DNA of 64,000 bases from Lasiosphaeris hirsuta (Eukaryota; Ascomycota; Sordariomycetes; Sordariales; Lasiosphaeriaceae), in contig JAUKUA010000003.1 in the NCBI GenBank assembly GCA_030549175.1, positions 496,001 through 560,000 of the forward strand, read 5' to 3'. Shown in pieces: positions 1 to 64,000 of this stretch. Numbering within the stretch: the first letter of the stretch is position 1; each line of letters opens with the position of its first letter. A model generated the notes under the pieces. The model did no database searches, was not told the origin of the DNA, and was given only the letters and a program-made list of their open reading frames with translations. The position numbers and the translations under genes were made by a program.

Positions 1-619
1 CCGAGGATTTCCTCTCCGTCTAGGTGCCGTCAGTTCCTCTCCGTCTGCAGACGGTTATTCGGGGGTACCTACCGGTGACTACAATGTAGTCGATCTCCTC
101 GGCGGTGCCCCACAGTGACAAATCATGGTACACGCGATCCACGTCGTAGATGTTCAAGAACACGCCTTCGGGTCGCCTGAAGATACGGGAGTAGTTCTGT
201 ATTGCGTCGCCCTCGGTTGGCGTGTAGATGACGCTGAACATCTCCTCGAGGTGGTCTTGCAGCAGCTAGACACAGATCAGGACCAACTCCCCAGGCGACC
301 TCGAATCCTTGAGCTGTGCATGTCTCACCTTGAAGAACAGCACCTCGTTTTGAACCTTCAACGAGGTCAAGAATGTGTTCTTTGCGAGATCATCATGACG
401 GCTAGAGTATTGATCGTAAGCCCGCCGGACTTGTTGTTCCAGTGTCTGTATGCCCTGGGGTAACAACCCTGCCAGCTCAAAGTCACGGCGTTCCTCCTTG
501 GTGAAGGCTGAGCCCTTGTTGAAGCTTTGGTGGTGAAGGAGCACTGTCCCCCTCAAAGAGCACTCGAGGGGCCCTTTTGTACTCAGGGGCAAATGCCCGA
601 ACTTGGATTTCTCGGCCAT
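1..619 (-). CDS. NAD(P)-dependent malic enzyme, 5' part (3' end outside window)
   Basis: Malic enzyme decarboxylates malate to pyruvate with reduction of NAD(P)+. Visible exons are 329..619, 73..265 and <1..19 (complement), with introns 266..328 and 20..72. All splice sites are GT-AG and the second intron has a CTGAC branch point. The family signature is clear: a fully conserved-looking helix with LLPQGIQTLEQQV, then NEVLFFK, then (exon 2) EEMFSVIYTPTEGDAIQNYS and IFRRPEGVFLNI, then DYIVVTDGEEILG, which is only obtained after removing the second intron. These belong to the malic N domain; the NAD-binding half lies beyond the left edge. The ATG at 617-619 starts a cytosolic-looking N-terminus without an obvious mitochondrial presequence, although a start further upstream in another exon cannot be excluded. 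Identification is firm; the compartment is inferred. Confidence 0.93.
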
Positions 620-1985
620 AGCAGCAATCGCAGGGATACAGACACGAGCAGCAGAGGACGTTTAGAGGTTTCGATCAGTGGAAATGGTAATGTGATCAAG
701 TAGAGAGATAGCGCTCTATGAAACAGGCAGTAAAATGCGCAACAGCAAGTGCCTTAGTAAGGCCAGTGGCATGTCGTGCCATTGAGGCCGGTTTGATTGC
801 CAAGATGACGTAGTTGAGGGTCTTTTGAGCGCGATGGGAGGTGGGATCCAGCACCGAATACGGGAGGTGCAACCCCGCCCCAGCCTTCGATGGTCACGGT
901 GCCGACCGCGCTTTCTGAGCCGAGCAGCAGCCCTAATCTTCTCACCACACTCCCACCCAAGCTTGTTTATCAGCGCCTAACAATCCTGTAAATATATTGC
1001 TAAAAGGAATTCACAGCAAAAGCAATAGCATTTTTGGGATTTGAAAGGCGTATTTCGGTATTTTAAAGACATTCTCGCATCTGAAGGTTACCGGGGGTGT
1101 TCACACCTTTGATGTTAAACAAAAACGGCTGGGTTGTGCAGAGGGAAACCCGAAAAGATTTGTTGGATCTCTTGGAGCCTCGCCGGCGTGGGTCCTGATA
1201 AAAGCAGGCCGCAGACGAGGACTATGATGGTACAGTGTTTGCTTTTGCAGCAGGGAAACTTGCGCCTCCCAGCCCATTGCCAGCCCCTTCAGGACCCTAC
1301 ACAGGACGTGTCGAGCAGAGAAGGCCTTCCAGTACAGAAGACTCACGGATTGGAGCCGTTGGAGACTCGAGTGGCTGGCAATGGATGCTGCAGTACGAAA
1401 TTCTGAGAGAAAGGAAATAAGTCGAGAAGTTTACCTCAATCCATAATCGCGCGACTAATGACGAGCCGCGACAATGACTACGTCGTTGTGCTGCGGCAGA
1501 CGATACAGGGTGGAAGAGTTTCTTGAAACAAGTTCGAGGACGCGAAAAAAATTCGGTCGATTTTGCAAAAGACGCCTTGAGAAGCTCGGACCACCAGTTA
1601 GCGCTGACAGCTGCTGACAGCTCATGACAGCTGGATTACTTGCCCTGGCCCAATGACAGCTGTGAATATGTGGAGCTGCCGCAGCCAGCATGGTCGTCTC
1701 CACGATTCGCGACGCCATCTTCTCCAACAACCACAAATCCTCCACTATCGGCGTGCTCACGACGCCTCGCACAACTCATCGTGCACCTTCACCGAGAAGC
1801 CGCCTGCGGAACCCCAGCCAAACTTGGAATTTGCCGCTCCTGGGTTTCTTCGCGTCGGCCCCAAAGTGCAGGGACAGCATAAACTGTGAGGGTTTCTAGC
1901 TCTGGTCCACTCTCTGTTACTGCCAGATCACAATGACGCGTTCCCAATCACTGTCCCGGCGTCTGTCAGCTCTGCTGCGTCATGG
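620..1985. other. intergenic, no supported gene
   Basis: Several overlapping ORFs of 60-105 codons lie here on both strands, but none shows a recognisable domain, signal peptide or convincing splice structure. A 1620-1900 segment is open in three frames at once, so it is not evidence for any one of them. It includes the likely promoter of the malic enzyme gene. Confidence 0.5.
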
Positions 1986-2438
1986 TCATGAAGGCAGGGG
2001 CACGTATACCGCCTGTCCGTTGACATTGCTGGGGCTGCAGCCGTCCTTCTCATAGAAGACGACCTGGACCTCGGTCGTGCCGCACATCTGATAGCTGTAG
2101 TAGACGGGGAACGATGGGCCGATATGCCCTTTGCGCACGCCGGGCATTTGCATTTGCATCCCCTGTCCGGGAATCTGCAGAGCTTGGCCGGCCGGGTTTG
2201 ACGTCCCTGGCTATCGGTTGCATTCGTCGGGGAGCAAGCACGGTGGCTGTTTGTTGGCCTGGCTGAAGAACCACATCGGCTGCGCTGCATGCGCGAGATC
2301 CACGCCGCCCGTGTTAAACGTGTTAGCCATCTCCTTGTTCAAGAGAGTCACTGCCAGCGCCGTGCTGAGGAGCCATGTGCTGGCGGCGAGGACGCTGGTC
2401 GCGACTCGCATCTTGCCTTTGGCGTTATGGTTTAGCAA
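1986..2438 (-). CDS. small secreted protein interrupted by one in-frame amber codon
   Basis: The frame runs 151 codons from the ATG at 2436-2438 (a second ATG at 2409-2411 gives a cleaner signal peptide, MRVATSVLAASTWLLSTALA) to TGA at 1986-1988. It contains a single internal stop, TAG at 2211-2213. Before it are a signal peptide and about 50 mature residues ending in CLLPDECNR. After it the same frame continues with a Gln/Met-rich stretch, then GHIGPSFPVYYSYQMCGTTE and FYEKDGCSPSNVNGQAVYVP, ending PLPS. Cys residues occur on both sides, as in small secreted fungal proteins. No intron with credible borders removes the stop. TGG->TAG and CAG->TAG are both C:G to T:A changes, so RIP or ordinary decay could explain it, but so could recoding as proposed for the 43-57 kb genes. 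The family is not recognised. Confidence 0.55.
2211..2213 (-). other. in-frame TAG inside secreted-protein frame
   Basis: Sole stop within the 1986..2438 frame. The flanking frame is intact for 75 codons on each side. If read as UGG it would be Trp between CNR and PGTS. Confidence 0.7.
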
Positions 2439-3148
2439 GTGTCAGGGCTGGAGGTCGATGTTTATGCCTTGCCGACTGATATCAGCTTCTTGAGCTGCCC
2501 CGGGGCCACTAGGGTATGGTGCTGTTGCTTACGGGAGCCCACACCACACATCCCTCAACGAAAAGGTTTGTAAGGCAGTGAGCTCGGGCTGACCAAGACT
2601 ACCCGGAACCCACAATGGCCATCACGAGTGTGTGGCTGTTGGGCCCATGGAATACGCTCTAGTGGCATGCGAGCAGTGCCGACAGTATCTAGGTGGCACC
2701 TTCAATTGGGCACTGGTTCCAGGAGTAAGCACTCTGTTTCTACAGCCGCATATTGAGAGGCCGGTCTGCGGATTTATCTTGTGCATACCTCTGTGCCATC
2801 ACTGTTAGGGTCGATATTTCACTCAATGTCTCTTTGGCTGCCGACTTGGGTAGATTGAGAAGAGACCGGAAGCCGTTATGATCCCCCTCGTTTGTCACAG
2901 GCACTTTCTCTCCTCTACAATTGAGAAGTTCCTTCCTCTTACGTGGCCGTATCATTGTTCTGCGCTTCCACTCGTTCCTGCCGCGCTGAACGATTATGTG
3001 CACGGGAAGCTGTGACGGGGATGGCAAGCGCCATCATGCTTGAAGCCAAAGGACTGCCATAGTTTGCTGTCTCGGCCTTGATCTCCCGGTTGTCATTCGG
3101 GTGCCAGAACTCAGATCGAGCTCGCTCCCGGTGCAGACACCCCCGACG
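2439..3148. other. intergenic, no supported gene
   Basis: Upstream region shared by the amber-interrupted secreted gene (minus) and the Ser/Thr-rich secreted gene (plus). It holds short unrelated ORFs only; a 95-codon minus-strand ORF (2740..3027) has no recognisable feature. Confidence 0.45.
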
Positions 3149-4700
3149 ATGAGGCCCTTCACTCCTTTCGCGGCAGGGTGGTTCCTCGGCCAGGTTCGGG
3201 CACAAAGCGGTCCATGGTACTGGGCCACGACAGTTATCACCGAGACTGTCTGGACGATATGCAGTGGCGAGGAGACGGTAACGGTGAGGGCCGATCCGCG
3301 GCAAACATGCCGAGCAGAAAAGCTTACTTGATCAGGTCTTCGAGCAAGGCCCGGTCTCGACGGATATTGTTTTTGCGGATTCAAATGTCAGCTTGACCAA
3401 CATTACGGTGCAGCCAGCAAGCTCCCCAACCTCGTGCTACAGTCTGCCGACCCCGACATCTTCCCTTGAGGTTGTCGCTTTCGCTGCGAACAAAGACGTC
3501 TCAGCCGACTCGACGAACCCTGTCTTTTTTTTCCTCGGGGAGAATGCCACGACGCCAGAATACGTTGGGACTTTGGTTGACGGCAATCGCTGCCTGCTCG
3601 ACATATCGGCAGATGCATCCGCTGCGGGCCGGGTAGGCCTAATCTTGTCGAGTGGGGAGTCCATCGTGTTTGATGAAAGTGGCATTCACCATTTCGATGC
3701 AGCCTGCGACTCCGAATCGACGGTCACAATCTCCAATTTCTTGGGCCAGATAACCTCCGTCACTCAGGGTCAGGCCCAGCCAAACACCACAGGCGATTGG
3801 TTCGGGGCGGCACCTAGAAAGAGAGCCATGGCGCAAACGAACTTCACGGTGGCGATGGAAATCGAGGATGTCATCAGCGACCAGCTTCACGAGCCTCACT
3901 TGGCCTACGGCCCGTCCGAGTGCACCTTTCTGTCGATGGAAATCAGCGAGACTTGGGACACATTGACATGGACGTGCCAATACCCAGGCTCAAACAGCAA
4001 AGAGAAGGTTTGCGAGCAGTCATTTCATTACTGGCTCAATCCATCGCCCGGTAACACCACTGGCACAGGTAACGGCGGCCCCAATGCAAGCAGCTCCAAT
4101 GCGAGCAATAACAAGCTCTTCCAACACCTTCCGCAATTCCTCAAACAATTCGGCTCTCCCCTTGCAGCCCTTTTCCCCCTGAGCCCAGCCCTCTTGCATG
4201 GCCTGGCCTGGCTTGACACTGCGCAACAAGCTGTGCGCGATGCTGCGGAACTTGGTAGCAGTTCATTGTGTCAGGTATTGCACGCTCTCGACCAGTACGA
4301 AATCGTCTTGGACGACCCCAGCCTTCCCAGCCCACACACCATCGGGGTGTATGCGTCGCCACCTGTGCCCACCATCAGCGACACGCTGGCATCGAGGACG
4401 ACAAGAAGGACGACGGACCCGCCAAGGGTGATGCAGCCGACGGCGACGGGATTCCCTCCCGTGACGGAGACTTCATTTACGCCGACGACCTTAGACGGGC
4501 TAACGGGGCTGTTGGGTGGATTTTCGGTTCTCGGTATTGGTGCTCCAGGTTCTACATTCAGCTCTGCGGATACAACCAGTATGCTCCCGATGGATGGAGC
4601 GATGGTATCAGCAGCCATGGGAGGCTCCCCGTCGACACAATCTACTGTGCCTGGGATATTTATCGTGGGCGGTGTTCCAGCGGTCGCACACCCTGCTTGA
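3149..4700 (+). CDS. secreted Ser/Thr-rich protein, function unknown
   Basis: Exons 3149..3283 and 3336..4700; the 52-nt intron ends TTACTTGATCAG. The predicted protein is 499 aa. It starts with a signal peptide (MRPFTPFAAGWFLGQVRA, probable cleavage before QS). Next comes a region rich in aromatic residues, Thr and potential N-glycosylation sites (NVSLTN, ENATT, NTTGD, NFTV, NNTT-like). A Cys-containing central part (FLSMEISETWDTLTWTCQYP) is followed by a long low-complexity Ser/Thr/Pro/Gly tail that is probably O-glycosylated. I see no GPI signal; the C-terminus (IFIVGGVPAVAHPA) is only mildly hydrophobic. The first exon was joined because the large frame has no ATG near its beginning and the splice restores a signal peptide in phase. 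No domain is recognised; a cell-wall or matrix protein is the natural guess. Confidence 0.72.
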
Positions 4701-5396
4701 GGCTGTGTTTGGGGGTTGCAACAGCGACACATGTTGCCTATTGCCCGCATCAAATCGGGGGTTGACGCCATCTAACGGCATTACGAATTTTTGGAACTCA
4801 CTGGCATATTTTGCAACTCGGCCATTACCTTTTTCTCCACGAGGAGGACATAATTTTGGACGCGATTCCCTTTCTACGCCCATGTTTTGGCATGTACCTA
4901 GAAGAAAGAGGGGGCAGGTAATTGTAATCCAATATTGACACTGATTCAAAGTCTCTCGGCGGGCGCTGAATGAGCGCATCTGAGTCATTGCCTGTTTTGA
5001 GCTTCGAGCGGAGACAGTAATGACGGATTACGTTTCTTGACATGCCTGAAGCTTTGGAGTGTGGCTTTACAAATTCTTGAGCCAAAAGGGGAAGGTTTGT
5101 CGTTCTAGCGGTTCCGGAGGACCTGATTGGGCTCGCTCATTCCACACTGCGACGACACGTCTTGGGCTGGCGACTTCCACTCACACACCACGAGACCAAG
5201 CTTACCGGCCGAAAGGATTCATCGCCATCTCCGACCGCATTGCAGATTCCCACGCACCGGGCTCTTATACTTGGCTTCCCACCGTTGATCTCTGCTTTGC
5301 CCACGAGTCAATGACTTCATCAATGCCGCGCATCCCGTGACAATTCAACCACGCTCCTCGCAGTGGACATTTGGTGGACATTCCAGTTCGCTCACC
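4701..5396. other. intergenic, chitosanase upstream region
   Basis: No supported gene. It contains the 3' flank of the secreted protein gene and the presumed promoter of the chitosanase gene. Confidence 0.5.
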
Positions 5397-6296
5397 ATGA
5401 AGATATCCCCGCTCATCGCGCTCGCCCTGCTTGCGAGCGGCGGCATCGTCGCAAGGGAAATTCCACAAAACGTGCGCGATCTCTACAATACTATTAAGGA
5501 CAAGGGGTCCTGCTCAGACGAACTCGCGACAGGGTTCCGGGCGACCGACAATGGCCCTGACAGTGCGTCCCCCACCTCTTCCCGCTGCTGAAATACTTAC
5601 GATGCAAAAGCATTTTCGTACTGCGGTGACCACCTCTCGGATGGCGTCATCTACATTCAGGGCCGCGGCGGCGCCCTCGCCGACATGGACGTCGATTGCG
5701 ACGGCGTGCAGGGCGGCCCGCAGGACGACGGCCGATGTAGCGTCGGCCGCAGCCCCGACTACCAGGACACGACGGCCTTCCAGGACGTCGTAGCGGGCTA
5801 TAATGCGGGCATCCAGGACCTAAACGCATACGTGCACCCGTACGTCGTGTTCGGCAACACGGGCAGCAAGCCCGGCTGGCGCGACTTTGACCCCACCAAG
5901 CACGGCGTCCAGCCGCTGAGTGTTGTCGCTGTTGTGTGCAGTGACAAGCTGGTGTATGGGGTCTGGGGCGATACCAATGGTGATGATGGCAATCACCCCA
6001 TGGTCGGCGAGGCTTCGCTCGCGCTGGCCACGGCGTGCGAGGGCACATCCATGTCCGGCAGCAATGGGTACAGCCAGACGGATATTTTGTATCTGGCGTT
6101 CAAGGGGGACGACGCGGTGCCCGGGGCCAAAGGCGCGAATTGGACGGCCGCGGACTACGGGGCGTTTGAGGCGAGCATTGAGGAGCTGGGGGATCGGCTG
6201 GTGGAGGGGATCGGGAGCGGTGCGGGTGCGGCCCGGGTGCCGTGGACGGCGGTGCTGGGCGCTGTGCTTATGGGCATGGTTTGGGTTGTGATTTGA
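5397..6296 (+). CDS. GH75 chitosanase with C-terminal hydrophobic (GPI-like) tail
   Basis: Exons 5397..5562 and 5611..6296 (48-nt intron, GTGCGT...AAAG) give 283 aa. An N-terminal signal peptide (MKISPLIALALLASGGIVA) is followed by the fungal GH75 core: CSDELATGFRATDNG, then TFSYCGDHLSDGVIYIQGRG, DMDVDCDGVQGGPQDDGRC and the active-site block YGVWGDTNGDDGNH...VGEASLALATAC. The catalytic pair expected for the family (Asp in WGDTNG, about residue 176, and Glu in GEAS, about 189) is present. GH75 enzymes hydrolyse beta-1,4 bonds in chitosan outside the cell. Unusually, the protein ends in a flexible Gly/Ala stretch, a spacer and a hydrophobic tail (WTAVLGAVLMGMVWVVI), which looks like a GPI-attachment signal. 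That would put the enzyme on the wall or membrane rather than free in the medium. The family call is firm; the anchor is inferred. Confidence 0.93.
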
Positions 6297-6664
6297 TTTG
6301 ATTTACATCTTGGTATAGATGAGCATTGGGGTGGCGAGAGCGGCATTTGGGCGTATCATAGAAGGGCGGGAGCAATGTCGTTTTGTAACAGTAGCAGCCA
6401 TGTGATGGCAGCGTGTCGGTGGCTGAACCCTCTGCCCCGAGCCGAGTTTCTGGCCGAGGACTATGTATGATGATTCAAATAGGGCGCGCTCCCACAAGCC
6501 AACTACTGCTTTGTTGCCCGCTCTTCTCCTCTGACTGCTCAATAATCTCGACCCCTTGTTTTACCAACGTCAACAAGCCTGTCTCCTTGCCTGCAGTGAT
6601 TTTTGTTTGCAACTTCCAACTGCCACGCGCGATACCCAAGAGTCAGCACCACCATATCGATAAA

Positions 6665-7548
6665 ATGAAGGCTGTGATTGTCGCTACCGCCTTTGCTGGC
6701 CTCGTCCAGGCCCAGGACGTCGGCGTCCTCCCTGCCTGTGGTGTATATAGTCCATTTGCCTTGATATCATGACTGTATGACCACCTCGGACTGACCTCGC
6801 CAGCAAATCTGCATTAACAACATGCTCGCACTGGCACCCTCTCTCGGCTGCCCTCCCGGAGACACGGCCTGCCTGTGCGGCAAAGGCGACTTTGGCTACG
6901 GCGTGCGTGACTGCGCAGCCCAAGCCTGCGGCGCCAGCGACGCCGGCGTGGTAGTTGCCTACGGAGCAAACATCTGCGCCAACGGTACCTCCCTCCTCTC
7001 CCTCAGCCTCCCACAGCTCCCTCCTAACATAATCCCACCCAGCGGTCCCCTCGGGCCCCGCTATCTCCGCCATGGGCGTCACCCCCAACACGGCCGTCGC
7101 GACAGCAACCCCGACCGACGACGGCTCCTCGGCATCCCTCGTCTCGACCGCCTCCGACTCCGACGGCCCGCTCAAGACGCTGGTCCCGCTGCTCGTGTCA
7201 ACCTTTACCAGTGGCAACACCACCGTCACGACCACCATGCCCGACACGCAGGCGACGGCCGTGACGGTCGTGTCATCGGGCCCCGGCGGCGTCGACGACA
7301 CGCTGACCAAGAGCCTGGCTGTTTCGGACGCCAGCAGCAGTAGATTGCCGTCGTCGGCGTCGGGGACTGCTAGCGGCGGCGACGGGACCGATGCCAGGAC
7401 CTCGTCGTTCCCGTCGGGCACGCCGGCGTCGTCGTCGGCGGCTAAGTCGTCTTTGACGAGCGATGCGGGTGCCATGCCGCTTGTTACGGTTGCCGTGGAC
7501 GGGTTGTTTGTTGGGGCTATGGGGGCTGTGGCGGTTTTGTGGTTCTGA
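6665..7548 (+). CDS. CFEM-domain protein, probably GPI-anchored
   Basis: Exons 6665..6742, 6804..6984 and 7043..7548 give 254 aa. The signal peptide (MKAVIVATAFAGLVQA) leads into one CFEM domain. All eight Cys are present (about residues 25, 29, 42, 49, 51, 63, 68, 84) in the canonical spacing, with the Asp of GDTACLC that serves as axial haem ligand in haem-binding CFEM proteins. A Ser/Thr/Asp-rich stalk follows (residues about 95-230), then a hydrophobic C-terminus (LFVGAMGAVAVLWF) typical of a GPI signal. CFEM proteins act at the cell surface in haem or iron capture, adhesion or host interaction; which of these applies cannot be read from sequence. Both introns are GT-AG and needed to build the domain: the second removes a Pro-rich frame that would otherwise truncate it. 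Confidence 0.92.
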
Positions 7549-9013
7549 TTGGGATATCATTCATGGATAAACTACTGGTATTGCATAACGAAGTAGACGA
7601 TGCGATTGCCAAACCGCCCATTTCTTCTCCCGATTTTGGTTTATTAGACCTGTAGTATCCCGCCTGAATTGGCAGTAGCTATCACTTCTGCGCAATGCTG
7701 CGGGAACTTACTACAGCTTGTGAAGCTGATTCTGGGGCGCTCAGGGGGAAGTCAGGTCACTGCTCTACGACGAATAATAAAGAGGATAAGAAAAGAGGCC
7801 ATTGATCACATTGTAATCCCCAATCAAGAGACATCCTTCTTTCGCTACTAGACCAACAAAGAATAGCTGCCCCGATGTTACCAACCCCTACCCAAAATGA
7901 ACCTAGCCCAATCGATTCAGTAACATCAAACACTCTTGCTCTTCCGTCCTCCTGGCGGTGATCTGCTTCAGTATTACCCCCGGGATTCCCAAGGGATAGG
8001 TAAAGAAAACTCATCCATAATCGTCTTGTAGAGATGCCGTCCAAGTCCTAACCCCACCACCCCATCACCCCACCATTCTCCCAACAACTCGACGCCCTCC
8101 TGCTGCCCACGTCAAGACTACTCGCAATGCTCTGCCTAACAGCGGCCCTAGCTCTCTCTACCCTCCTGATAACCCTCGCCCAACCCCGCCCTCCGCCCTC
8201 CCAGATCCCACAAACCCCTCCCCCCCCTTCCCTCACTCTTCTCACGAACTTCCTCTCCGACCCCTTCGTCTTTGCTGTCATGTTAAGCAGGCTCGCCAAG
8301 ATATGGTACATCATGGCCCGGGCGCTTTGCCATGCCGCCCGTTGACATGCCAAGGGAGCTTCTGCTCTCGGTTCTTGTCGCTGTTGGGTGAACGGTTGGT
8401 GGGTTTCGTTCGGCCCTTGGATTGTGTGGCTTTTTCTGGTGGCTCGATTTGATCCGCGGAGGGCTAATATGGTGCAACCAGATGTGGTAGGATATGCGAA
8501 AGAATGTGAGGAAGGATGCACGGAAGGATGTGGGATGTATATCAGCTCGCCCGGCTCGGAGCACGTGGAGGACAAAGTTGAGAGGAGACGACGGGGGGGG
8601 GGGGGGGGGCAGCGCACTGGTTGGTACGGTTTTAGAATTGCTTAATGTGGTCTGAAGAAAGGTTGGGGGAGGGGTCTTGGAGGTTCGGAAAACTGCCGTG
8701 AGAGGCAAGTTGAAGGAGTTTCAACGGCAGAGGGAGTTGTTCAAATGATATCAATACTTTGTTGGGTAAACTGTCATGCCGCCCCCCAATGCGTTTCATG
8801 TAGACCCCATCCATGAACCTGGTGCCCCTTTCCAATCCTTGGAAAATGCTACCCCTTTTCAGCAAGTCGTAATGATACAAAGAATTTAGATAAATACAGG
8901 ACTCCAAAAGAAAAACCACCTGTGATGATGCCGTGCGAGTCATCGATAATAAAATCCCTGTGAATCAAAAAAATACACGAGGACTAATCCTCAGCGCATC
9001 AGACAGAACACCC
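7549..9013. other. intergenic between convergent secreted genes
   Basis: No supported gene. ORFs around 8050-8700 are low-complexity C/G-rich frames open on both strands. The stretch contains a 16-nt G run at 8594-8609. Confidence 0.5.
8594..8609. repeat. poly-G tract (16 nt)
   Basis: Uninterrupted run of 16 G on the plus strand in a non-coding stretch. Confidence 0.9.
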
Positions 9014-9955
9014 CTAAAGCTGGCCACCGCCAACAGGGAAGCCACAGCCCTGCTTGCCGTTCTGTGTGTTGGCTCCAGGGCCGGAGCAGATGCCAAAGGT
9101 CTCGGCGCCGGTGTTCACGAGAGCGCAGCACTTGGAGGCACAATCGCTATCGCTGGTGCATCCACCGGTGATGAACTGGGCCCCCACGCCGTTGCCGACG
9201 TTCTTGGCACCCGCCGGGTCGGGCACAAGCGTGCTGGGCTTGACGGTGGTGCCGGGGGGCGTGATGGGCACCACTGTCAAAGGGGTATCGTTTGCGTTGC
9301 CGTTGGTAACGTCGGGGGTGTTACCGCCCGTGTTCCCGGCGCCGCCGCCGCTGGACTGGAAGCCGCACCCCTGCTTGCCGTTTTGGAAGTTGGCAAGAGG
9401 GCCCGAGCAGATTCCGAAAAAGTCGGCCCCGGTGTTCACGGTAGCGCAGCATGCCGAAGCGCAGTCGGCATTGCTGGTGCATTCCCCGGTGATGAACTGC
9501 CCGCCCTGACCGTTACCAACGTTCTTTGCGCCGTTCGGGTCGGGCTTGAGCGTGCTAGGCTTGATCGTGATGCCAGTGGGTGGCGCTGCTGCTTGTCCTC
9601 CTCCGTTGTTGGCATTTGCGCCCTCTTCCTTGCCGCTGCCGTTGTTCACAGCGTTGCCAGCAGCACCACTGCCCGATTCGAACCCGCAGCCCTGTTTTCC
9701 TGCCTGGAACTGGGCACCGAGACCCGAGCAGACCCCGATCGTCTGGCCGCCTTTCGGAAGCGTAGCGCAGCATTGTGACGCGCAGTCAGCGACGCCATTA
9801 CACTGGCCACCGATGAACTGGATGCCCTGGCCATTGCCCAAGTTCTTCTGACCGGATGGATCGGGGAGGTTTTGGCGGGTGGAGAGGTGGGGAGCGGCGC
9901 GGACTGTGGCGATAGAGATGGCGAGAGCGCCGACGATGGATGTGAGACGAACCAT
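9014..9955 (-). CDS. secreted protein with three Cys-rich modules (effector-like)
   Basis: Single-exon gene of 313 aa. A signal peptide (MVRLTSIVGALAISIATVRA) precedes three copies of a Cys-rich module of about 60 residues, near positions 30-92, 137-198 and 246-308. The modules are joined by Gly/Asn/Pro/Thr-rich linkers. Each module has the pattern KN(L/V)GNGxGxQFI, then C-x5-C-x3-CC, then a second half with G(V/I)CSG..A..QxGKQGCGF, i.e. six Cys per module and probably three disulphides. Similar single modules occur in small secreted proteins of plant-associated Sordariomycetes, including ones annotated as biotrophy-associated secreted proteins; that comparison is from memory. The first linker is richest in Asn/Gly. 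Likely role: apoplastic or wall protein, possibly an effector; binding partner unknown. Triplication within one ORF is uncommon. Confidence 0.85.
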   Translation of the reverse strand: MVRLTSIVGALAISIATVRAAPHLSTRQNLPDPSGQKNLGNGQGIQFIGGQCNGVADCASQCCATLPKGGQTIGVCSGLGAQFQAGKQGCGFESGSGAAGNAVNNGSGKEEGANANNGGGQAAAPPTGITIKPSTLKPDPNGAKNVGNGQGGQFITGECTSNADCASACCATVNTGADFFGICSGPLANFQNGKQGCGFQSSGGGAGNTGGNTPDVTNGNANDTPLTVVPITPPGTTVKPSTLVPDPAGAKNVGNGVGAQFITGGCTSDSDCASKCCALVNTGAETFGICSGPGANTQNGKQGCGFPVGGGQL

Positions 9956-11897
9956 GTTTGCAGTTTAAAGGGGGAATATTAAACTTGGAAGTAAGGATGG
10001 ATCAAGGAGAGACTGTCGACTAGCGACTGTTGTAAAAATGAGAGACTGAGAAAAAAAGGGGACACCGGGTCCAGTGGAAGAATTGACAGAAGAGAAGACA
10101 GAAAAGGGGCGGTGACTGCTGGGGCGTCAACACAAAGGCCGACTCGGTTTGGGGAAAGATTGTTCTTATATGAGGCCTCAGCAAGCACTCACTCCTCGAC
10201 GAAGGCAAGGGAATGTGTTGGTGCCCGTGCGGGTGGCCACCCACTTTGGTAGCATTTGGTGGTTTTTTGAACTTGGCAGGTAGGCAGGAAAGGGGGAAAC
10301 AGAGAACTTTCGTTAGCACCCCGGCGGTCTGTCTCCATGAGGCAAGACACGCTCGGTAGGCCTGGAGGTGGGCCCGAATGCTGTGAGATGTGACGCAGTC
10401 GGTGTCACAGGGTGGGCAATCTGTTAGTTAGTGCGGTGGGTGATTGATGCGTTGCAGAACTAACGCGGGCAGGGGTCGCACTAACGACCTTCGAGATAGC
10501 TTCCACTTTGTCCCCCTGCAACTCCATGTTTGGGGTGTGGGGAAGACATCGACGCATCGCAAGGAGAAAGTCACTTGGTGACGCTGGTTTGGATCGAGGT
10601 TGCTGCAGAGATGGATCAAGGGCCCGGCCAAAGTTCCGTCTCAACCGACATGTCTTGGCAGGCCGCGCCAGAGCTGCAACAGAAGGGATATTGGTAGGCG
10701 CCGATGCCAAACCTCAGACCAGTGCATGGCCGCATCGCAACGACATTGGCCCAAGAAAAAGCGACGTTGCGACGACGGAACGTTTCTGTCGAGCATGGAA
10801 AGAAACGCAGGAACTGCGAAACCGGGGGCAGGAATAGGGCCAATTCCCGGGGCAGACGAAGCGGACTTGCGCGCAAGCACCCAAAAGTGTCGCGGTCGTC
10901 AATGTGGTTGTCTTGTTTGAAGTTTTCCCTCAGACAGGAGAAAAGGAATCCAAGAGCGAATGACGTGGGAGGGCAAGGGTTTCTGAGCTGGTGGGTCTGG
11001 ATCCGCGACACAACACGGGGGGGGGGGGGGGCCCACAGGGGATTGACAGGGATGTGCCGCAGCACAACTTCTCGCTAAACTCCCCCACAGTTTTCACAGC
11101 CTGGGAATTTCACAAATCCGCCATCTCGCACAGACACGACATGGCTTGATGGGATGCACATTGCAGCGATCGACCCCATCCTCGTCCGTATCTTCTCTAC
11201 GTCTCTGTTTCCCCCACCCTGTGCTACCGTGTCGGGCCGTAGGTAGCGATGGCGCAACTCGGAATGCGCCGTCGTCTCCCGGCGGCGAACAGCGAGTGTC
11301 CAAGTCTGGGACGCGTCGCTGTTTCGAGTTTCAAGTTTCGTCTCCCCTCAAACACACTCATTTCAACCTGAGATCAGTCCGCCAGCCATTGACCAGCCGT
11401 CCAGCATAGCTGCCATCGACAACATGAGGCTGTCATCATCTGATCTGCCCACAGTCGGGCGAGCCCATGCATTCAGCATTGGATGAACGTGAGATGCATG
11501 ATCAGTGCGGCTGCAGTCCTCGTATCCAGGAGCTTAAGGATTCCTGCCTCGTCTCGTCTGTCTCACTTCACCCCCTAAGCACCCAAAATGATCAAGACTC
11601 CAATCAAGGCCCGCCTTTTGAGCGCTACGGTTTCTGAACACAGCTTCGGGCCGCACCTTGGCACGAGCAAACCCACACATCTCTTGGCAACCTCCAACTT
11701 CTGACATCCCAAGAGCATCGAGGCATTTACTTGTACTACCAGTCGCTGTGTAGGGTGGTATTCGCCTAAAGTAGCTGTCCAAGAACAAGCACACGGACTC
11801 TATGTCGATTCTAGTCTATCCTCGTTCTGAAGGTTCCGACCGAAAATCCCGCGCTGAAAGATCTGGAACCCCGAGCATTGCGAATCAGGCTCAGACC
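9956..11897. other. 1.9-kb intergenic stretch, no supported gene
   Basis: Upstream region of the triple-module secreted gene. Overlapping ORFs of up to 149 codons lie on both strands around 10.4-11.1 kb, without domains or splice logic. A 15-nt G run is at 11017-11031. Nothing else stands out. Confidence 0.45.
11017..11031. repeat. poly-G tract (15 nt)
   Basis: Homopolymer run in a gene-free region. Confidence 0.9.
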
Positions 11898-13984
11898 TCA
11901 AAGCTTGGCTTTGCCGACGTGCAAATCCTCCCAGTCCTGCCGTGTGAAAGGGATATACGTTACGCCCTTGCCGTGGCTCTCAACCCAGAAAACCTTGTCA
12001 TCGGCATGCACCTTCTCCGGGTCCACCCCCTCCTTCTTTAGCGGTATCTTGTTCTGCTTGTTGTTGTGCGTCGACGACGGCGTCTTGACATGTCTCAAGA
12101 ACAATGGTACCGCGTACTTGGGGAGGTGCGTTCGAGCGTGGCTGGGAATGGCCGTTGTCAGCATCGTCTTGATGAGAGCGGTCTGCACCGCCACGGGCAG
12201 GAGACAGGGGCCACACTTACCGCAAGAAGTCTTGGTGGTCAAACGTCTTCCTCAGGGCAGGGTCAACGTAAATTGCAGCTGCGCCTGCTTTGCCGTCGTG
12301 GTTGGGGATTTGGACGCCGTACACATTGGCATCGAGTACCCCTGGGTACTTGCCCAATATCTCTGACACCTCCGCTGTCGAAACGTTCTCGCCCTTCCAT
12401 CGAAAGGTATCACCAAGCCTAAGCCATCGCAACATCCCTCGGTCAGCAAACTGGGGATCTGTGCAGCTTCAGGGTCTTACCTGTCCAAAAAGAACCACCT
12501 TCCCTCGTTATCCCGCCTCAGCGCATCGCCAGTGCGGTAGAACCGGTCTCCGTTCTCGAACACATTCTCGACAAATTTCTTGGCTGTGGCCTGCGAGTCC
12601 TTCCAGTACCCGGGGAACTGTCTCTCAAAAGGTACGCGGACCAAGATCTCGCCTCCGACATCGTACGGCATCCGGAATGCCCACCCGGTCTTCGAGTCGC
12701 GCGCGATGTCGCCCGTCTCGGCATCTACCGCTACCGGGATGTAGTAGTTATAGTACTTCCACTGCTGCAAGTAGCCGTGGTGCCCGACGGCAAAGGCAGT
12801 GTAGTCATTCAGACTCTCGTTGTCGAGTGCCAGCATGCCCTCGGTGCTGTTGAAGAACTCAAACATGCGTTCGATACCGAAGCGGTCACGGAACCGCTGC
12901 CATACGTCTGGCCGCAGCCCATTGCCAAAGATGGAGTGCACATCGTGCTGGCGATCCAGCGGCGATGGCGGCGCAGCCAGCAGGTACCGCAACGTCTCGC
13001 CCACGTAGACAAACCAGGTTGCACCAGAGTCGCGCACATCAGGCCAGAACCCGGACGCGCTAAACTTGGGTGCCACGCAGATGGTGTTACCGGCCAGCAG
13101 CTGCGCCATGACGTTGATGCCACCGGTGCCATGGTAGTACGGCATGCACACATAATACCGCTGGTCTGGACCCTGGACTGGGTTCGTCCCAGCGACAGTT
13201 CCATAGCCGTGGCCGAACGCGGCTATCACGGGCAGTGAACACCCCTTGGGCATGCCGGTCGTCCCGCTCGTGTAAAACAGAGCCATGACATCTGCCGCCT
13301 CGAGTCCTTTGCGGTACTCATCACCTGGCCTCGTCGGCGGTAGCGCATAGATGCTCTCCTTCACCTCGCCTAACTTGACGAACCTGATGCCCGGCACCGT
13401 CCGCTCCATCTCATCCCTGACCTCCTCCATCCTGCCCAACGCTGCCTCATCCCCATCCATCAACACCAGAGTCGCGCCACTTAACTTCAGGCAATGCACC
13501 AGCGCCCGTCCGGTCAGGTGGTAGTTTATCATAGCCGGGGCCGCGCCAATCGCCCACAGGCCGACCCAGGCAAAGATGAAGTCGGGCGAGTTCAGCATGA
13601 AGAAAGCGACCAGATCGCCCCGCTTCACCCCCTTTTCCAAAAAGAAGCCGGCGTACTGGTGCGCGCGCGAGAGCACCTCGGCCCAGTTGTGGCAGCCTAC
13701 GCGCGACCAGATGGCCTCGCGCGTGGGCGTGTTGGCGGCATGCTCTTCGAGGAAGTAGTACATTGATGTGCGACCCGTTGCGACGGCGCGCGCCCATGCG
13801 CGCTGAATGCGGCGGCGACCGAGGATCCAGCGGAGGTCTTTGCGGATGTGCAGCTTCGCGTCAAGGTACATTGAGCCGAGGGCTGTTGTGGCAGCTGCGG
13901 CGGCCGCGGCGGTTATGGGGAGGGCTGGGGGGGTTAGCTTGTGATGCGCGATCCTGATGGCTGTGGCAACTCACCGAGTTCCAT
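11898..13984 (-). CDS. FATP/FAT1-type very-long-chain acyl-CoA synthetase with PTS1
   Basis: Exons (complement) 13975..13984, 12481..13924, 12221..12418 and 11898..12141 give 631 aa. The enzyme activates long or very long fatty acids to acyl-CoA with ATP and in fungi couples this to fatty-acid uptake or peroxisomal beta-oxidation. Evidence: AMP-binding P-loop [12 protein letters not shown] near residue 228; FNSTEGM; the adenylation motif [20 protein letters not shown]; and the FATP/VLACS signature [20 protein letters not shown], which is only continuous after removing intron 12419..12480. The C-terminus ends Ala-Lys-Leu, a type 1 peroxisomal targeting signal, so a peroxisomal location is inferred. 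Exon 1 is only 10 nt (ATGGAACTCG) and was chosen because it restores a short hydrophobic N-terminus ([15 protein letters not shown]). All introns are GT-AG. The length matches the family. Confidence 0.94.
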
Positions 13985-14814
13985 GATGGCTGTTTAGGCA
14001 GTCGCGACTCAGGGGAAGGTTCAATGGTGATGGGGATGCGGTCTGCCCGGCAGGAGAAAAAGATCCCAATTGACTGTTGGCGCCCCCGAGTCCGGGCCCT
14101 GAAATATTGCCGTGTTTGTGGAGGTATATTTGACTGGTCGTCCAGCCAGCGTCTCGGGCTCAACGGTTGGGGAGGAGGCTTCACGGTTGGAGAATGGGGA
14201 TGGCGGTGTTAAAACAGTCCCTGCCTCTTCTTCCTTTTCCCCGCATCCTATCGCATCGGGGCCAGCCAACTGCTTACCAGTCGGTGACTTTGCCAGAGAT
14301 CTCCTTTACCGGTTGAATGGCCGAGATGCAGCTTTGTATCCCGCACATACCCCCCGCTCGTACCGTCCTCCCCCCGGGTCGGTAGCTTCGGCAAATGCGT
14401 GCGCCTATAAGACGGGTAGTATTGGCAGGGGGAGGGGGGGGGGGAGGGGGGTGGCAGGGACGAATATGGCTCTTGGGCGCCAAGACTTGGTGAAGCCCTG
14501 CGCCGTCACGGGCCGCATCGAGGAAGCCGCGGCCGTGGCTGGCAGGGCTGCCCAGTGTGTCCAGTGTCCCAACGGGGTGACCATGGGTAAATTTGTGCCT
14601 TTTCAGGTTGAGCACCTTCTCTCCGGCGAGGGCGTGGGGGCATTTATGGCAACAATTCGAGGCCTTTGTCCTCGCAACAACGTAAGCTTTGGCAAACAGC
14701 AACTGCATGCCGCCATTCGCTTGACAACTCCACTTGAACTACAACATCCCCATCGGCACTTTCTTTACCGCAGTATACGATACCACACATCGATCACGAT
14801 TCGAGCACGGAGCG
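13985..14814. other. divergent intergenic region
   Basis: Lies between the acyl-CoA synthetase (minus) and the RING-like gene (plus). A G-rich patch with several G4-9 runs sits at about 14430-14452. Long ORFs here are open in both directions and have no domain signal. Confidence 0.45.
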
Positions 14815-15998
14815 ATGCCGGCGGATCGGACATACGCCGGCGAGTCCGGCTTTGGCGGAGGCGGGACTGTGGAAGAGATGTTCGCCCACTGGTGGGGCCC
14901 TGTGCTCCTCGGTACCGCTGTTAGTTGAATTCTCCTTTACCCCTGGGCCCTTGACCCTCAATTGCCTCCAAAGCCTTTTGCAACGCCTCCAATTGTCGTA
15001 GCTGACCAATATGCCCAAAGCCACCATCTCTTGTTGATCGTCGGGCACTCGGGGATGTTATTCTTCACAAGCCTCCTCTTATCCCTTACGATTACAGCGA
15101 TTCCGAAGACGAGAGCTCCGGTGCCGAGGGTTCAGATGACTCGCAAAAGACTCTCGTCGAGCGGCCCTACCGTGCAAAACGGCCACGACGGCGGGCTAAT
15201 GCCACGTCCGAAGCGGCGGTACACAGTCAACCACGGACTGCTTTCCCCGAAGCGGTTAGCGGTTCGCCACAGACTGGCCCTCCCGAAGCGGTCCACAGTC
15301 AACCACTGACTAACCCTCCCGAAGCGGTTCACAGCCAACCACAGACTGCTTCCCCCGAAGCGGTTCAAGGGTTGGTTGACAGTCTATCAGAGATCAATCT
15401 ATCAGAGCTTAGCTCTATCGAAACGGCCATCCCTCCGAGTCTCGAAGTGGTTGCCAGTCCGGGGCCCGGCTCTACCGAAATTGTCCAAGTCACGGGCACG
15501 GACGAGCTGAAAGGCAAGGGCAAAGCTGTTGACATCGGCCCGCGTCTGCCTCACCAAGGCTTTCAGAAGGAGTGTTGCTACAAGTGCAAGGAAGTATATT
15601 ATGGCTTCCAACTCTTTAAATTCGAGGATTGCGTCCACTCGTGGTGTCGAACCTGTACACTCAAGATGATCCGAGAAGCCTTTGAGCAACAGACTCCCGA
15701 TACTTTTACGTGGCCACTGCCAGTTTGCTGTTCGACTTCAAGGGAGGCCGGTCTCAACCTCTTTCGCTTTCCCACGATCACCAAATTCCTCGGGGATCTT
15801 GGTAATAGAAGATGGCTCCACTACCAAAGTATCCTATATGACCAAGGATTGCTCCCGGAGCAAGTGGCATGGTTTAAAAATTTAGGAAAGCGGGACCGGG
15901 AAAAGGAGCAAAGAAGGCAAGAAGAGCAAAGGGAGCGAAGACGTCAAGCGGAGAAAAGACAGCGAGAACATGAAAGACAGAATAGAGGTAAGGGGTGA
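14815..15998 (+). CDS. RING-like zinc-binding protein with 36-bp tandem repeats
   Basis: Proposed exons are 14815..14919 and 15021..15998 (intron with GTTAGT donor, GCTGAC branch point and CCCAAAG acceptor), 360 aa. After a short N-terminus come an acidic patch (YDYSDSEDESSGAEGSDDS) and a basic patch (RPYRAKRPRRRA, possible nuclear signal). Five imperfect copies of a 12-13 residue PEAVHSQPxTx(P) repeat follow. Then, near residues 219-270, Cys/His pairs are arranged C-x2-C...C-x-H-x2-C-x2-C...P-x-CC, resembling the first RING of RBR ubiquitin ligases. The C-terminus is a strongly charged Arg/Glu/Gln helix, probably coiled coil. No IBR or RING2 follows, so it is either a short RING-like adaptor or a remnant of a longer ligase. 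The exon 1 call is the weak part; the region 15021-15998 is an unbroken frame. Confidence 0.6.
15208..15375 (+). repeat. tandem repeat, 36-39 bp unit, 5 copies, coding
   Basis: Unit starts (CCGAAGCGG) at 15208, 15247, 15283, 15319 and 15355: one 39-bp and three 36-bp periods plus a partial copy. All are multiples of three, so the frame is kept. The repeat is also open in a second plus frame and on the minus strand. Confidence 0.88.
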
Positions 15999-16923
15999 CA
16001 TGAACCGGGCCCGGGCTGAGCAGGGACGAGGTCAGGGCCGGAGGCAAGATCAGTTCTGGGGGCAAGATCGCGCCCCGGAGGCGTGAAGGACAAGACTTAT
16101 GTAATAGGTCAGGGTGTGAAGACCTGGCAAGTATCAATCCACAACCCCAAGCGCAGATGTTTTAGCGTGGTGTACGGGGTAATTGAGGCGTTTCTGATGC
16201 GAGTGACTAACCCCTAGAATCTCTGTGCTAAAGTCCGACGGGAGTCTCTATCATGCCGTCCTTTGCCGCTATCTACCCCTGCATTCTCGGCTGCTCAACA
16301 GGTACAGTAGTGGTTGAGGTGGCGCTGAACAGCTGTCGATGGACCCGGCCTCGGACTTTTAACATTTCAGAGAAATAGAGAAATATGGTGACGACGAGCT
16401 GGATTGAGAAGCTGCCAGTGTTGCTGCCAGCTAGGAAATTCGACTCCTTTATACACCAATGACACAGCTGCGGACGAGAGCATAGAGCTAGTTAGCTGTG
16501 CTACGTGGAGGGCCCAAAGTCCGATCCCTGCAATCCCAGGCTTGGACATGAATGATTCCAAACTCGGATTCAGGGGGTTGAGACTTGGCGCTGGTGGCAT
16601 GTCCAATGGCCTCCCACCGCTCTATGATGGGTACAGTTAGACCGCTGCCTCTGCTTAGGATTTCATGCGGGAGGCTTGTAGTCAAGATGCGCCCTACGAG
16701 GAGTGCAGGGTCCAGGTCTCAGAAGGGCTCCGCAGGATGGGACCGGATTGGGAAGTCTTGGGAGGTTCATCGCACTCTTCGAGTTCGCTTTAAGCCATGG
16801 CCGGACTCTATCCAAAGTGGATTGCAGTTTCATCTCCTTCTTTCCAAATTTTCTCCTAGAAACCACAGTCTTTACAGGTCGAAAACAGGTCAGGTCGATT
16901 CACTCGCTTCCACGGCGGCAACC
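15999..16923. other. intergenic, no supported gene
   Basis: Short ORFs on both strands without recognisable features. It contains the presumed promoter of the lectin-like gene. Confidence 0.45.
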
Positions 16924-18586
16924 ATGGCGGACAAGAATGGTACGCCCGACTATTCGGGGCTTCAGGTTCTGAGCACCAACAACGAGAACACGGGGCTCGA
17001 GGTGGACCAGAGGCGACGGTACGACTCGTATCCCGAGGCCGTCGCGCCGCCGCTGCCGTCAAAATATCCCGAGGTCATCATCCATCAACACCATCACAGC
17101 CCACCGGGATATGCATCGTCAGCCGGGCGCCAGGCCCTGGCCGGGGCGGCGCTGGCGCCCGTTGCGAAGAAGCGCTTCTCTCGGCGCTACAAGATCTGGA
17201 CCGGCGTGGGTGTCGGCATCGTCGTCGTCGTGATCGTGGCCATCGTGGCCGCGCTGGTCACCAAGGGTGCCAAGACGTAAGCGGACCCTGTTTCCTCCCC
17301 CACCGGACGGAACCAACCAACCCCATCAACAACCCCCCATACTAACCCCCTCCCCCCCCCTCAGCGCCGACAACGACAGCTCCACAGCCCCGATCAACTC
17401 GGGCCCGCCGGGCTCGGGCGGCGGCAACAGCAACAACACCGCCAACGGCAACACCACCACCACCACCACCACCACCAGCCGCTCAGCCTGCGCGGGCGTC
17501 ATCTGCCCGCAGATCATATCGGCGACGCAGGCTGGATCGGCCGTCATGGTGTTCGCGCGCGGCGTCGACAACAACATCTGGTACAACACGGCGCCGGCGG
17601 CAGGCATCGCGCCGTGGCCGGCCGCGCGCGAGTGGCAGGCGCTCGAGGGCGGGCCGTTCATGAGCCAGCCTGTCGCGACTACGTGGAATGGGTCTACGCG
17701 GGTCTCTGTCACGGCTGTGTCGGACCCTGACCACAGCGCGCAGATGCGGCATTTTACCATTGCGAACTCGGTCTGGGGGCCGTGGCAGAGTATCGGGGGG
17801 CGGTTGGAGAGCGCGGCGAGTTTGTGTGTGGTGAATGGGACGCGATTGGATGTGTGGGCCGCGGCGGGGGGGACCATTGCGCATAACTTTTACTTGGAGG
17901 ATGAGGACGGATTCTGGATGCCGACCGTCTCGTCGTCTTGGCAGGAGTCGGCGGACTTTGGCGAGCAGAAGATCGCCACGCGGCCGGCCATGGCGTGCCG
18001 GTGGAACGAGTTCGGCCACGACGTGGTCGTGTACGGCGCCGACAAGACCGTGCAGCACTCGACGTACAGCGACAAGACGTCGTGGACGCCCGTGTTCAGC
18101 TACGCCGGCGCCGCCGGGTTCGCCGGGTTCCAGGGTGATCCCGTCGTGCTGGCCTCGTCCAACGACCGGATCGACTTCTTCGGCGTCGGCGTCGACGCCG
18201 CCATCTACCACGGCTCGTGGACCGCGTCGGCCGGCCACTCGGCCCTCGAGCGCCTCGGCGGCTCGTTCCAGAGCGTGCCCGCAGCTGTCGTCACGCGGTC
18301 GGGCCGCATCGATGTCGTAGCGCTCGGCACGAGCGATACCCTCCAGCACAAGGCGCTCGTCGGCGCCAAGTGGCCCGAGGAGTGGGAGGACCTCGGCGTG
18401 TTTGGCAACAGCGCGCCGCTGCTGCAGAACCTGACGACCACGCCCGAGAGCGTGGCCATTTTCGTGCTCGGCAAGGACGGCGAGATGAACCAGACGGTGT
18501 GGACCGTCTCGTCGGATCTGAGCTGGAAGAACCTCGACTGGGCTGGCATGGGCGGAAACTTGACGTCGGCGTACTTCCGAAACTGA
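16924..18586 (+). CDS. membrane-anchored PLL-like / fucose-lectin-like beta-propeller
   Basis: Exons 16924..17276 and 17365..18586 (88-nt intron) give 524 aa. The N-terminal 90 residues are hydrophilic with a His-rich patch and a basic segment (AKKRFSRRYK). One transmembrane helix (about 91-112, IWTGVGVGIVVVVIVAIVAA) follows, with no signal peptide, suggesting a type II protein with the C-terminus outside. A Ser/Asn/Thr linker (with eight Thr in a row) leads to about 370 residues of repeated beta blades: VMVFARGVDNNIWYNT, VWAAAGGTIAHNFY, VVVYGADKTVQHSTY, DFFGVGVDAAIYHGSW, VVALGTSDTLQHKAL, AIFVLGKDGEMNQTVW. The recurring hydrophobic-x-G-x-D-x-x-(I/L)-x-H/Y pattern is typical of PLL-like and fucose-binding lectin propellers. 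A carbohydrate-binding surface protein is likely; the sugar is unknown. Confidence 0.87.
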
Positions 18587-18922
18587 AATCCGCTGGATGG
18601 GAATCCATTTTGCTTTGCCTCTTGTCTGCAGCGGGCTTCATAGGCGTTGGCGGATAGCCCTGAGGAGTGTTGGGTTGTACTGTATAATGTCTAGATTTCT
18701 TTGTCCTACCATACCAGCATCATACCAGCATCATACCAGCATGTCATAACCTTGCTCCACCAAATGGGACTTGCGATAGCTCGATTTGCCTTCCTCGTAA
18801 AGGGCTAGGCGCCAATGTAGCAACTTTAAGACTGCCGACGCCTGAGTCGAACTGTAGATGCTATTCTTGAGGCAGACGCGTTGGATTGCGGGCGGGGTTG
18901 ACGTCCCTGACACTCGTCACCC

Positions 18923-19800
18923 TTCATCGTCGAGCCAACCTCGGCTCACACGCACGACATCATCATCATCATCATCATCATCATCCTCCTCCTCCTCCTC
19001 CACGGCCTCGGTTCCAACGAGGAAAGGTTCGGCAAGGGGCTTCTTAACACCGGACGGACGTCGAGCGGGCTATCGCCCCCCCCCCCCAACTTTTGCCAGA
19101 TGCAAGGTTTATCTTTCCAACATCTCAACGCCGTCGCCCAACCGCCTTCGACCGTTCCATGCTAACGCAGTGGTTCGACATCGCCCGGCTGAAGGACCCC
19201 ATCCTACTGCAAAGAACTGCAGATACAAGGCCTGGAAGAGTCCGCCCGAGAGATCCTGGACCTGCTGCAGCGCGAACAAGACGTCAACCACATCGCCCCC
19301 GGAAACATACTCCTCGGGGGTCTGAGTCAGGGCTGCGCCATGTCCCTCACAGTGCTCCTTACCTTGAGACACAACATCGGGGGATGAGCCGGGATGAGCG
19401 GCTACCTTCCCTTCCGCGAGGACATCGACGAGGCCATTCAAGAGCGTCCCGTTGACGACGACGACCCCTTTTGCGCGTGAAAACAAAGTCCCCGAGTCGC
19501 GCCACCCGGCCGTGCGGGCGTGTGATTTTGAGCGTGATCTCTTGAGACTCCCGCGAATCGAGGATCCCGAGCCTGGTAAGACGGCTTGCTCAACGCCCCA
19601 TCTTCCTCGGGCATGACACTGCTGATGAGAAGGTGCCTTGTTCCCTGGGAGTGGCTATGGGTGGGACTGTGGAGCGCGCGGGTTACAAGGTTTAGTAGAA
19701 GAGCTTCCAGAACCAAGGGCAGCTCGTATAAGGTTCCGGACGAGATTGACGACGTTGTTGAATTTATCCGATCCGTGGTGGGCTGGAAGATCGGGGGATA
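18923..19800 (+). pseudogene. phospholipase/carboxylesterase (acyl-protein-thioesterase family) pseudogene
   Basis: Fragments in all three plus frames line up in order with an alpha/beta-hydrolase of the APT/carboxylesterase family. IVEPTSAHTHD is followed by a microsatellite-expanded strand and HGLGSNEERFGKGLLNTG; a C10 run then breaks the frame. RFIFPTSQRRRPTAF and QWFDIARLKDP follow, then a shift, then GLEESAREILDLLQ and the nucleophile motif ILLGGLSQGCAMSL. After a stop come AGMSGYLPF and TPIFLGHDTADEKVP, then tandem TAG TAG after AGYKV, and finally YKVPDEIDDVVEFIRSVVGW with the expected end. The catalytic Ser (GLSQG) and Asp (HDTADEKVP) are recognisable; the His region (LGHWY in relatives) is lost. 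At least three frameshifts and several stops make this a clear pseudogene of an intracellular esterase. Confidence 0.85.
18959..19000 (+). repeat. (ATC)9(CTC)5 microsatellite inside esterase pseudogene
   Basis: ATC nine times then CTC five times, in the frame where intact relatives encode a short hydrophobic strand just before HGLGSN. It would encode nine Ile followed by five Leu. Confidence 0.95.
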
Positions 19801-20118
19801 TGATGGGCATGACGGTAGACGTGCACACATTGAGGCCTATGGAGCGGAGATCGAGTGAACAGCAAATTGCCATTTTGGTTGCGTGCGTTTTCTGTCGACC
19901 GTCAGAGCTTTAATTACCGTAGCCTGATATCCAACAAAGAATTATCCATAAACTGCTTAATTGTGAGCCAATGTCCAAGATTATTTTCCAAAACGTACCT
20001 AGCTCTGGATTATTTGAGCTGAGCTGTATCGGTTGACGTTTGCTTATGGCCGATCGCTGAGTTGCGTCTCAACCCACCGGGATACCTACGTCCAGGTAGG
20101 TAGAATAAGCAACCATCA
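19801..20118. other. intergenic
   Basis: AT-richer 318-nt spacer with no gene. It lies downstream of the esterase pseudogene and of the APH-like gene on the opposite strand. Confidence 0.5.
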
Positions 20119-21021
20119 CTACGCATTACCCATAACCTCAGGAACTAGTCGAAGGACCGACAGCTCCCTTTCATACATGTGCGGCTTAAAGATATTCATA
20201 TAAGCCCTTTCACGATCCCATGTCTCCCTTCCATAATTCGACCATCGCATAGCCGTGCAGTACTCCCAGTAGTCGGGGTAATAGCCGCAACGGTCCCAAT
20301 CCAGGAGGGCGACAACTTTAGACCCACGGACCAGGATGTTAATCCCATCCAGGTCGTTGTAGGTCAGGACAGTCTCGTGGCCCGTCATGAACATGCGAAA
20401 TAAGTCCTCGGCGAGCTTGAGATGCTCATTCGTGAGAGATTTCATCCTTTTCAGGGCCTTGATGATACCCTCGTTGAATTTTGACTCGTCAGCGAAGGGC
20501 CCAGACGTATCATCTGCTTTTTCAAAGCAGTGTTCGAGGCACCGAGATCCGTCCACACTCCCGATAAACGAGCCCTTTATTTCCCGGAGCTGCTCCACGA
20601 AACCACGCAGCTGGGAAATGACGGACTCCTTGTCCTCAGGCGTGAAGTCATCCCAGGCATAGCGAAGGGTGTCGCCCTTGATGTACTCCATCACAATGCG
20701 CAACATTCCCGACTTCTCATCAGTGTACACGTCGTAGACCTCCGGCACGGAGATCGTTGTGCGGTCGCGAACGAGTTTTAGAGCTTCGGCTTCTGCCATG
20801 CGAGTGCAGGGGCCGGTCTTGATGACAGTCTTGCCGTCTATCTTGTACGTATAGCTGGCTTTCATGAATCTTCCCTCGCGGGTCAACTCCTCTTGGGAGA
20901 GCTCTCTAGTATTCATTTTCGGTTGGCGTGTTCGATAATCGATACCGGGAAGCAGAGCGCCAACTTTGGTCGGCGAAAAGCTGAAGAAGCTCGAGGCAAA
21001 AGCTTGGAAGGTACTTGTCAT
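20119..21021 (-). CDS. APH-family kinase-like protein with altered catalytic loop
   Basis: Single-exon 300-aa protein of the aminoglycoside phosphotransferase / choline-kinase-like superfamily that is abundant in fungi. Visible landmarks: KIDGKTVIKTGP (first lobe, Lys in VIK), EAEALKLVRDRT, VPEVYDVYTD, IVMEYIKGDTL (hinge) and the catalytic loop TYNDLDGINILV. There the family His-Gly-Asp is replaced by Tyr221-Asn-Asp223, while Asp223 and Asn228 remain. The metal-binding segment LLDWDRCGYYPDYWEY (Asp241) follows. The loss of His and Gly in Brenner's motif could reduce activity or change substrate, as seen in several fungal members, so catalysis is not assured. The N-terminal 35 residues are poorly conserved-looking; an alternative start is the Met near residue 36 (about 20914-20916). 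Substrate unknown; fungal APH-like proteins should not be read as antibiotic resistance. Confidence 0.85.
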   Translation of the reverse strand: MTSTFQAFASSFFSFSPTKVGALLPGIDYRTRQPKMNTRELSQEELTREGRFMKASYTYKIDGKTVIKTGPCTRMAEAEALKLVRDRTTISVPEVYDVYTDEKSGMLRIVMEYIKGDTLRYAWDDFTPEDKESVISQLRGFVEQLREIKGSFIGSVDGSRCLEHCFEKADDTSGPFADESKFNEGIIKALKRMKSLTNEHLKLAEDLFRMFMTGHETVLTYNDLDGINILVRGSKVVALLDWDRCGYYPDYWEYCTAMRWSNYGRETWDRERAYMNIFKPHMYERELSVLRLVPEVMGNA

Positions 21022-22161
21022 CTGGTTGGTTTGGACATGTGGGAGGAAATAGGGGGATGCTACGAATATTTATCTCGGCTGTTCAAAGATCTGAGATGGA
21101 GGCAGTAACTCAGAGGTGGAGAGTATACGGTGAGGTATGATTGTTCCGAGTTCTGCTTGTTGTGGGCCCCACTATGATTGTCGCATGAAGTTTGAAGTCT
21201 GGCGGGTGACTGTATGTGTGCCCAGAGTTACAATCATGACTGAATTGGATGATTCAATTCCCAGCAAAACATGGGACTCAAATGACTGGATTTGCTTTCA
21301 CATTCAGTCCGACAAAAACCGCAAGCACAAGTGGGATACGCGGCAGCTGATGCGAGAACCTCCTCCTTGTCATTCAAGTACCAGGCTATGTGAGAAGGCC
21401 GAAAACCGCCCATGCAGAACCGATGTCGAGACCAGGCCAGTGAATACAGCGTTGTGCAGCACCATCGGCCACATGGGAGCAACGAGGAAAACGGCACCCA
21501 TGGTTGCCATTATGAGCTTCTTGATAAACTTTGCCTGTTCAGACTGCTTGTGCGTCTCATGGCGGGTCCCTCCGATGCGAATGACGTCGCCCACCATCTG
21601 AATTTCTGGCTTCCCAGATGCATTCGCTGCAGCTCGGCCATGGAGATTTGGAAGCTGTCTTTCTTTGTGTGCGTTTGTGATGGGTCATGGTCGTAACCCA
21701 ACGGCCCGGCGGTATGGATCCGGGTTTCAGGGGCGGCCGCGTGGAAGACTAACTAACACTTGAATGATAAGTCTCGATCGGGATTGGGTCAGACGGACCC
21801 ATGAAGAGCAGCAACTCGAAGTTGGTGGTGGCGGGTCAGGCACCAGTCTCGGATAGCCCACATTGCATACATTATCCGGCTGTGCGCATAACCCCGACCG
21901 AGAGGCTGCATGACGGGAGTCGATGGTCGAATAAAGCGGGGGGGGGGGCGCGACGGGTAAGTCGATGGCGGTTCCGCCGTGTCGCATGGTTGCATAAAGG
22001 GAAAGGGGACGAGCCCGGAAACCCCGCACCTGCGCAACGGTCCAATGCCGTGATCTTATCTCGTCCGTCTCCAATCTCAGCAACTGCACTTGACGACCAA
22101 GGCCCAAACCGAACACTACTGGCGATTCGATATCCGATATTCGATATCGCCGACTTTGAAG
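21022..22161. other. intergenic, divergent promoter region
   Basis: Lies between the APH-like gene (minus) and the hypothetical gene at 22162 (plus). Short ORFs without features; a 10-nt G run is near 21940. Confidence 0.45.
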
Positions 22162-22884
22162 ATGGAAGCGCATGCCGCACACGTCGAGAATGAGCTGCCC
22201 TACCACCACATGTCCTGCTACAAGCACCTGGGCATTGAGTGGGACGCCGAGGGCAGCGGCCAGCCGCGACTGCGCATCACATTTCCCAACGAGCTGATTG
22301 CGCGGGCTTATCGCAAGATCCTCCGGCGCAACCGCTTCCACCGCGGCGAGCGCACAAAAACCGAGACGGCCGGCCACGACGTCTGGATCCAGATCCCCGC
22401 CGACGTCACCAAGATCCGCGTCGGCGACAGCCTGCGCGGCTTCGTCTTCGTCTTCTCGTCGCGCGGCATGGCCGACGAGTGGGAGACCAACACGATGCTC
22501 TGGCGGCGGTACCGCGACAGGAAAACCGAGCTGTGCCTCGACCCGTACCTGAACGGGCTCGACAGCTCCCGCCTCCGGACCATGTGCATGAAGCTGGAGG
22601 AGGGCCCGGGCCCGGGCGAGCAGCAGCGGTCGAGCGAGCGCGGCAGCAGGCGGGGGAGCCACCACGGGGGCGTGCGCGAGAAGGTCGACGGCGAGCCCAG
22701 GCGGCGGCGCGAGGTCCACCACGATATCTACGGCGAGCCGCTGGAGAAGAGGGACTCGGGCAGGAGACGACACAAGGATCGCCCGATATCATCACCAACG
22801 ACTGCCCCGCTGGATGCCGACGCACGCTACTACAACAAATCTGGCACGCCAAGTCCGCGGTTTAGGTTCAACTGGTTTAGATAG
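22162..22884 (+). CDS. conserved-looking hypothetical protein with Arg/Ser-rich tail
   Basis: A 240-aa frame starting at the first ATG after a TTG-opened extension. The N-terminal 150 residues are mixed alpha/beta with well-formed hydrophobic spacing (LRITFPNELIARAYRKILRR, DVWIQIPADVTKIRVGDSLR, FVFVFSSRGMADEWETNTML). The last 90 residues are low-complexity, rich in Arg, Ser, Glu and Pro, ending RFRFNWFR. Codon usage is strongly GC3-biased like the neighbouring real genes, which favours this frame over the long antisense frame 21727..22773. No signal peptide, membrane segment or known domain is seen. Function not recognised. Confidence 0.65.
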   Translation: MEAHAAHVENELPYHHMSCYKHLGIEWDAEGSGQPRLRITFPNELIARAYRKILRRNRFHRGERTKTETAGHDVWIQIPADVTKIRVGDSLRGFVFVFSSRGMADEWETNTMLWRRYRDRKTELCLDPYLNGLDSSRLRTMCMKLEEGPGPGEQQRSSERGSRRGSHHGGVREKVDGEPRRRREVHHDIYGEPLEKRDSGRRRHKDRPISSPTTAPLDADARYYNKSGTPSPRFRFNWFR

Positions 22885-23580
22885 TGCGAATGACATTTTT
22901 TCTTCTTTTTCTATTGTCGCGCGTTACTGCAGTTGGTGAATATGAAGAGAATCTCAATTGACTTGAACCATTGGGAAGTCGGCAGAAATGCCAGGTGAGT
23001 TTCGTTGTGATTTGCGTCCTGACATGTGGCTGGAAGCTGCCTTCCGGTGTATTTTTCATGATGAGGAAGGTTGCAGATGTCAGAAGTCCTTACCCGCTTT
23101 GCAGAAAGCTGCGACAGCTCGAGCGCACTGCGTGTAATTAATTACGGGCGCGTAACGCGGCAAGACGCCCGGGCCAATTTGGCATGGTTACGGCGCCCGC
23201 CAGATGCATATACTCCCGCCTGGCATTTGAAGCTTTGAAGCCTTTCGCATCGCAATTGAGATCATGTCCGTCGCCTTTTGCTCTGCTGCGATGGCGGCGA
23301 GCGCTGCGACCGACGGCGCTCTTTGCCACTGGGGTTTGCGACACCCCCATGCATCCTCCCGACCGTGCATTCCTCAGAGCCTTGTCGAGCGGGGATGATT
23401 GGTGTGCCACACCTCGGGGTCACACGGACAAACTTGGCGCTCACAGCTGAGCGTGACTCCACAATCTAATCCCTGTTTGTGTTAGCGAGAGACTTCAGAA
23501 AGACGGCTGAGCCCTTGGGGAAGTGCCTTTCTGACATCTCTCTGACATCAGGAGCAAATCCAGCACCTCGAAAAAGGAGT

Positions 23581-23624
<44 letters not shown>

Positions 23625-23958
23625 CAGAGAGAGAGATAGGGTTTACCATGTGACACAGGCTTCGTTTGAGTATATTCAAGGACTGGAGATAAGAGTTGAT
23701 TATAGTGCTATTTGGTTGTGTCCATCAACTTGTATTCGGGCTCTGAAGTCGCGCGCTAGCAGCAATGGCAGGAGCGATGGTCCGAGCCTCTAAGCCTCCG
23801 AAACCTGGAGCAAAGCGTTGTGCAACGGCCGCACCCCCACCAACCTTCGGTCTTCCATTTGGCCCCGATCATCTTTAGGGCGTTGGCACTCGACCGAAAG
23901 CCTTCGCTACCGCTGGGATGGGACATGGAACGACTTCCGGTGACACCCGAATGCCGCC
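22885..23958. other. intergenic, upstream of kinase fusion gene
   Basis: No supported gene; includes a GA microsatellite at 23584-23637. Confidence 0.5.
23584..23637. repeat. (GA)n microsatellite
   Basis: About 54 nt of almost pure GA dinucleotide repeat with two GACA interruptions, some 320 nt upstream of the kinase fusion ATG. Confidence 0.95.
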
Positions 23959-26900
23959 ATGGCGCCAACCGCGTACGACTCCTTCTCCCACAAGGTGTAC
24001 GAGGAGATCCTCCAGCGCCTGCAGCGGAAAGAGGAGGAACGCCTCCGCTTCGCCATCCAGGGCACCGGTAAGTCGGTCCTCCACAATGACAACCTCCGCG
24101 CCTTCTTCCAGAGCCTCGTTCCCAGCGGCCAGACGACCACCGAGTACTTTGGTCTCGATGAGAATTCCCTCATCACGCGAGTCCGCGAGCGCAAGCTATA
24201 CGATTTCCTTGCCGTCTTGATCTTTGCCACGTGCGGAATCGAAGCCGCTCTCGTCTTCACCAACGAGCTGTTGATCCAAGATGAGCCGTCCCTGCGCCGC
24301 AGGGGCAGACGCCTTGACGAGCTCCCTGCCGACCGTCAGCAGCTGATCGAACTGTTTGGCGTTGTGGCCGCCGATAAGTTTGTGTCCAACCAGGCTTGCT
24401 TCAGTACCGTTGTCATCATCAACCGCCAGGAAGTCAGGGTGCAGGACCCTGAGAGCCAGCGCCTTCCCTATTTGGAGGAGACGCTGCTTGGAAAGGGCTC
24501 CTTTGGCAAGGTCTTCAAGGTCAAGATCGCCAAGGGCCATTTTAGCGACCCTCTCACCGGGATCAAGTCCAGTACGCACAAAGAGTTCGCCCGCAAGGAC
24601 TACCTCCTCAGCAGCGAGTATCCTGCCAAGGGAGAGCGTGACATCATGGACAAGATCCTGAAAAGCTCCACGATTGCCTGCGAAAACGTCGTTCAGAACC
24701 ATGGCAGCCTCGAGATCGGCTCGGCTACCTATAGTCTGTTCATGCCGCTGGCCGTCTGCGATCTCAGGGCGTACATGGCGCCAGAGGACGAGACCAAGCC
24801 CAAGCCCGGGCCCAAGACCATTGCCAGTAGGGCCAGCATGATCGACGGCGCAGAGGGGCTGGCAGGCGGGCTCAAGTTTCTGCACACCGAGATGAAGTCG
24901 GCCGAAAAGATGGAGGACATTGTCTGCTATCACATGGACCTCAAACCCAGCAATATTCTCCTCTTTCGCAAGGATGGGAGTGGGGAAGATGGCTATATCT
25001 GGAAACTGAGTGACTTTGGGATGTCACGTGTCAAGATACGTCGCCGGGGCCAGGACGGAGAGAGAGTGAAGGATTTCAATAGCTGGTTCATTCCCCGCCC
25101 GAAGCCTGCCGACCCTTCCCTGTCTGGTACAATCAACCGCCGCGGAGAGGGAACCTACCTGTCCCCCGAGTCGGTGTTATCGGAGAGAAGCATGGGTGTC
25201 GGTAGCGACGTATGGTCGCTGGCCTGCGTCATCAGTGTCGTCTTTTCGTTCCTGGAGGACGGCAGCAGAGCCATTGAGCTCTACCAACAAGGCAGGTTGA
25301 GCCATTCCAAGGCAGACGGCTACGACCGTTTCTTCTTGCGCGGAAGAGGCTTTGCCTCGGCAAGAGTGAACCCCGAGGTTCACAAGTGGCATACCAAGCT
25401 CATCGAAAGCGCGAAGAGGCGGGACCCCGTTGAAGGGGAGGCGGTGAAGTCCATGCTCAGGTTTTTGGAAGAGTCGGTTTTCGAGGTAGATCAGACCAAG
25501 CGTTGCAGCGCCAAAGATGTCCAGGACATGCTCCGCACTACCTTTAGGATATACAGGCGCCTGGATGAACCGAATGCCGAGAACTTGGAGGGCAAGCAGC
25601 CGAAGTCTCTTTCGGTGTTTCCTTGGAATCCCTTGAGACGGCGATCAAGGTGAGTCTACACTTTGAAATTGCGAATTCGTGGCGCTCGTTCGCGAAGTAT
25701 TGAGGCCCCTTTGAGAAGCCTCGGGATCGCCTTTTGCCTTGTCTTGATCTCATAAGAAAATGTGGCGAACTAACGGTTCGCTGGCGTAGAACGGAGACAT
25801 GTGCCGACGGCCGAGTTGAGGAGTGGTTTCTTTCAACTTCGGGTGATTACAAGGGCTGCGACATTTCCCCCGATGCATCGTTGGTCGTGTATTGGACGGA
25901 TATAAAGCTCTCTGTGTACACAAATCAATCCCTGCCCCCTAGAGAAGGACCACGGCGGGTGACCCCTGCGGCAGAGCACACGCTGGAAGAAACCAATTGT
26001 ATTTGGAAGACAGCCAAAGTGACGCGGAAATACCTCATCGCGTCGACCTCTGGTGGTAGTTTCAATGTAAGCCGCGAACCCATTTCCGTTTGTGTCACTT
26101 GGCCGGAGGTAGGTGCTGACACTTCTGCCCAAGCTATATATCTTCGACCTGCAGCGTGGAGATTCTGTAGATATCACCCTCAACTACCTCTCCCGGCTGA
26201 CATTTCTTGCCCCCGAAATACATACGCTCTCCATCTCTGCCGACAGCAAGACAATTGCCTGTATCTTACAGGACCGAGAGGAAGATAACAACCCCGGTAC
26301 CCTGTTCACTGCTGAGACGAGCGAGCTCTTGAAGCTTGTGAAGCGACGGCAAGTCCAGCACCATGAAAGCCATGGGTTCTGCTCTGACCCCGAAGCTGAC
26401 TGACTGTAGCCCGAGCGGTGCAACCGAAGGAGCCTCAAGCAATGCGTCCAGCAACGACAGTATAAGCGAGCCGCCGGTGGGTCATTCGCAGAAACTAGAC
26501 TGCCCGGCGCCATTCGTGACACACCTGTCCTTCTGCAGCCGGGACGAGCTCTACATGGTTGTCCAGCCTGAGCTTACAGTCCGGAGCCGCGAGCACAAGA
26601 TCACACTTGTATACGTATCCATCTCCGCCAAAAGAATCGTATCTGTTGTTATCGAGTCTAGAGTAAGCCTTCCACCCACCTCTACTAACAATATCGTGGT
26701 TCGAACTGATGCGCCACAAACAGGGCTTTGATAGCAGCACTACCGCCGGGCTATTTACCACCTTTGCTCCCTTTCAACAAGAGGCTATCACCTGTGCGAT
26801 TGTCACCAGGGAGAAGGGGCTACATGTCCAGAGCCTCGCAGGCCAAGAACCATTCTCAATGCACAAGGACATCCGGGGTTATCGGGTCCTCAAGCTGATG

Positions 26901-27179
26901 ATCGACTCGGACGACAAAGTCTATGCTATCGGGACTCCAACAGCAAGTAACCGGCTTCAGCTTCTGGAGTTGACCATCCCGCGGTCATCAACAGAAGGGG
27001 TTTCCGTGCAAGAGATCGCCCAACTCTCAGGGCTGACCATTCATGACGACTTCACGGAACAAGTGGCCACGGTTGCTGGGGAGAAATGTGCTCTCGTTGC
27101 TGCCCTCGTGGGCGTAAATCGTCGCGCAATTTACAGGGTCCGGCTCTCTGAGCCAGAGGACTCGGAGTCGGACTCATAG
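23959..27179 (+). CDS. Ser/Thr protein kinase fused to C-terminal WD40/propeller-like region
   Basis: Exons 23959..25649, 25790..26066, 26134..26348, 26410..26662 and 26724..27179 give 963 aa. Residues 1-170 are a helical N-terminal region. A kinase domain follows: Gly-loop LGKGSFGKVFKV (178-189), Lys in FARKDYL (213), HMDLKPSNILL (Asp327), DFG (352-354), GTYLSPESV and SDVWSLACVISVVF. HRD is HMD, common in fungal kinases of this type; the catalytic residues are intact, so it is probably active. After the kinase, residues about 590-960 form repeated beta strands with WD-like units (GCDISPDASLVVYWTD, LYIFDLQRGD, IHTLSISADSKTIACILQD, THLSFCSRDELYMVV, FTTFAPFQQEAITCAI). Intron 3 (26349..26409) uses a GC-AG donor, GCAAGT; the others are GT-AG. 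This architecture is seen in NLR-like or het-associated fungal kinases; substrate unknown. Confidence 0.85.
26349..26409 (+). other. GC-AG intron in kinase fusion gene
   Basis: The donor GCAAGT and acceptor CTGTAG are the only pair that joins the two open frames in phase (phase 2). The branch point candidate CTGAC lies in the repeated CTGACTGACTG just before the acceptor. Confidence 0.8.
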
Positions 27180-27245
27180 CGTCCGCGCGGGCTCTCAAGC
27201 CTCCTATCCTAGTTCTAACGTATTTGGTATGTCCCTGGAAACTCC

Positions 27246-28743
27246 TCAAACCCCCGAGGGTAGCATGTCCACGGGATCATCTTTTTCCTTCAACAACATA
27301 TGGCGCGTCAACTCCTTGAGACTCAGGTCCGGACTCACTCGGATCTTGGGGGCTAGCCTGCGGAACACAACGCCGTCGCGCTGGACCAGCCAGTAGTAAA
27401 AGAGCACCGTCAACGCGGTGAGCAGCACCGCGGCGACCACGTATATCCAAACCATCGAAGTCCCGACGATCCGCCCTCCGTCCTCGGCGTCATAGTCAAA
27501 GAAGTTCATCCCAAAAAGCGCCTGATGCCCAATCCAAGTCAGCGAGCAACCCCAGGAACCCAAATCGGGCTCAAAACTTACCGCGACAAACGATCCCGGG
27601 AGGTAGAGCAGGGTTAGCATGGTGATGAAAACAGCCGACTTGTTGAGCTGCAGCATGTTGCCGTTCTGCTCCGTCGCCACGATCTGGTCGCGGAACGACA
27701 GGGTGTTGGCCAGCAGGCGGGCCGTCATGCGGGCGCGCTCCTGCATGTGGGCGGCAGTCCGCGCGTGGGCGCGGCTTTGGCGGCGGAGGTTCCGCAGCGT
27801 CAGCGTGCCGGTGTGCCGGTCGGCCGTCGGGGACAGGGAGGCGAGGAAGGACGAGAGGTCGTCGAGCGTGGCCGACGTGGTGGCCAGGATGGTGGGGATC
27901 TGCAGGAAGCGCGTCTCGAGCGCGATGAGGGCGCTGAGGTTGTCGTAGCCGATGCGCAGCGGCTCCTCGATGAAGGTGGCGAAGGTGGTGTTGGCGATGG
28001 GCAGGAAGCTGCGCTCCAGGTGGGCGAGGTACAGCCGCCAGGCCGGCGAGTAGGCCGAGAAGAGGATGCGGTGCAGCCAGAACGGCTCCGTCTCTGGCCG
28101 CGTGTGGTCGAGCAGCCACCGGGTGGCTTGCTGATGGCCTTTGGAGTCCGGGGTCGGGCTGAAGAGGACGAAGGTGCTCTGGCCTGTGTGGCCGTCGTAG
28201 CGGTGCCAGATGCCGCTTTGCCGGATGACCCACCGGTCCTCGCTCGCTTTGTACTCGGGGTACTTGACGGTGTAGGAGATTTCTGGCCGGGACATCAGTC
28301 GGGACGAGAGCACGATTTGTCAGAAGCCGTACCGATCACATCACCGGTGCGCATTTCTGTGTACGGGATGCATGAGACCTCTTCAAGGTCGAGATTACGG
28401 GTATAGAAGCACGAGGGTATCTCCCAGAACGACGGATCGATGCCATGACTTGACACGATGAGATCCAGCATCGGCCTCGTGATCTGCAGCGGCCGCCAGG
28501 AGTTGCGCTGGCATATTGATCTGTGGACGGTCAGCCGCAAGAGCGACTTGAGTCTGTGACTCGAGACTGTACTGACATGAAGCGGCATTTGTAGCTGCTG
28601 GACTGTGCGGCCTCGAGGTGGCTGCTCAGCTCCGGCAGAGTCGAGAACTGGAGCTGCCGGGCTCCCGGTCCTGGTCGCAACACATCGATGAGACGCACTG
28701 GCTCAGTCAGGCTCTCGACGAAGCAGTTGTCAAGCAAAGCCAT
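27246..28743 (-). CDS. CorA-like Mg2+ transporter-family protein (fungal type)
   Basis: Exons (complement) 28577..28743, 28333..28520, 27582..28282 and 27246..27521 give 443 aa. Fungal CorA-like proteins have a soluble N-domain and two C-terminal transmembrane helices separated by a GMN motif. Here TM1 is FITMLTLLYLPGSFVA, then LFGMNFFDYD carries the GMN signature, then TM2 MVWIYVVAAVLLTALTVLFY and a cytosolic tail. The N-domain has NSWRPLQITRPMLDLIVSSH, FWEIPSCF and IRQSGIWHRYD, as in relatives. A 60-nt intron (27522..27581) is a multiple of three and free of stops, so naive ORF calling would insert 20 residues between TM1 and GMN. The start at 28743 is the first ATG in the open frame; an upstream exon remains possible. 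Ends only 66 nt from the convergent kinase fusion gene. Ion specificity unproven. Confidence 0.85.
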
Positions 28744-29174
28744 GAGCGCCGGCCAAATGCGTGGCGTGTGGTTTGTGGTATGCAATCGTGTATTGAGGCT
28801 CAGTTAAGGTACTACTGATGTGAAGACAGGGCCCGAACGGGCGTTGCAAAGCTACAGTGTGGCCTTTATAACCGACAAGCAAAAAAAAAAAAAAAAAAAA
28901 ACCAACCGTAACGCCCTGTCGCCCAGACGCGACACCGAACCTCCCTGTGACCGTATTTGCCATCCAAATCCGCCCACAGCGCATGTTCATTTACCCCGCC
29001 CCCTGGCCTGTTTGGCTAGGTGCTGCGCCCCCCCCCCCCCCAAGCCCCTCGGAGCCTGTCGGGCATCTCTCTGACAGGAGAATCTGCCTGTCGCACAAGA
29101 CAGCTCACTGGTCTCGAATCGCACTGGAAGTTTATTAGGGCAAAGCGCCAAACCGGGGGTCATTCGGCCGCTGC
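28744..29174. other. intergenic with homopolymer runs
   Basis: Upstream region of the CorA-like gene. It contains a 21-nt A run (28881-28901) and a C run of about 14 nt ending near 29041. No gene seen. Confidence 0.5.
28881..28901. repeat. poly-A tract (21 nt)
   Basis: Uninterrupted A run on the plus strand, T on the coding strand of the downstream CorA-like gene. Confidence 0.95.
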
Positions 29175-29558
29175 TTACTCGATTTCAGACTGGATACGTT
29201 TGTTAGCAAACCATTAGGGAGGGGGGGAGGGGGGGCAATGGCATTCGGACCCGGGGACTTGGCACTCACGTCTTCCACTTTCCGCGGCGCGGAGAAACAC
29301 CACTGGTCTTCCTTCATCTGCACGACATGGTTTCCCGTCAGCCAAACCAACCTGGTAAATCCGCACCATGCGATGCGCTGCATGTGATGCGGTGTGCGTC
29401 TGCTCTGCAGGGCGCGCGAGGCGTACCCGAATGTTAAAGTCCTTCTGGCCTGGGAACAGCTGCTCGAGCAGCTCCTGCAGGGTGTCCTTCTTGAGGTAGC
29501 GCGACGTGACGTTCTGGTGGACTACGTCCTTGACGGGCTGCTTTTTCGTCGAGGCCAT
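29175..29558 (-). CDS. small 64-aa protein of unknown function, three exons
   Basis: Exons (complement) 29427..29558, 29270..29317 and 29175..29189 encode 64 residues: 44 from exon 1 (ending KDFNIR), 16 from exon 2 (MKEDQWCFSAPRKVED) and 4 from exon 3 (SEIE). Introns 29318..29426 and 29190..29269 are GT-AG with TAAC/TGAC-type branch points, and all junctions are phase 0. The body has an amphipathic helix (YLKKDTLQELLEQLFPG) followed by a short beta-like WCFSAPRK segment. The frame is open upstream of the chosen Met; a start at about 29718-29720 would add 54 mainly basic, low-complexity residues. No signal peptide or membrane segment is seen in the short form. The consistent splice logic argues for a real gene, but I do not recognise the family. 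Confidence 0.6.
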
Positions 29559-30593
29559 CGGGTTTGCTGTCGCGGTCCAGGCGGTCGATGCCGTGTTGGT
29601 GCGGACGGTGGCATGTGTGCTGTTGCGGCTGCTGTCGCTGTCGTTGATGCTCGGCCGTCGCTGACGGCGGCCACGGGCACGGGTCAAGCGGGTGATTATT
29701 CGCGCGAGGAGGCCAAACATCAAATGGAGAACAAAAACTTTCAAAGCAAAGGGGGCTTCTGGCTGGTCGCGGGCATGGACGGTGACGCGGTCTGTGCCTG
29801 TTAAGTATTTGCGATGGGACGATCCGTCGAGGCTCTGGGCGGCAGCGGCCACGTCACTGGGAAGCGACTCAAACGAGGATGAGAAGGCAAATCGAAGAAG
29901 TCCGAGTCAGCTGATATAGGCAGGTGGGAAAAGCGTGCACACCGAAGCGCAAACAGGCACAGGATTGCGGACGGCGGGCGACCGACAGTGGACGCCGGGA
30001 CCTGCCTGTCTGCCCTGGTTTTCCATGAGGGCTCACAGCCTCCACTGCCTGCCAGGCCGTCGCGCCGTCTCCTCGCGAGTAAACCGTGGCCATTGGCGCC
30101 TTGCCAAGCGAGTCGCATGGAGGCCTGCAAAAGTGTTCTACGCTCCCACTGGACCACTTTTCGTGGGGGGAGGGGCAAGCAGCGCTGCACATCACCGAAA
30201 CGGGGCGAGTTAGATGTCTTGCTCCAGTCGCAGGAGGACAGCCTCGGTAGCGTCCCTCGCTTTTTCAATCATGATACCCGATTACCTGCCGTCTTTTGCT
30301 TGGATCCATGTCAGCGTGTGACCATGGGGATGGGGTTCGCGAATAACCGGGTACTTTTGTAGCCTAACGGCGAATACGCAATGTCCACCGAACAAAAACC
30401 CCCACGTTCCCGACAACATCGCTATTGTTCCCTCACCCATGGCGCTCTCCATGATTCGCCAAACCCCCTGCATTTCCGTCCCCGCGAAGCACGCACCGCC
30501 AGGGGCACTGTCGCGTCTATTTCCCCGTCGCGCTCCCTCCAGCTAGCCATCCTTCCCACCCACCACAACCATAACCATAACGGCGATCGCATA
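29559..30593. other. intergenic, upstream of permease
   Basis: Divergent region between the small 64-aa gene (minus) and the permease (plus). No supported gene apart from the possible N-terminal extension of the small gene down to about 29720. Confidence 0.45.
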
Positions 30594-33248
30594 ATGTCTG
30601 ACTCCCACGAGTTATCATGGTACCCGGACTGGGCGCCGCGGCCGTCCTACGGCCCCGTGCCCGCCGTCGATCCCGACCCAGGAGGACCCCCTGATCCACC
30701 ACCACCACCACCACCACCACCACCATCCTCCGGGAGACTACCGCTCCGGGAACGGGATGAGCTCATTCAGACGGCGACGACTACGACACCGCCCCGGACC
30801 CCGAGCCCCCAGCATTCGCCGAGCCCGCGGCCCACGCCCCAGATGGCACACGCCGGCACCGTAGCCGGCGGGCCCGGGGTCGGGCTGGGGTTGTTGCTCG
30901 CGCCGCCGACGGCGGGCGGCAGTGTCGGAGGCAGCCGCACGTCGGTCGCGACCTCGGAGGGGTACACCCGGGGGCCGGATATTATGATTGTGGTGACGCC
31001 GAACCCGGAGCGCATGGTGGAGAGGAAGCTGAGGGGGATTCATTTGTTTGTGGGTTTGCATGGGTTCTAGGGTTTGAGTGTCTAGTCGTCGTGGCTGACG
31101 GTTGTTGGGGGCAGATGATTACGATTAATGCGACGCTGGGGACCGGGCTGTACTGGCGCGGCGGGCAGATTCTCGAGCTCGGGGGCCCGCTAGCCGTGCT
31201 GTTGTCCTTTCTGATTGTTGGGTTGCTGGCTTGGGCCGTCATGCAGTGCATCACGGAGATGCTGTGCATCTGGCCGATTCCCGGCGCCATGTCAGTCTAT
31301 GTGAGCGAGTTTGTCGATGCCGAGCTGGGGATTACGGTGGGCGTGGCTTACTGGTGAGTCGGCTCTGCGGGATCCGAGTATCGAGCTGGCGGTGCTCGCT
31401 TGGTCTTGTCGTGTGATGCTGATGGATTGATGCAGGTTCACATACTCGGTGGCGTTCGCGGCCCTTCTTGCTACGGTTGCCGAGGAGTTTGACTTTTGGG
31501 GTGACAACAAGGCTCTGGACGCAGGTATCATCTACGTGCTGTTCCCCTTGTGTCTGGTTGCTATAAACTCGTTTGGCGTCGAGGTAGGACTTGCGTCCCC
31601 GCCTGCTCGTTCACGTGTACTGACTGCCGCTCAGATATATGGCTGGATCGAAGTTGTCACTGGCAGCCTGAAGATTGGAATGTTGGGTGTCATTGCCATA
31701 TCTTTGATCGTAATCCACTCGACCAAGTTATGCGAGTCGGGTGTGGAGAAAGGAGGACAGCAGTGCACCGAGTTTGATCGTACGTCTATTGCCAAGTGTT
31801 TCAAGATCTAGTCACTGACTGCAGCAGCCTGGAAGGCCGAGAACCTCGCGGCATACGACACCGATGCCGCCAAGAACTGGGGCTCTGCTTTGATGTAACA
31901 CTCCCACACACTTTGGCTTTGCCGTTGCTGACCCTGCTAGGATCTCCCTTTCCATCGCCATGTTTGCCTACGTAGGGGTTGAGATAGTGGCGGCATCGGC
32001 CCTCGAAGCAAAGTGGCCAGAAAGGCACGACCGCACGAGTTCCGACATGTCTCGACGGTCCCACGATACCCTCATCGGCTCCTCGGTCAAGTTCTCTGCT
32101 GTTTACATACCTGTGCTTGCCGCCATTGCTTATAGCGTTAGCGGGGTTCTTGTCACCCTTGATATTGCCAGAGATGACCCCTCGCTTCCTCGCCTGAGCT
32201 GGATCAATCACACAGACACTGCCAACAACCTAAACACTACTTCTGCCTTTGTTCTCATCGCGGCAAAGAGGGGGATGGTCCCCCTGGCAAATTCCTTTAA
32301 TTTCTTTCTGATCTTTACCGCTCTCAGCTGCGCCAACACCAACCTCTATGTGTCGTCGCGAATGCTGTTTGGTCTGACGAGTCGACTGGAGGGCGGTAGT
32401 GGCCAGCCCATGTTGCTGCGAATCCTCGCATATTTTGGAAAGACAAATCGCCGCAAGGTGCCGATGCGGGCCATGATCTTTTCGGCGCTCGCCTTCTGGT
32501 GGGTGCCGTTTCTGCAGCTTGCTGATGGGCCCGAGGCAGAAGCTACTGCTGGCAGGGTAGGTTTCGTTCCCGAATTTTGACGACTTTCAAGGCTAACAAG
32601 ACGACAAGTTTATTGAGGTTCTGACGGAGATGAGTTCCATTGCAGTTCTCATAGTTTGGGCGTGCCAGTGCCTGGCCTTCATACGATACTATCGTTGGTT
32701 GGTATCCCCACAATATGGTTTCCAGAGGGTAGTTGGGTTATATTAACTCGAGTCCCAGTATCTCCCGGCATCGTGTTGTTCTCCAAGCAAAGAAGATCTC
32801 GCAGGTTCGTCGCTGGGATAAGGACGACTGGAAAGATTACCCGTACCGCAGCCACGGGCAGCCGTTTCTAGCTTACATGGCGCTTGCGGGATGCCTTGCC
32901 GTACTCTTCATCGCCAACGGTGCGGCATTGTGGATTGGATTCAATCTTGTGCCGTTTCTCTCGTCATATCTTTTTGTGAGTGCCTCTTGACACTTCTACA
33001 ACACGGCGGCACGCGCCAGGTATCAGCTTCGGTTGCAGAAACGGGCATCCCTCGTCCCTGCTACCCTAAGCCCCGACCGCAATTCCTCGTGGCTAATTTG
33101 ATGTCGGCAGATTATCGCCTTCCTCGCTTTCTGGCTGGTTCTTAAAGTCACCAGGGGAGCCAAGTGGTCGTTTGTGGACTTGTCGAGGCCTAACCAGGTC
33201 ATCAAGAAACTCAAGGACCTGCACGATATTCGATTGGCAGCGACATAG
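30594..33248 (+). CDS. amino acid permease (YAT/APC family) with Pro-rich N-terminus
   Basis: Nine exons: 30594..31049, 31115..31353, 31436..31583, 31635..31779, 31828..31894, 31941..32556, 32609..32697, 32759..32975 and 33111..33248, giving 704 aa. It imports amino acids across the plasma membrane with H+. Evidence: the TM1 signature MITINATLGTGLYWRGG; then the PIPGAMSVYVSEFVDAELG motif, AMFAYVGVEIVAASALEAKWP, the loop YRCISRHR...VRRWDKDDWKDYPYRSHGQP typical of fungal YAT permeases, and the final helices AGCLAVLFIANGAALWIGF and IIAFLAFWLVLKVTRG. About 12 helices are inferred. The cytosolic N-terminus (about 150 residues) is unusually long, Pro-rich (ten consecutive Pro) and Ser/Thr-rich, a plausible site for phospho- and ubiquitin regulation. 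The acceptor at 31828 could instead be three nt upstream. The substrate cannot be read from sequence. Confidence 0.9.
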
Positions 33249-33450
33249 CCGCGAGACCGAGTGTTGGTTGGCCGACGTCAGCCTATCGGCGTCCCGCAGC
33301 GGTATCGGTGCCAAGAATAGCCGCTGCGGCTTATTATCAACGACTCGCTCGCACCCTATCTAGCGACCCCTCGTTACCAACTCTCTCACTCTCGGAAGTA
33401 ATGTTCTAAAGCCCCGAAAGAGCGGTGCGACCGGCTGCCGGATCATAGAC

Positions 33451-34730
33451 ATGCGCTTGATCAACACAGAATCCCTCGATTTTGGGGAGTATATCGGCAA
33501 TAAAGTACCAGAATACGCCATTCTCTCACATACATGGGGGAGATGGCGAGCTCAAGTACCAGACCTGGATACAGCCCCAGGGTCGCCAAGAGCACGTCGA
33601 TGAAAAAGGCTTCGTCAAGATCATCAAAGTATGCGAGGAGGCGAAGAAGCACTTATTGCAGCATATCTGGATAGATACTGTCTGCATCAACAAAGAGAGC
33701 TCGGCGGAGCTGAGCGAGGCAATCAACTCCATGTTTGCATGGTATCGGCGTGCGGCTGTGTGCTTTGCGTTTCTCGAAGACTTTACTTTCGAGCCCACCG
33801 ACGTCAAACCTCTCTCGATACCCTGGGCCGCTCGAGGTGGTTTACCCGAGGCTGGACACTCCAAGAGCTCCTTGCCCCTCACCAAGTGCTGTTCTTCAAT
33901 TCCCAATGGACCCTGTTCGGCACTAAAAAATCACTACATGGGGAGATCACTCGCATTACAAACATTGAAAATTTCTATCTCCAAATCCCAGAATTCGTTA
34001 CGCAGGCATCCATTGCTAAGCGTATAGCGTAGGCTTCGGCAAGGTCTTACGACGCGTGAGGAAGACACTGCATACTGCCTGATGGGTATATTCGAGATCA
34101 ACATGCCGCTGCTTTATGGCGAGGGCCCAAGAGCATTCATTCATGCGTCTCCAAGAAGAAATTATCAAGCAAAGCAACGACCATAGCATATTTTGTTGGT
34201 CGTGGCCCACGCTAAAGGTTGCAAACTGGAAAGACATGCACTCGAATTGGTCCGGATTTCTGGCCCCAAGCCCAAGCTACTTTTCCAGCAGTGGAAACTA
34301 TTTTCCCCGCCAAGACCAGCAATACAATAAGCTCGGCCAGGGGGGTGTGATATATTCTGACTACCAGATCACCAATAGTTGACTGCGTATCACCCTGCCA
34401 GTGCTGAGGTGCTCCCGAGGAAAGCTCAAGCTAGTTATCGTCAATGTAACTTGCGGGCGGAATGAGGGGCCTGTTTGTATTTGTGCTGAGAATACGCTTG
34501 AGGGAGAACTTCAATGGGCCCGATCGACGCTCTCGGCCAGCCCTATATGGATCCCGGCGGAATGGGCCTTGGGTTCCCAGTTCAGCACGTTATACCTGTT
34601 CCACGAGCATGGCAAGCAGCTGTTCAACAACCGATTGGCTTCTTTAGTACTAAATTGGGTGAGTAACAAGCCATTCCAACCGCTTCATTATAGCTCCAGG
34701 CTAACACTGGCCCTTTTTAGCCCGTAACCG
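33451..34730 (+). pseudogene. HET-domain (heterokaryon incompatibility) pseudogene
   Basis: Starts with a normal HET opening: MRLINTESLDF...EYAILSHTWG. The frame then breaks at a five-G run (33536-33540). In the next frame come HIWIDTVCINKESSAELSEA and INSMFAWYRRAAVCFAFLED. After another shift follow SRWFTRGWTLQELLAPHQVL and TKKSLHGEITRIT. An in-frame TAG at 34030-34032 stands where relatives have Trp (RIA-stop-ASAR), then further shifts, MGIFEINMPLLYGEG, MRLQEEIIKQSNDHSIFCW and an internal TGA before LRITLPVL. HET proteins trigger cell death on non-self fusion; this copy has at least three frameshifts and two stops and cannot make one. It is a young relic, since each conserved block is still legible. 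It has no partner gene beside it. Confidence 0.88.
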
Positions 34731-36142
34731 TAGCTACAACATACGGCATTCTCCCCATCCACTCACCCGCCGCCTCCAACAGGTCTTGGAGCCAGCAACA
34801 CGCCGAAGAGGTCGCCATCCCGCCGGCTAGCTACAGTGCAGTCGTTGGTCTGCAATCCCGCCTTGGTTCGGCTGGTATTTAGCAATCCATACGCGTGCTA
34901 GGGACGTTACCTGTACTGTCGATAAATAGCCAACCCAGCCCACCACTAGCGATTGTCTTGGCCATATTCACCGCGGACGCGCGCGAGGATACGTGGAAGG
35001 TCTCGATCATGGTATGGGTGGGTAGTGAGAGTTCGGTGTACGAGGTTCCCCGGGTGAGCCCTTTGACGAGAGCATGTTTGAACTACCTGGGCTCCAGATG
35101 AGGCTGGCGGGGTTGAGGACGTTGGTGACGCTGGAGCTGCTGGTTCCTTTGGAATCTGCGTTCAGGGTAATTGTGGGAAAAGGGGAAATGATGCAGGTAA
35201 GGCCTGTCATGATCGCGTTGGAGGATAAGCATTTGGTTTTGGTGGAGCGTGGCGAAGTGTAAGTCACTATTGGGGGTGGGGGAGGGTGTTGCTAGTTGGG
35301 CGCCATGACTCAATTCTTTATCTCTAGTCATCGTGGAACTCATATAAAAGGCCAGGACCAACAAACCTAACAATGATGTTGCATGGCGGCTCGTCTTTCA
35401 GACTCTGTTTGGGTGTTGTCACTGCAAAACTGTGGGCAAACACAACATCTGCATTAGTCACGGTACAGTGATCTCGCGAGACCCTTACCCCTCCTCCCTA
35501 TATGATGTCAGGATCGACCTGCGAAAACTCAATACCCTTTCATCCCTCCAACTGCCTACTGCACCAAGTGCTGGAGATCTGAGGCTTGTGATGAGCGATC
35601 ACATTACAATTTTCTTTGATCAGGCCACGCCCCACGCGGCGTAAGTCACCACCTAACCGGGTCATTAACTCTCTCCTATCAGCACCTCATTTCACCTCGA
35701 GCTCCAAAGATTAATAAGCATGGAAGTTTGGGAATGAGCTCGTAGCTAAGGGATGCCTTTCTACTCAGCTTTGACCTTTGCTCGCATTTGCTATACCAAG
35801 AGCATAAAATGCACTCAAGACCTCAAAGTCGATTTCTACATGCATCTCAGCCTTTGCCCGTATACCTATCCTACGCCTCTGGACCCATTAACACTGTCTC
35901 TTTACCTTCTTCCACTGACCTGACTAGAAGGGGTCATTGACTTCTGACTCGCCCACTTCCTCAACTGAACATTGGCTCTACTCCTCATCCACTCGGAGAT
36001 AGACGCACAAGACCCATCTTCGACACCAATCACAAAGCCAAAGCCTCGGCTTCTGATGGATACCATACCACGGGATGGCCTCACTGGCTGTATTTCACAA
36101 TGATCCACACCAACTCTTGGGCGGTGGCGGAGGGAAATATAC
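34731..36142. other. gene-poor stretch with short frame remnants
   Basis: A segment around 34960-35270 keeps short open stretches (REDTWKVSIMVWVGSESSVY) that could be the eroded tail of the HET pseudogene or another gene. No continuous coding region can be supported. Base composition is AT-richer from about 35.3 kb. Confidence 0.4.
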
Positions 36143-36361
36143 TTGATGAGTATTGATCAGAGGAACTTTCGCGGAGCGGTTTCCAGCTTTTTGTCAATAC
36201 TCCACAACTTTCATCTCACAACTGAACAGACCCGGGCCGAACTTCCCATGCTACGCGTCTGTCGAGAATCAAGGCGGTTCATGATTGCCCGTTTTGGGAA
36301 GCCGGGCCGTCATAACATCTTCTTTTGGACCCCCCTACAAGGACTACCGAAACCGGAGTGA
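36143..36361 (+). pseudogene. fragment resembling 2EXR/F-box-like protein
   Basis: A 72-codon frame containing ELPMLRVCRESRRFMIARFG, the 'L-x-VCRESR' segment typical of 2EXR-type fungal proteins. No N-terminal LPxE-IRxxIW segment and no C-terminal part follow in frame. Probably a fragment; related intact motifs occur in the two pseudogenes at 37.5-40.2 kb. Confidence 0.4.
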
Positions 36362-36564
36362 ACCTCAGGGTACAGTTCCCTTTCCCAAGCTCGAGACATT
36401 TGAGATACACCACCCGAGATCTGCAGAGAAGATGAATCACGGGTCTCAGATCGTGGATTACGGCTCACATAAAGGGTGTCCGAGTTGGGTGTGCTTGGAG
36501 CCCGGGGAGGTTTTATGGCTTCCAAAATGCCCACACAATCTTCTGGGAGATTCATACCTATACA

Positions 36565-36595
36565 TTCCATCAACACCCGGGGGGTGTTGATGGAA
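36565..36595. repeat. perfect inverted repeat, 14-bp arms, 3-nt loop
   Basis: Arms 36565-36578 and 36582-36595 are exact reverse complements around GGG. It would form a strong hairpin in RNA or single-stranded DNA. Confidence 0.9.
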
Positions 36596-37556
36596 GATCT
36601 ACCTGGCACTCACCATTCAAGCATCTGAAGGCGATTATTGTTAGCTGAGCACATTGCACAGCAAGTGCCGAAGAGTTGGGTCCAGCGCTCGCCAACCCCA
36701 ATTTGCCTTCCCCGCCCTGTGCGGTCAACGTGCCACTGGCAGCACGGGGATGACCACCGTAGCCAAACAGCACGATAGTCTGGGTATTAAAGGATGATGT
36801 CCCCACAATGGGGACAATAATCCTGCAGACTGACGGCTTCGAGTTGTGTGGCGGTGGAAGTGAGGAAGACTATTGGGAGAGTCTGGGTGCGATCGACGAT
36901 TGGTGAGCCGGGTGGTGCTGGCACGGAAGCGTTGGGGTTGTCGGGGACTGGGCAATGAATGGTATTGTAGGAGAGCAGGAGCTTACGTGGTAAAGAAAGA
37001 TACCGGCCTTGTCCCTTCAAGCTCTTGAAGTTACTTGTCACGCGTCGTGACACTCAATGCGTCAACAGCGTCGAGCTTTTCCGGCAGCGAAATCCTGCAG
37101 CGTTATCCTCAGAGCTTTGAGGCTGGATACGATATTTTCAGCACCTAGTAAGTTTTCTAGGCCTCAGGGCTTTGACATCGTCCACCCAGCACCAGCACCA
37201 GCACCAGCACCAGCACTAGCGTCAACCCACCAAGAGCTAGTGAGACTACCACCTGGCACGCACACAACCCCATATCCCCGTAAAAGATACGCAACAACGC
37301 AGCAGCCCAAAAAAATATGTGTGTTGCGTTTTGAAACATAGAGAAAGCTCAACAAGTGCCTTACTCCTGACAGCCACTTTTCCGCTTTTCAACTGTGTCA
37401 CGGTCACTAGCGCCGACGGTAGCCTGTCTGTCGCCTTGCCTCGGCCAATCAGCGTCGGAATAACCCAGCGACCAAGGTTATTCACGTGATCGTGTTGCCT
37501 TCAAGGAAAGTCGACTACATTAATTATATACAACCAAGTACCTCTCGACGCAAAAC
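36596..37556. other. intergenic, no supported gene
   Basis: A minus-strand 88-codon ORF (36787..37053) ends in DYCPHCGDIIL but has no other recognisable feature. A CACCAG hexanucleotide repeat lies near 37187-37217. Confidence 0.4.
37187..37217. repeat. (CACCAG)n short tandem repeat
   Basis: About five hexanucleotide units with one terminal mismatch. Confidence 0.8.
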
Positions 37557-38827
37557 ATGTCTACCCCGATCAGCCAAATTATCTCAATCACCGGCCTCCG
37601 CCGATACAAATGACACAACGTCGTTGATGAGACCCCGAACTTGTTCCGTTGCGTCCACAGCGACGCAAAAGACAAGGCCCCCGTTAAGAATGAGTTGGTT
37701 GTCTGGAAGCCAACACCCTCAATCACACAGCCCGGACATGATCCGCTTTTCGCCATCTTCTCAGATCTACCTGCCGAGGTCCGAGAGAAGATTTGGCTCT
37801 CAGTCTTGGACCCTGTTGAGCTAGAGGGGAAGTTCTGGTGGGAGTATAGCGATTGGAACGCCCGCATGATCTTGTTTCAGCAGACCTGGGAGCGACGCCG
37901 GTGGGCAGACGTGGTTTTATACTGCGTCAACCAGGAGTCTCGTGCCCTCGCCATAATGCATTATGGCATGCCGACCAGACACTCCATCCCTTTCCATCCT
38001 ATGGCTGACTCCTTCCTCATCAACATCGAGGATCATGATTACTGCGGTTCGGAGATCGATGACATCAACTGGGTCAAGGGCTGGCTCCGCGGCATTGAAC
38101 GCTGCAAGCACTGCTTTCGGACTGGCGGGCAGCGCAATTTCTCTGCCGCTGTACTGCGTGTTGGGTCATCCCACCATGCTGTTTCCTTCGGCCTCGCCAA
38201 CCTCATCAGGATGGTGACCATCTCCGTCTCGGAGGAAGGACAGAGGTGGGATTCGGTGGCAGTTCTCAGACTAAGATGATGGTGCTAATTCGCTGGCTCA
38301 CCATCTTCTGCCCGCATATCGAGTGCCTCCGCTTTGACGCGGAGAAACTCAACGATGAAATCCTCAGTACTCACCAGAAATACAATCGTCAAACCCAGAA
38401 CGCCTTCAGCTGGGTTTGGCTGGCAATAATGGATGCTCTGGCGGACCTTACCGAGCCCAAACCCGTCGTGGACGATTCGGACTTGGTGCCGTTCAAGCAT
38501 TTGAGGAGCATGGTGGTCGGACGCAACACCGGCCGCCTGAAAAGTCTCGCCAAGCACCGCCACGAGTACAAGGTGGCGCGGGACCCATCTGAAGATTTCC
38601 AACCGGCCAAGATCCCCCGGCCAATTCACACCACTGACAGTTGGAGGGTGCTCCGGAGCGAGGATACGCGGGCACAGGCCAATTCATTGGTCTGGTGCCA
38701 AAAGGACCTGACTCCGTCAGTCGAAACCATGGTCCTTGAACAGGACGGGTTCGCAGACCCTGGTGCTCCTGGAAATGAAACTTACTCGGAGTTTGGCGAG
38801 CGTCGTATACACGGCCTAGAGACGTGA
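37557..38827 (+). pseudogene. 2EXR/F-box-like protein pseudogene, copy 1
   Basis: ATG at 37557 followed after 18 codons by TGA (37611-37613). The same frame then continues with VVDETPNLFRCVHSDAKDK, FAIFSDLPAEVREKIWLSVL (the 2EXR/F-box-like segment), WADVVLYCVNQESRALAIMH and HSIPFHPMADSF. It breaks near 38265-38280, after which another frame carries on (RWLTIFCPHIECLRFDAEKL, DLVPFKHLRSMVVG) to TGA at 38825-38827. Alignment by eye with copy 2 shows the two open stretches belong to one protein of about 420 residues. Such proteins are numerous, fast-evolving and of unknown function in Pezizomycotina. One stop plus one shift suggests recent inactivation, unless the start lies after the TGA. Confidence 0.7.
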
Positions 38828-39193
38828 TGGTAATGACCTGGGTGGGGGTTACATATCTTGGGTAACTAAAATACTATCCGGATTGGAGTGGATTTGATAT
38901 TCTGTTCACCAACTCTTGGTTCCTTTTTTTTTGTGAAACAATTAGTTAGGTATTTTAGGAGGATGCCCGCACACACAGGAAGGAACATGTTGGCTGTATT
39001 GAAGAGAGTCTGTTTTGCGCCTAAGGTCCAGAGCGCTGCAAGCGCTCCTACATCCGCAGTTAGACCCCTGAGCGCTCTAGGGAGCGGTCAACGCCACGGA
39101 CTCGGAGTGTAGAGGCCATAATAACACAATTACACCAAGCAATCCATGATCGCTGCAACACCATGAAAGCACCGTGATGTTGCCATCACAGAC

Positions 39194-40200
39194 ATGGACC
39201 ATTACCACTGGAGCGATGTTATCAACCGCAACCGGCATGCGCTGCGCTGTGTCCCCGAAGATGAGGCTCGAGAGAACCCTCACCCTAATGCCCCTGCCTC
39301 TGAATCTCGCCGTGTTGAAGGCTCAGGATCCAGTGCCATGGGGGAGTTCACCCTCTTCTCAAACCTCCCCTTTAAGTTACGGGGACAAATTTGGCTGTCA
39401 ATGGTCGAGCCGTTTCAGCTACCTGCTCGCCTCTATACCTATGAGGCGGCAATCGGCAACTCCGAGAGATTGATGATGGACTCAATTCCATACAAGATGC
39501 GGGAGTGGGCAGACGTGATCCTGTATCGGATCAACAAAGAGTCACGGTGGTTTGACTGCTCGCATTTTGGGCCACCCCGACTACCATTCGATCCCGTTCA
39601 ACCCACGGACGGATAGCTTGCTCATTCCACTAGATAATATACACCACGACACTCTCCCCCCATTCATGTCAGAGCGGGAGGCTAGCTTATTCTGCACCAC
39701 TTACTTCTCAACCCAGGCCGATGCCGAGAGTGCGACAGCCATGGTCAACATCTGGGACCTGTCTGCTGGAAAGTTTGGAACGTACCACTCTCTCCTAGCC
39801 TCGTTAGTAGGCCGGATCATGACGGTCTCCTTTCGCGTCTCTCCCCGACGCCAGAGCATACTCAAAATGCACGACTTCAAGGACCACGCAGCGGCAGTCG
39901 CGCGATGGATACATAGGCACCTACCGCGCATCGAAACCATTGAGCTCCAGGCCGACCTGCTGGACCACGCCGTGCTGGCGAATCGCCGGCTTCCATCCCG
40001 CCACACAGGCCGCGTACAGTTGGCCATGGCTGGCATTGATGGACGGCCTAGCCCTCCTAAAGAGGACATCCGCAGACCCAAGGGATATGGACCTTGTCCC
40101 TTTCCCCCGCCTGAAGCGCTTCGTCTCGGGGCGTGGGGGCGTCCCCGAGTTCGTCACTAGTACCCGGTACTGGCACACCCTGTGTGACTTCCATTTCTAG
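39194..40200 (+). pseudogene. 2EXR/F-box-like protein pseudogene, copy 2
   Basis: Opens with MDHYHWSDVINRNRHALRCV, then FTLFSNLPFKLRGQIWLSMV (the counterpart of FSDLPAEVREKIWLSVL in copy 1) and WADVILYRINKESRW. A one-base excess in TTT near 39550 shifts the frame. The next frame has ARILGHPDYHSIPFNPRTDS, VGRIMTVSFRVSPRRQSILK and RWIHRHLPRIETIELQADLL. A second shift near 40000-40040 leads to LALMDGLALL and DLVPFPRLKRFVSG, ending at 40200. It is a tandem duplicate of copy 1, about 370 nt downstream of it, and is inactivated by different lesions, so the two decayed independently. Confidence 0.75.
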
Positions 40201-40397
40201 AGGGTGGGCAACTCCATGATCGAAATCGCCCCTTACCTATACGAGAGCGGCCCTGAGTCCCTCCGCTGACCTTTCACTCTGATGTTCCGCAACTGTGGCA
40301 CCGAAGGAAACAGAGTCTGCGGAAGGAAGCAAGCCTGAGATTTTCACATTCCGAATCTCCTCTAGCAGCTAGGTAACTTTTCTTGGAGCTAGCGGGT

Positions 40398-40399
<2 letters not shown>

Positions 40400-40436
<37 letters not shown>
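40400..40436. repeat. poly-T tract (37 nt)
   Basis: Uninterrupted T run between the 2EXR pseudogenes and paralogue A. If transcribed from the minus strand it would be a poly-A tail-like remnant, but no retroelement sequence flanks it. Confidence 0.95.
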
Positions 40437-40437
<1 letters not shown>

Positions 40438-40995
40438 GCCAGGCACTTGCCTTCTCAGGTCCCGCCCCACTTTCTGCGTCAAGACAAACAAACACGCCAA
40501 ATCATTCACTCAAGACCGTGACCATTTTCATCCTGTCTGCCACACGCGTTTTCTAAAGCGGGCGATTTGGGACCGTGCTTTTTTTTGCCCTCTACGAAAG
40601 AAAAAAAGGCTGCTGGCAATCCCCCACCCAGCAACCACAACCCAACCGTGACAACCTCACCTTGAACACTCACCTTGGACGCTCACCTTGGATCACAACC
40701 AACCTTTTGTCAACCTTCACTTCTGCCTTTTGTATCTGTGAGAGGAGAGAACCTTGACACCTCTATCATCTACTGTCATCATCTTTTTGACTCCTTGAGT
40801 TGTTGACCATACCCTTGTCATCATTGGCTCTTTGGGTTTTGATCATCAATATTACCATCTTTGCATTGTATTCACCCTCGCCCCCTCGCTTGCCGACGCC
40901 GAGCCTACACCATCTTGCTCTCTTTTACGAATTTCGCCGAGTCTAATTCAGCACAAACACTCTCGACACGACAAGACCATTGTCAAGAGCACACC

Positions 40996-42313
40996 ATGGC
41001 TTACTTTGCCGGTCTTTCTTTGCCCATGCCCTCCCTGGGCGGCAATGGCCATTTCAAAACCGAGTCTGCCGTCTTTGGCACTGCTCACACTCGCAAACGC
41101 CTCTCGTCGATGAAAAAGGGCATCAAGAACGCCTTCAAAAAGACATTCCGCCTAAAGACCAAGGGACAAGCAAAAGTCCCGCAAGTTGTGTCAGGCTTGC
41201 TGTCTTCCACCCATCAAGTCCCACACACCGGCAACTCGGGCATCAAAAGCAGCATCGCAGCGGAGCCACAGTGTAGCCTAGTTGCTGAGGGCGATGCCCC
41301 TGATGTCGAGGCAGGGCGCAACATTGCCGATTCCCTCTCCATTGTTGGCCTGAACGATTCCATTTACGAAGTGGATATGAGCGAATTCTCCTATCTATCC
41401 GACGAGATTTCCGACCAGGGAGAGGCCATTCCGCAAAGCGCAAGCACGACCTCCTTGTGCCAGCTCATTCTCGGCGAGAAGGCTGATGGTCCCCAAACTG
41501 AGGCCAATCAAGACAGCATTGCCGTCGAGAATGGGAACGCCGAGGCTGATGACATCCTCGACATCGTTAATCTATACTTGGCTGACGCAGACGAGATCGA
41601 TATTGAAGCATTCTTGGCAGCCACCGCCGAGGCGATTGCTGAGCGCGTCAGGGAGAGGGCCCGGGCCCAGATCATTCTTGATCGCGCCAAGACGTTGGTC
41701 CAGCTCACTTCTGCTGAGGAAACGAAGACGTCGGCATCACACGCGGAAGGAAATGTGGGCAGGTGGGTCCCTTTCCTACGCCGAAGATAGAGTGAAGCAA
41801 AGGATAGTTCAAGCTGACAGAGTACACAGAAGCACCTTCACATCCACCAACGCGGGCGCAACGGCCGATACCACCTGCATCATCGCGGCCCCGACCCCCG
41901 TGTACCCGCCCGGTTTCCACAACAGGAACTGGATGGTCGACCTCGACGAGGAAGACTCCGAAAGCTCGGATGACAGTGTAATCACCTGCATCCATGACGG
42001 CCTGACCCCAGCGACCACCTTTGGTGACATCAGTTGGCCGTCGCTCGCTTTCCATCTCGCGGATGGAATCGACACCTCTCCACGCCTGCTAGACGGCGAA
42101 AACGAGAAACGCAGCTCGGACGCACTTGCGTCCCAGTGCCGGACCGCAGCGGCCATGAACGGCTGGGACGTACCTACCGCGATTTCCAAGGTGATTTGGG
42201 GTCCCGATGAGGACGGAGAGTTAACGGCCCTTTTTGGAGTGGTAGCCGACGGAGCTGCCTACACTATGAAGGAGATTTGTGATGCTCAACGACGAAGGGC
42301 TGATGCACTCTGA
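40996..42313 (+). CDS. paralogue A of the tandem 'amber' family (no amber), unknown function
   Basis: Exons 40996..41762 and 41830..42313 (67-nt intron, phase 2) give 416 aa. Features: MAYFAGLSLPMPSLGG, a basic stretch (MKKGIKNAFKKTFRLKTKG), a Ser/Asp/Glu-rich middle, an Ala/Glu/Arg helix (residues about 220-250), then the intron at the same phase and position (…GR|ST…) as in B, D and E. Next comes an acidic tail, DLDEEDSESSDDSVI, which matches the pre-amber peptide of the other members (NDNDSVI in C). Here ACC, not TAG, follows. Further on, SKVIWGPDEDGELTALFG has TGG after VI and may be a diverged remnant of the post-amber module. A looks like the most divergent member and is the only one with a continuous frame. 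It lacks the tiny first exon and the 74-nt exon. No known domain. Confidence 0.75.
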
Positions 42314-43438
42314 GCCGCGGGACTTACGTTACTGCATCATTCATGTTTGGGAGGAGTTCTGCGAATGTTGGGTCTCGTCTGGTTTTGTTTACTTCTTTGT
42401 TTCTGACGTCGTTTTTTTTTGCCTCGCTACATTTGATTTTTTTTTTTTTTTTTTGGTTTGAACAGAGGGCAGGATATCACGACAGCGATGACTCGGAGTT
42501 TTTACTTGTATGTACCTTGCATCGGAACGGGATCATGAGCCACTGGCGGGTTGGGTTGGGGGAAGGCATTGGAAGGGCATTGGGAAGTAGTTTTGCATTT
42601 TGGCGGGGGAAGTCCGAGTTGGCGCATCTAATTTTAGGCATCCGCTGTATTGTACGGATTGCGGAGCAAGCCGGATGGGCTGCGCAATGGATTGTTCTGC
42701 GCTGTATGGCTGCACAAAGCCCTTGTCTCAGCACTTGTGCCCCGAGTCGCTTGTCGTGTCCCGAGCCCACGAGCCCACTTGTTGCCAGGTGACATCATTT
42801 GCTGCCTGACAAAGTCGGCAGCGGCCCGTGACGAGACGTGGCTCAGCTGCTGTTGATCCAGCGATTTGGCCGAGATCCTGCAGCCCCACACCAGCGGCCA
42901 CTCCCATGCCCGCCCCAGACCGCCCCACCTGCCGGTTCTGGCTGGATCGCTGGCCGCTGGCCGCTGGCCGCTGGCCACTCACAGCCCGCCAAAACATGGC
43001 GAGCATTGGGCACAGCAGCGCGCTTGCCAGCTTGACAAGACCCAACTTCCTGCCTTTTCATGCCGCCGAGCCCCTTCATCTTGATCAAGGTCCTCTCTGA
43101 AAATGTGGCCGCCGGTCTCTTCTCATTTCCCTGCTGTTTTCCTTCCTCGGTGATTCTTATCTTTTTCTTCTTCTTTTTTTCCCGTCCCCTTCTTCGAGGT
43201 TTTGCATCGCCATTCCCCTCGTCCTCACCCTCGCCCTCGCCCTCACCCTTGCCGTCGCCCTTCCCGTCGCCCTGCCCCAACCCCGGCGAATTTCATATCC
43301 CCAGGCACTTTGCGACCCCCGAAACACTGTCCCCCAATGCTAACAACAAGGGATTGGAGCATCACCTCCGCAGTGCAGCACACGTCTAAGCTGGCTCTGA
43401 CGTTTCTTTTCTTGCTTTGTGACATAATTCTCCAAAAG
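42314..43438. other. intergenic between paralogues A and B
   Basis: T-rich 3' flank (T runs at about 42413 and 42439), then GC-rich and C-rich low complexity. A CCCTCG-type hexamer repeat around 43220-43275 lies within the probable 5' UTR or promoter of B. The triplicated CTGGCCG near 42951-42973 is a local short repeat. Confidence 0.5.
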
Positions 43439-46330
43439 ATGAAGTACGTTCCTGTGTGGTTGATGAGTCAACTCCCAACTAATCCTCTTCTAGCAAGACC
43501 CTGCGCCGGTCGCTGGCGCCATTCGCCATTGCGGCGACCTCCCTCTCCCTCTACCAGAGTAGCTTAGGTAGGTCTTGTCAACCCTCACTTTGTGTGTCAC
43601 GCGCCTAACCGCTTTGTCAGATGTTGGCTCTACTCACAGTGACCCAACAACACTGGACAGCAAAGCGGACTCGCCTTCCTTCTTGGACGAGAAAGCTTCC
43701 AGCATCGGAGTCCCGGTACCTGCTCCCCCTTTTCTCCTAGGCAGCAGCCCCATCAGGCCAATCTCGTCCACGTTTGCATCTTTCGTCAGCCGACTGCGAT
43801 CTGGCATCAAGCTTGGCTTCAGCACGGATCAAACTGCTGTGCCGGTGTTGGAAACCAGCCCGGAAACTCGCAGCGACGATGCCACCTCCCACGTAACCCC
43901 CCTCCTGAGAGCGATGCTCCGCTAAGCGAGAAGGTCGCCGAGCCCATTGACGCTGCACCCGTTGAGCATGCCACCCCGCCGACAGAAAAGACGTTTGTGC
44001 CAGCCGACGATGCCGTGTCGCCGACTAACACGAGCTTCATGTTGACTGGCGAGGCGTTTGTGCCGGTCGGGATTGCCACGGAGAAAAGTGCGGACTGCAC
44101 CACTCCTGAGAAGTCATTCGTCAGCAATGCCGTTATTGACAGTGTCAATGACGTGTTCGACATCAGCGGAGGAGCCTTCGAGGTTGCTGAGACAACTCCT
44201 TTGGCGTTTTACCAAACGCGTGAAGAGGCTCCCGCCGAGAGGGGCACAGACGAGATTGCAGAGCTTTGGGCTCAGTCAGCAGAGGTCTATGACCTCGAGG
44301 CCATGCCAGTGCAGTTTTCCCTTGTCGACTCTGGCGAGCCTGAGCCTGAATATTGCTTCGAGCCAGTTCCCTTTATCCACTCAGTCCCCGAGCCTCCGAA
44401 AAAGCCGACAGACGGGTATGACTCGACGATGGACTTTTCCTTTGCCGCTTATGCCGAGTCTGAACCGGACAGCGAATATGACTTTGAGCCGGCGCCATTC
44501 ATGCAGACGGATATCTTTGAGCCTCTGATACAACTCGCCGAAGCCCAGGAGCAGCAGCCCGCGTATCATGACACAGATTCCATCCAGGACATGCACGAGG
44601 AACCTCAGGTTAAGTTCAGCGGCGAGTTCGGCAGCGACTATGTGCCGTATGCTTACGCCGAGGCCCCCAAGAAAAGCACCGTCGTAGTCCGGACATACAG
44701 CTGGGACGAGGAAGCCTTTGAGTTTCTCGATGACAGCTTGCTCGTCGCATCCAGCGTCCAGGAGACAGACTTTGAGAGACACGTGGTCGTCGAGGACATG
44801 AACATTGTGTACTGGAACGCTCCGGGTCCCGCCAAGTCGGAACGTCAGATTCTTGCCGAGGCCTTGAGCACCTCGTCCGTCAGGCCGAGCATCCTTCCCC
44901 TCGAGTCGCTCGCCGAGGATATTTTTTCTCCACCGCCGCCGCCTGCCATCCTCTCCAACAGCGCCAACACTGCAGAAAGGAATCTCGGTAGATTCAATAG
45001 CGATGTTGGACTTTCTATGGAGAACAAACGCAGGACGTTGGCCATTGAGAATAATGCTTACGAGGGTGCTTTCAAGACCGAGGCTGAAAAGTCTCACTCG
45101 CGTCACGCATCAATGAGGTATGTGGCTATCAAATCTTTTTGCGCACTCCCGTCTTCATTCTAACACACTTGCAGCAGCGCTGCCTCATCGGGCACAGCTC
45201 TGAGCGAGGCCTCTCGGCCCGACAGCCCCAACACCGACTACCACGACGACGATCAAGCCGTCAAATTTGCCGAGGACGAGCGGTTCCGCTCGGACGCCGC
45301 ATCGACCTGCGAGACGGTAACCGGAGACACCGCCAAGCGGCCCGACGCAGCCGACCAAGACGCCGAAGACCCCCTCCAGCCACCACCCCTCCCGCACGCC
45401 GTCGACAACCCCAAGCACCACCACCACCCCCAGCCCCACGCCTTCCATCACGACTCGTCCCCCGCGCCCCCGCACGAAGCACCGCCGCTGTCCTACGAGG
45501 ACCAGTACGCCGGCGACGACGATGACGACTACACCGCAATCTAGGAAATCGCGGAGACTTTCCCCGTCCCCGGCGGCCGCGCCGGCACATTCGACCTGGT
45601 CTACGCCGTGACGACCGCCGGCGAGGTCTGCTGGTACCGGCCCGACGTGCAGATGAAGCTGCCGCTGAGCGCGGAGCAGAGGGCCGAGTTCGCCGCCTTC
45701 TACCCCGGCTGGGAAACGACGGCGGCGGTGGCGGCGGCGGCGGCGGCGGCGGGTAGTGTGAGTAGCGGGGGACGTCTCGGCTTCGACGGTGGTGCCCCAG
45801 AGGAGCCAATTGCTAGTGCGAGTGCTAGCACTGGCGATGGGGCGGGACGGTCATCGGACGACGGCGGTGGGGAGGGAAACGAGGGCCAGGGGGTCTGGCG
45901 GCCGACGGGTTTGTATACCATCTACGAGGAGGACGAGGAGGGGCTGGAAGACTGGGTTCCCCCCGGGGAGGCGCCGGTGGAGGAGGAGCCGGCGGCGCCG
46001 TCGCCGCTGCGGATCATGCAGACGAGCTGGGGCAGCCACAGCTTTGTCGACCCCGGCGGGCTGATCAACACGCACCACAACGCCTATGTCCAGAGCGGCG
46101 GGCTGAGGCTCCGGCGGTGCCCGTGGTTCCTCCTGGCTAGGAAACAGGGGCTCGAGAGGGGACCGGGCCCCGAGATCAGACTGACTACGCCCGAGGGAGA
46201 TGTGTTCTGGCCGCATGACCTCACTTGGTATCCCACTAAGCGGTCCTGGGCTGACATGGTGGAGGAGGATGAGGAGGAGGAGAAAAGAGCGAGGGTCATG
46301 GTGGGGAGCGGCTCCAACGCTCACTTCTGA
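43439..46330 (+). CDS. paralogue B of the amber family; frame interrupted by conserved TAG
   Basis: Exons 43439..43443 (ATGAA), 43494..43567 (74 nt), 43621..45117 (containing either a 74-nt intron 43893..43966 or a one-base loss in a C6 run) and 45175..46330. Exon 2 encodes KTLRRSLAPFAIAATSLSLY, an Arg pair followed by a hydrophobic segment. The long middle is acidic and Pro/Ser-rich with SHSRHASM at the intron 45118..45174 junction. The frame reaches DDDDDYTAI, then TAG at 45542-45544, then runs on for 261 codons: EIAETFPVPGGR, VYAVTTAGEVCWYRPDVQM, a poly-Ala/Gly stretch, SWGSHSFVDPGGLINTHHNA and PGPEIRLTTPEGDVFWPHDL. It ends in an acidic tail. The product is 623 aa if TAG stops, about 885 if decoded. 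Family not recognised. Confidence 0.72.
45542..45544 (+). other. conserved in-frame TAG, paralogue B
   Basis: Codon 624 of the predicted frame. Context ACC GCA ATC TAG GAA ATC GCG. The frame is open before (from the phase-2 intron) and for 261 codons after. Confidence 0.9.
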
Positions 46331-47332
46331 CACGTCTGTCTTTCCTTTGTGGTGTTGCTTCTTTGGTGTGTAGAATCTGTTGTGAATCTTTTTTCTTTGG
46401 GGGATTTCCATGGCAGGGTTTTAAGGGTTTCCCTTCACGGTCGGTTGGATTGGGTTTTGGGATGGGCTTGGAATATGGGCTTGATGGGTGGAAATTTGCT
46501 GTTTTGGTTCTGGCATGGCCTTGGGGGCCGGTTTAGGTTGGGATGGTGTCTGTTATATCGGGAGATTGTATTATACCGGCATCCCCTATATACGGCAGCG
46601 GGCCTGCCAGGGAAGATACTTATTTCGCTAATAAATAAAAATTGTATTTCAGCTCGTGGGCCCTTCACTCTCTTGCTTCGGGGGGCGAGAGGATACGGAC
46701 GCGTTCTGAGGGTTAATGCTTGATTCTTCCTCGCAGCAACGCCGCAACGCCGATCTAAACACCGAGGCTATTTATTTTCTTGAAATCTATCAAGAGAATT
46801 CTGAGCAGCTTCCCTCGTAATTTTCTTTTGTTCTCATTTTGCTTTCTTGGTGGCTTTCTTCGTGTTGAAGGCTTGACACCCCAGGCTGCCGCACGAGCGC
46901 CTTGCATGTCCCCATTCACTCCCCTGTTCCCCGTTGCCCTAGCAAAACAGACTTCCATTTTGGGCTAGGAATTGCCCCCCACTTTCTCTTAAACCACCCA
47001 CCGTGTGCGCCCCTTGCTCTGGAGACATTCTTGACGACGACATCATCGCACCCGCAACTCGGCCTCAACCTTCTGATCAGAATTTTCACAGCATCTCCAC
47101 GAGGATTTCGACCGGACCGCCAAACCTTCTACGCCTACTTGGTTATCTAACCTTTGATCATCCTTTGTCGTCTGCTCCGGCAACCTCCGAGTCTTTGCAA
47201 CCTCTTTGCAACTCTTTTTGCATCCAAGGGACTGAGTCTCTCTTGGCCAAATTGCTCCGGCAACCGACTGCCATCAACTCTTCGCCACGCATCTCAAATA
47301 TATTCTCACTAGTAGTATTCGTCGTCGACAAG
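46331..47332. other. intergenic / 5' UTR of paralogue C
   Basis: No gene. The last 400 nt are pyrimidine-rich, as in the leaders of the other paralogues, and probably contain the transcription start of C. Confidence 0.5.
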
Positions 47333-49021
47333 ATGTAGTAAGTGCCCAAAACAAGCCACATCTTGCTCATTCACCTCCAGTCCCGCGAGTACTCTGAACA
47401 ATTCCCCCAGGGTCTTTTGTCGTCCTGCCAGCTAGCTCTACCGCATATCCATTCTGGTCACTTTGACTGACACTGAAGTAGTCAAACCGCTGGCTTCCGC
47501 CGGTCCCTGACCCCAGTTCTCGCTGCCGCTGCCGCGGCGACAATCTACATCAATCAGGGCAATGCCGGTGCGTGTTTTAGCAATTACCTTGCGGTGCATG
47601 AGGCACATCGTTTGCTAACTTTGACAACAGGCATGGCTTATCCTGTCTTTGCCCATCGCGACTGGGCTATGGGACAAACCATTTTTCGCAAGGCCATCGG
47701 CGGAACCCCTAATACCGTCTCATCCCTTCATCCACTCCATTTGAGACTGGATGGCAAGGCATTTACGCCCATCTCGAGCGCTTTTGCCAAGCTCATCAAG
47801 GGCATCGATTTCGTCGGAGAGTCCCTCCTCCTGCCAGACAAAGCGCATAAAATCGTTGCGGTAGGCGCTCCAGACGAGCTGCCAATGCCCCTGAAAGATG
47901 AGACGGAGGCAACTGCCCCCACCCAGGTTACGCCAGCCGTCTGCAATGCTGCCTTTCCCGATGAAAAGCGCAAGGCTGCTTCGGAGGTGCGTGCCACGCA
48001 TAAAGAGTCGCCAAAATCCGACGCAGCACAGTCAGATACTGGTGACCTGGCCAACTCCGCAGAAGACGATGCCAGCTCGACCAACGACAATGATTCCGTG
48101 ATATAGGGAATCGCGGAGACATACGACGCCCCGGGAGAGCGAGACTTTGAGCTCCAATACGCGGTGACCGTTGGCGGTGAAGTTTTCTGGTACAGACCAG
48201 ACGTTGAGATGCGGATGGATCTGAGTGAGGAGCAATTCCAGCAGTTCGAGGCCCTCTATCCGAACTGGGCCAGTGCCGCTAGGGAACTTGCTTCACCCAG
48301 CAACTGGGATTTGGCCGGCGAAGACGAGCTTTTTGATGACTCTGTCATTGACCGGCTCGCTCTGCTGATGGGATCTGGCGAGGTCGACGACGACCTCGAG
48401 AGCTCGCTCCCTGAGCAGCCACGGGAGGTCGAGGAGCCCCGTGAAATTGAGAAGCCACGGGAAGCCTCAAGACGTCGTAGCGCCAGGCTGGAGACCATTG
48501 AACTGGCGAACATTGTGGAGGAAACAGAGGAAGAGCTGTTTTATTTCTTGCACGAGGAGTATGACTCCCTCGACGCCGAGAGTACATGCGCCGTTGATGG
48601 CGATGCTTCTTCCGACCTAGGGGAGAATATGTCGTACGCCGAAGAGTATGCCCCTTTTGATGCAGAGGAGGATACCGAGCCGACTGATATTGCGGCAAAC
48701 ACTGAAGAGCAAGATCCTTGCGATGGAGAGGAAGACACGGGACCGACAGTCATTGCGGCCAACCCCGAAGAGCAGGCTCTTTACGAGGAAATAGTCAACA
48801 GCTGGAAAAAGCACAGCTACATCGACGAAACGGGCTACATCAACACGCAGTTGAATGCCCATGCCACGGAGGGCACCTTGCGTCTCCCTCGCCTCTCCTC
48901 GGTTGTCCTCTTGCCGAGAAGGCAACTGGTGGGGCGGTGCTCTGGCCCAGAGATAACGGTGACGACGCCAGAGGGCGAGGTTCTCTGGCCTCACGACATC
49001 GCTTCTTACCCCAAATGGTGA
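47333..49021 (+). CDS. paralogue C of the amber family; frame interrupted by conserved TAG
   Basis: Exons 47333..47337 (ATGTA), 47482..47567 (86 nt) and 47631..49021. Unspliced, the ATG is followed at once by TAG, so splicing is obligatory. Exon 2 gives FRRSLTPVLAAAAAATIYI, again Arg-Arg plus a hydrophobic run. The middle part ends SSTNDNDSVI, then TAG at 48104-48106 (codon 189). The same frame continues 304 codons: GIAETYDAPGERDFELQYAV, GGEVFWYRPDVEMRMDLSEE, a long Glu/Asp-rich region containing a roughly 20-residue repeat (PTDIAANTEEQDPCDGEEDT / PTVIAANPEEQALYEE). Then come SWKKHSYIDETGYINTQLNA and GPEITVTTPEGEVLWPHDIA. The product is 188 aa if terminated, 493 if decoded. There are no other stops or shifts, which is hard to reconcile with a decaying gene. 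Confidence 0.78.
48104..48106 (+). other. conserved in-frame TAG, paralogue C
   Basis: Context TCC GTG ATA TAG GGA ATC GCG. Codon 189 of 494. Confidence 0.9.
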
Positions 49022-49881
49022 TGGTCCGGGGTTTGCGTGCGCAAGGAGATGGACGTGGGGGGAGAGACTTGGACCGAGGAGGGATTTGCTAGTCCTGCGG
49101 GCCCCTTGGCAACTGTCATATCTTGCGGAGCTTTTGGCATCTGGCATGCTGTTTGTATGTTTTTTTTTTTTTTTTTGTATTGGTTATGGGCTGGAGAGTG
49201 GGTTTGGGGGTGAAGTTGAATATGTCGAACATGATTGCTTGAAAGGACGGGTGTTTGGAAAGGGGTACTTGTTGTTTACTGATTGACTGTGGGATGGTAA
49301 TCATATCATACACGCATGTGTGGCCAGTTAAATATAACCGGTGTTCATATCCCGGTAATAAATAGACTAGACTACCGCCTCTTACTACATGGTGGCACTA
49401 CTACTACATGGTGGCACTACTACTACATGGTGGCACTACTACTACGTGGTGGCACGATGCGACAAAGGCTTTCGGATTTCGCCAATCGTGGTTGAGTGCT
49501 TGGCGTGGCGCCTATGTAGACAGAGGCATGATGACCACCCCCCCTTGGGGAACAGTGGACAATAGGATGATCCAAAATTAAGAACAATGTCTGCTTGGTA
49601 ACATCTGACCTAACAACACGATACGAGAAATGGCCTCGCAGTATTGAGCCAGAGACTCTCTCGTCGTTCCCCAAACAGACTTTTGAACATGAACATTTGA
49701 GTTTTATTAGTTGCACTTAGATACCCGCGATTTAGAGAGATGCCAATCCACCTTCAACTTTGCACCTTTTGGTCTCCGCAGCTTTTCCTAGACCAATTCT
49801 ACCTTAAGTAACACACCCACGATAGCTACCCCGACGACGCTTAGAGAGTTTTGGATTTCTACTCTCACAGAGACTCTACCC
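49022..49881. other. intergenic with 19-bp tandem repeat
   Basis: 3' flank of paralogue C with a T run (about 49161-49176), then a four-copy 19-bp repeat (49383-49455). No gene seen. Confidence 0.5.
49383..49455. repeat. 19-bp tandem repeat, 4 copies
   Basis: Unit TACTACATGGTGGCACTAC repeated four times; the last copy has one A->G change. Confidence 0.92.
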
Positions 49882-50964
49882 ATGACTGGCCGAGGCCAGA
49901 CCGCCCCTAAGGGGGTAGTGGTTCGAATAGTCTTTAGTTTTAGTTTTCCCCGGCACAGAAGAGTCAGCGATCAGCTAGAAGTCCAAAAGGAAGCCATCGA
50001 GTATCTAAAACTGCGCATGCGCTCCACCTTGCTGCGCTGGCTATTCCTCGGGGGGCTAGTTGTCCAGGGTAACGATGCCGAGCACTTCAAGCTAGCTTAC
50101 TCGAACCTCCCATCAAGATTCGGATTCCACCGTTATCACAAAGAAGTGTTCGACGCCGAAGTGGTTACCCTTCCAGTCGTGAGGAATTACACAGCGCTGC
50201 AGCAGTTCGGGGTCTCGAAGGAGTTCGTTCAGCCATGGGTCATGGACAAACACTTGCTTTCTTTGTCCCCCGACCTCACGGTGGAGGCGCCAGCCATGCC
50301 ACCCCGTCACCTTGAAGGCCAACTTCATTGACGGAGGTCTACTCTTGTGTTTCTCCTTTGACCACAGGGTCATGGATGGTGGCTCGATCGCTGAATACCT
50401 CAAGTACCTTGACAGCGATAACGTACCTACCTGGACCCAAAATATCGATTCCCTCGTGGAAGCCAGGAAGAGGGTCCTGGAAATGGAAAAGTGCGGCGCT
50501 CTTTCTTAGTATGACATTGGAGAAGGAATTGCTTACCCGTAAGAAGATTCTTACTAGTCGCCTTCGGCTGGCGAGATCTTCCTACTCTCGGCAACATGTT
50601 CATCCGCCTGGTCTCGGTCGCCACAGTGCAGGAGCTGGTGGAAGGCGGCCCCCCGGGGCCACAACGCGGGAGAAGGTGATCACCGAGGCGGCGTGGTGCA
50701 TCCGCAAGACGGTCGAGAACATCGGCAACCAAGTCCCCGGCACCGAGACTAGCAAGGCTCAGTGGGTGGCGCAAGACCTACTCGGTCAGGGACGGCGCCA
50801 TGAACATCCTGCCGCGCCAGGTCGGTGCCCGCGGCGGCGCGCTGTGGGAGGTCCTGCTCGCCCTACGCGCTGACGATATGGAGAAGATTCGCGGCGAGGA
50901 GGAGCTTGGGCGGTACTCCATGGAGTCCTCCGATGTTGAGTATGTTGTGGATGATTCCGAGTAG
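49882..50964 (+). pseudogene. BAHD-type acyltransferase pseudogene (trichothecene-acetyltransferase-like)
   Basis: First frame: LLRWLFLGGLVVQGNDAEHF, FDAEVVTLPVV and QPWVMDKHLLSLSPDLTVEA. The frame is lost near 50297-50305. The next carries VTLKANFIDGGLLLCFSFDH and the BAHD catalytic motif HRVMDGG (H-x3-D), ending at TAG 50506-50508. Later frames keep LGNMFIRLVSVATVQELVEG (position of the conserved YFGN region), KVITEAAWCIRKTVENI and a C-terminus LWEVLLALRADDMEKIRGEE, to TAG at 50962-50964. The family transfers acyl groups from acyl-CoA to alcohols or amines of secondary metabolites. The DFGWG motif is not legible. At least three frameshifts. It is inserted between paralogues C and D and unrelated to them. 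Confidence 0.72.
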
Positions 50965-51705
50965 TCGGAACAGCTGGGGCGCGCCCAAGTGTCCGACGGC
51001 AACTGGAGTTAGGCAAGTAAATACGGTAAGAAAGGGAAAAAATGATGATATTCCCACTCATCATAACTTTTATTTGCACTGTGATAACTTGAGTGACGAT
51101 AGATATATGATGCCAATTTTGTAGTTTGGGAGGCAGACGTGGGAGCCGAGACCTGCGGGGAGTGTCCCAGGTCCGGGCCCCGGGTAGGCGAGAAGGACGG
51201 GATGAATCTCGCACAGGGTGGGGCAGAGAGTGTCCAGGGACAAGCTCACTCACTGCCTTGAGGCCTTGCGCCTTTCCGGTGGACTCTTGGGCTTGCGGCC
51301 TGAGGGGGAGTTACCTCTGCGCAGCGCATGGCCTGTGCGCATATTCCCGCGCCGCTTGGCATGTGCGCGCCGCGCCCGGGAGCCATTCACTTATAAACTT
51401 TTGTGGGGCTACAACCGTCCTCCTCCTTCCCAACTCTTCCTTCAACCACCGACACCCTACCTTTTCTCCAAGTCGATCAAGATAAAAATTGCGCCAGCTT
51501 TCGGAACAATTCTCTAGCGCAAAACATTTGCTTTCTTCTTTGACTCTCCATCTCTTCCTTGACTATCTCTCTCACACACCCTCTGTCTCTCCCTTGCGCG
51601 CTCTCATCTTTGTTCTCTCCTGCTGTCTTACACTCGAGGAACATTTTGGATTGCTTTCCACCCGTGTAGACACTCAGCCGGTTCTACACTTTTACCCAAG
51701 ACGAG
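50965..51705. other. intergenic / 5' region of paralogue D
   Basis: No gene. The leader upstream of D (51400-51700) is CT-rich, with stretches such as CTTCCCAACTCTTCCTTC, resembling pyrimidine-rich fungal promoters. Confidence 0.5.
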
Positions 51706-54046
51706 ATGACTTCCTTGTAAGTCGACTCTCTTGCATAATCTCCCTTGTGTTTCGCCCACTTGTTACGCTTTGTCTCGCGCTCCCGCGCCATCACAACAAA
51801 ACATTGATGGGAATTCCATGGCTGACGGAAGTGAATACAGTCGGAACTTGCGCCGTGCTGCGGTCTTCATTGGAGTTCCCGTCGCCGCTTACATGCTCGT
51901 CTCTCGCATTATTGGTAGATCACCAGAATCCCCCTTTGGAGAAATAACTCGAATGCTAGTAGTTCTTCACTGACACACAGCAGAACGTGAGACCAACGAG
52001 CCTTCCGCAGACAACAAACGGAATGAGTCGTTGACCGAGGCCCCCCAAGCCGAAGCCCCTACGACAACGCCAATGAGTCAACAATACGCCTCAGTTTTCA
52101 AGGCTGTGTTCACCTCGGTTGCCGCCTACGAGGCTGGCGAACCCGAGGTGATGGCGGTCGATTCGAGCGCTGAGACGATTTCTCAATGCACTACGGATAA
52201 CGCTCTTACTGGGGTTGTTATTACTTGTTGCGGCCCGGATGCTGCAAAGCATATCACCAAAGACGCTGTCCATCCGAAGTCTTTTGTCAACAGCGCCAAC
52301 TTGGAGGACGAGGTCGAGCCTAACACCGCGGGTGACATCGATATTCTCCACACCCCAATCAAGCAGGATTCTCCAGGCGGCCTCGTTGATGACACACCCG
52401 CTACTGTGGGCGAGCGAGTCATCGTCGATATTCCATCCATTTCAACCTCATCGCCACTCGCCAGTGAAAACGAGGAGCCCGAATCTGTTCGGGGTGTTGA
52501 CAATAATGATGACGATGACGACGAAACATTCAGCGGCATCGATGAGGACCTACTCGAGTATGTGCAGGAGCTATCCAAGGTAGTGCCGACATTTGAGGAA
52601 TCGCTGCACTCCCGAATGTCCTCTAGCAGGTACGAGACCTCCTTCATCTGACGTTCTTGGTGGTTGGTTGCTAACAATTTTCTATCTAGCTCCATTCTTT
52701 CATCCACCAGTAATTTGGACAGCATGAAGTCATTTGGTTCTCCTGTCACCGATTACAGCAACAATGGCGATGAAGCGATGAAAACTCTTTTCAATCCGGA
52801 AGACGGTATCCCAAGCCGGATCAAGGCAGTCAGACTTCCTAGTCTCAGCACAGCCAGTGCTTCAGATGCATGGGGTGTTTTGGCTGATGAGATAAATCCA
52901 AATGCTGCCATTTCCCTCGAGCATGAGCAAAGTATCGACTTCCAATTTCCGCATGTCCAGGACAAGATCGATGTGGGAAGCATCCCCATTTCGGACAACG
53001 ACGAGGACGACAGTGAATCCACGACCTAGGATGTTGTGGAGGCATTTGTCGTACCTGGCGACCGTGATTTTGAGCTTTTGTACGCCCTCGGGAATGACGG
53101 AGAGGTCTGTTGGTGGAGACCTGATGTCAGCATGGTGATGACCATGGATGAGGCACAGATCGGCCGCTTCCACCAGCTGTACCCTGGGGCTGCCAGCCTT
53201 CGGGAAGAAATCCTTTGCCCACACCTGTCGGACTCTGATCACACAACCCAGGAAGAGAATAGCTTCAGCCAGAGCAGCGGTTCGGATGATGCTTCCATGA
53301 GCTGGGTAGTTGTGGAGACCTTTATCGTCCCCGGTGACCACGACTTCGAGCTGCAATATGCACTTGCAGACGATGGAGATGTTTACTGGTGGAGGCCCGA
53401 CTGCAGCAAGGCCATGAAGATGAGTGAAGTGCAGGCTACCCACTTCTTCCAGCTCTACCCGGAGGCCACTAAGCTCCGCAACGACATCCTTGAGCAACTA
53501 GAGGCGGAGGATTGCGTGGGTTCTCCCCACGATCACTATGATGCCCCTAAAACTACCAGCGACATCTCGGACCACGGCGAGGATGATTGTGACAGCGACT
53601 CTAGTTCCGATTTCATATCAGACTCAGAAGCTGAGGGTACCAACAACCTCGCCCGCTGTGACTGGATGTGGCTGGGCAAGAAAGAAATGGTGAAGCCTTC
53701 GCTCGGGCCCGAGCTGAAGCTTACAACATCCGAGAGCGAAGAGTACTGGCTAGAAGAGCCAGACTATCTCACCTCGCACACCGAGATCGACGAGTTTGGG
53801 CATCTCACCATCGATCCATACAAGGGGCCCATCGAGCTGGACAGGGAGGCCTTCGGCAACAGCGGCCAGGTCGGAACCCTCCAGAAGTGCACGTGGATAG
53901 CGTTTCCCACAAAGAACGCCCTTTGCAGGAGCCTGGGCCCTGTGATCAAGGTCACCTCGCCTGAGGGCAAGGAGTCGTGGCTGGAAGATCTGGCCTACTA
54001 CCCACTGGCAAACTCATGGGCCGATCTTGACGAAGAGGAGGAGTGA
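51706..54046 (+). CDS. paralogue D of the amber family; TAG plus duplicated module carrying TGG
   Basis: Exons 51706..51716 (11 nt), 51841..51914 (74 nt), 51984..52629 and 52690..54046. Exon 2 reads RNLRRAAVFIGVPVAAYMLV, an Arg pair plus hydrophobic segment. Intron 52630..52689 is at the HSRMSSS position, phase 2, as in B. The frame comes to ISDNDEDDSESTT, then TAG at 53027-53029 (codon 357), then 338 codons without a stop: DVVEAFVVPGDRDFELLYAL, NDGEVCWWRPDVSM. The module is then repeated: SMSW VVVETFIVPGDHDFELQY, DDGDVYWWRPD. In this second copy the codon aligned with TAG is TGG (53303-53305). Two copies of the GPE/LTT module follow (LGPELKLTTSESEEYWLEE; LGPVIKVTSPEGKESWLEDL), ending WADLDEEEE. 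The product is 356 or 695 aa. The acceptor at 51984 could be 51981. Confidence 0.78.
53027..53029 (+). other. conserved in-frame TAG, paralogue D
   Basis: Context TCC ACG ACC TAG GAT GTT GTG. The paralogous internal position at 53303-53305 is TGG (context ATG AGC TGG GTA GTT GTG). Confidence 0.9.
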
Positions 54047-54539
54047 GAGGTGGCGGGGGATACTGGTACATCCGTATTTCCTCCACATTCCACAAACACT
54101 GGCTTACCAAACCGGATTGGGTCTAGACTAGTCACACGCCTTTGGACATTATCAACTACCCCTATCTTGTTTGTCGACTCATTTTTCCCCATTTGTGCGC
54201 CAGATAAAATAAAACAATCAAAATACGTGGTCGAAGTTGACGTCCGAGTCATGCCTTGTGGTACAGAAGGTGAGCATTGTGACTCTGGAGCCGCAAACCT
54301 GTATATATAGTAGTGCAACCGCCAGCAGTGGAGAGGCAGCGGGAACATTCCGGCTGGGTATATACATGTAAAGAATTAGTCAAATATTTGGACTATAACT
54401 ATCTCCTGGCCTTATCTGACGGGAAGACTGCCTCCAACCTGAGGCATCAGTGACGGTTGCCCCAGCGCCGGAGAGGGGTGCTGGGTGTCGTTGCGGGCGG
54501 TCTATGCACAAGGCTGCGCAGTGACTGGTCTGGTCTGTG
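54047..54539. other. intergenic, paralogue D 3' flank
   Basis: No gene seen. Confidence 0.5.
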
Positions 54540-54607
54540 GCCTGATGCACGGCCAATCAGAAGGCTTATTGTTGCCTGATGCACGGCCAATCAGAAGGCT
54601 TATTGTT
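54540..54607. promoter_or_regulatory. 34-bp perfect tandem duplication containing CCAAT boxes, upstream of paralogue E
   Basis: Two identical 34-nt copies (54540-54573, 54574-54607), each with GGCCAATCAGAAGG, a good match to the CCAAT-box core bound by the HAP/NF-Y complex. Located about 270-340 nt upstream of the E start codon. Binding is inferred from the motif. Confidence 0.65.
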
Positions 54608-54875
54608 TTTATTAGTCGCTTTTCCAACTTGGTCCCACTCTCTCTCCCGCAACCAAACCTCACCTCGGATCGCGCACCTGGGCAACCATTTTGCACATAC
54701 AAAATTCTTCACTAAGCTTCGCGCAACCATTTCCCTTTTTACTGTCTTCACCCTACCCTTCCCTATTGATACTTTGTAGCAATCAGCATTGAGCTTCTGC
54801 TATCACCAGTATTCACTGGAATATTCTAGGCATATAAAGACACCCTCTCCCAAACACTTGACAATTCTGAATAAG

Positions 54876-56853
54876 ATGAGGTAAGTTCAAATGTCGCACA
54901 ATCTGCCCCATTCCTACAGCTCGACCTTTCCTTCAAGACAATATTGGTGCCACCTTCATCCTCGATCACTGCAACCACCCGAAAAAATGGCTAACCAGTC
55001 CGTCTGCAGTCTCTCTGGTGTTTCCCGCACCTGCGAACTTGTGGCCACTTCAGGACCTTCTGCTCTGGTCACCCGCCTTGTTAGTATGTTGAACCTTGAT
55101 ATCCAGCGCCATACTTACCCTCCAGAGCCTCTTCCACCGATACTAGAACCCTCAACTAATTCATCACTACTTCCCTCTAGAGCGCCATGACCCGTTCGGT
55201 AATCGCGAGTCCCGTCACTCCGAGGCAAAGACCTTGTACTCGGTTTACAACACCACGGCCGTAGGACTCGGATCCAGTTTGCGCGAGAAGTTTCTCGAAT
55301 CAGCTCTGCCTGCTAAGACGCTTTATCAGAACTTCCGCAACTCTTTTACCATCTCTGAGGCCATGTTTGACTCAGCCTTCCACAAGAACATTGTTGATGA
55401 GAATATCGCCGCGACGGAGCCGGCTACTCCCATAACCCAAACACTTACCACCCCTCCGAAGCCTACCGATCGCGTTGCGGGCCTGGTCGACCCTTTTGTG
55501 CCCACTTGCGCAACAGTAATGCGGGACTCTGCTGCTGCTGCTGCTGTTGTTGTTGTTGTTATTGGCGATGATGGAGGGGAAGATCTCAAAGTCAACAAGC
55601 AACGGAACCGCATTCAGGTCTGCGACGTAGCTGTTGAGGATCGAGAGAATGTTGCCACGGTTATTCCTGACAGCACTGCTGAAAGCACCAAAGATGACGG
55701 AACGGACGGGAACGCCCATTCCCGACAATCTTCCCTCGGGTAGGTCGCTTTGCCGGCCTCCCTGAATTCCTTCATAGCCGATTGGTGCTAACGCTTTATA
55801 CCTTGAAGTTCCACAACATCCATGATCAGCAGCATTGATCGGATCACATCTCTCGGGTCTCCCAACACTGAATACTGTGATGAAGCCCCGATTGACTGCG
55901 ACGACCACTTTGAACTCGATGTCTACACCGAGAATGCAGCAACAATATCCCTCTTTGAGGATGTCGAGAATGGTGAGGCACAGTTTCCGGCAGAGGACAA
56001 CCTGCCGAGCGAGTCATCAGGTTTGGTCGAGAGCAGCATCGAAAACATCAAAGAAGCTGCAACCTCTGAGAAAGACCACGAGCAGTCTTCCATCTCCGAT
56101 TGCTCGGTATCTCGGACTGTGCAGCACCAGGACACCCAAGATGATGGCTTCAGTGGCGATGACGACGAGTCTGCGATATAGGAACCCATAGACCCCGTCA
56201 TCGCCCAGGCCTACGCGGTACCCGGAGAGAGAGACTTCCAGCTCGCATGTGGTCAAAATTGACGGAACAGTGCACTGGTACATGCCCGAGCACGGGGTGT
56301 CCAAGATCTTGAACGAAGCAGAATTCGAGCAGTTCTACATGGTTTACCCCGAAGCTTCCAAGTACCAGCAGCCGCCCCCTGGGGAGGATCTTTCAGACTC
56401 GCATGCGGAGGTCGCTGTTGGAGACGCCGTGGATGGTGTCGAGGGCACCAGCAACATTACCACGAGCAACGAGTGTACAATCGAGAGCAGTAAGGATGAC
56501 ATTGACGATGGCGAGAGCGACGAGAGCCCCGCATTCATCCCGGACCCCGAGGAGAATTACCACACCCGTTCACATATACCGGGCTCGAGCGTACTGACTG
56601 GGGGAAGTACAGTCGCATCGACACGGAAGGCCGCATGTATGTGATGCGGGACTTTCTGCAGTGCTGTTCTCTGAGGAACTACTGGCAAACTTCTTGCGAC
56701 TGGTACCTGTTTCCCAGCCGCGCCGACGGTGTCCGTGGTACTGGGCCAGAGCTCAAGGTGACGACACCTGATGGGGAGGAGTTTTGGCCGAATGACATCA
56801 GGTGCTACCGGGACATCTCATGGGCCGATCTCGACGAGGAAGAGGATTACTAG
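54876..56853 (+). pseudogene. paralogue E of the amber family; TAG conserved but frame broken twice downstream
   Basis: Exons 54876..54880 (ATGAG), 55010..55083 (74 nt), 55181..55739 and 55809..56853. The exon 2 length and phases (2, 1, 2) are the same as in B and D; the intron at 55740..55808 follows AHSRQSSLG. The frame runs to FSGDDDESAI, then TAG at 56179-56181 (codon 337), then YAVPGERDFQLA. Near 56238-56250 the frame shifts, and VVKIDGTVHWYMPEHGVSKI continues in another frame. A second shift near 56560-56600 leads to DWGKYSRIDTEGRMYVMRDF, GPELKVTTPDGEEFWPNDIR and WADLDEEEDY at the end. The N-terminal part up to the TAG (336 aa) is intact; the C-terminal part is decaying. A poly-Ala/Val stretch (GCT/GTT repeats near 55530-55560) lies in exon 3. 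Exon 2 is less hydrophobic than in B-D. Confidence 0.7.
56179..56181 (+). other. conserved in-frame TAG, paralogue E
   Basis: Context TCT GCG ATA TAG GAA CCC ATA. Codon 337; the downstream frame is broken about 60 nt later. Confidence 0.88.
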
Positions 56854-57508
56854 GCATGTCCATGCCTCGTGTCTTTCTATCGGGGCCAGAGCCTTTGGAA
56901 TCGTCTGCTAGTGTGCTGTAAGTACCTTTAGACATTACGGAGCGGGGAGGCACTCATTGTTGTACTGCTTATTCTGCTCGTATATTGGTTTCGTCTAGAA
57001 CCATTTTGGTCCGCGCTCGAAGACATTTACTAAGATACCCAGGGCCCCGGGTTAACCAAGGCTAGGAGGACACCACAGCGATCGAATAGAAAATAAATTC
57101 CTAAATAATTGAGGGAGAGGGGGGTTCTTTGCTATGTGAAGAAATATTAAACCCCTGAAATAAGCCCCGGGGGGTATGGACCCCCTCCTTCTGCTGGATA
57201 GCATTTTGCGCCAGCATAAGGGCGTGTTCCAGAATACTTGTCTGACTTGCTTGTTGCAACCAGTAACCTAAAAGGTGGAAGTTGTTTCAGTGCCCACACT
57301 TCGGCCAAATAGAAGTCCAAATGGGTAGAAAGGAACACGCCCTAGGGTGAGTGAAAAGTCAAGTTTCTGATCCCTCAATTCTAACTAGATTTTATTTCTA
57401 GCATGTCAAATGCCTCGTCCGCCTCCACCCGGATAATGGATCTAGACGAATTGATTATCCCGAGCTCAAGTTCAATGAGTCGTACCAGCTGTTAGCATTG
57501 GGTCTGTG
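56854..57508. other. intergenic, no supported gene
   Basis: AT-richer. A short ATG frame at 57403-57495 (MSNASSASTRIMDLDELIIP) could be an upstream exon or uORF of the next gene, but no splice pair is convincing. Confidence 0.4.
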
Positions 57509-57823
57509 ATGTTTTCAAAGTATACGAAAGCGCCGCACCCCTCGGGCAAACATTGCTCAACTTGGATGAAGAAATCTCGCATTGAACCATTTATGGAGTG
57601 TGTCCACTGCGATGCTCCTTTCGCTCAGTATACATGCCTCAGCTGCCTGTTCAGAGGGAAGAGTACTCAATGCGAGTTTAGAAGCGGCAAGTTTCGATAT
57701 GCTTTCCTTTTCATTCTATATTGATCATTCATGTTAGATGCAGAGGAGGTAAAGATGAAGAGCACCAAGCGTATGCGATTTGTCGAGCCGATACTGGAGG
57801 ATGTGAAGGGACTTCCACTTTAG
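57509..57823 (+). CDS. possible small Cys-rich protein with GC-AG intron
   Basis: Exons 57509..57686 and 57738..57823, joined by a 51-nt intron with GCAAGT donor and TTAG acceptor (phase 1), give 87 aa. Exon 1 holds five clustered Cys (MECVHCDAPFAQYTCLSCLF...TQC), i.e. C-x2-C-x8-C-x2-C-x8-C, plausible for zinc binding. Exon 2 is a basic/acidic tail (DAEEVKMKSTKRMRFVEPIL). Without the splice the frame ends at once after the Cys cluster. No similarity recognised; it may be a real small gene or the remnant of a larger zinc-finger gene, as no homologous part is seen around it. Confidence 0.4.
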
Positions 57824-58568
57824 GAGGCCGGAGGGTACCAGACATGTATTTATGCTAAGCTAGCGAAACGGGCTGCAGCTTTAGAGATTCCTGTGACTAC
57901 AAACAAGAGACAGCGCCGTAGGTGAAGTTTGCTTGGGGATACTCTTGGGATTTTTTTATTTGGGGAGTAACAAATGATTTACTCTATGGTGGAGGTACCG
58001 AATCATGGAAGGACATGGGAGATGATCCGGATTACCTGGATGAAAACCTCGAGTGGCTATGATGCCCCGGCTACTCGCCGGGAGAAGTGGGAGCGATCTT
58101 GACCATCCTAATTGGTGATTGGTATTCAATATATAAATTTAGCGTCTTGCAATAAGTATTGATGATGTATCGGGGGACTTGGGCAGTGAACTGTGTATGT
58201 TTGGGAGACCTGTTGGGTTTCTGTTTACCGGACACTATCGGAGCAGCGGATTTATCACTCAGCTGTCTATCTATTTTTAGAATAAGCTCCTTCGTGAGGA
58301 GGGCGAATCGTATTCCCATACTTATCATAGTTCCGATAACATCAAGGCATGCTCCCTCGGCCATTTCCCTCCAGTCAAATTACCTACCTACCTAGCTCAC
58401 CTCCAGGCCATGGATGCTATCTGTTACGGTAGCCAGTGCCCACTACCAAGCAGAATCCCTTATTTTGGATAATTCCTCTCCTTCAATCCATCGCAATTTG
58501 GCAACATCAGGCATCATTCATTCGTTTCACCAACCCTCCCTTACCTCCAAAACGTCACATCATTCAAG
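57824..58568. other. intergenic, no supported gene
   Basis: AT-rich spacer upstream of the secreted-protein gene. Short ORFs only. Confidence 0.5.
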
Positions 58569-59135
58569 ATGCTTTTCACCAAGTCCCTCACCATCTTGGC
58601 CTCCGCTGCTGTGGTCAGCGCCTACAACACCGTCACCTTCGTTTCTCAGGATCATCTCGATCGTGTTGTCACTTTCACCAATAACGGTGATCACCCGTGG
58701 CTTCCGTCCGTCGACGTCCCCGCCGGCCAAAACGTTACTTGCACATTTCCCTACGGATGGACTGGTAAGGTCCCCGCCCACCTATTTCCGCAGATCCAGA
58801 CAGCAGCTGGTGGATCAAACTTGGCCACTCAGCCGAATTCTACCTCGGGAGTGGAATCGGCGACCACCGAGAAGAGGAACACGCGGAAGGGCGTTGCCAC
58901 TCGAAGTACTCGGGGTCCCAGAAACGGAGCAAACCAGCCCAAAGCGGAGGCGCAAGCTACGATCCTGACCAACTTCCCAAAAGACACGATGACCACTTCA
59001 ACGAAGCCGGCGGTGTCGCCCACCAAAAAGGGTCCCTCAAAGAAGAAGCCCGGCGCGTCAACTTTCAACAAACGCCAACCATTTGAGTACTTGTCTCCAT
59101 CTCGTAACAAACGCCCGCCGCGTCGACCGATTTAA
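58569..59135 (+). CDS. secreted protein with basic low-complexity tail
   Basis: Single frame of 188 aa. A signal peptide (MLFTKSLTILASAAVVSA) precedes a domain of about 50 residues (YNTVTFVSQDHLDRVVTFTN, VDVPAGQNVTCTFPYGWTG). That domain recalls the N-terminal strand-rich part of a fungal secreted family often labelled 'DNase1-like' in annotations, a memory-based comparison. Intact members continue with a GMLGEV-type core and Cys residues, which are missing here. Instead the last 110 residues are low-complexity Lys/Thr/Pro/Ser-rich with basic clusters (KKGPSKKKPG, RNKRPPRRPI). The gene is therefore either truncated and fused to unrelated sequence, or a different secreted protein with a cationic tail. 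No intron was found that would restore the family core. Confidence 0.55.
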   Translation: MLFTKSLTILASAAVVSAYNTVTFVSQDHLDRVVTFTNNGDHPWLPSVDVPAGQNVTCTFPYGWTGKVPAHLFPQIQTAAGGSNLATQPNSTSGVESATTEKRNTRKGVATRSTRGPRNGANQPKAEAQATILTNFPKDTMTTSTKPAVSPTKKGPSKKKPGASTFNKRQPFEYLSPSRNKRPPRRPI

Positions 59136-61110
59136 CACGTAAGCAGGCTCATGTGCTCGTATGGCCATTCTTACCTGCGTAGCGCATTCAGTATGACGGT
59201 CCTCCAACGTTTCTACAAGGAGCAGAGAAAGGAGCAGAAAATGGGATTTGCCACGCCCGAGACGGCCCACCTCATATGCCGCGACCACCAAAACGAAAAG
59301 GCCGCCAATAACAGTCATCAGACCGGCACCGTCAAGTGCGAGACCTACAGAAAAAGGGATCCGGTACATTTACGGGCACCACGCCTTGTGCATCACATGG
59401 GCAATGTCGACTTGGACAAGGGATTGCGCCTGACTGTCGGCGACGCTGTTTCTTTTGTCGACATCGTCGGGTCCGCCGCCTCCCCGCCCATCATCGAATC
59501 TTTGCCGAGGAGCTTGTTTTGATACCGGCGCGAGCTACCAGTGGCCCGGAAAGTCGGTAACCATCCAGTGTCGGCGCCTTTCTCTCGTCACCATCCGCGA
59601 GACAGTCAGGAGATTTGCTTCGACCTCTCTGGCATCAACGGCAAGCCACCCAGGTCTAAGGAGCCGAGAAACCCGACTCCCACCTCTCCGACTCCCACCT
59701 CTCCGACTCCCACCTCTCCGACTCCTACCCCTCAGACATTACATGGGCCAGATTCTGGTCCTACGCCGAGCCCGACCTCCGCAAAGATTTCAAGAATATT
59801 GTTTGGGCTTTTGCAGACGGCGAAGGCAGCACTCTAGAGAATAGAGGGCCGGGGGGAGAGGGGGTAAGGAGGCATCAGAGGCGCTTTGAAGATTCATGCC
59901 AAAGATCTTGAAAGAACTCTTCACTCACTATTGAGAACAAAGCCGGAGATAAGGGCAAAGAAGGAGTCGACGGAGCCTTTGAAGATGCTGGCACCAACAG
60001 CAAGTCGTTAGTATTCCAGAGAGTCCGCCATGGAAAAGACGGTTGGAACTCTTGGCAAGCGTTCAAGGACTGCACCTGGGGGAAACCCCAATTACTCCCC
60101 TCCTGGCTACCTTGATGGAGTGAAAAGAAGGCGCAAAAGGTTGTCCGCAGACTTCGCTAGGAGCGCGACCAAATTCACAGCTTCGAGCTAGATCCAAAGT
60201 CAGGAGACAACAATCCAACCCCCCCCCCCCCCACCCCCGGCGGAAGTACGACCACCTCACCGGCGATGAGGTCTGAGAGCGGTACCCGTCCCAGGCACGC
60301 GGGGCTACTCCAGTACCCAGTTTTGGAGGATTTACAAGTGGAGGCGCTTCAGGGAACCTATGGAACGGAGATTTTTCCTTCCCCCGGCGAAGCCCCGGCC
60401 ACAAACCAAACAGTGATCGTCCACCTGACTGATGCGGCCCAAGAGGGAAAACTCAAGCAGCTGCGTGGCGATGGCACCGCCAAAACTCGAATTGACCTGG
60501 CGCAGCTTGCAGCCGTATCTCAACAACGCGTCGGCGGGGGACACCGGGCTCCAGGTAATGCAGGTCTTCCTGCTGGGAGCCACAGGGTGGGAGAAGCCTG
60601 GGACGGAGTAGAAGGAGGTAAGACTGAGCATCGGACATAGCGGCACGTTCGAGTTTGGGGATCGGTCGGGGGCGGTCCATCAGTTCAACCTGCCGCTCTC
60701 GGAGAGCGGGTCCGAGTTTCGCCATCGAGAGATTCTGGCGGGTGGAGAAGCCGCACCCCTCGGCGTTTCAGAGGATCGGAGGGAAGAGGCTGCTGGGCAG
60801 CAATACGTCCTCCAGCTGCTCAACGAGGGCCATCCGTCGTTGCCGCTGCAGTCGCCAATTTGGGGGGGGGGGGGGTGGGCCATCACGGCGCTTGATGGGG
60901 GTGGGGTTGGAGAGTTGTAAGGCGGTCCAGATTGTTTTTGAGGTTCCTTATCGGATTGGTTGCGGTGCCGACGAGACCGTGAGACCCTGTCGAGTCATGA
61001 TCAAAGATTTTGATATGGTGGGGACAGGAGGGCCGACTGCTTTCGCTGTATCACCATGTTGCGCTACCTGCAACAGCCGGTCGGGAGTCCAGCCAGGACC
61101 ACAGCTTCTT
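59136..61110 (+). pseudogene. eroded coding fragments, no intact gene
   Basis: Several plus-strand frames of 90-155 codons with protein-like composition follow one another in different frames (for example LTDAAQEGKLKQLRGDGTAK at about 60430, and TFEFGDRSGAVHQFNLPLSE at about 60645), separated by stops and shifts. Homopolymer runs (C14 near 60218-60231, G14 near 60858-60871) and a 15-bp coding-like repeat at 59673-59730 interrupt them. They could be the rest of one decayed gene downstream of the secreted protein, but I recognise no family. Confidence 0.3.
59673..59730 (+). repeat. 15-bp tandem repeat (about 4 copies)
   Basis: Unit CCGACTCCCACCTCT, encoding PTPTS in one frame; the last copy is degenerate. 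Confidence 0.85.
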
Positions 61111-63700
61111 CAACGGTGAAAGTATTTCAACACCCAAACAGGCCCAGAGATACTTGAATACTAAACAAGTCACCATGATCAATATATATACCAAGCATAG
61201 TGTAACCTCCTAGAAGATTCTTGCAGCGGGGAAATGCCTATCAGTTGGCGGGAGCCCATGGAGAGACCAGCTGCAGATGACTGCAGTCTAGGACTATGAA
61301 CAGCAACGGCAATCGTGAGTGCCAGATTCGTCCCATGGAGCCAGGATGTTATCGTAGCCGACTTTCTATTTCAGTATCGGGTTCCAGTCCGCGCTTCCGG
61401 GCCACCCTATGGCGCCAGACCTCCTGAGCTGGCCGCTTCGTCCCGGATAAATGGGGAATGATTCGATGTCAATGGGCCCCGAATGTATGTAAGTTTGATA
61501 GCACGCGAGATAACACATGGTTCAGCCACGGCCGGCCGACGAAACAGAGGGCGCCGAGCTCTGCTAGACTCGGACAGGGGGGACTAGAATCCGAAGGTGA
61601 GCTAGCTGATGCTAATAACCGGAGGCGTGGCTGGATTTGGAGACACACCAGCGCGGCGCTGGCATGGCCAAGACAATCGAGACCGACTGCTGAGGTCTGC
61701 CTCAGTTGGGCATCAAGGGCGCCAATCGACGGCGGGACGTCTCCCTGACCGTTGCAGTGGGCCCAGACCGCCATGTACAGCCCTTGTACATCTTGGCATT
61801 GGCGAGCTGTGCAGCAGTGGAGCGTCGGCTCACCGATAAGGACTGCGGCCGCTCTGCCATCCATGACGTATGCGTCTGCTGGGAAGCCCAAGGCACAACG
61901 CACGCTGCCAGGCCCGCCGCCTTCAAGTCCGGGCCTTTTTGCTGACATGGCCGTGGATGAGCCGCGCCGGCAGCAGGAGCCGGCCGGCTCGGATGCCATG
62001 TCATATCTCGTCGTCCCGCCGAGTGGTCGCTTTCCGACCGATGTCCCATGTCTCTCAGTCCGGCTGCCGCTTGGTTCCGGGAGGGTGACGAGACGCCGTC
62101 GTGGCTTGCCATCTGGGCCATTCCGCGCGCAGAAACAACAAACAACCGGCCGGGTTTTCGTAACCCCCCCTCCCCTCGAGACTCTGCGACGAGCGAACAG
62201 CAGGCTCGTATACGCCCCGCGCCGGACCTTGCTGCCATGGCCTGGACATGGATGGACAGGGACGATGGGACCCCCGAGATCCCAAAGGTCCCAATGTTCC
62301 CACCCTCCACGTGCGCACACCCGGTTTCCATGTTAGTGCTATAGGATGGGGGTCGGGAAGCTGCAGCTTGCAGCTGCCACGTCCCATTTGGCATCATCCC
62401 ATTGACGCGCCATCATTCGCGCATCCACTGGTTCCGCCTCGGGTTCCAGGTCGTTGTTTGAGTGGTCGAGGCCGCCAGTGCTGGCTCCCCTGGCTGGCTC
62501 CCCTGGCTGGCTGCTTTGTTTAGTGGCGCGATACAATCTAAACCTGATTTGTTTGTTATTAGCGGTGTGAACCTTTTTTTCGCGAAGACGCCGAGGGAGA
62601 TATTGAAACCCTGGAAAAGCCTTTGAGGAGCAAAAAAAAAAGAGCCCCCCCCCCCAAAAAAAACAGCATGGCTGGAATTCAGGAGGTAGGCACATTTGGT
62701 ATCTTGACAAGCCTTTTGAAGCATTTAATGGCCTTATCAAACACCAAAATAAATGCTGCTGGGAGTGCAACGGGCTAACAAACAAACCAGGACTGGAATG
62801 TAGTACATACATACCACGACCCCATCAGGGCTTCCCATGCGGATGCGGTACATGTCGTACTTCCACCCCATGGACCCTGCGAGTCACCCACCATCGCCCA
62901 GCGACCTTGGCCTGCACCCGACGATCCCTTCCGCTCAATCGAGGCCTTACACATTGTCGCCATGCATGCCGTGCCACAGTTCTTCTCTTATTCTGTCGCC
63001 GCCTGCTTTGTGGCTCATGCTGTCTCGCCCTGGCACTCCCTGTTGCGGTCAGCGGCATGAGCCCTTTTTCTTGGAGTGTTCCACGAACGACAGCAGAATC
63101 ACCGGTTCGCCGAGGGCCTCCGCCCGGCGAGGCATTGCGCGTGTGTTGGTGATGTGGCGTGAGCTCTTGGCTCGCACGAGCTCAGAGCTGCGTCGAGAAA
63201 AGTGCTGAAAGTCTGCTGTGGTGCCTGCCGCTGCAGCGAGCTGCTCTTACACGATCCGATCCTCCGATTGTGACTTGCACACGCGGCCGGCGGAAGGGAA
63301 CCCGTGGCGAGCAGCGGAGCGGAGGGGTCCAAGGGGGAGGGGGGAGGGGGGGGAACGACGCTGCGAGTCGAAACCTCCCCCGGGTGCCACTGTCCCTGCG
63401 TTCACACGCGTCACTCAGGATCGTGAACGGAAAAGTGCAGTTCTGCGAGTTGGGCGGTGCTGGTGCTGCTCTAGGTCGACTCCGCTTTAAAATGCGCTTC
63501 TTGCTCTCGTCCGATCGAGATGGGTGCCAGTCTGTTTGTTATGCTTAAAGTCTCGGCCTGAATGCGAACACTACAGAACTGCTGAACAGTGCACCTTCCA
63601 CCGTGTGTGGCAGGCCTCACTTGATCTGAAGTTCATCTCGGTCATATTTTGCCACCCAGAAGATCGCACTCCGACGAGAGCTGCTGCGACTTTCACAGCA
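61111..63700. other. 2.6-kb gene-poor stretch
   Basis: Long frames such as 61469..62320 (minus) and 61752..62336 (plus) overlap each other antisense and have no domain, signal peptide or splice logic; they reflect high GC with few stops. Homopolymer A/C runs lie near 62631-62664. No supported gene. Confidence 0.45.
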
Positions 63701-63819
63701 CCCTACTACACACCACCCTACTACACACTACCCTACTACACACTACCCTACTACACACTACCCTACTACACACCACCCTACTACACACCACCCTACTACA
63801 CACCACCCTACTACAACTT
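63701..63819. repeat. 15-bp tandem repeat, 7 full copies plus partial
   Basis: Unit CCCTACTACACACYA, copies starting every 15 nt from 63701; the Y position alternates C,T,T,T,C,C,C. Ends about 100 nt before the ATG of the last gene, so probably in its promoter or 5' UTR. Confidence 0.93.
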
Positions 63820-63916
63820 GAGCACCACAAACATCAATACCATCACGCTGCTACCGAGGTAACCGCCACGCAAGAAAACACAAGAAGCCCACCATTGCAG
63901 TTACGCCGCAGAGAAC

Positions 63917-64000
63917 ATGAAGCTGCTCCTCGCCGCCGCCGTCGCCGCCGCAGCAGCAACCATCAAGTTGCGCATAGAAGATCCACCCGGCACCATGACA
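63917..64000 (+). CDS. N-terminus of a secreted protein (runs off right edge)
   Basis: The ATG at 63917 opens 28 codons to the window end: MKLLLAAAVAAAAAT followed by IKLRIEDPPGTMT. The Ala/Leu-rich start is a typical signal peptide with likely cleavage after the Ala run. Too little is visible to name a family. The start is the first ATG after a CT/CA-rich leader with the 15-bp repeat, and it has a good context (GAGAACATGA). Confidence 0.6.
   Translation, partial: MKLLLAAAVAAAAATIKLRIEDPPGTMT

Follow-up and report, generated by a model that had tools for sequence, protein, structure and literature searches.

In-frame TAG codons at one homologous position in a tandem gene family of Lasiosphaeris hirsuta are candidate sites of UAG-to-UGG mRNA editing

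The 64,000-nucleotide stretch of the Lasiosphaeris hirsuta (Sordariales) genome that we analyzed (hereafter, the window) carries four tandem paralogues, B, C, D, and E, all on the forward strand and each interrupted in frame by a TAG at the same homologous site. Paralogue B (43439..46330) comprises exons 43439-43443, 43494-43567, 43621-45117, and 45175-46330, separated by introns B1-B3, which were placed by homology and each contain a CTRAY branch site; its TAG (45542..45544) lies inside the last exon. The TAG of paralogue C (47333..49021; exons 47333-47337, 47482-47567, and 47631-49021; NCBI model P0001) is at 48104..48106, and that of paralogue D (51706..54046; exons 51706-51716, 51841-51914, 51981-52629, and 52690-54046; NCBI model P0003) is at 53027..53029. 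Paralogue E (54876..56853) keeps the TAG (56179..56181). The original prediction had placed these codons at 45542, 48104, 53027, and 56179, with an acidic stretch before and a conserved module after each; we re-located every one as claimed and found both elements in each of the four genes. Were the codons edited, the edited A would be 45543 in B, 48105 in C, and 53028 in D. A fifth copy, on contig C10, has a TAG at the same homologous site, and its DNA is 81% identical to that of B across the TAG. This copy was absent from the original prediction.

In every one of the five copies, the acidic tail is in frame with the module. Recomputing the open frame after the TAG gave the lengths reported earlier for B, C, and D (261, 304, and 338 codons). 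Open length alone is weak evidence, since the window contains 91 stop-to-stop ORFs of at least 150 aa; at the sequence level, we regard protein conservation, rather than open-frame length, as the real evidence. The module has the consensus VPGxRDFEL...GEVxW[YW]RPD and, compared with that of C, is 50% identical in B, 45% in C10, 44% in the first module of D, and 36% in a second module of D. This second module is preceded by TGG (W; 53303..53305), homologous to the TAG before the first. In E, 26 codons follow the TAG before the frame closes; beyond this point, two frame changes lead back to the same frame. B has a separate frame change upstream of its TAG, near a C run at 43897.

In protein searches, the family was matched in two species only. 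The downstream part of B as a query gave no match, and the length filter of that search would exclude full-length B. Searches of Pfam gave no family for five pieces taken from the exons of B, C, and D (E values up to 1), or for the L. hispida protein P0004 (below) and two segments of the reading frame of C10 (E values up to 0.01), and a structure model of the downstream part of C was too poor for use (mean pLDDT 36.8).

The orthologue of D in Lasiosphaeria hispida, protein P0004, reads EDDSESTT-W-DIVETYVVPG where L. hirsuta D reads EDDSESTT-TAG-DVVEAFVVPG (aligned at the site, P0004 EDDSESTTWDIVETYVVPGDRDFELLYAL and D EDDSESTT[TAG]DVVEAFVVPGDRDFELLYAL); this tryptophan is read from the protein sequence. 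P0004 and D are 57.5% identical over 301 aligned residues before the site and 65.2% over 89 after it. The comparison of orthologues that the original prediction had proposed yielded tryptophan at the TAG site. When P0004 was used as the query in a translated search of the genome, the matches to B, C, D, and C10 each crossed exactly one TAG, and the match to E began after its TAG. Conservation on both sides of the TAG, as first described for the family, thus held on both flanks for D and downstream for B, C, and C10 as well, but E is frameshifted. Because a related species has tryptophan at this site in one of these genes, L. hirsuta probably rewrites the stop in its mRNA, and we consider the P0004 residue the strongest sequence-level evidence for reading UAG as UGG.

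An intron ending at each TAG, with TAG/G as the acceptor, would instead remove the stop by splicing, as the NCBI models imply. P0001 skips 47987..48106 in C (GTGCGT...ATATAG) and joins AASE to GIAET, and P0003 skips 52973..53029 in D (GTGGGA...CCTAG). GTGCGT is an acceptable donor, a GTACGC lies in B 40 nt before the TAG end, and P0002, the model of C in L. hispida, likewise joins directly to EIAET, though at a different point from P0001. Against this, a CTRAY branch site starting 11-21 nt before the intron end was present in 10 of 10 homology-placed introns of these genes, whereas none of the five copies has one within 120 nt upstream of the TAG; among all YAGs in the window, 61 of 1565 have such a branch site. 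Because we positioned these ten introns visually, using homology, reading frame, and splice signals, the control that their branch sites provide is not wholly independent. Of the ten, C1, C2, D1, and D3 are the same in the NCBI models, and D2 differs from them only in a neighboring acceptor. The donors of the skipped stretches are unrelated between C and D, and neither E nor C10 has a GTRNG donor within 120 nt upstream of the TAG, in line with the earlier remark that no consistent donor could be found. The stretch skipped in D also contains EDDSESTT, and for D the acidic tail is exonic in L. hispida, where P0004 runs from EDDSESTT through W into the module. With the tail and module sharing a frame in every copy as well, we rejected the intron as unlikely, and the P0001 intron, which lacks a branch site, is probably an annotation artefact. 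If the editing reading is true, the public models of both C and D would seem to be incorrect at the TAG. PMC4817773 describes the same false-intron error by automated annotation at 69 edited F. graminearum genes, and PMC11169179 describes a false intron at the edited stop in some CHE1 orthologues.

We then considered selection on the downstream part. Among B, C, and D1, post-TAG changes are commonest at third positions, and dN/dS was 0.26 for B-C and 0.27 for B-D1, with synonymous change near saturation; the value was 0.57 for B-D2 and could not be calculated for C-D1 and D1-D2. The B-C10 pair, with 4.5 synonymous against 18.5 nonsynonymous changes, gave 1.49 and thus shows no sign of purifying selection. 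The dN/dS check proposed with the original prediction therefore came out in its favor for B-C and B-D1 but not for B-C10. The latter value, together with the frameshift after the TAG of E, a gene that may be decaying, would suit an ordinary nonsense mutation or a true end followed by a decaying downstream part. This explanation is nevertheless very improbable: the paralogues that have the TAG in common are nearly saturated at synonymous sites, and still the frame stays open for 261-338 codons in B, C, and D, and their dN/dS is low in the two pairs above. By dinucleotide indices, none of the five copies bears a RIP signature (composite below zero in each), and RIP as the origin of the TAGs was rejected on these grounds.

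The genome also encodes candidate editing machinery. The DUF726 protein L019, an Ame1-type homologue, has MV 88 residues before an ND aspartate; its paralogue L020 has KN at the same spacing, and a third DUF726 locus has neither. By sequence, L019 and L020 match the distinction between MV, the editing-associated Ame1, and KN that is drawn in PMC11087585, assuming that the ND aspartate corresponds to D589 of that paper, from which the spacing differs by one residue. The candidates for Tad2 and Tad3 were 11 matches to PF00383 in the genome. A PUK1-like kinase with TAGTGG at its DWWS motif was also found, in a screen that scored 122 of 250 candidates (14 with an internal TAG, 12 of these read, one fitting PUK1); N. 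crassa NCU03242 is likewise described with TAGTGG in PMC4817773.

We reasoned that the TAGs are most likely tryptophan codons at the RNA level, created by A-to-I editing, and put the probability of this reading at roughly 0.84. The Tad2-Tad3-Ame1 deaminase would convert the A of UAG to inosine, the codon would be read as UGG, tryptophan, and translation would run on through the VPGxRDFEL...GEVxW[YW]RPD module to the end of the protein; the unedited message would give a short form with an N-terminal hydrophobic segment and the acidic tail. This is the UAG-to-UGG reading of the original prediction, and it was supported by a homologous TAG in five copies, tryptophan in the orthologue, TGG in the internal repeat of D, no credible intron (0/5 branch sites), downstream conservation in B, C, and D, favorable flanking bases in all five copies, predicted hairpin loops in four of them (see below), the MV Ame1 homologue, and the PUK1-like kinase. 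We infer that editing occurs and, by analogy with Fusarium and Neurospora, that it is confined to fruiting bodies; the short form would then be vegetative and the long form sexual, and the short form presumably matters. If ribosomes instead read through an unedited UAG some of the time, the same two products would result, and the conservation of the downstream frame would fit as well. The stop is, however, followed by GAA, GGA, GAT, GAA, or AGA rather than by a leaky context of the UAG-CAR-YYA type, and tryptophan in P0004 and TGG before the second module of D fit UAG-to-UGG exactly; readthrough is thus a very unlikely source of the long form.

Editing would place these genes beside those with premature-stop-correction (PSC) editing in F. 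graminearum and N. crassa, about 70 genes that include PUK1/NCU03242 and AMD1 (PMC4817773 and PMC11156358). Like them, B-E and C10 have a UAG that interrupts a conserved coding frame and that editing would be expected to turn into W; they likewise have U at -1, a predicted hairpin loop (in four of the five copies), and probable false introns in the annotation. Unlike them, they belong to a tandem family, matched in two species only, whose five copies keep the TAG at the same homologous site, and their editing is predicted from sequence. The PSC site of Fusarium CHE1 (PMC11169179) is kept across species, and gene models misrepresent it in various ways, one of them an invented small intron, as is probably the case here; CHE1, however, is a zinc-finger gene edited in hyphae, whereas our site is common to paralogues and has W in one orthologue. 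Within a limited literature set, we found for RNA editing in Lasiosphaeria only a general eukaryote classification and nothing for the Lasiosphaeris hirsuta genome with Sordariales.

Around the A, all five copies carry U on the 5' side (-1), G on the 3' side (+1), and a purine at +3, in keeping with the editing-site preferences of PMC11156358. Minimum free energy (MFE) structures of ±30 nt put the A into a hairpin loop in four copies (C, D, E, and C10), B being the exception, against 31% of 411 window TAGs, a control that includes the TAGs of B-E themselves; with flanks of 15 and 20 nt, B too forms a hairpin that holds the A. The candidate editing stem-loops of C (48095..48117; loop AUAGGGA) and D (53018..53040; loop CUAGGAU) have 8/8 pairs round a 7-nt loop with the A third, an arrangement found at 2 of 3789 background TAGs. 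A weaker version is present in B (45533..45555; 6/8 pairs) and C10, and the geometry is lost in E. It is not general, since the PUK1-like kinase site pairs 0/8 in this geometry and has a best loop of 6 nt. Compared with synonymous codon draws with amino acids fixed, stem stability was higher in C (P = 0.0035), marginally so in D (0.073), and not significantly so in B (0.30) or C10 (0.22); E gave 0.02, but its structure is unstable (+0.6). Three stem pairs with double changes are suggestive of covariation, but 61 of 500 column shuffles reached the score, so the signal is not significant.

In the anticodon arm of a tRNA, a stem carries a 7-nt loop whose third base, A34, is preceded by U. The predicted stem-loops of C and D would resemble this substrate of Tad2-Tad3, with the same loop size and the A at the same place behind a U; unlike it, they would be mRNA stem-loops inside a coding region, and Rfam gave no match at gathering scores in 43000-58000.

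If editing is real, a whole paralogous family, rather than single genes, stands behind an edited stop, and the same edited site has been kept through duplication and ectopic copying; with paralogues and two related genera, one can ask whether edited stops are selected, as a short/long switch, or merely tolerated. A more tentative and rather doubtful extension is a family-wide editable switch, in which each copy has one editable UAG before a module and its other junctions fixed as W, the stop-bearing junction swaps between species, the stop lies in a mimic of an anticodon arm (clear in C and D), and an editable stop of some kind is maintained by selection rather than removed. In D of L. hirsuta, module 1 is preceded by TAG and module 2 by TGG; in L. 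hispida, W precedes module 1, and P0004 ends exactly where the W of module 2 would be expected.

The four tandem paralogues B, C, D and E (window span G000:C8:496001-560000) are mutually related, each with a very short exon 1, an N-terminal hydrophobic segment and small introns, and their in-frame TAGs lie where the original prediction placed them, at 45542, 48104, 53027 and 56179, between an acidic tail and a conserved module. A fifth copy of tail, TAG and module is part of a separate and longer frame on contig C10. Over its whole downstream part, C matches at 100% identity a protein annotated in Lasiosphaeris hirsuta. We compared the locus with Lasiosphaeria hispida, from the same family Lasiosphaeriaceae, order Sordariales. 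At the position of D's TAG, P0004 (the D orthologue of L. hispida) carries W, and TGG stands at the homologous site before D's second module, supporting the earlier proposal of UAG-to-UGG editing. By far the best reading of these sequences, with a probability of roughly 0.84, is that UAG would become UGG in the mRNA by A-to-I editing and be read as W. This change is the known product of A-to-I editing in Sordariomycetes; PMC11156358 and PMC4817773 describe about 70 Fusarium graminearum genes of the type. On this reading the family is a new case of a known kind; its pattern is unusual in being family-wide and perhaps module-wise.

In BLASTP against P0003, the NCBI model of D, the P0004 module paired with D's second module, because that model had removed junction 1. 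When compared with the D frame left unspliced, P0004 aligned to D's first module, and a translated search with P0004 gave 75% identity to the first module versus 52% to the second. P0004 ends in DDKASTS, exactly level with the DDASMS-W that leads into D's second module. So L. hispida carries W before the first module (junction 1) and its protein ends before the second (junction 2), and L. hirsuta has the reverse; a stop/W swap between the junctions across the two species is possible from this comparison.

The TAG might instead be removed by splicing of an intron ending there, as in the NCBI models P0001 (for C) and P0003 (for D), which both skip it and so imply introns starting at 47987 and 52973, respectively. 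Three results argue against this. First, ten introns in family genes were placed by homology, frame and splice signals, and each has a CTRAY branch site whose first base lies 11-21 nt from the 3' end of the intron, whereas none of the five copies has one within 120 nt upstream of the TAG; in E and C10 this stretch also has no GTRNG donor. Second, the implied donors of C and D are unrelated (the original prediction, too, had found no consistent donor); the L. hispida model of C (P0002) has its join, directly to EIAET, at yet another point than the L. hirsuta model. Third, and most directly, P0004 reads EDDSESTT-W-DIVETYVVPG uninterrupted through the site, so the end of D's skipped stretch is exon in L. 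hispida. According to PMC11156358 and PMC4817773, automated annotation gave false introns in 69 F. graminearum genes of the UAG-to-UGG type, and PMC11169179 describes the same error in some orthologues of CHE1. The differing join of P0002 may reflect an in-frame stop in L. hispida C too. The first 103 residues of P0003 come from 5' of D's conserved start at 51706 (window 50800-51705), so this model is probably chimeric.

In all five copies the candidate edited A has U at -1 and G at +1, and position +3 is a purine. In folds with 30-nt flanks, every copy except B (4/5) has the A in a hairpin loop, against 31% of 411 window TAGs, the four sites themselves included. In C and D the flanks pair completely, giving an 8-bp stem and a 7-nt loop whose third base is the A. 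Of 3789 other TAGs, taken on both strands from the window and from 52 partly overlapping loci, only 2 had 8/8 pairs in this geometry. B and C10 reach 6/8 pairs and E 5/8. When set against synonymous codon draws, C's stem stands out as exceptional, D's is marginal and those of B and C10 are unremarkable, and column shuffles for stem covariation fell short of significance. The stem is therefore good evidence in C and D but not in the other copies. Editing is favoured by stable hairpin loops, yet flanking bases weigh more, as reported in PMC9600606.

The original prediction had asked for dN/dS after the TAG. Post-TAG dN/dS was low for B-C (0.26) and for B against D's first module (0.27); C and B against D's second module gave 0.31 and 0.57, and the entire downstream part of B-C gave 0.35. 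For B-C10 a value of 1.49, from few changes, counts against editing, as do two frame changes 3' of the TAG in E. Synonymous sites were saturated between C and D's first module and between D's two modules. Close to a run of six C at window position 43897, B carries another frame change, unrelated to its TAG, that is either an assembly error or a real lesion.

The genome holds three DUF726 loci: in L019 an MV stands 88 residues N-terminal of an ND aspartate, L020 has KN at that position, and the third has neither. PMC11087585 describes replacement of KN by MV in Sordariomycetes Ame1 upon gain of the editing role; if the ND aspartate is D589 of that paper, the MV spacing of L019 differs from the published one by one residue. 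At L067:1072 (G000:C1), a kinase stretch that we name PUK1-like from sequence likeness has TAGTGG at its DWWS motif, in place of WW in the CDWWS of a yeast relative. PMC4817773 describes the same arrangement in Neurospora crassa NCU03242, and the L067 stop is likely a conserved edited stop in L. hirsuta. This site has 0/8 pairs in the 7-nt-loop geometry and prefers a 6-nt loop; its A nevertheless lies in a hairpin loop.

The longer frame on C10 (L011:1282-5343) terminates with TAA at 5341 and has four interruptions, at 3139, 3163, 3214 and 4099, all TAG, with no TAA or TGA. The first three fall within a Q/G/P-rich repeat stretch, where some adjacent units have CAG.
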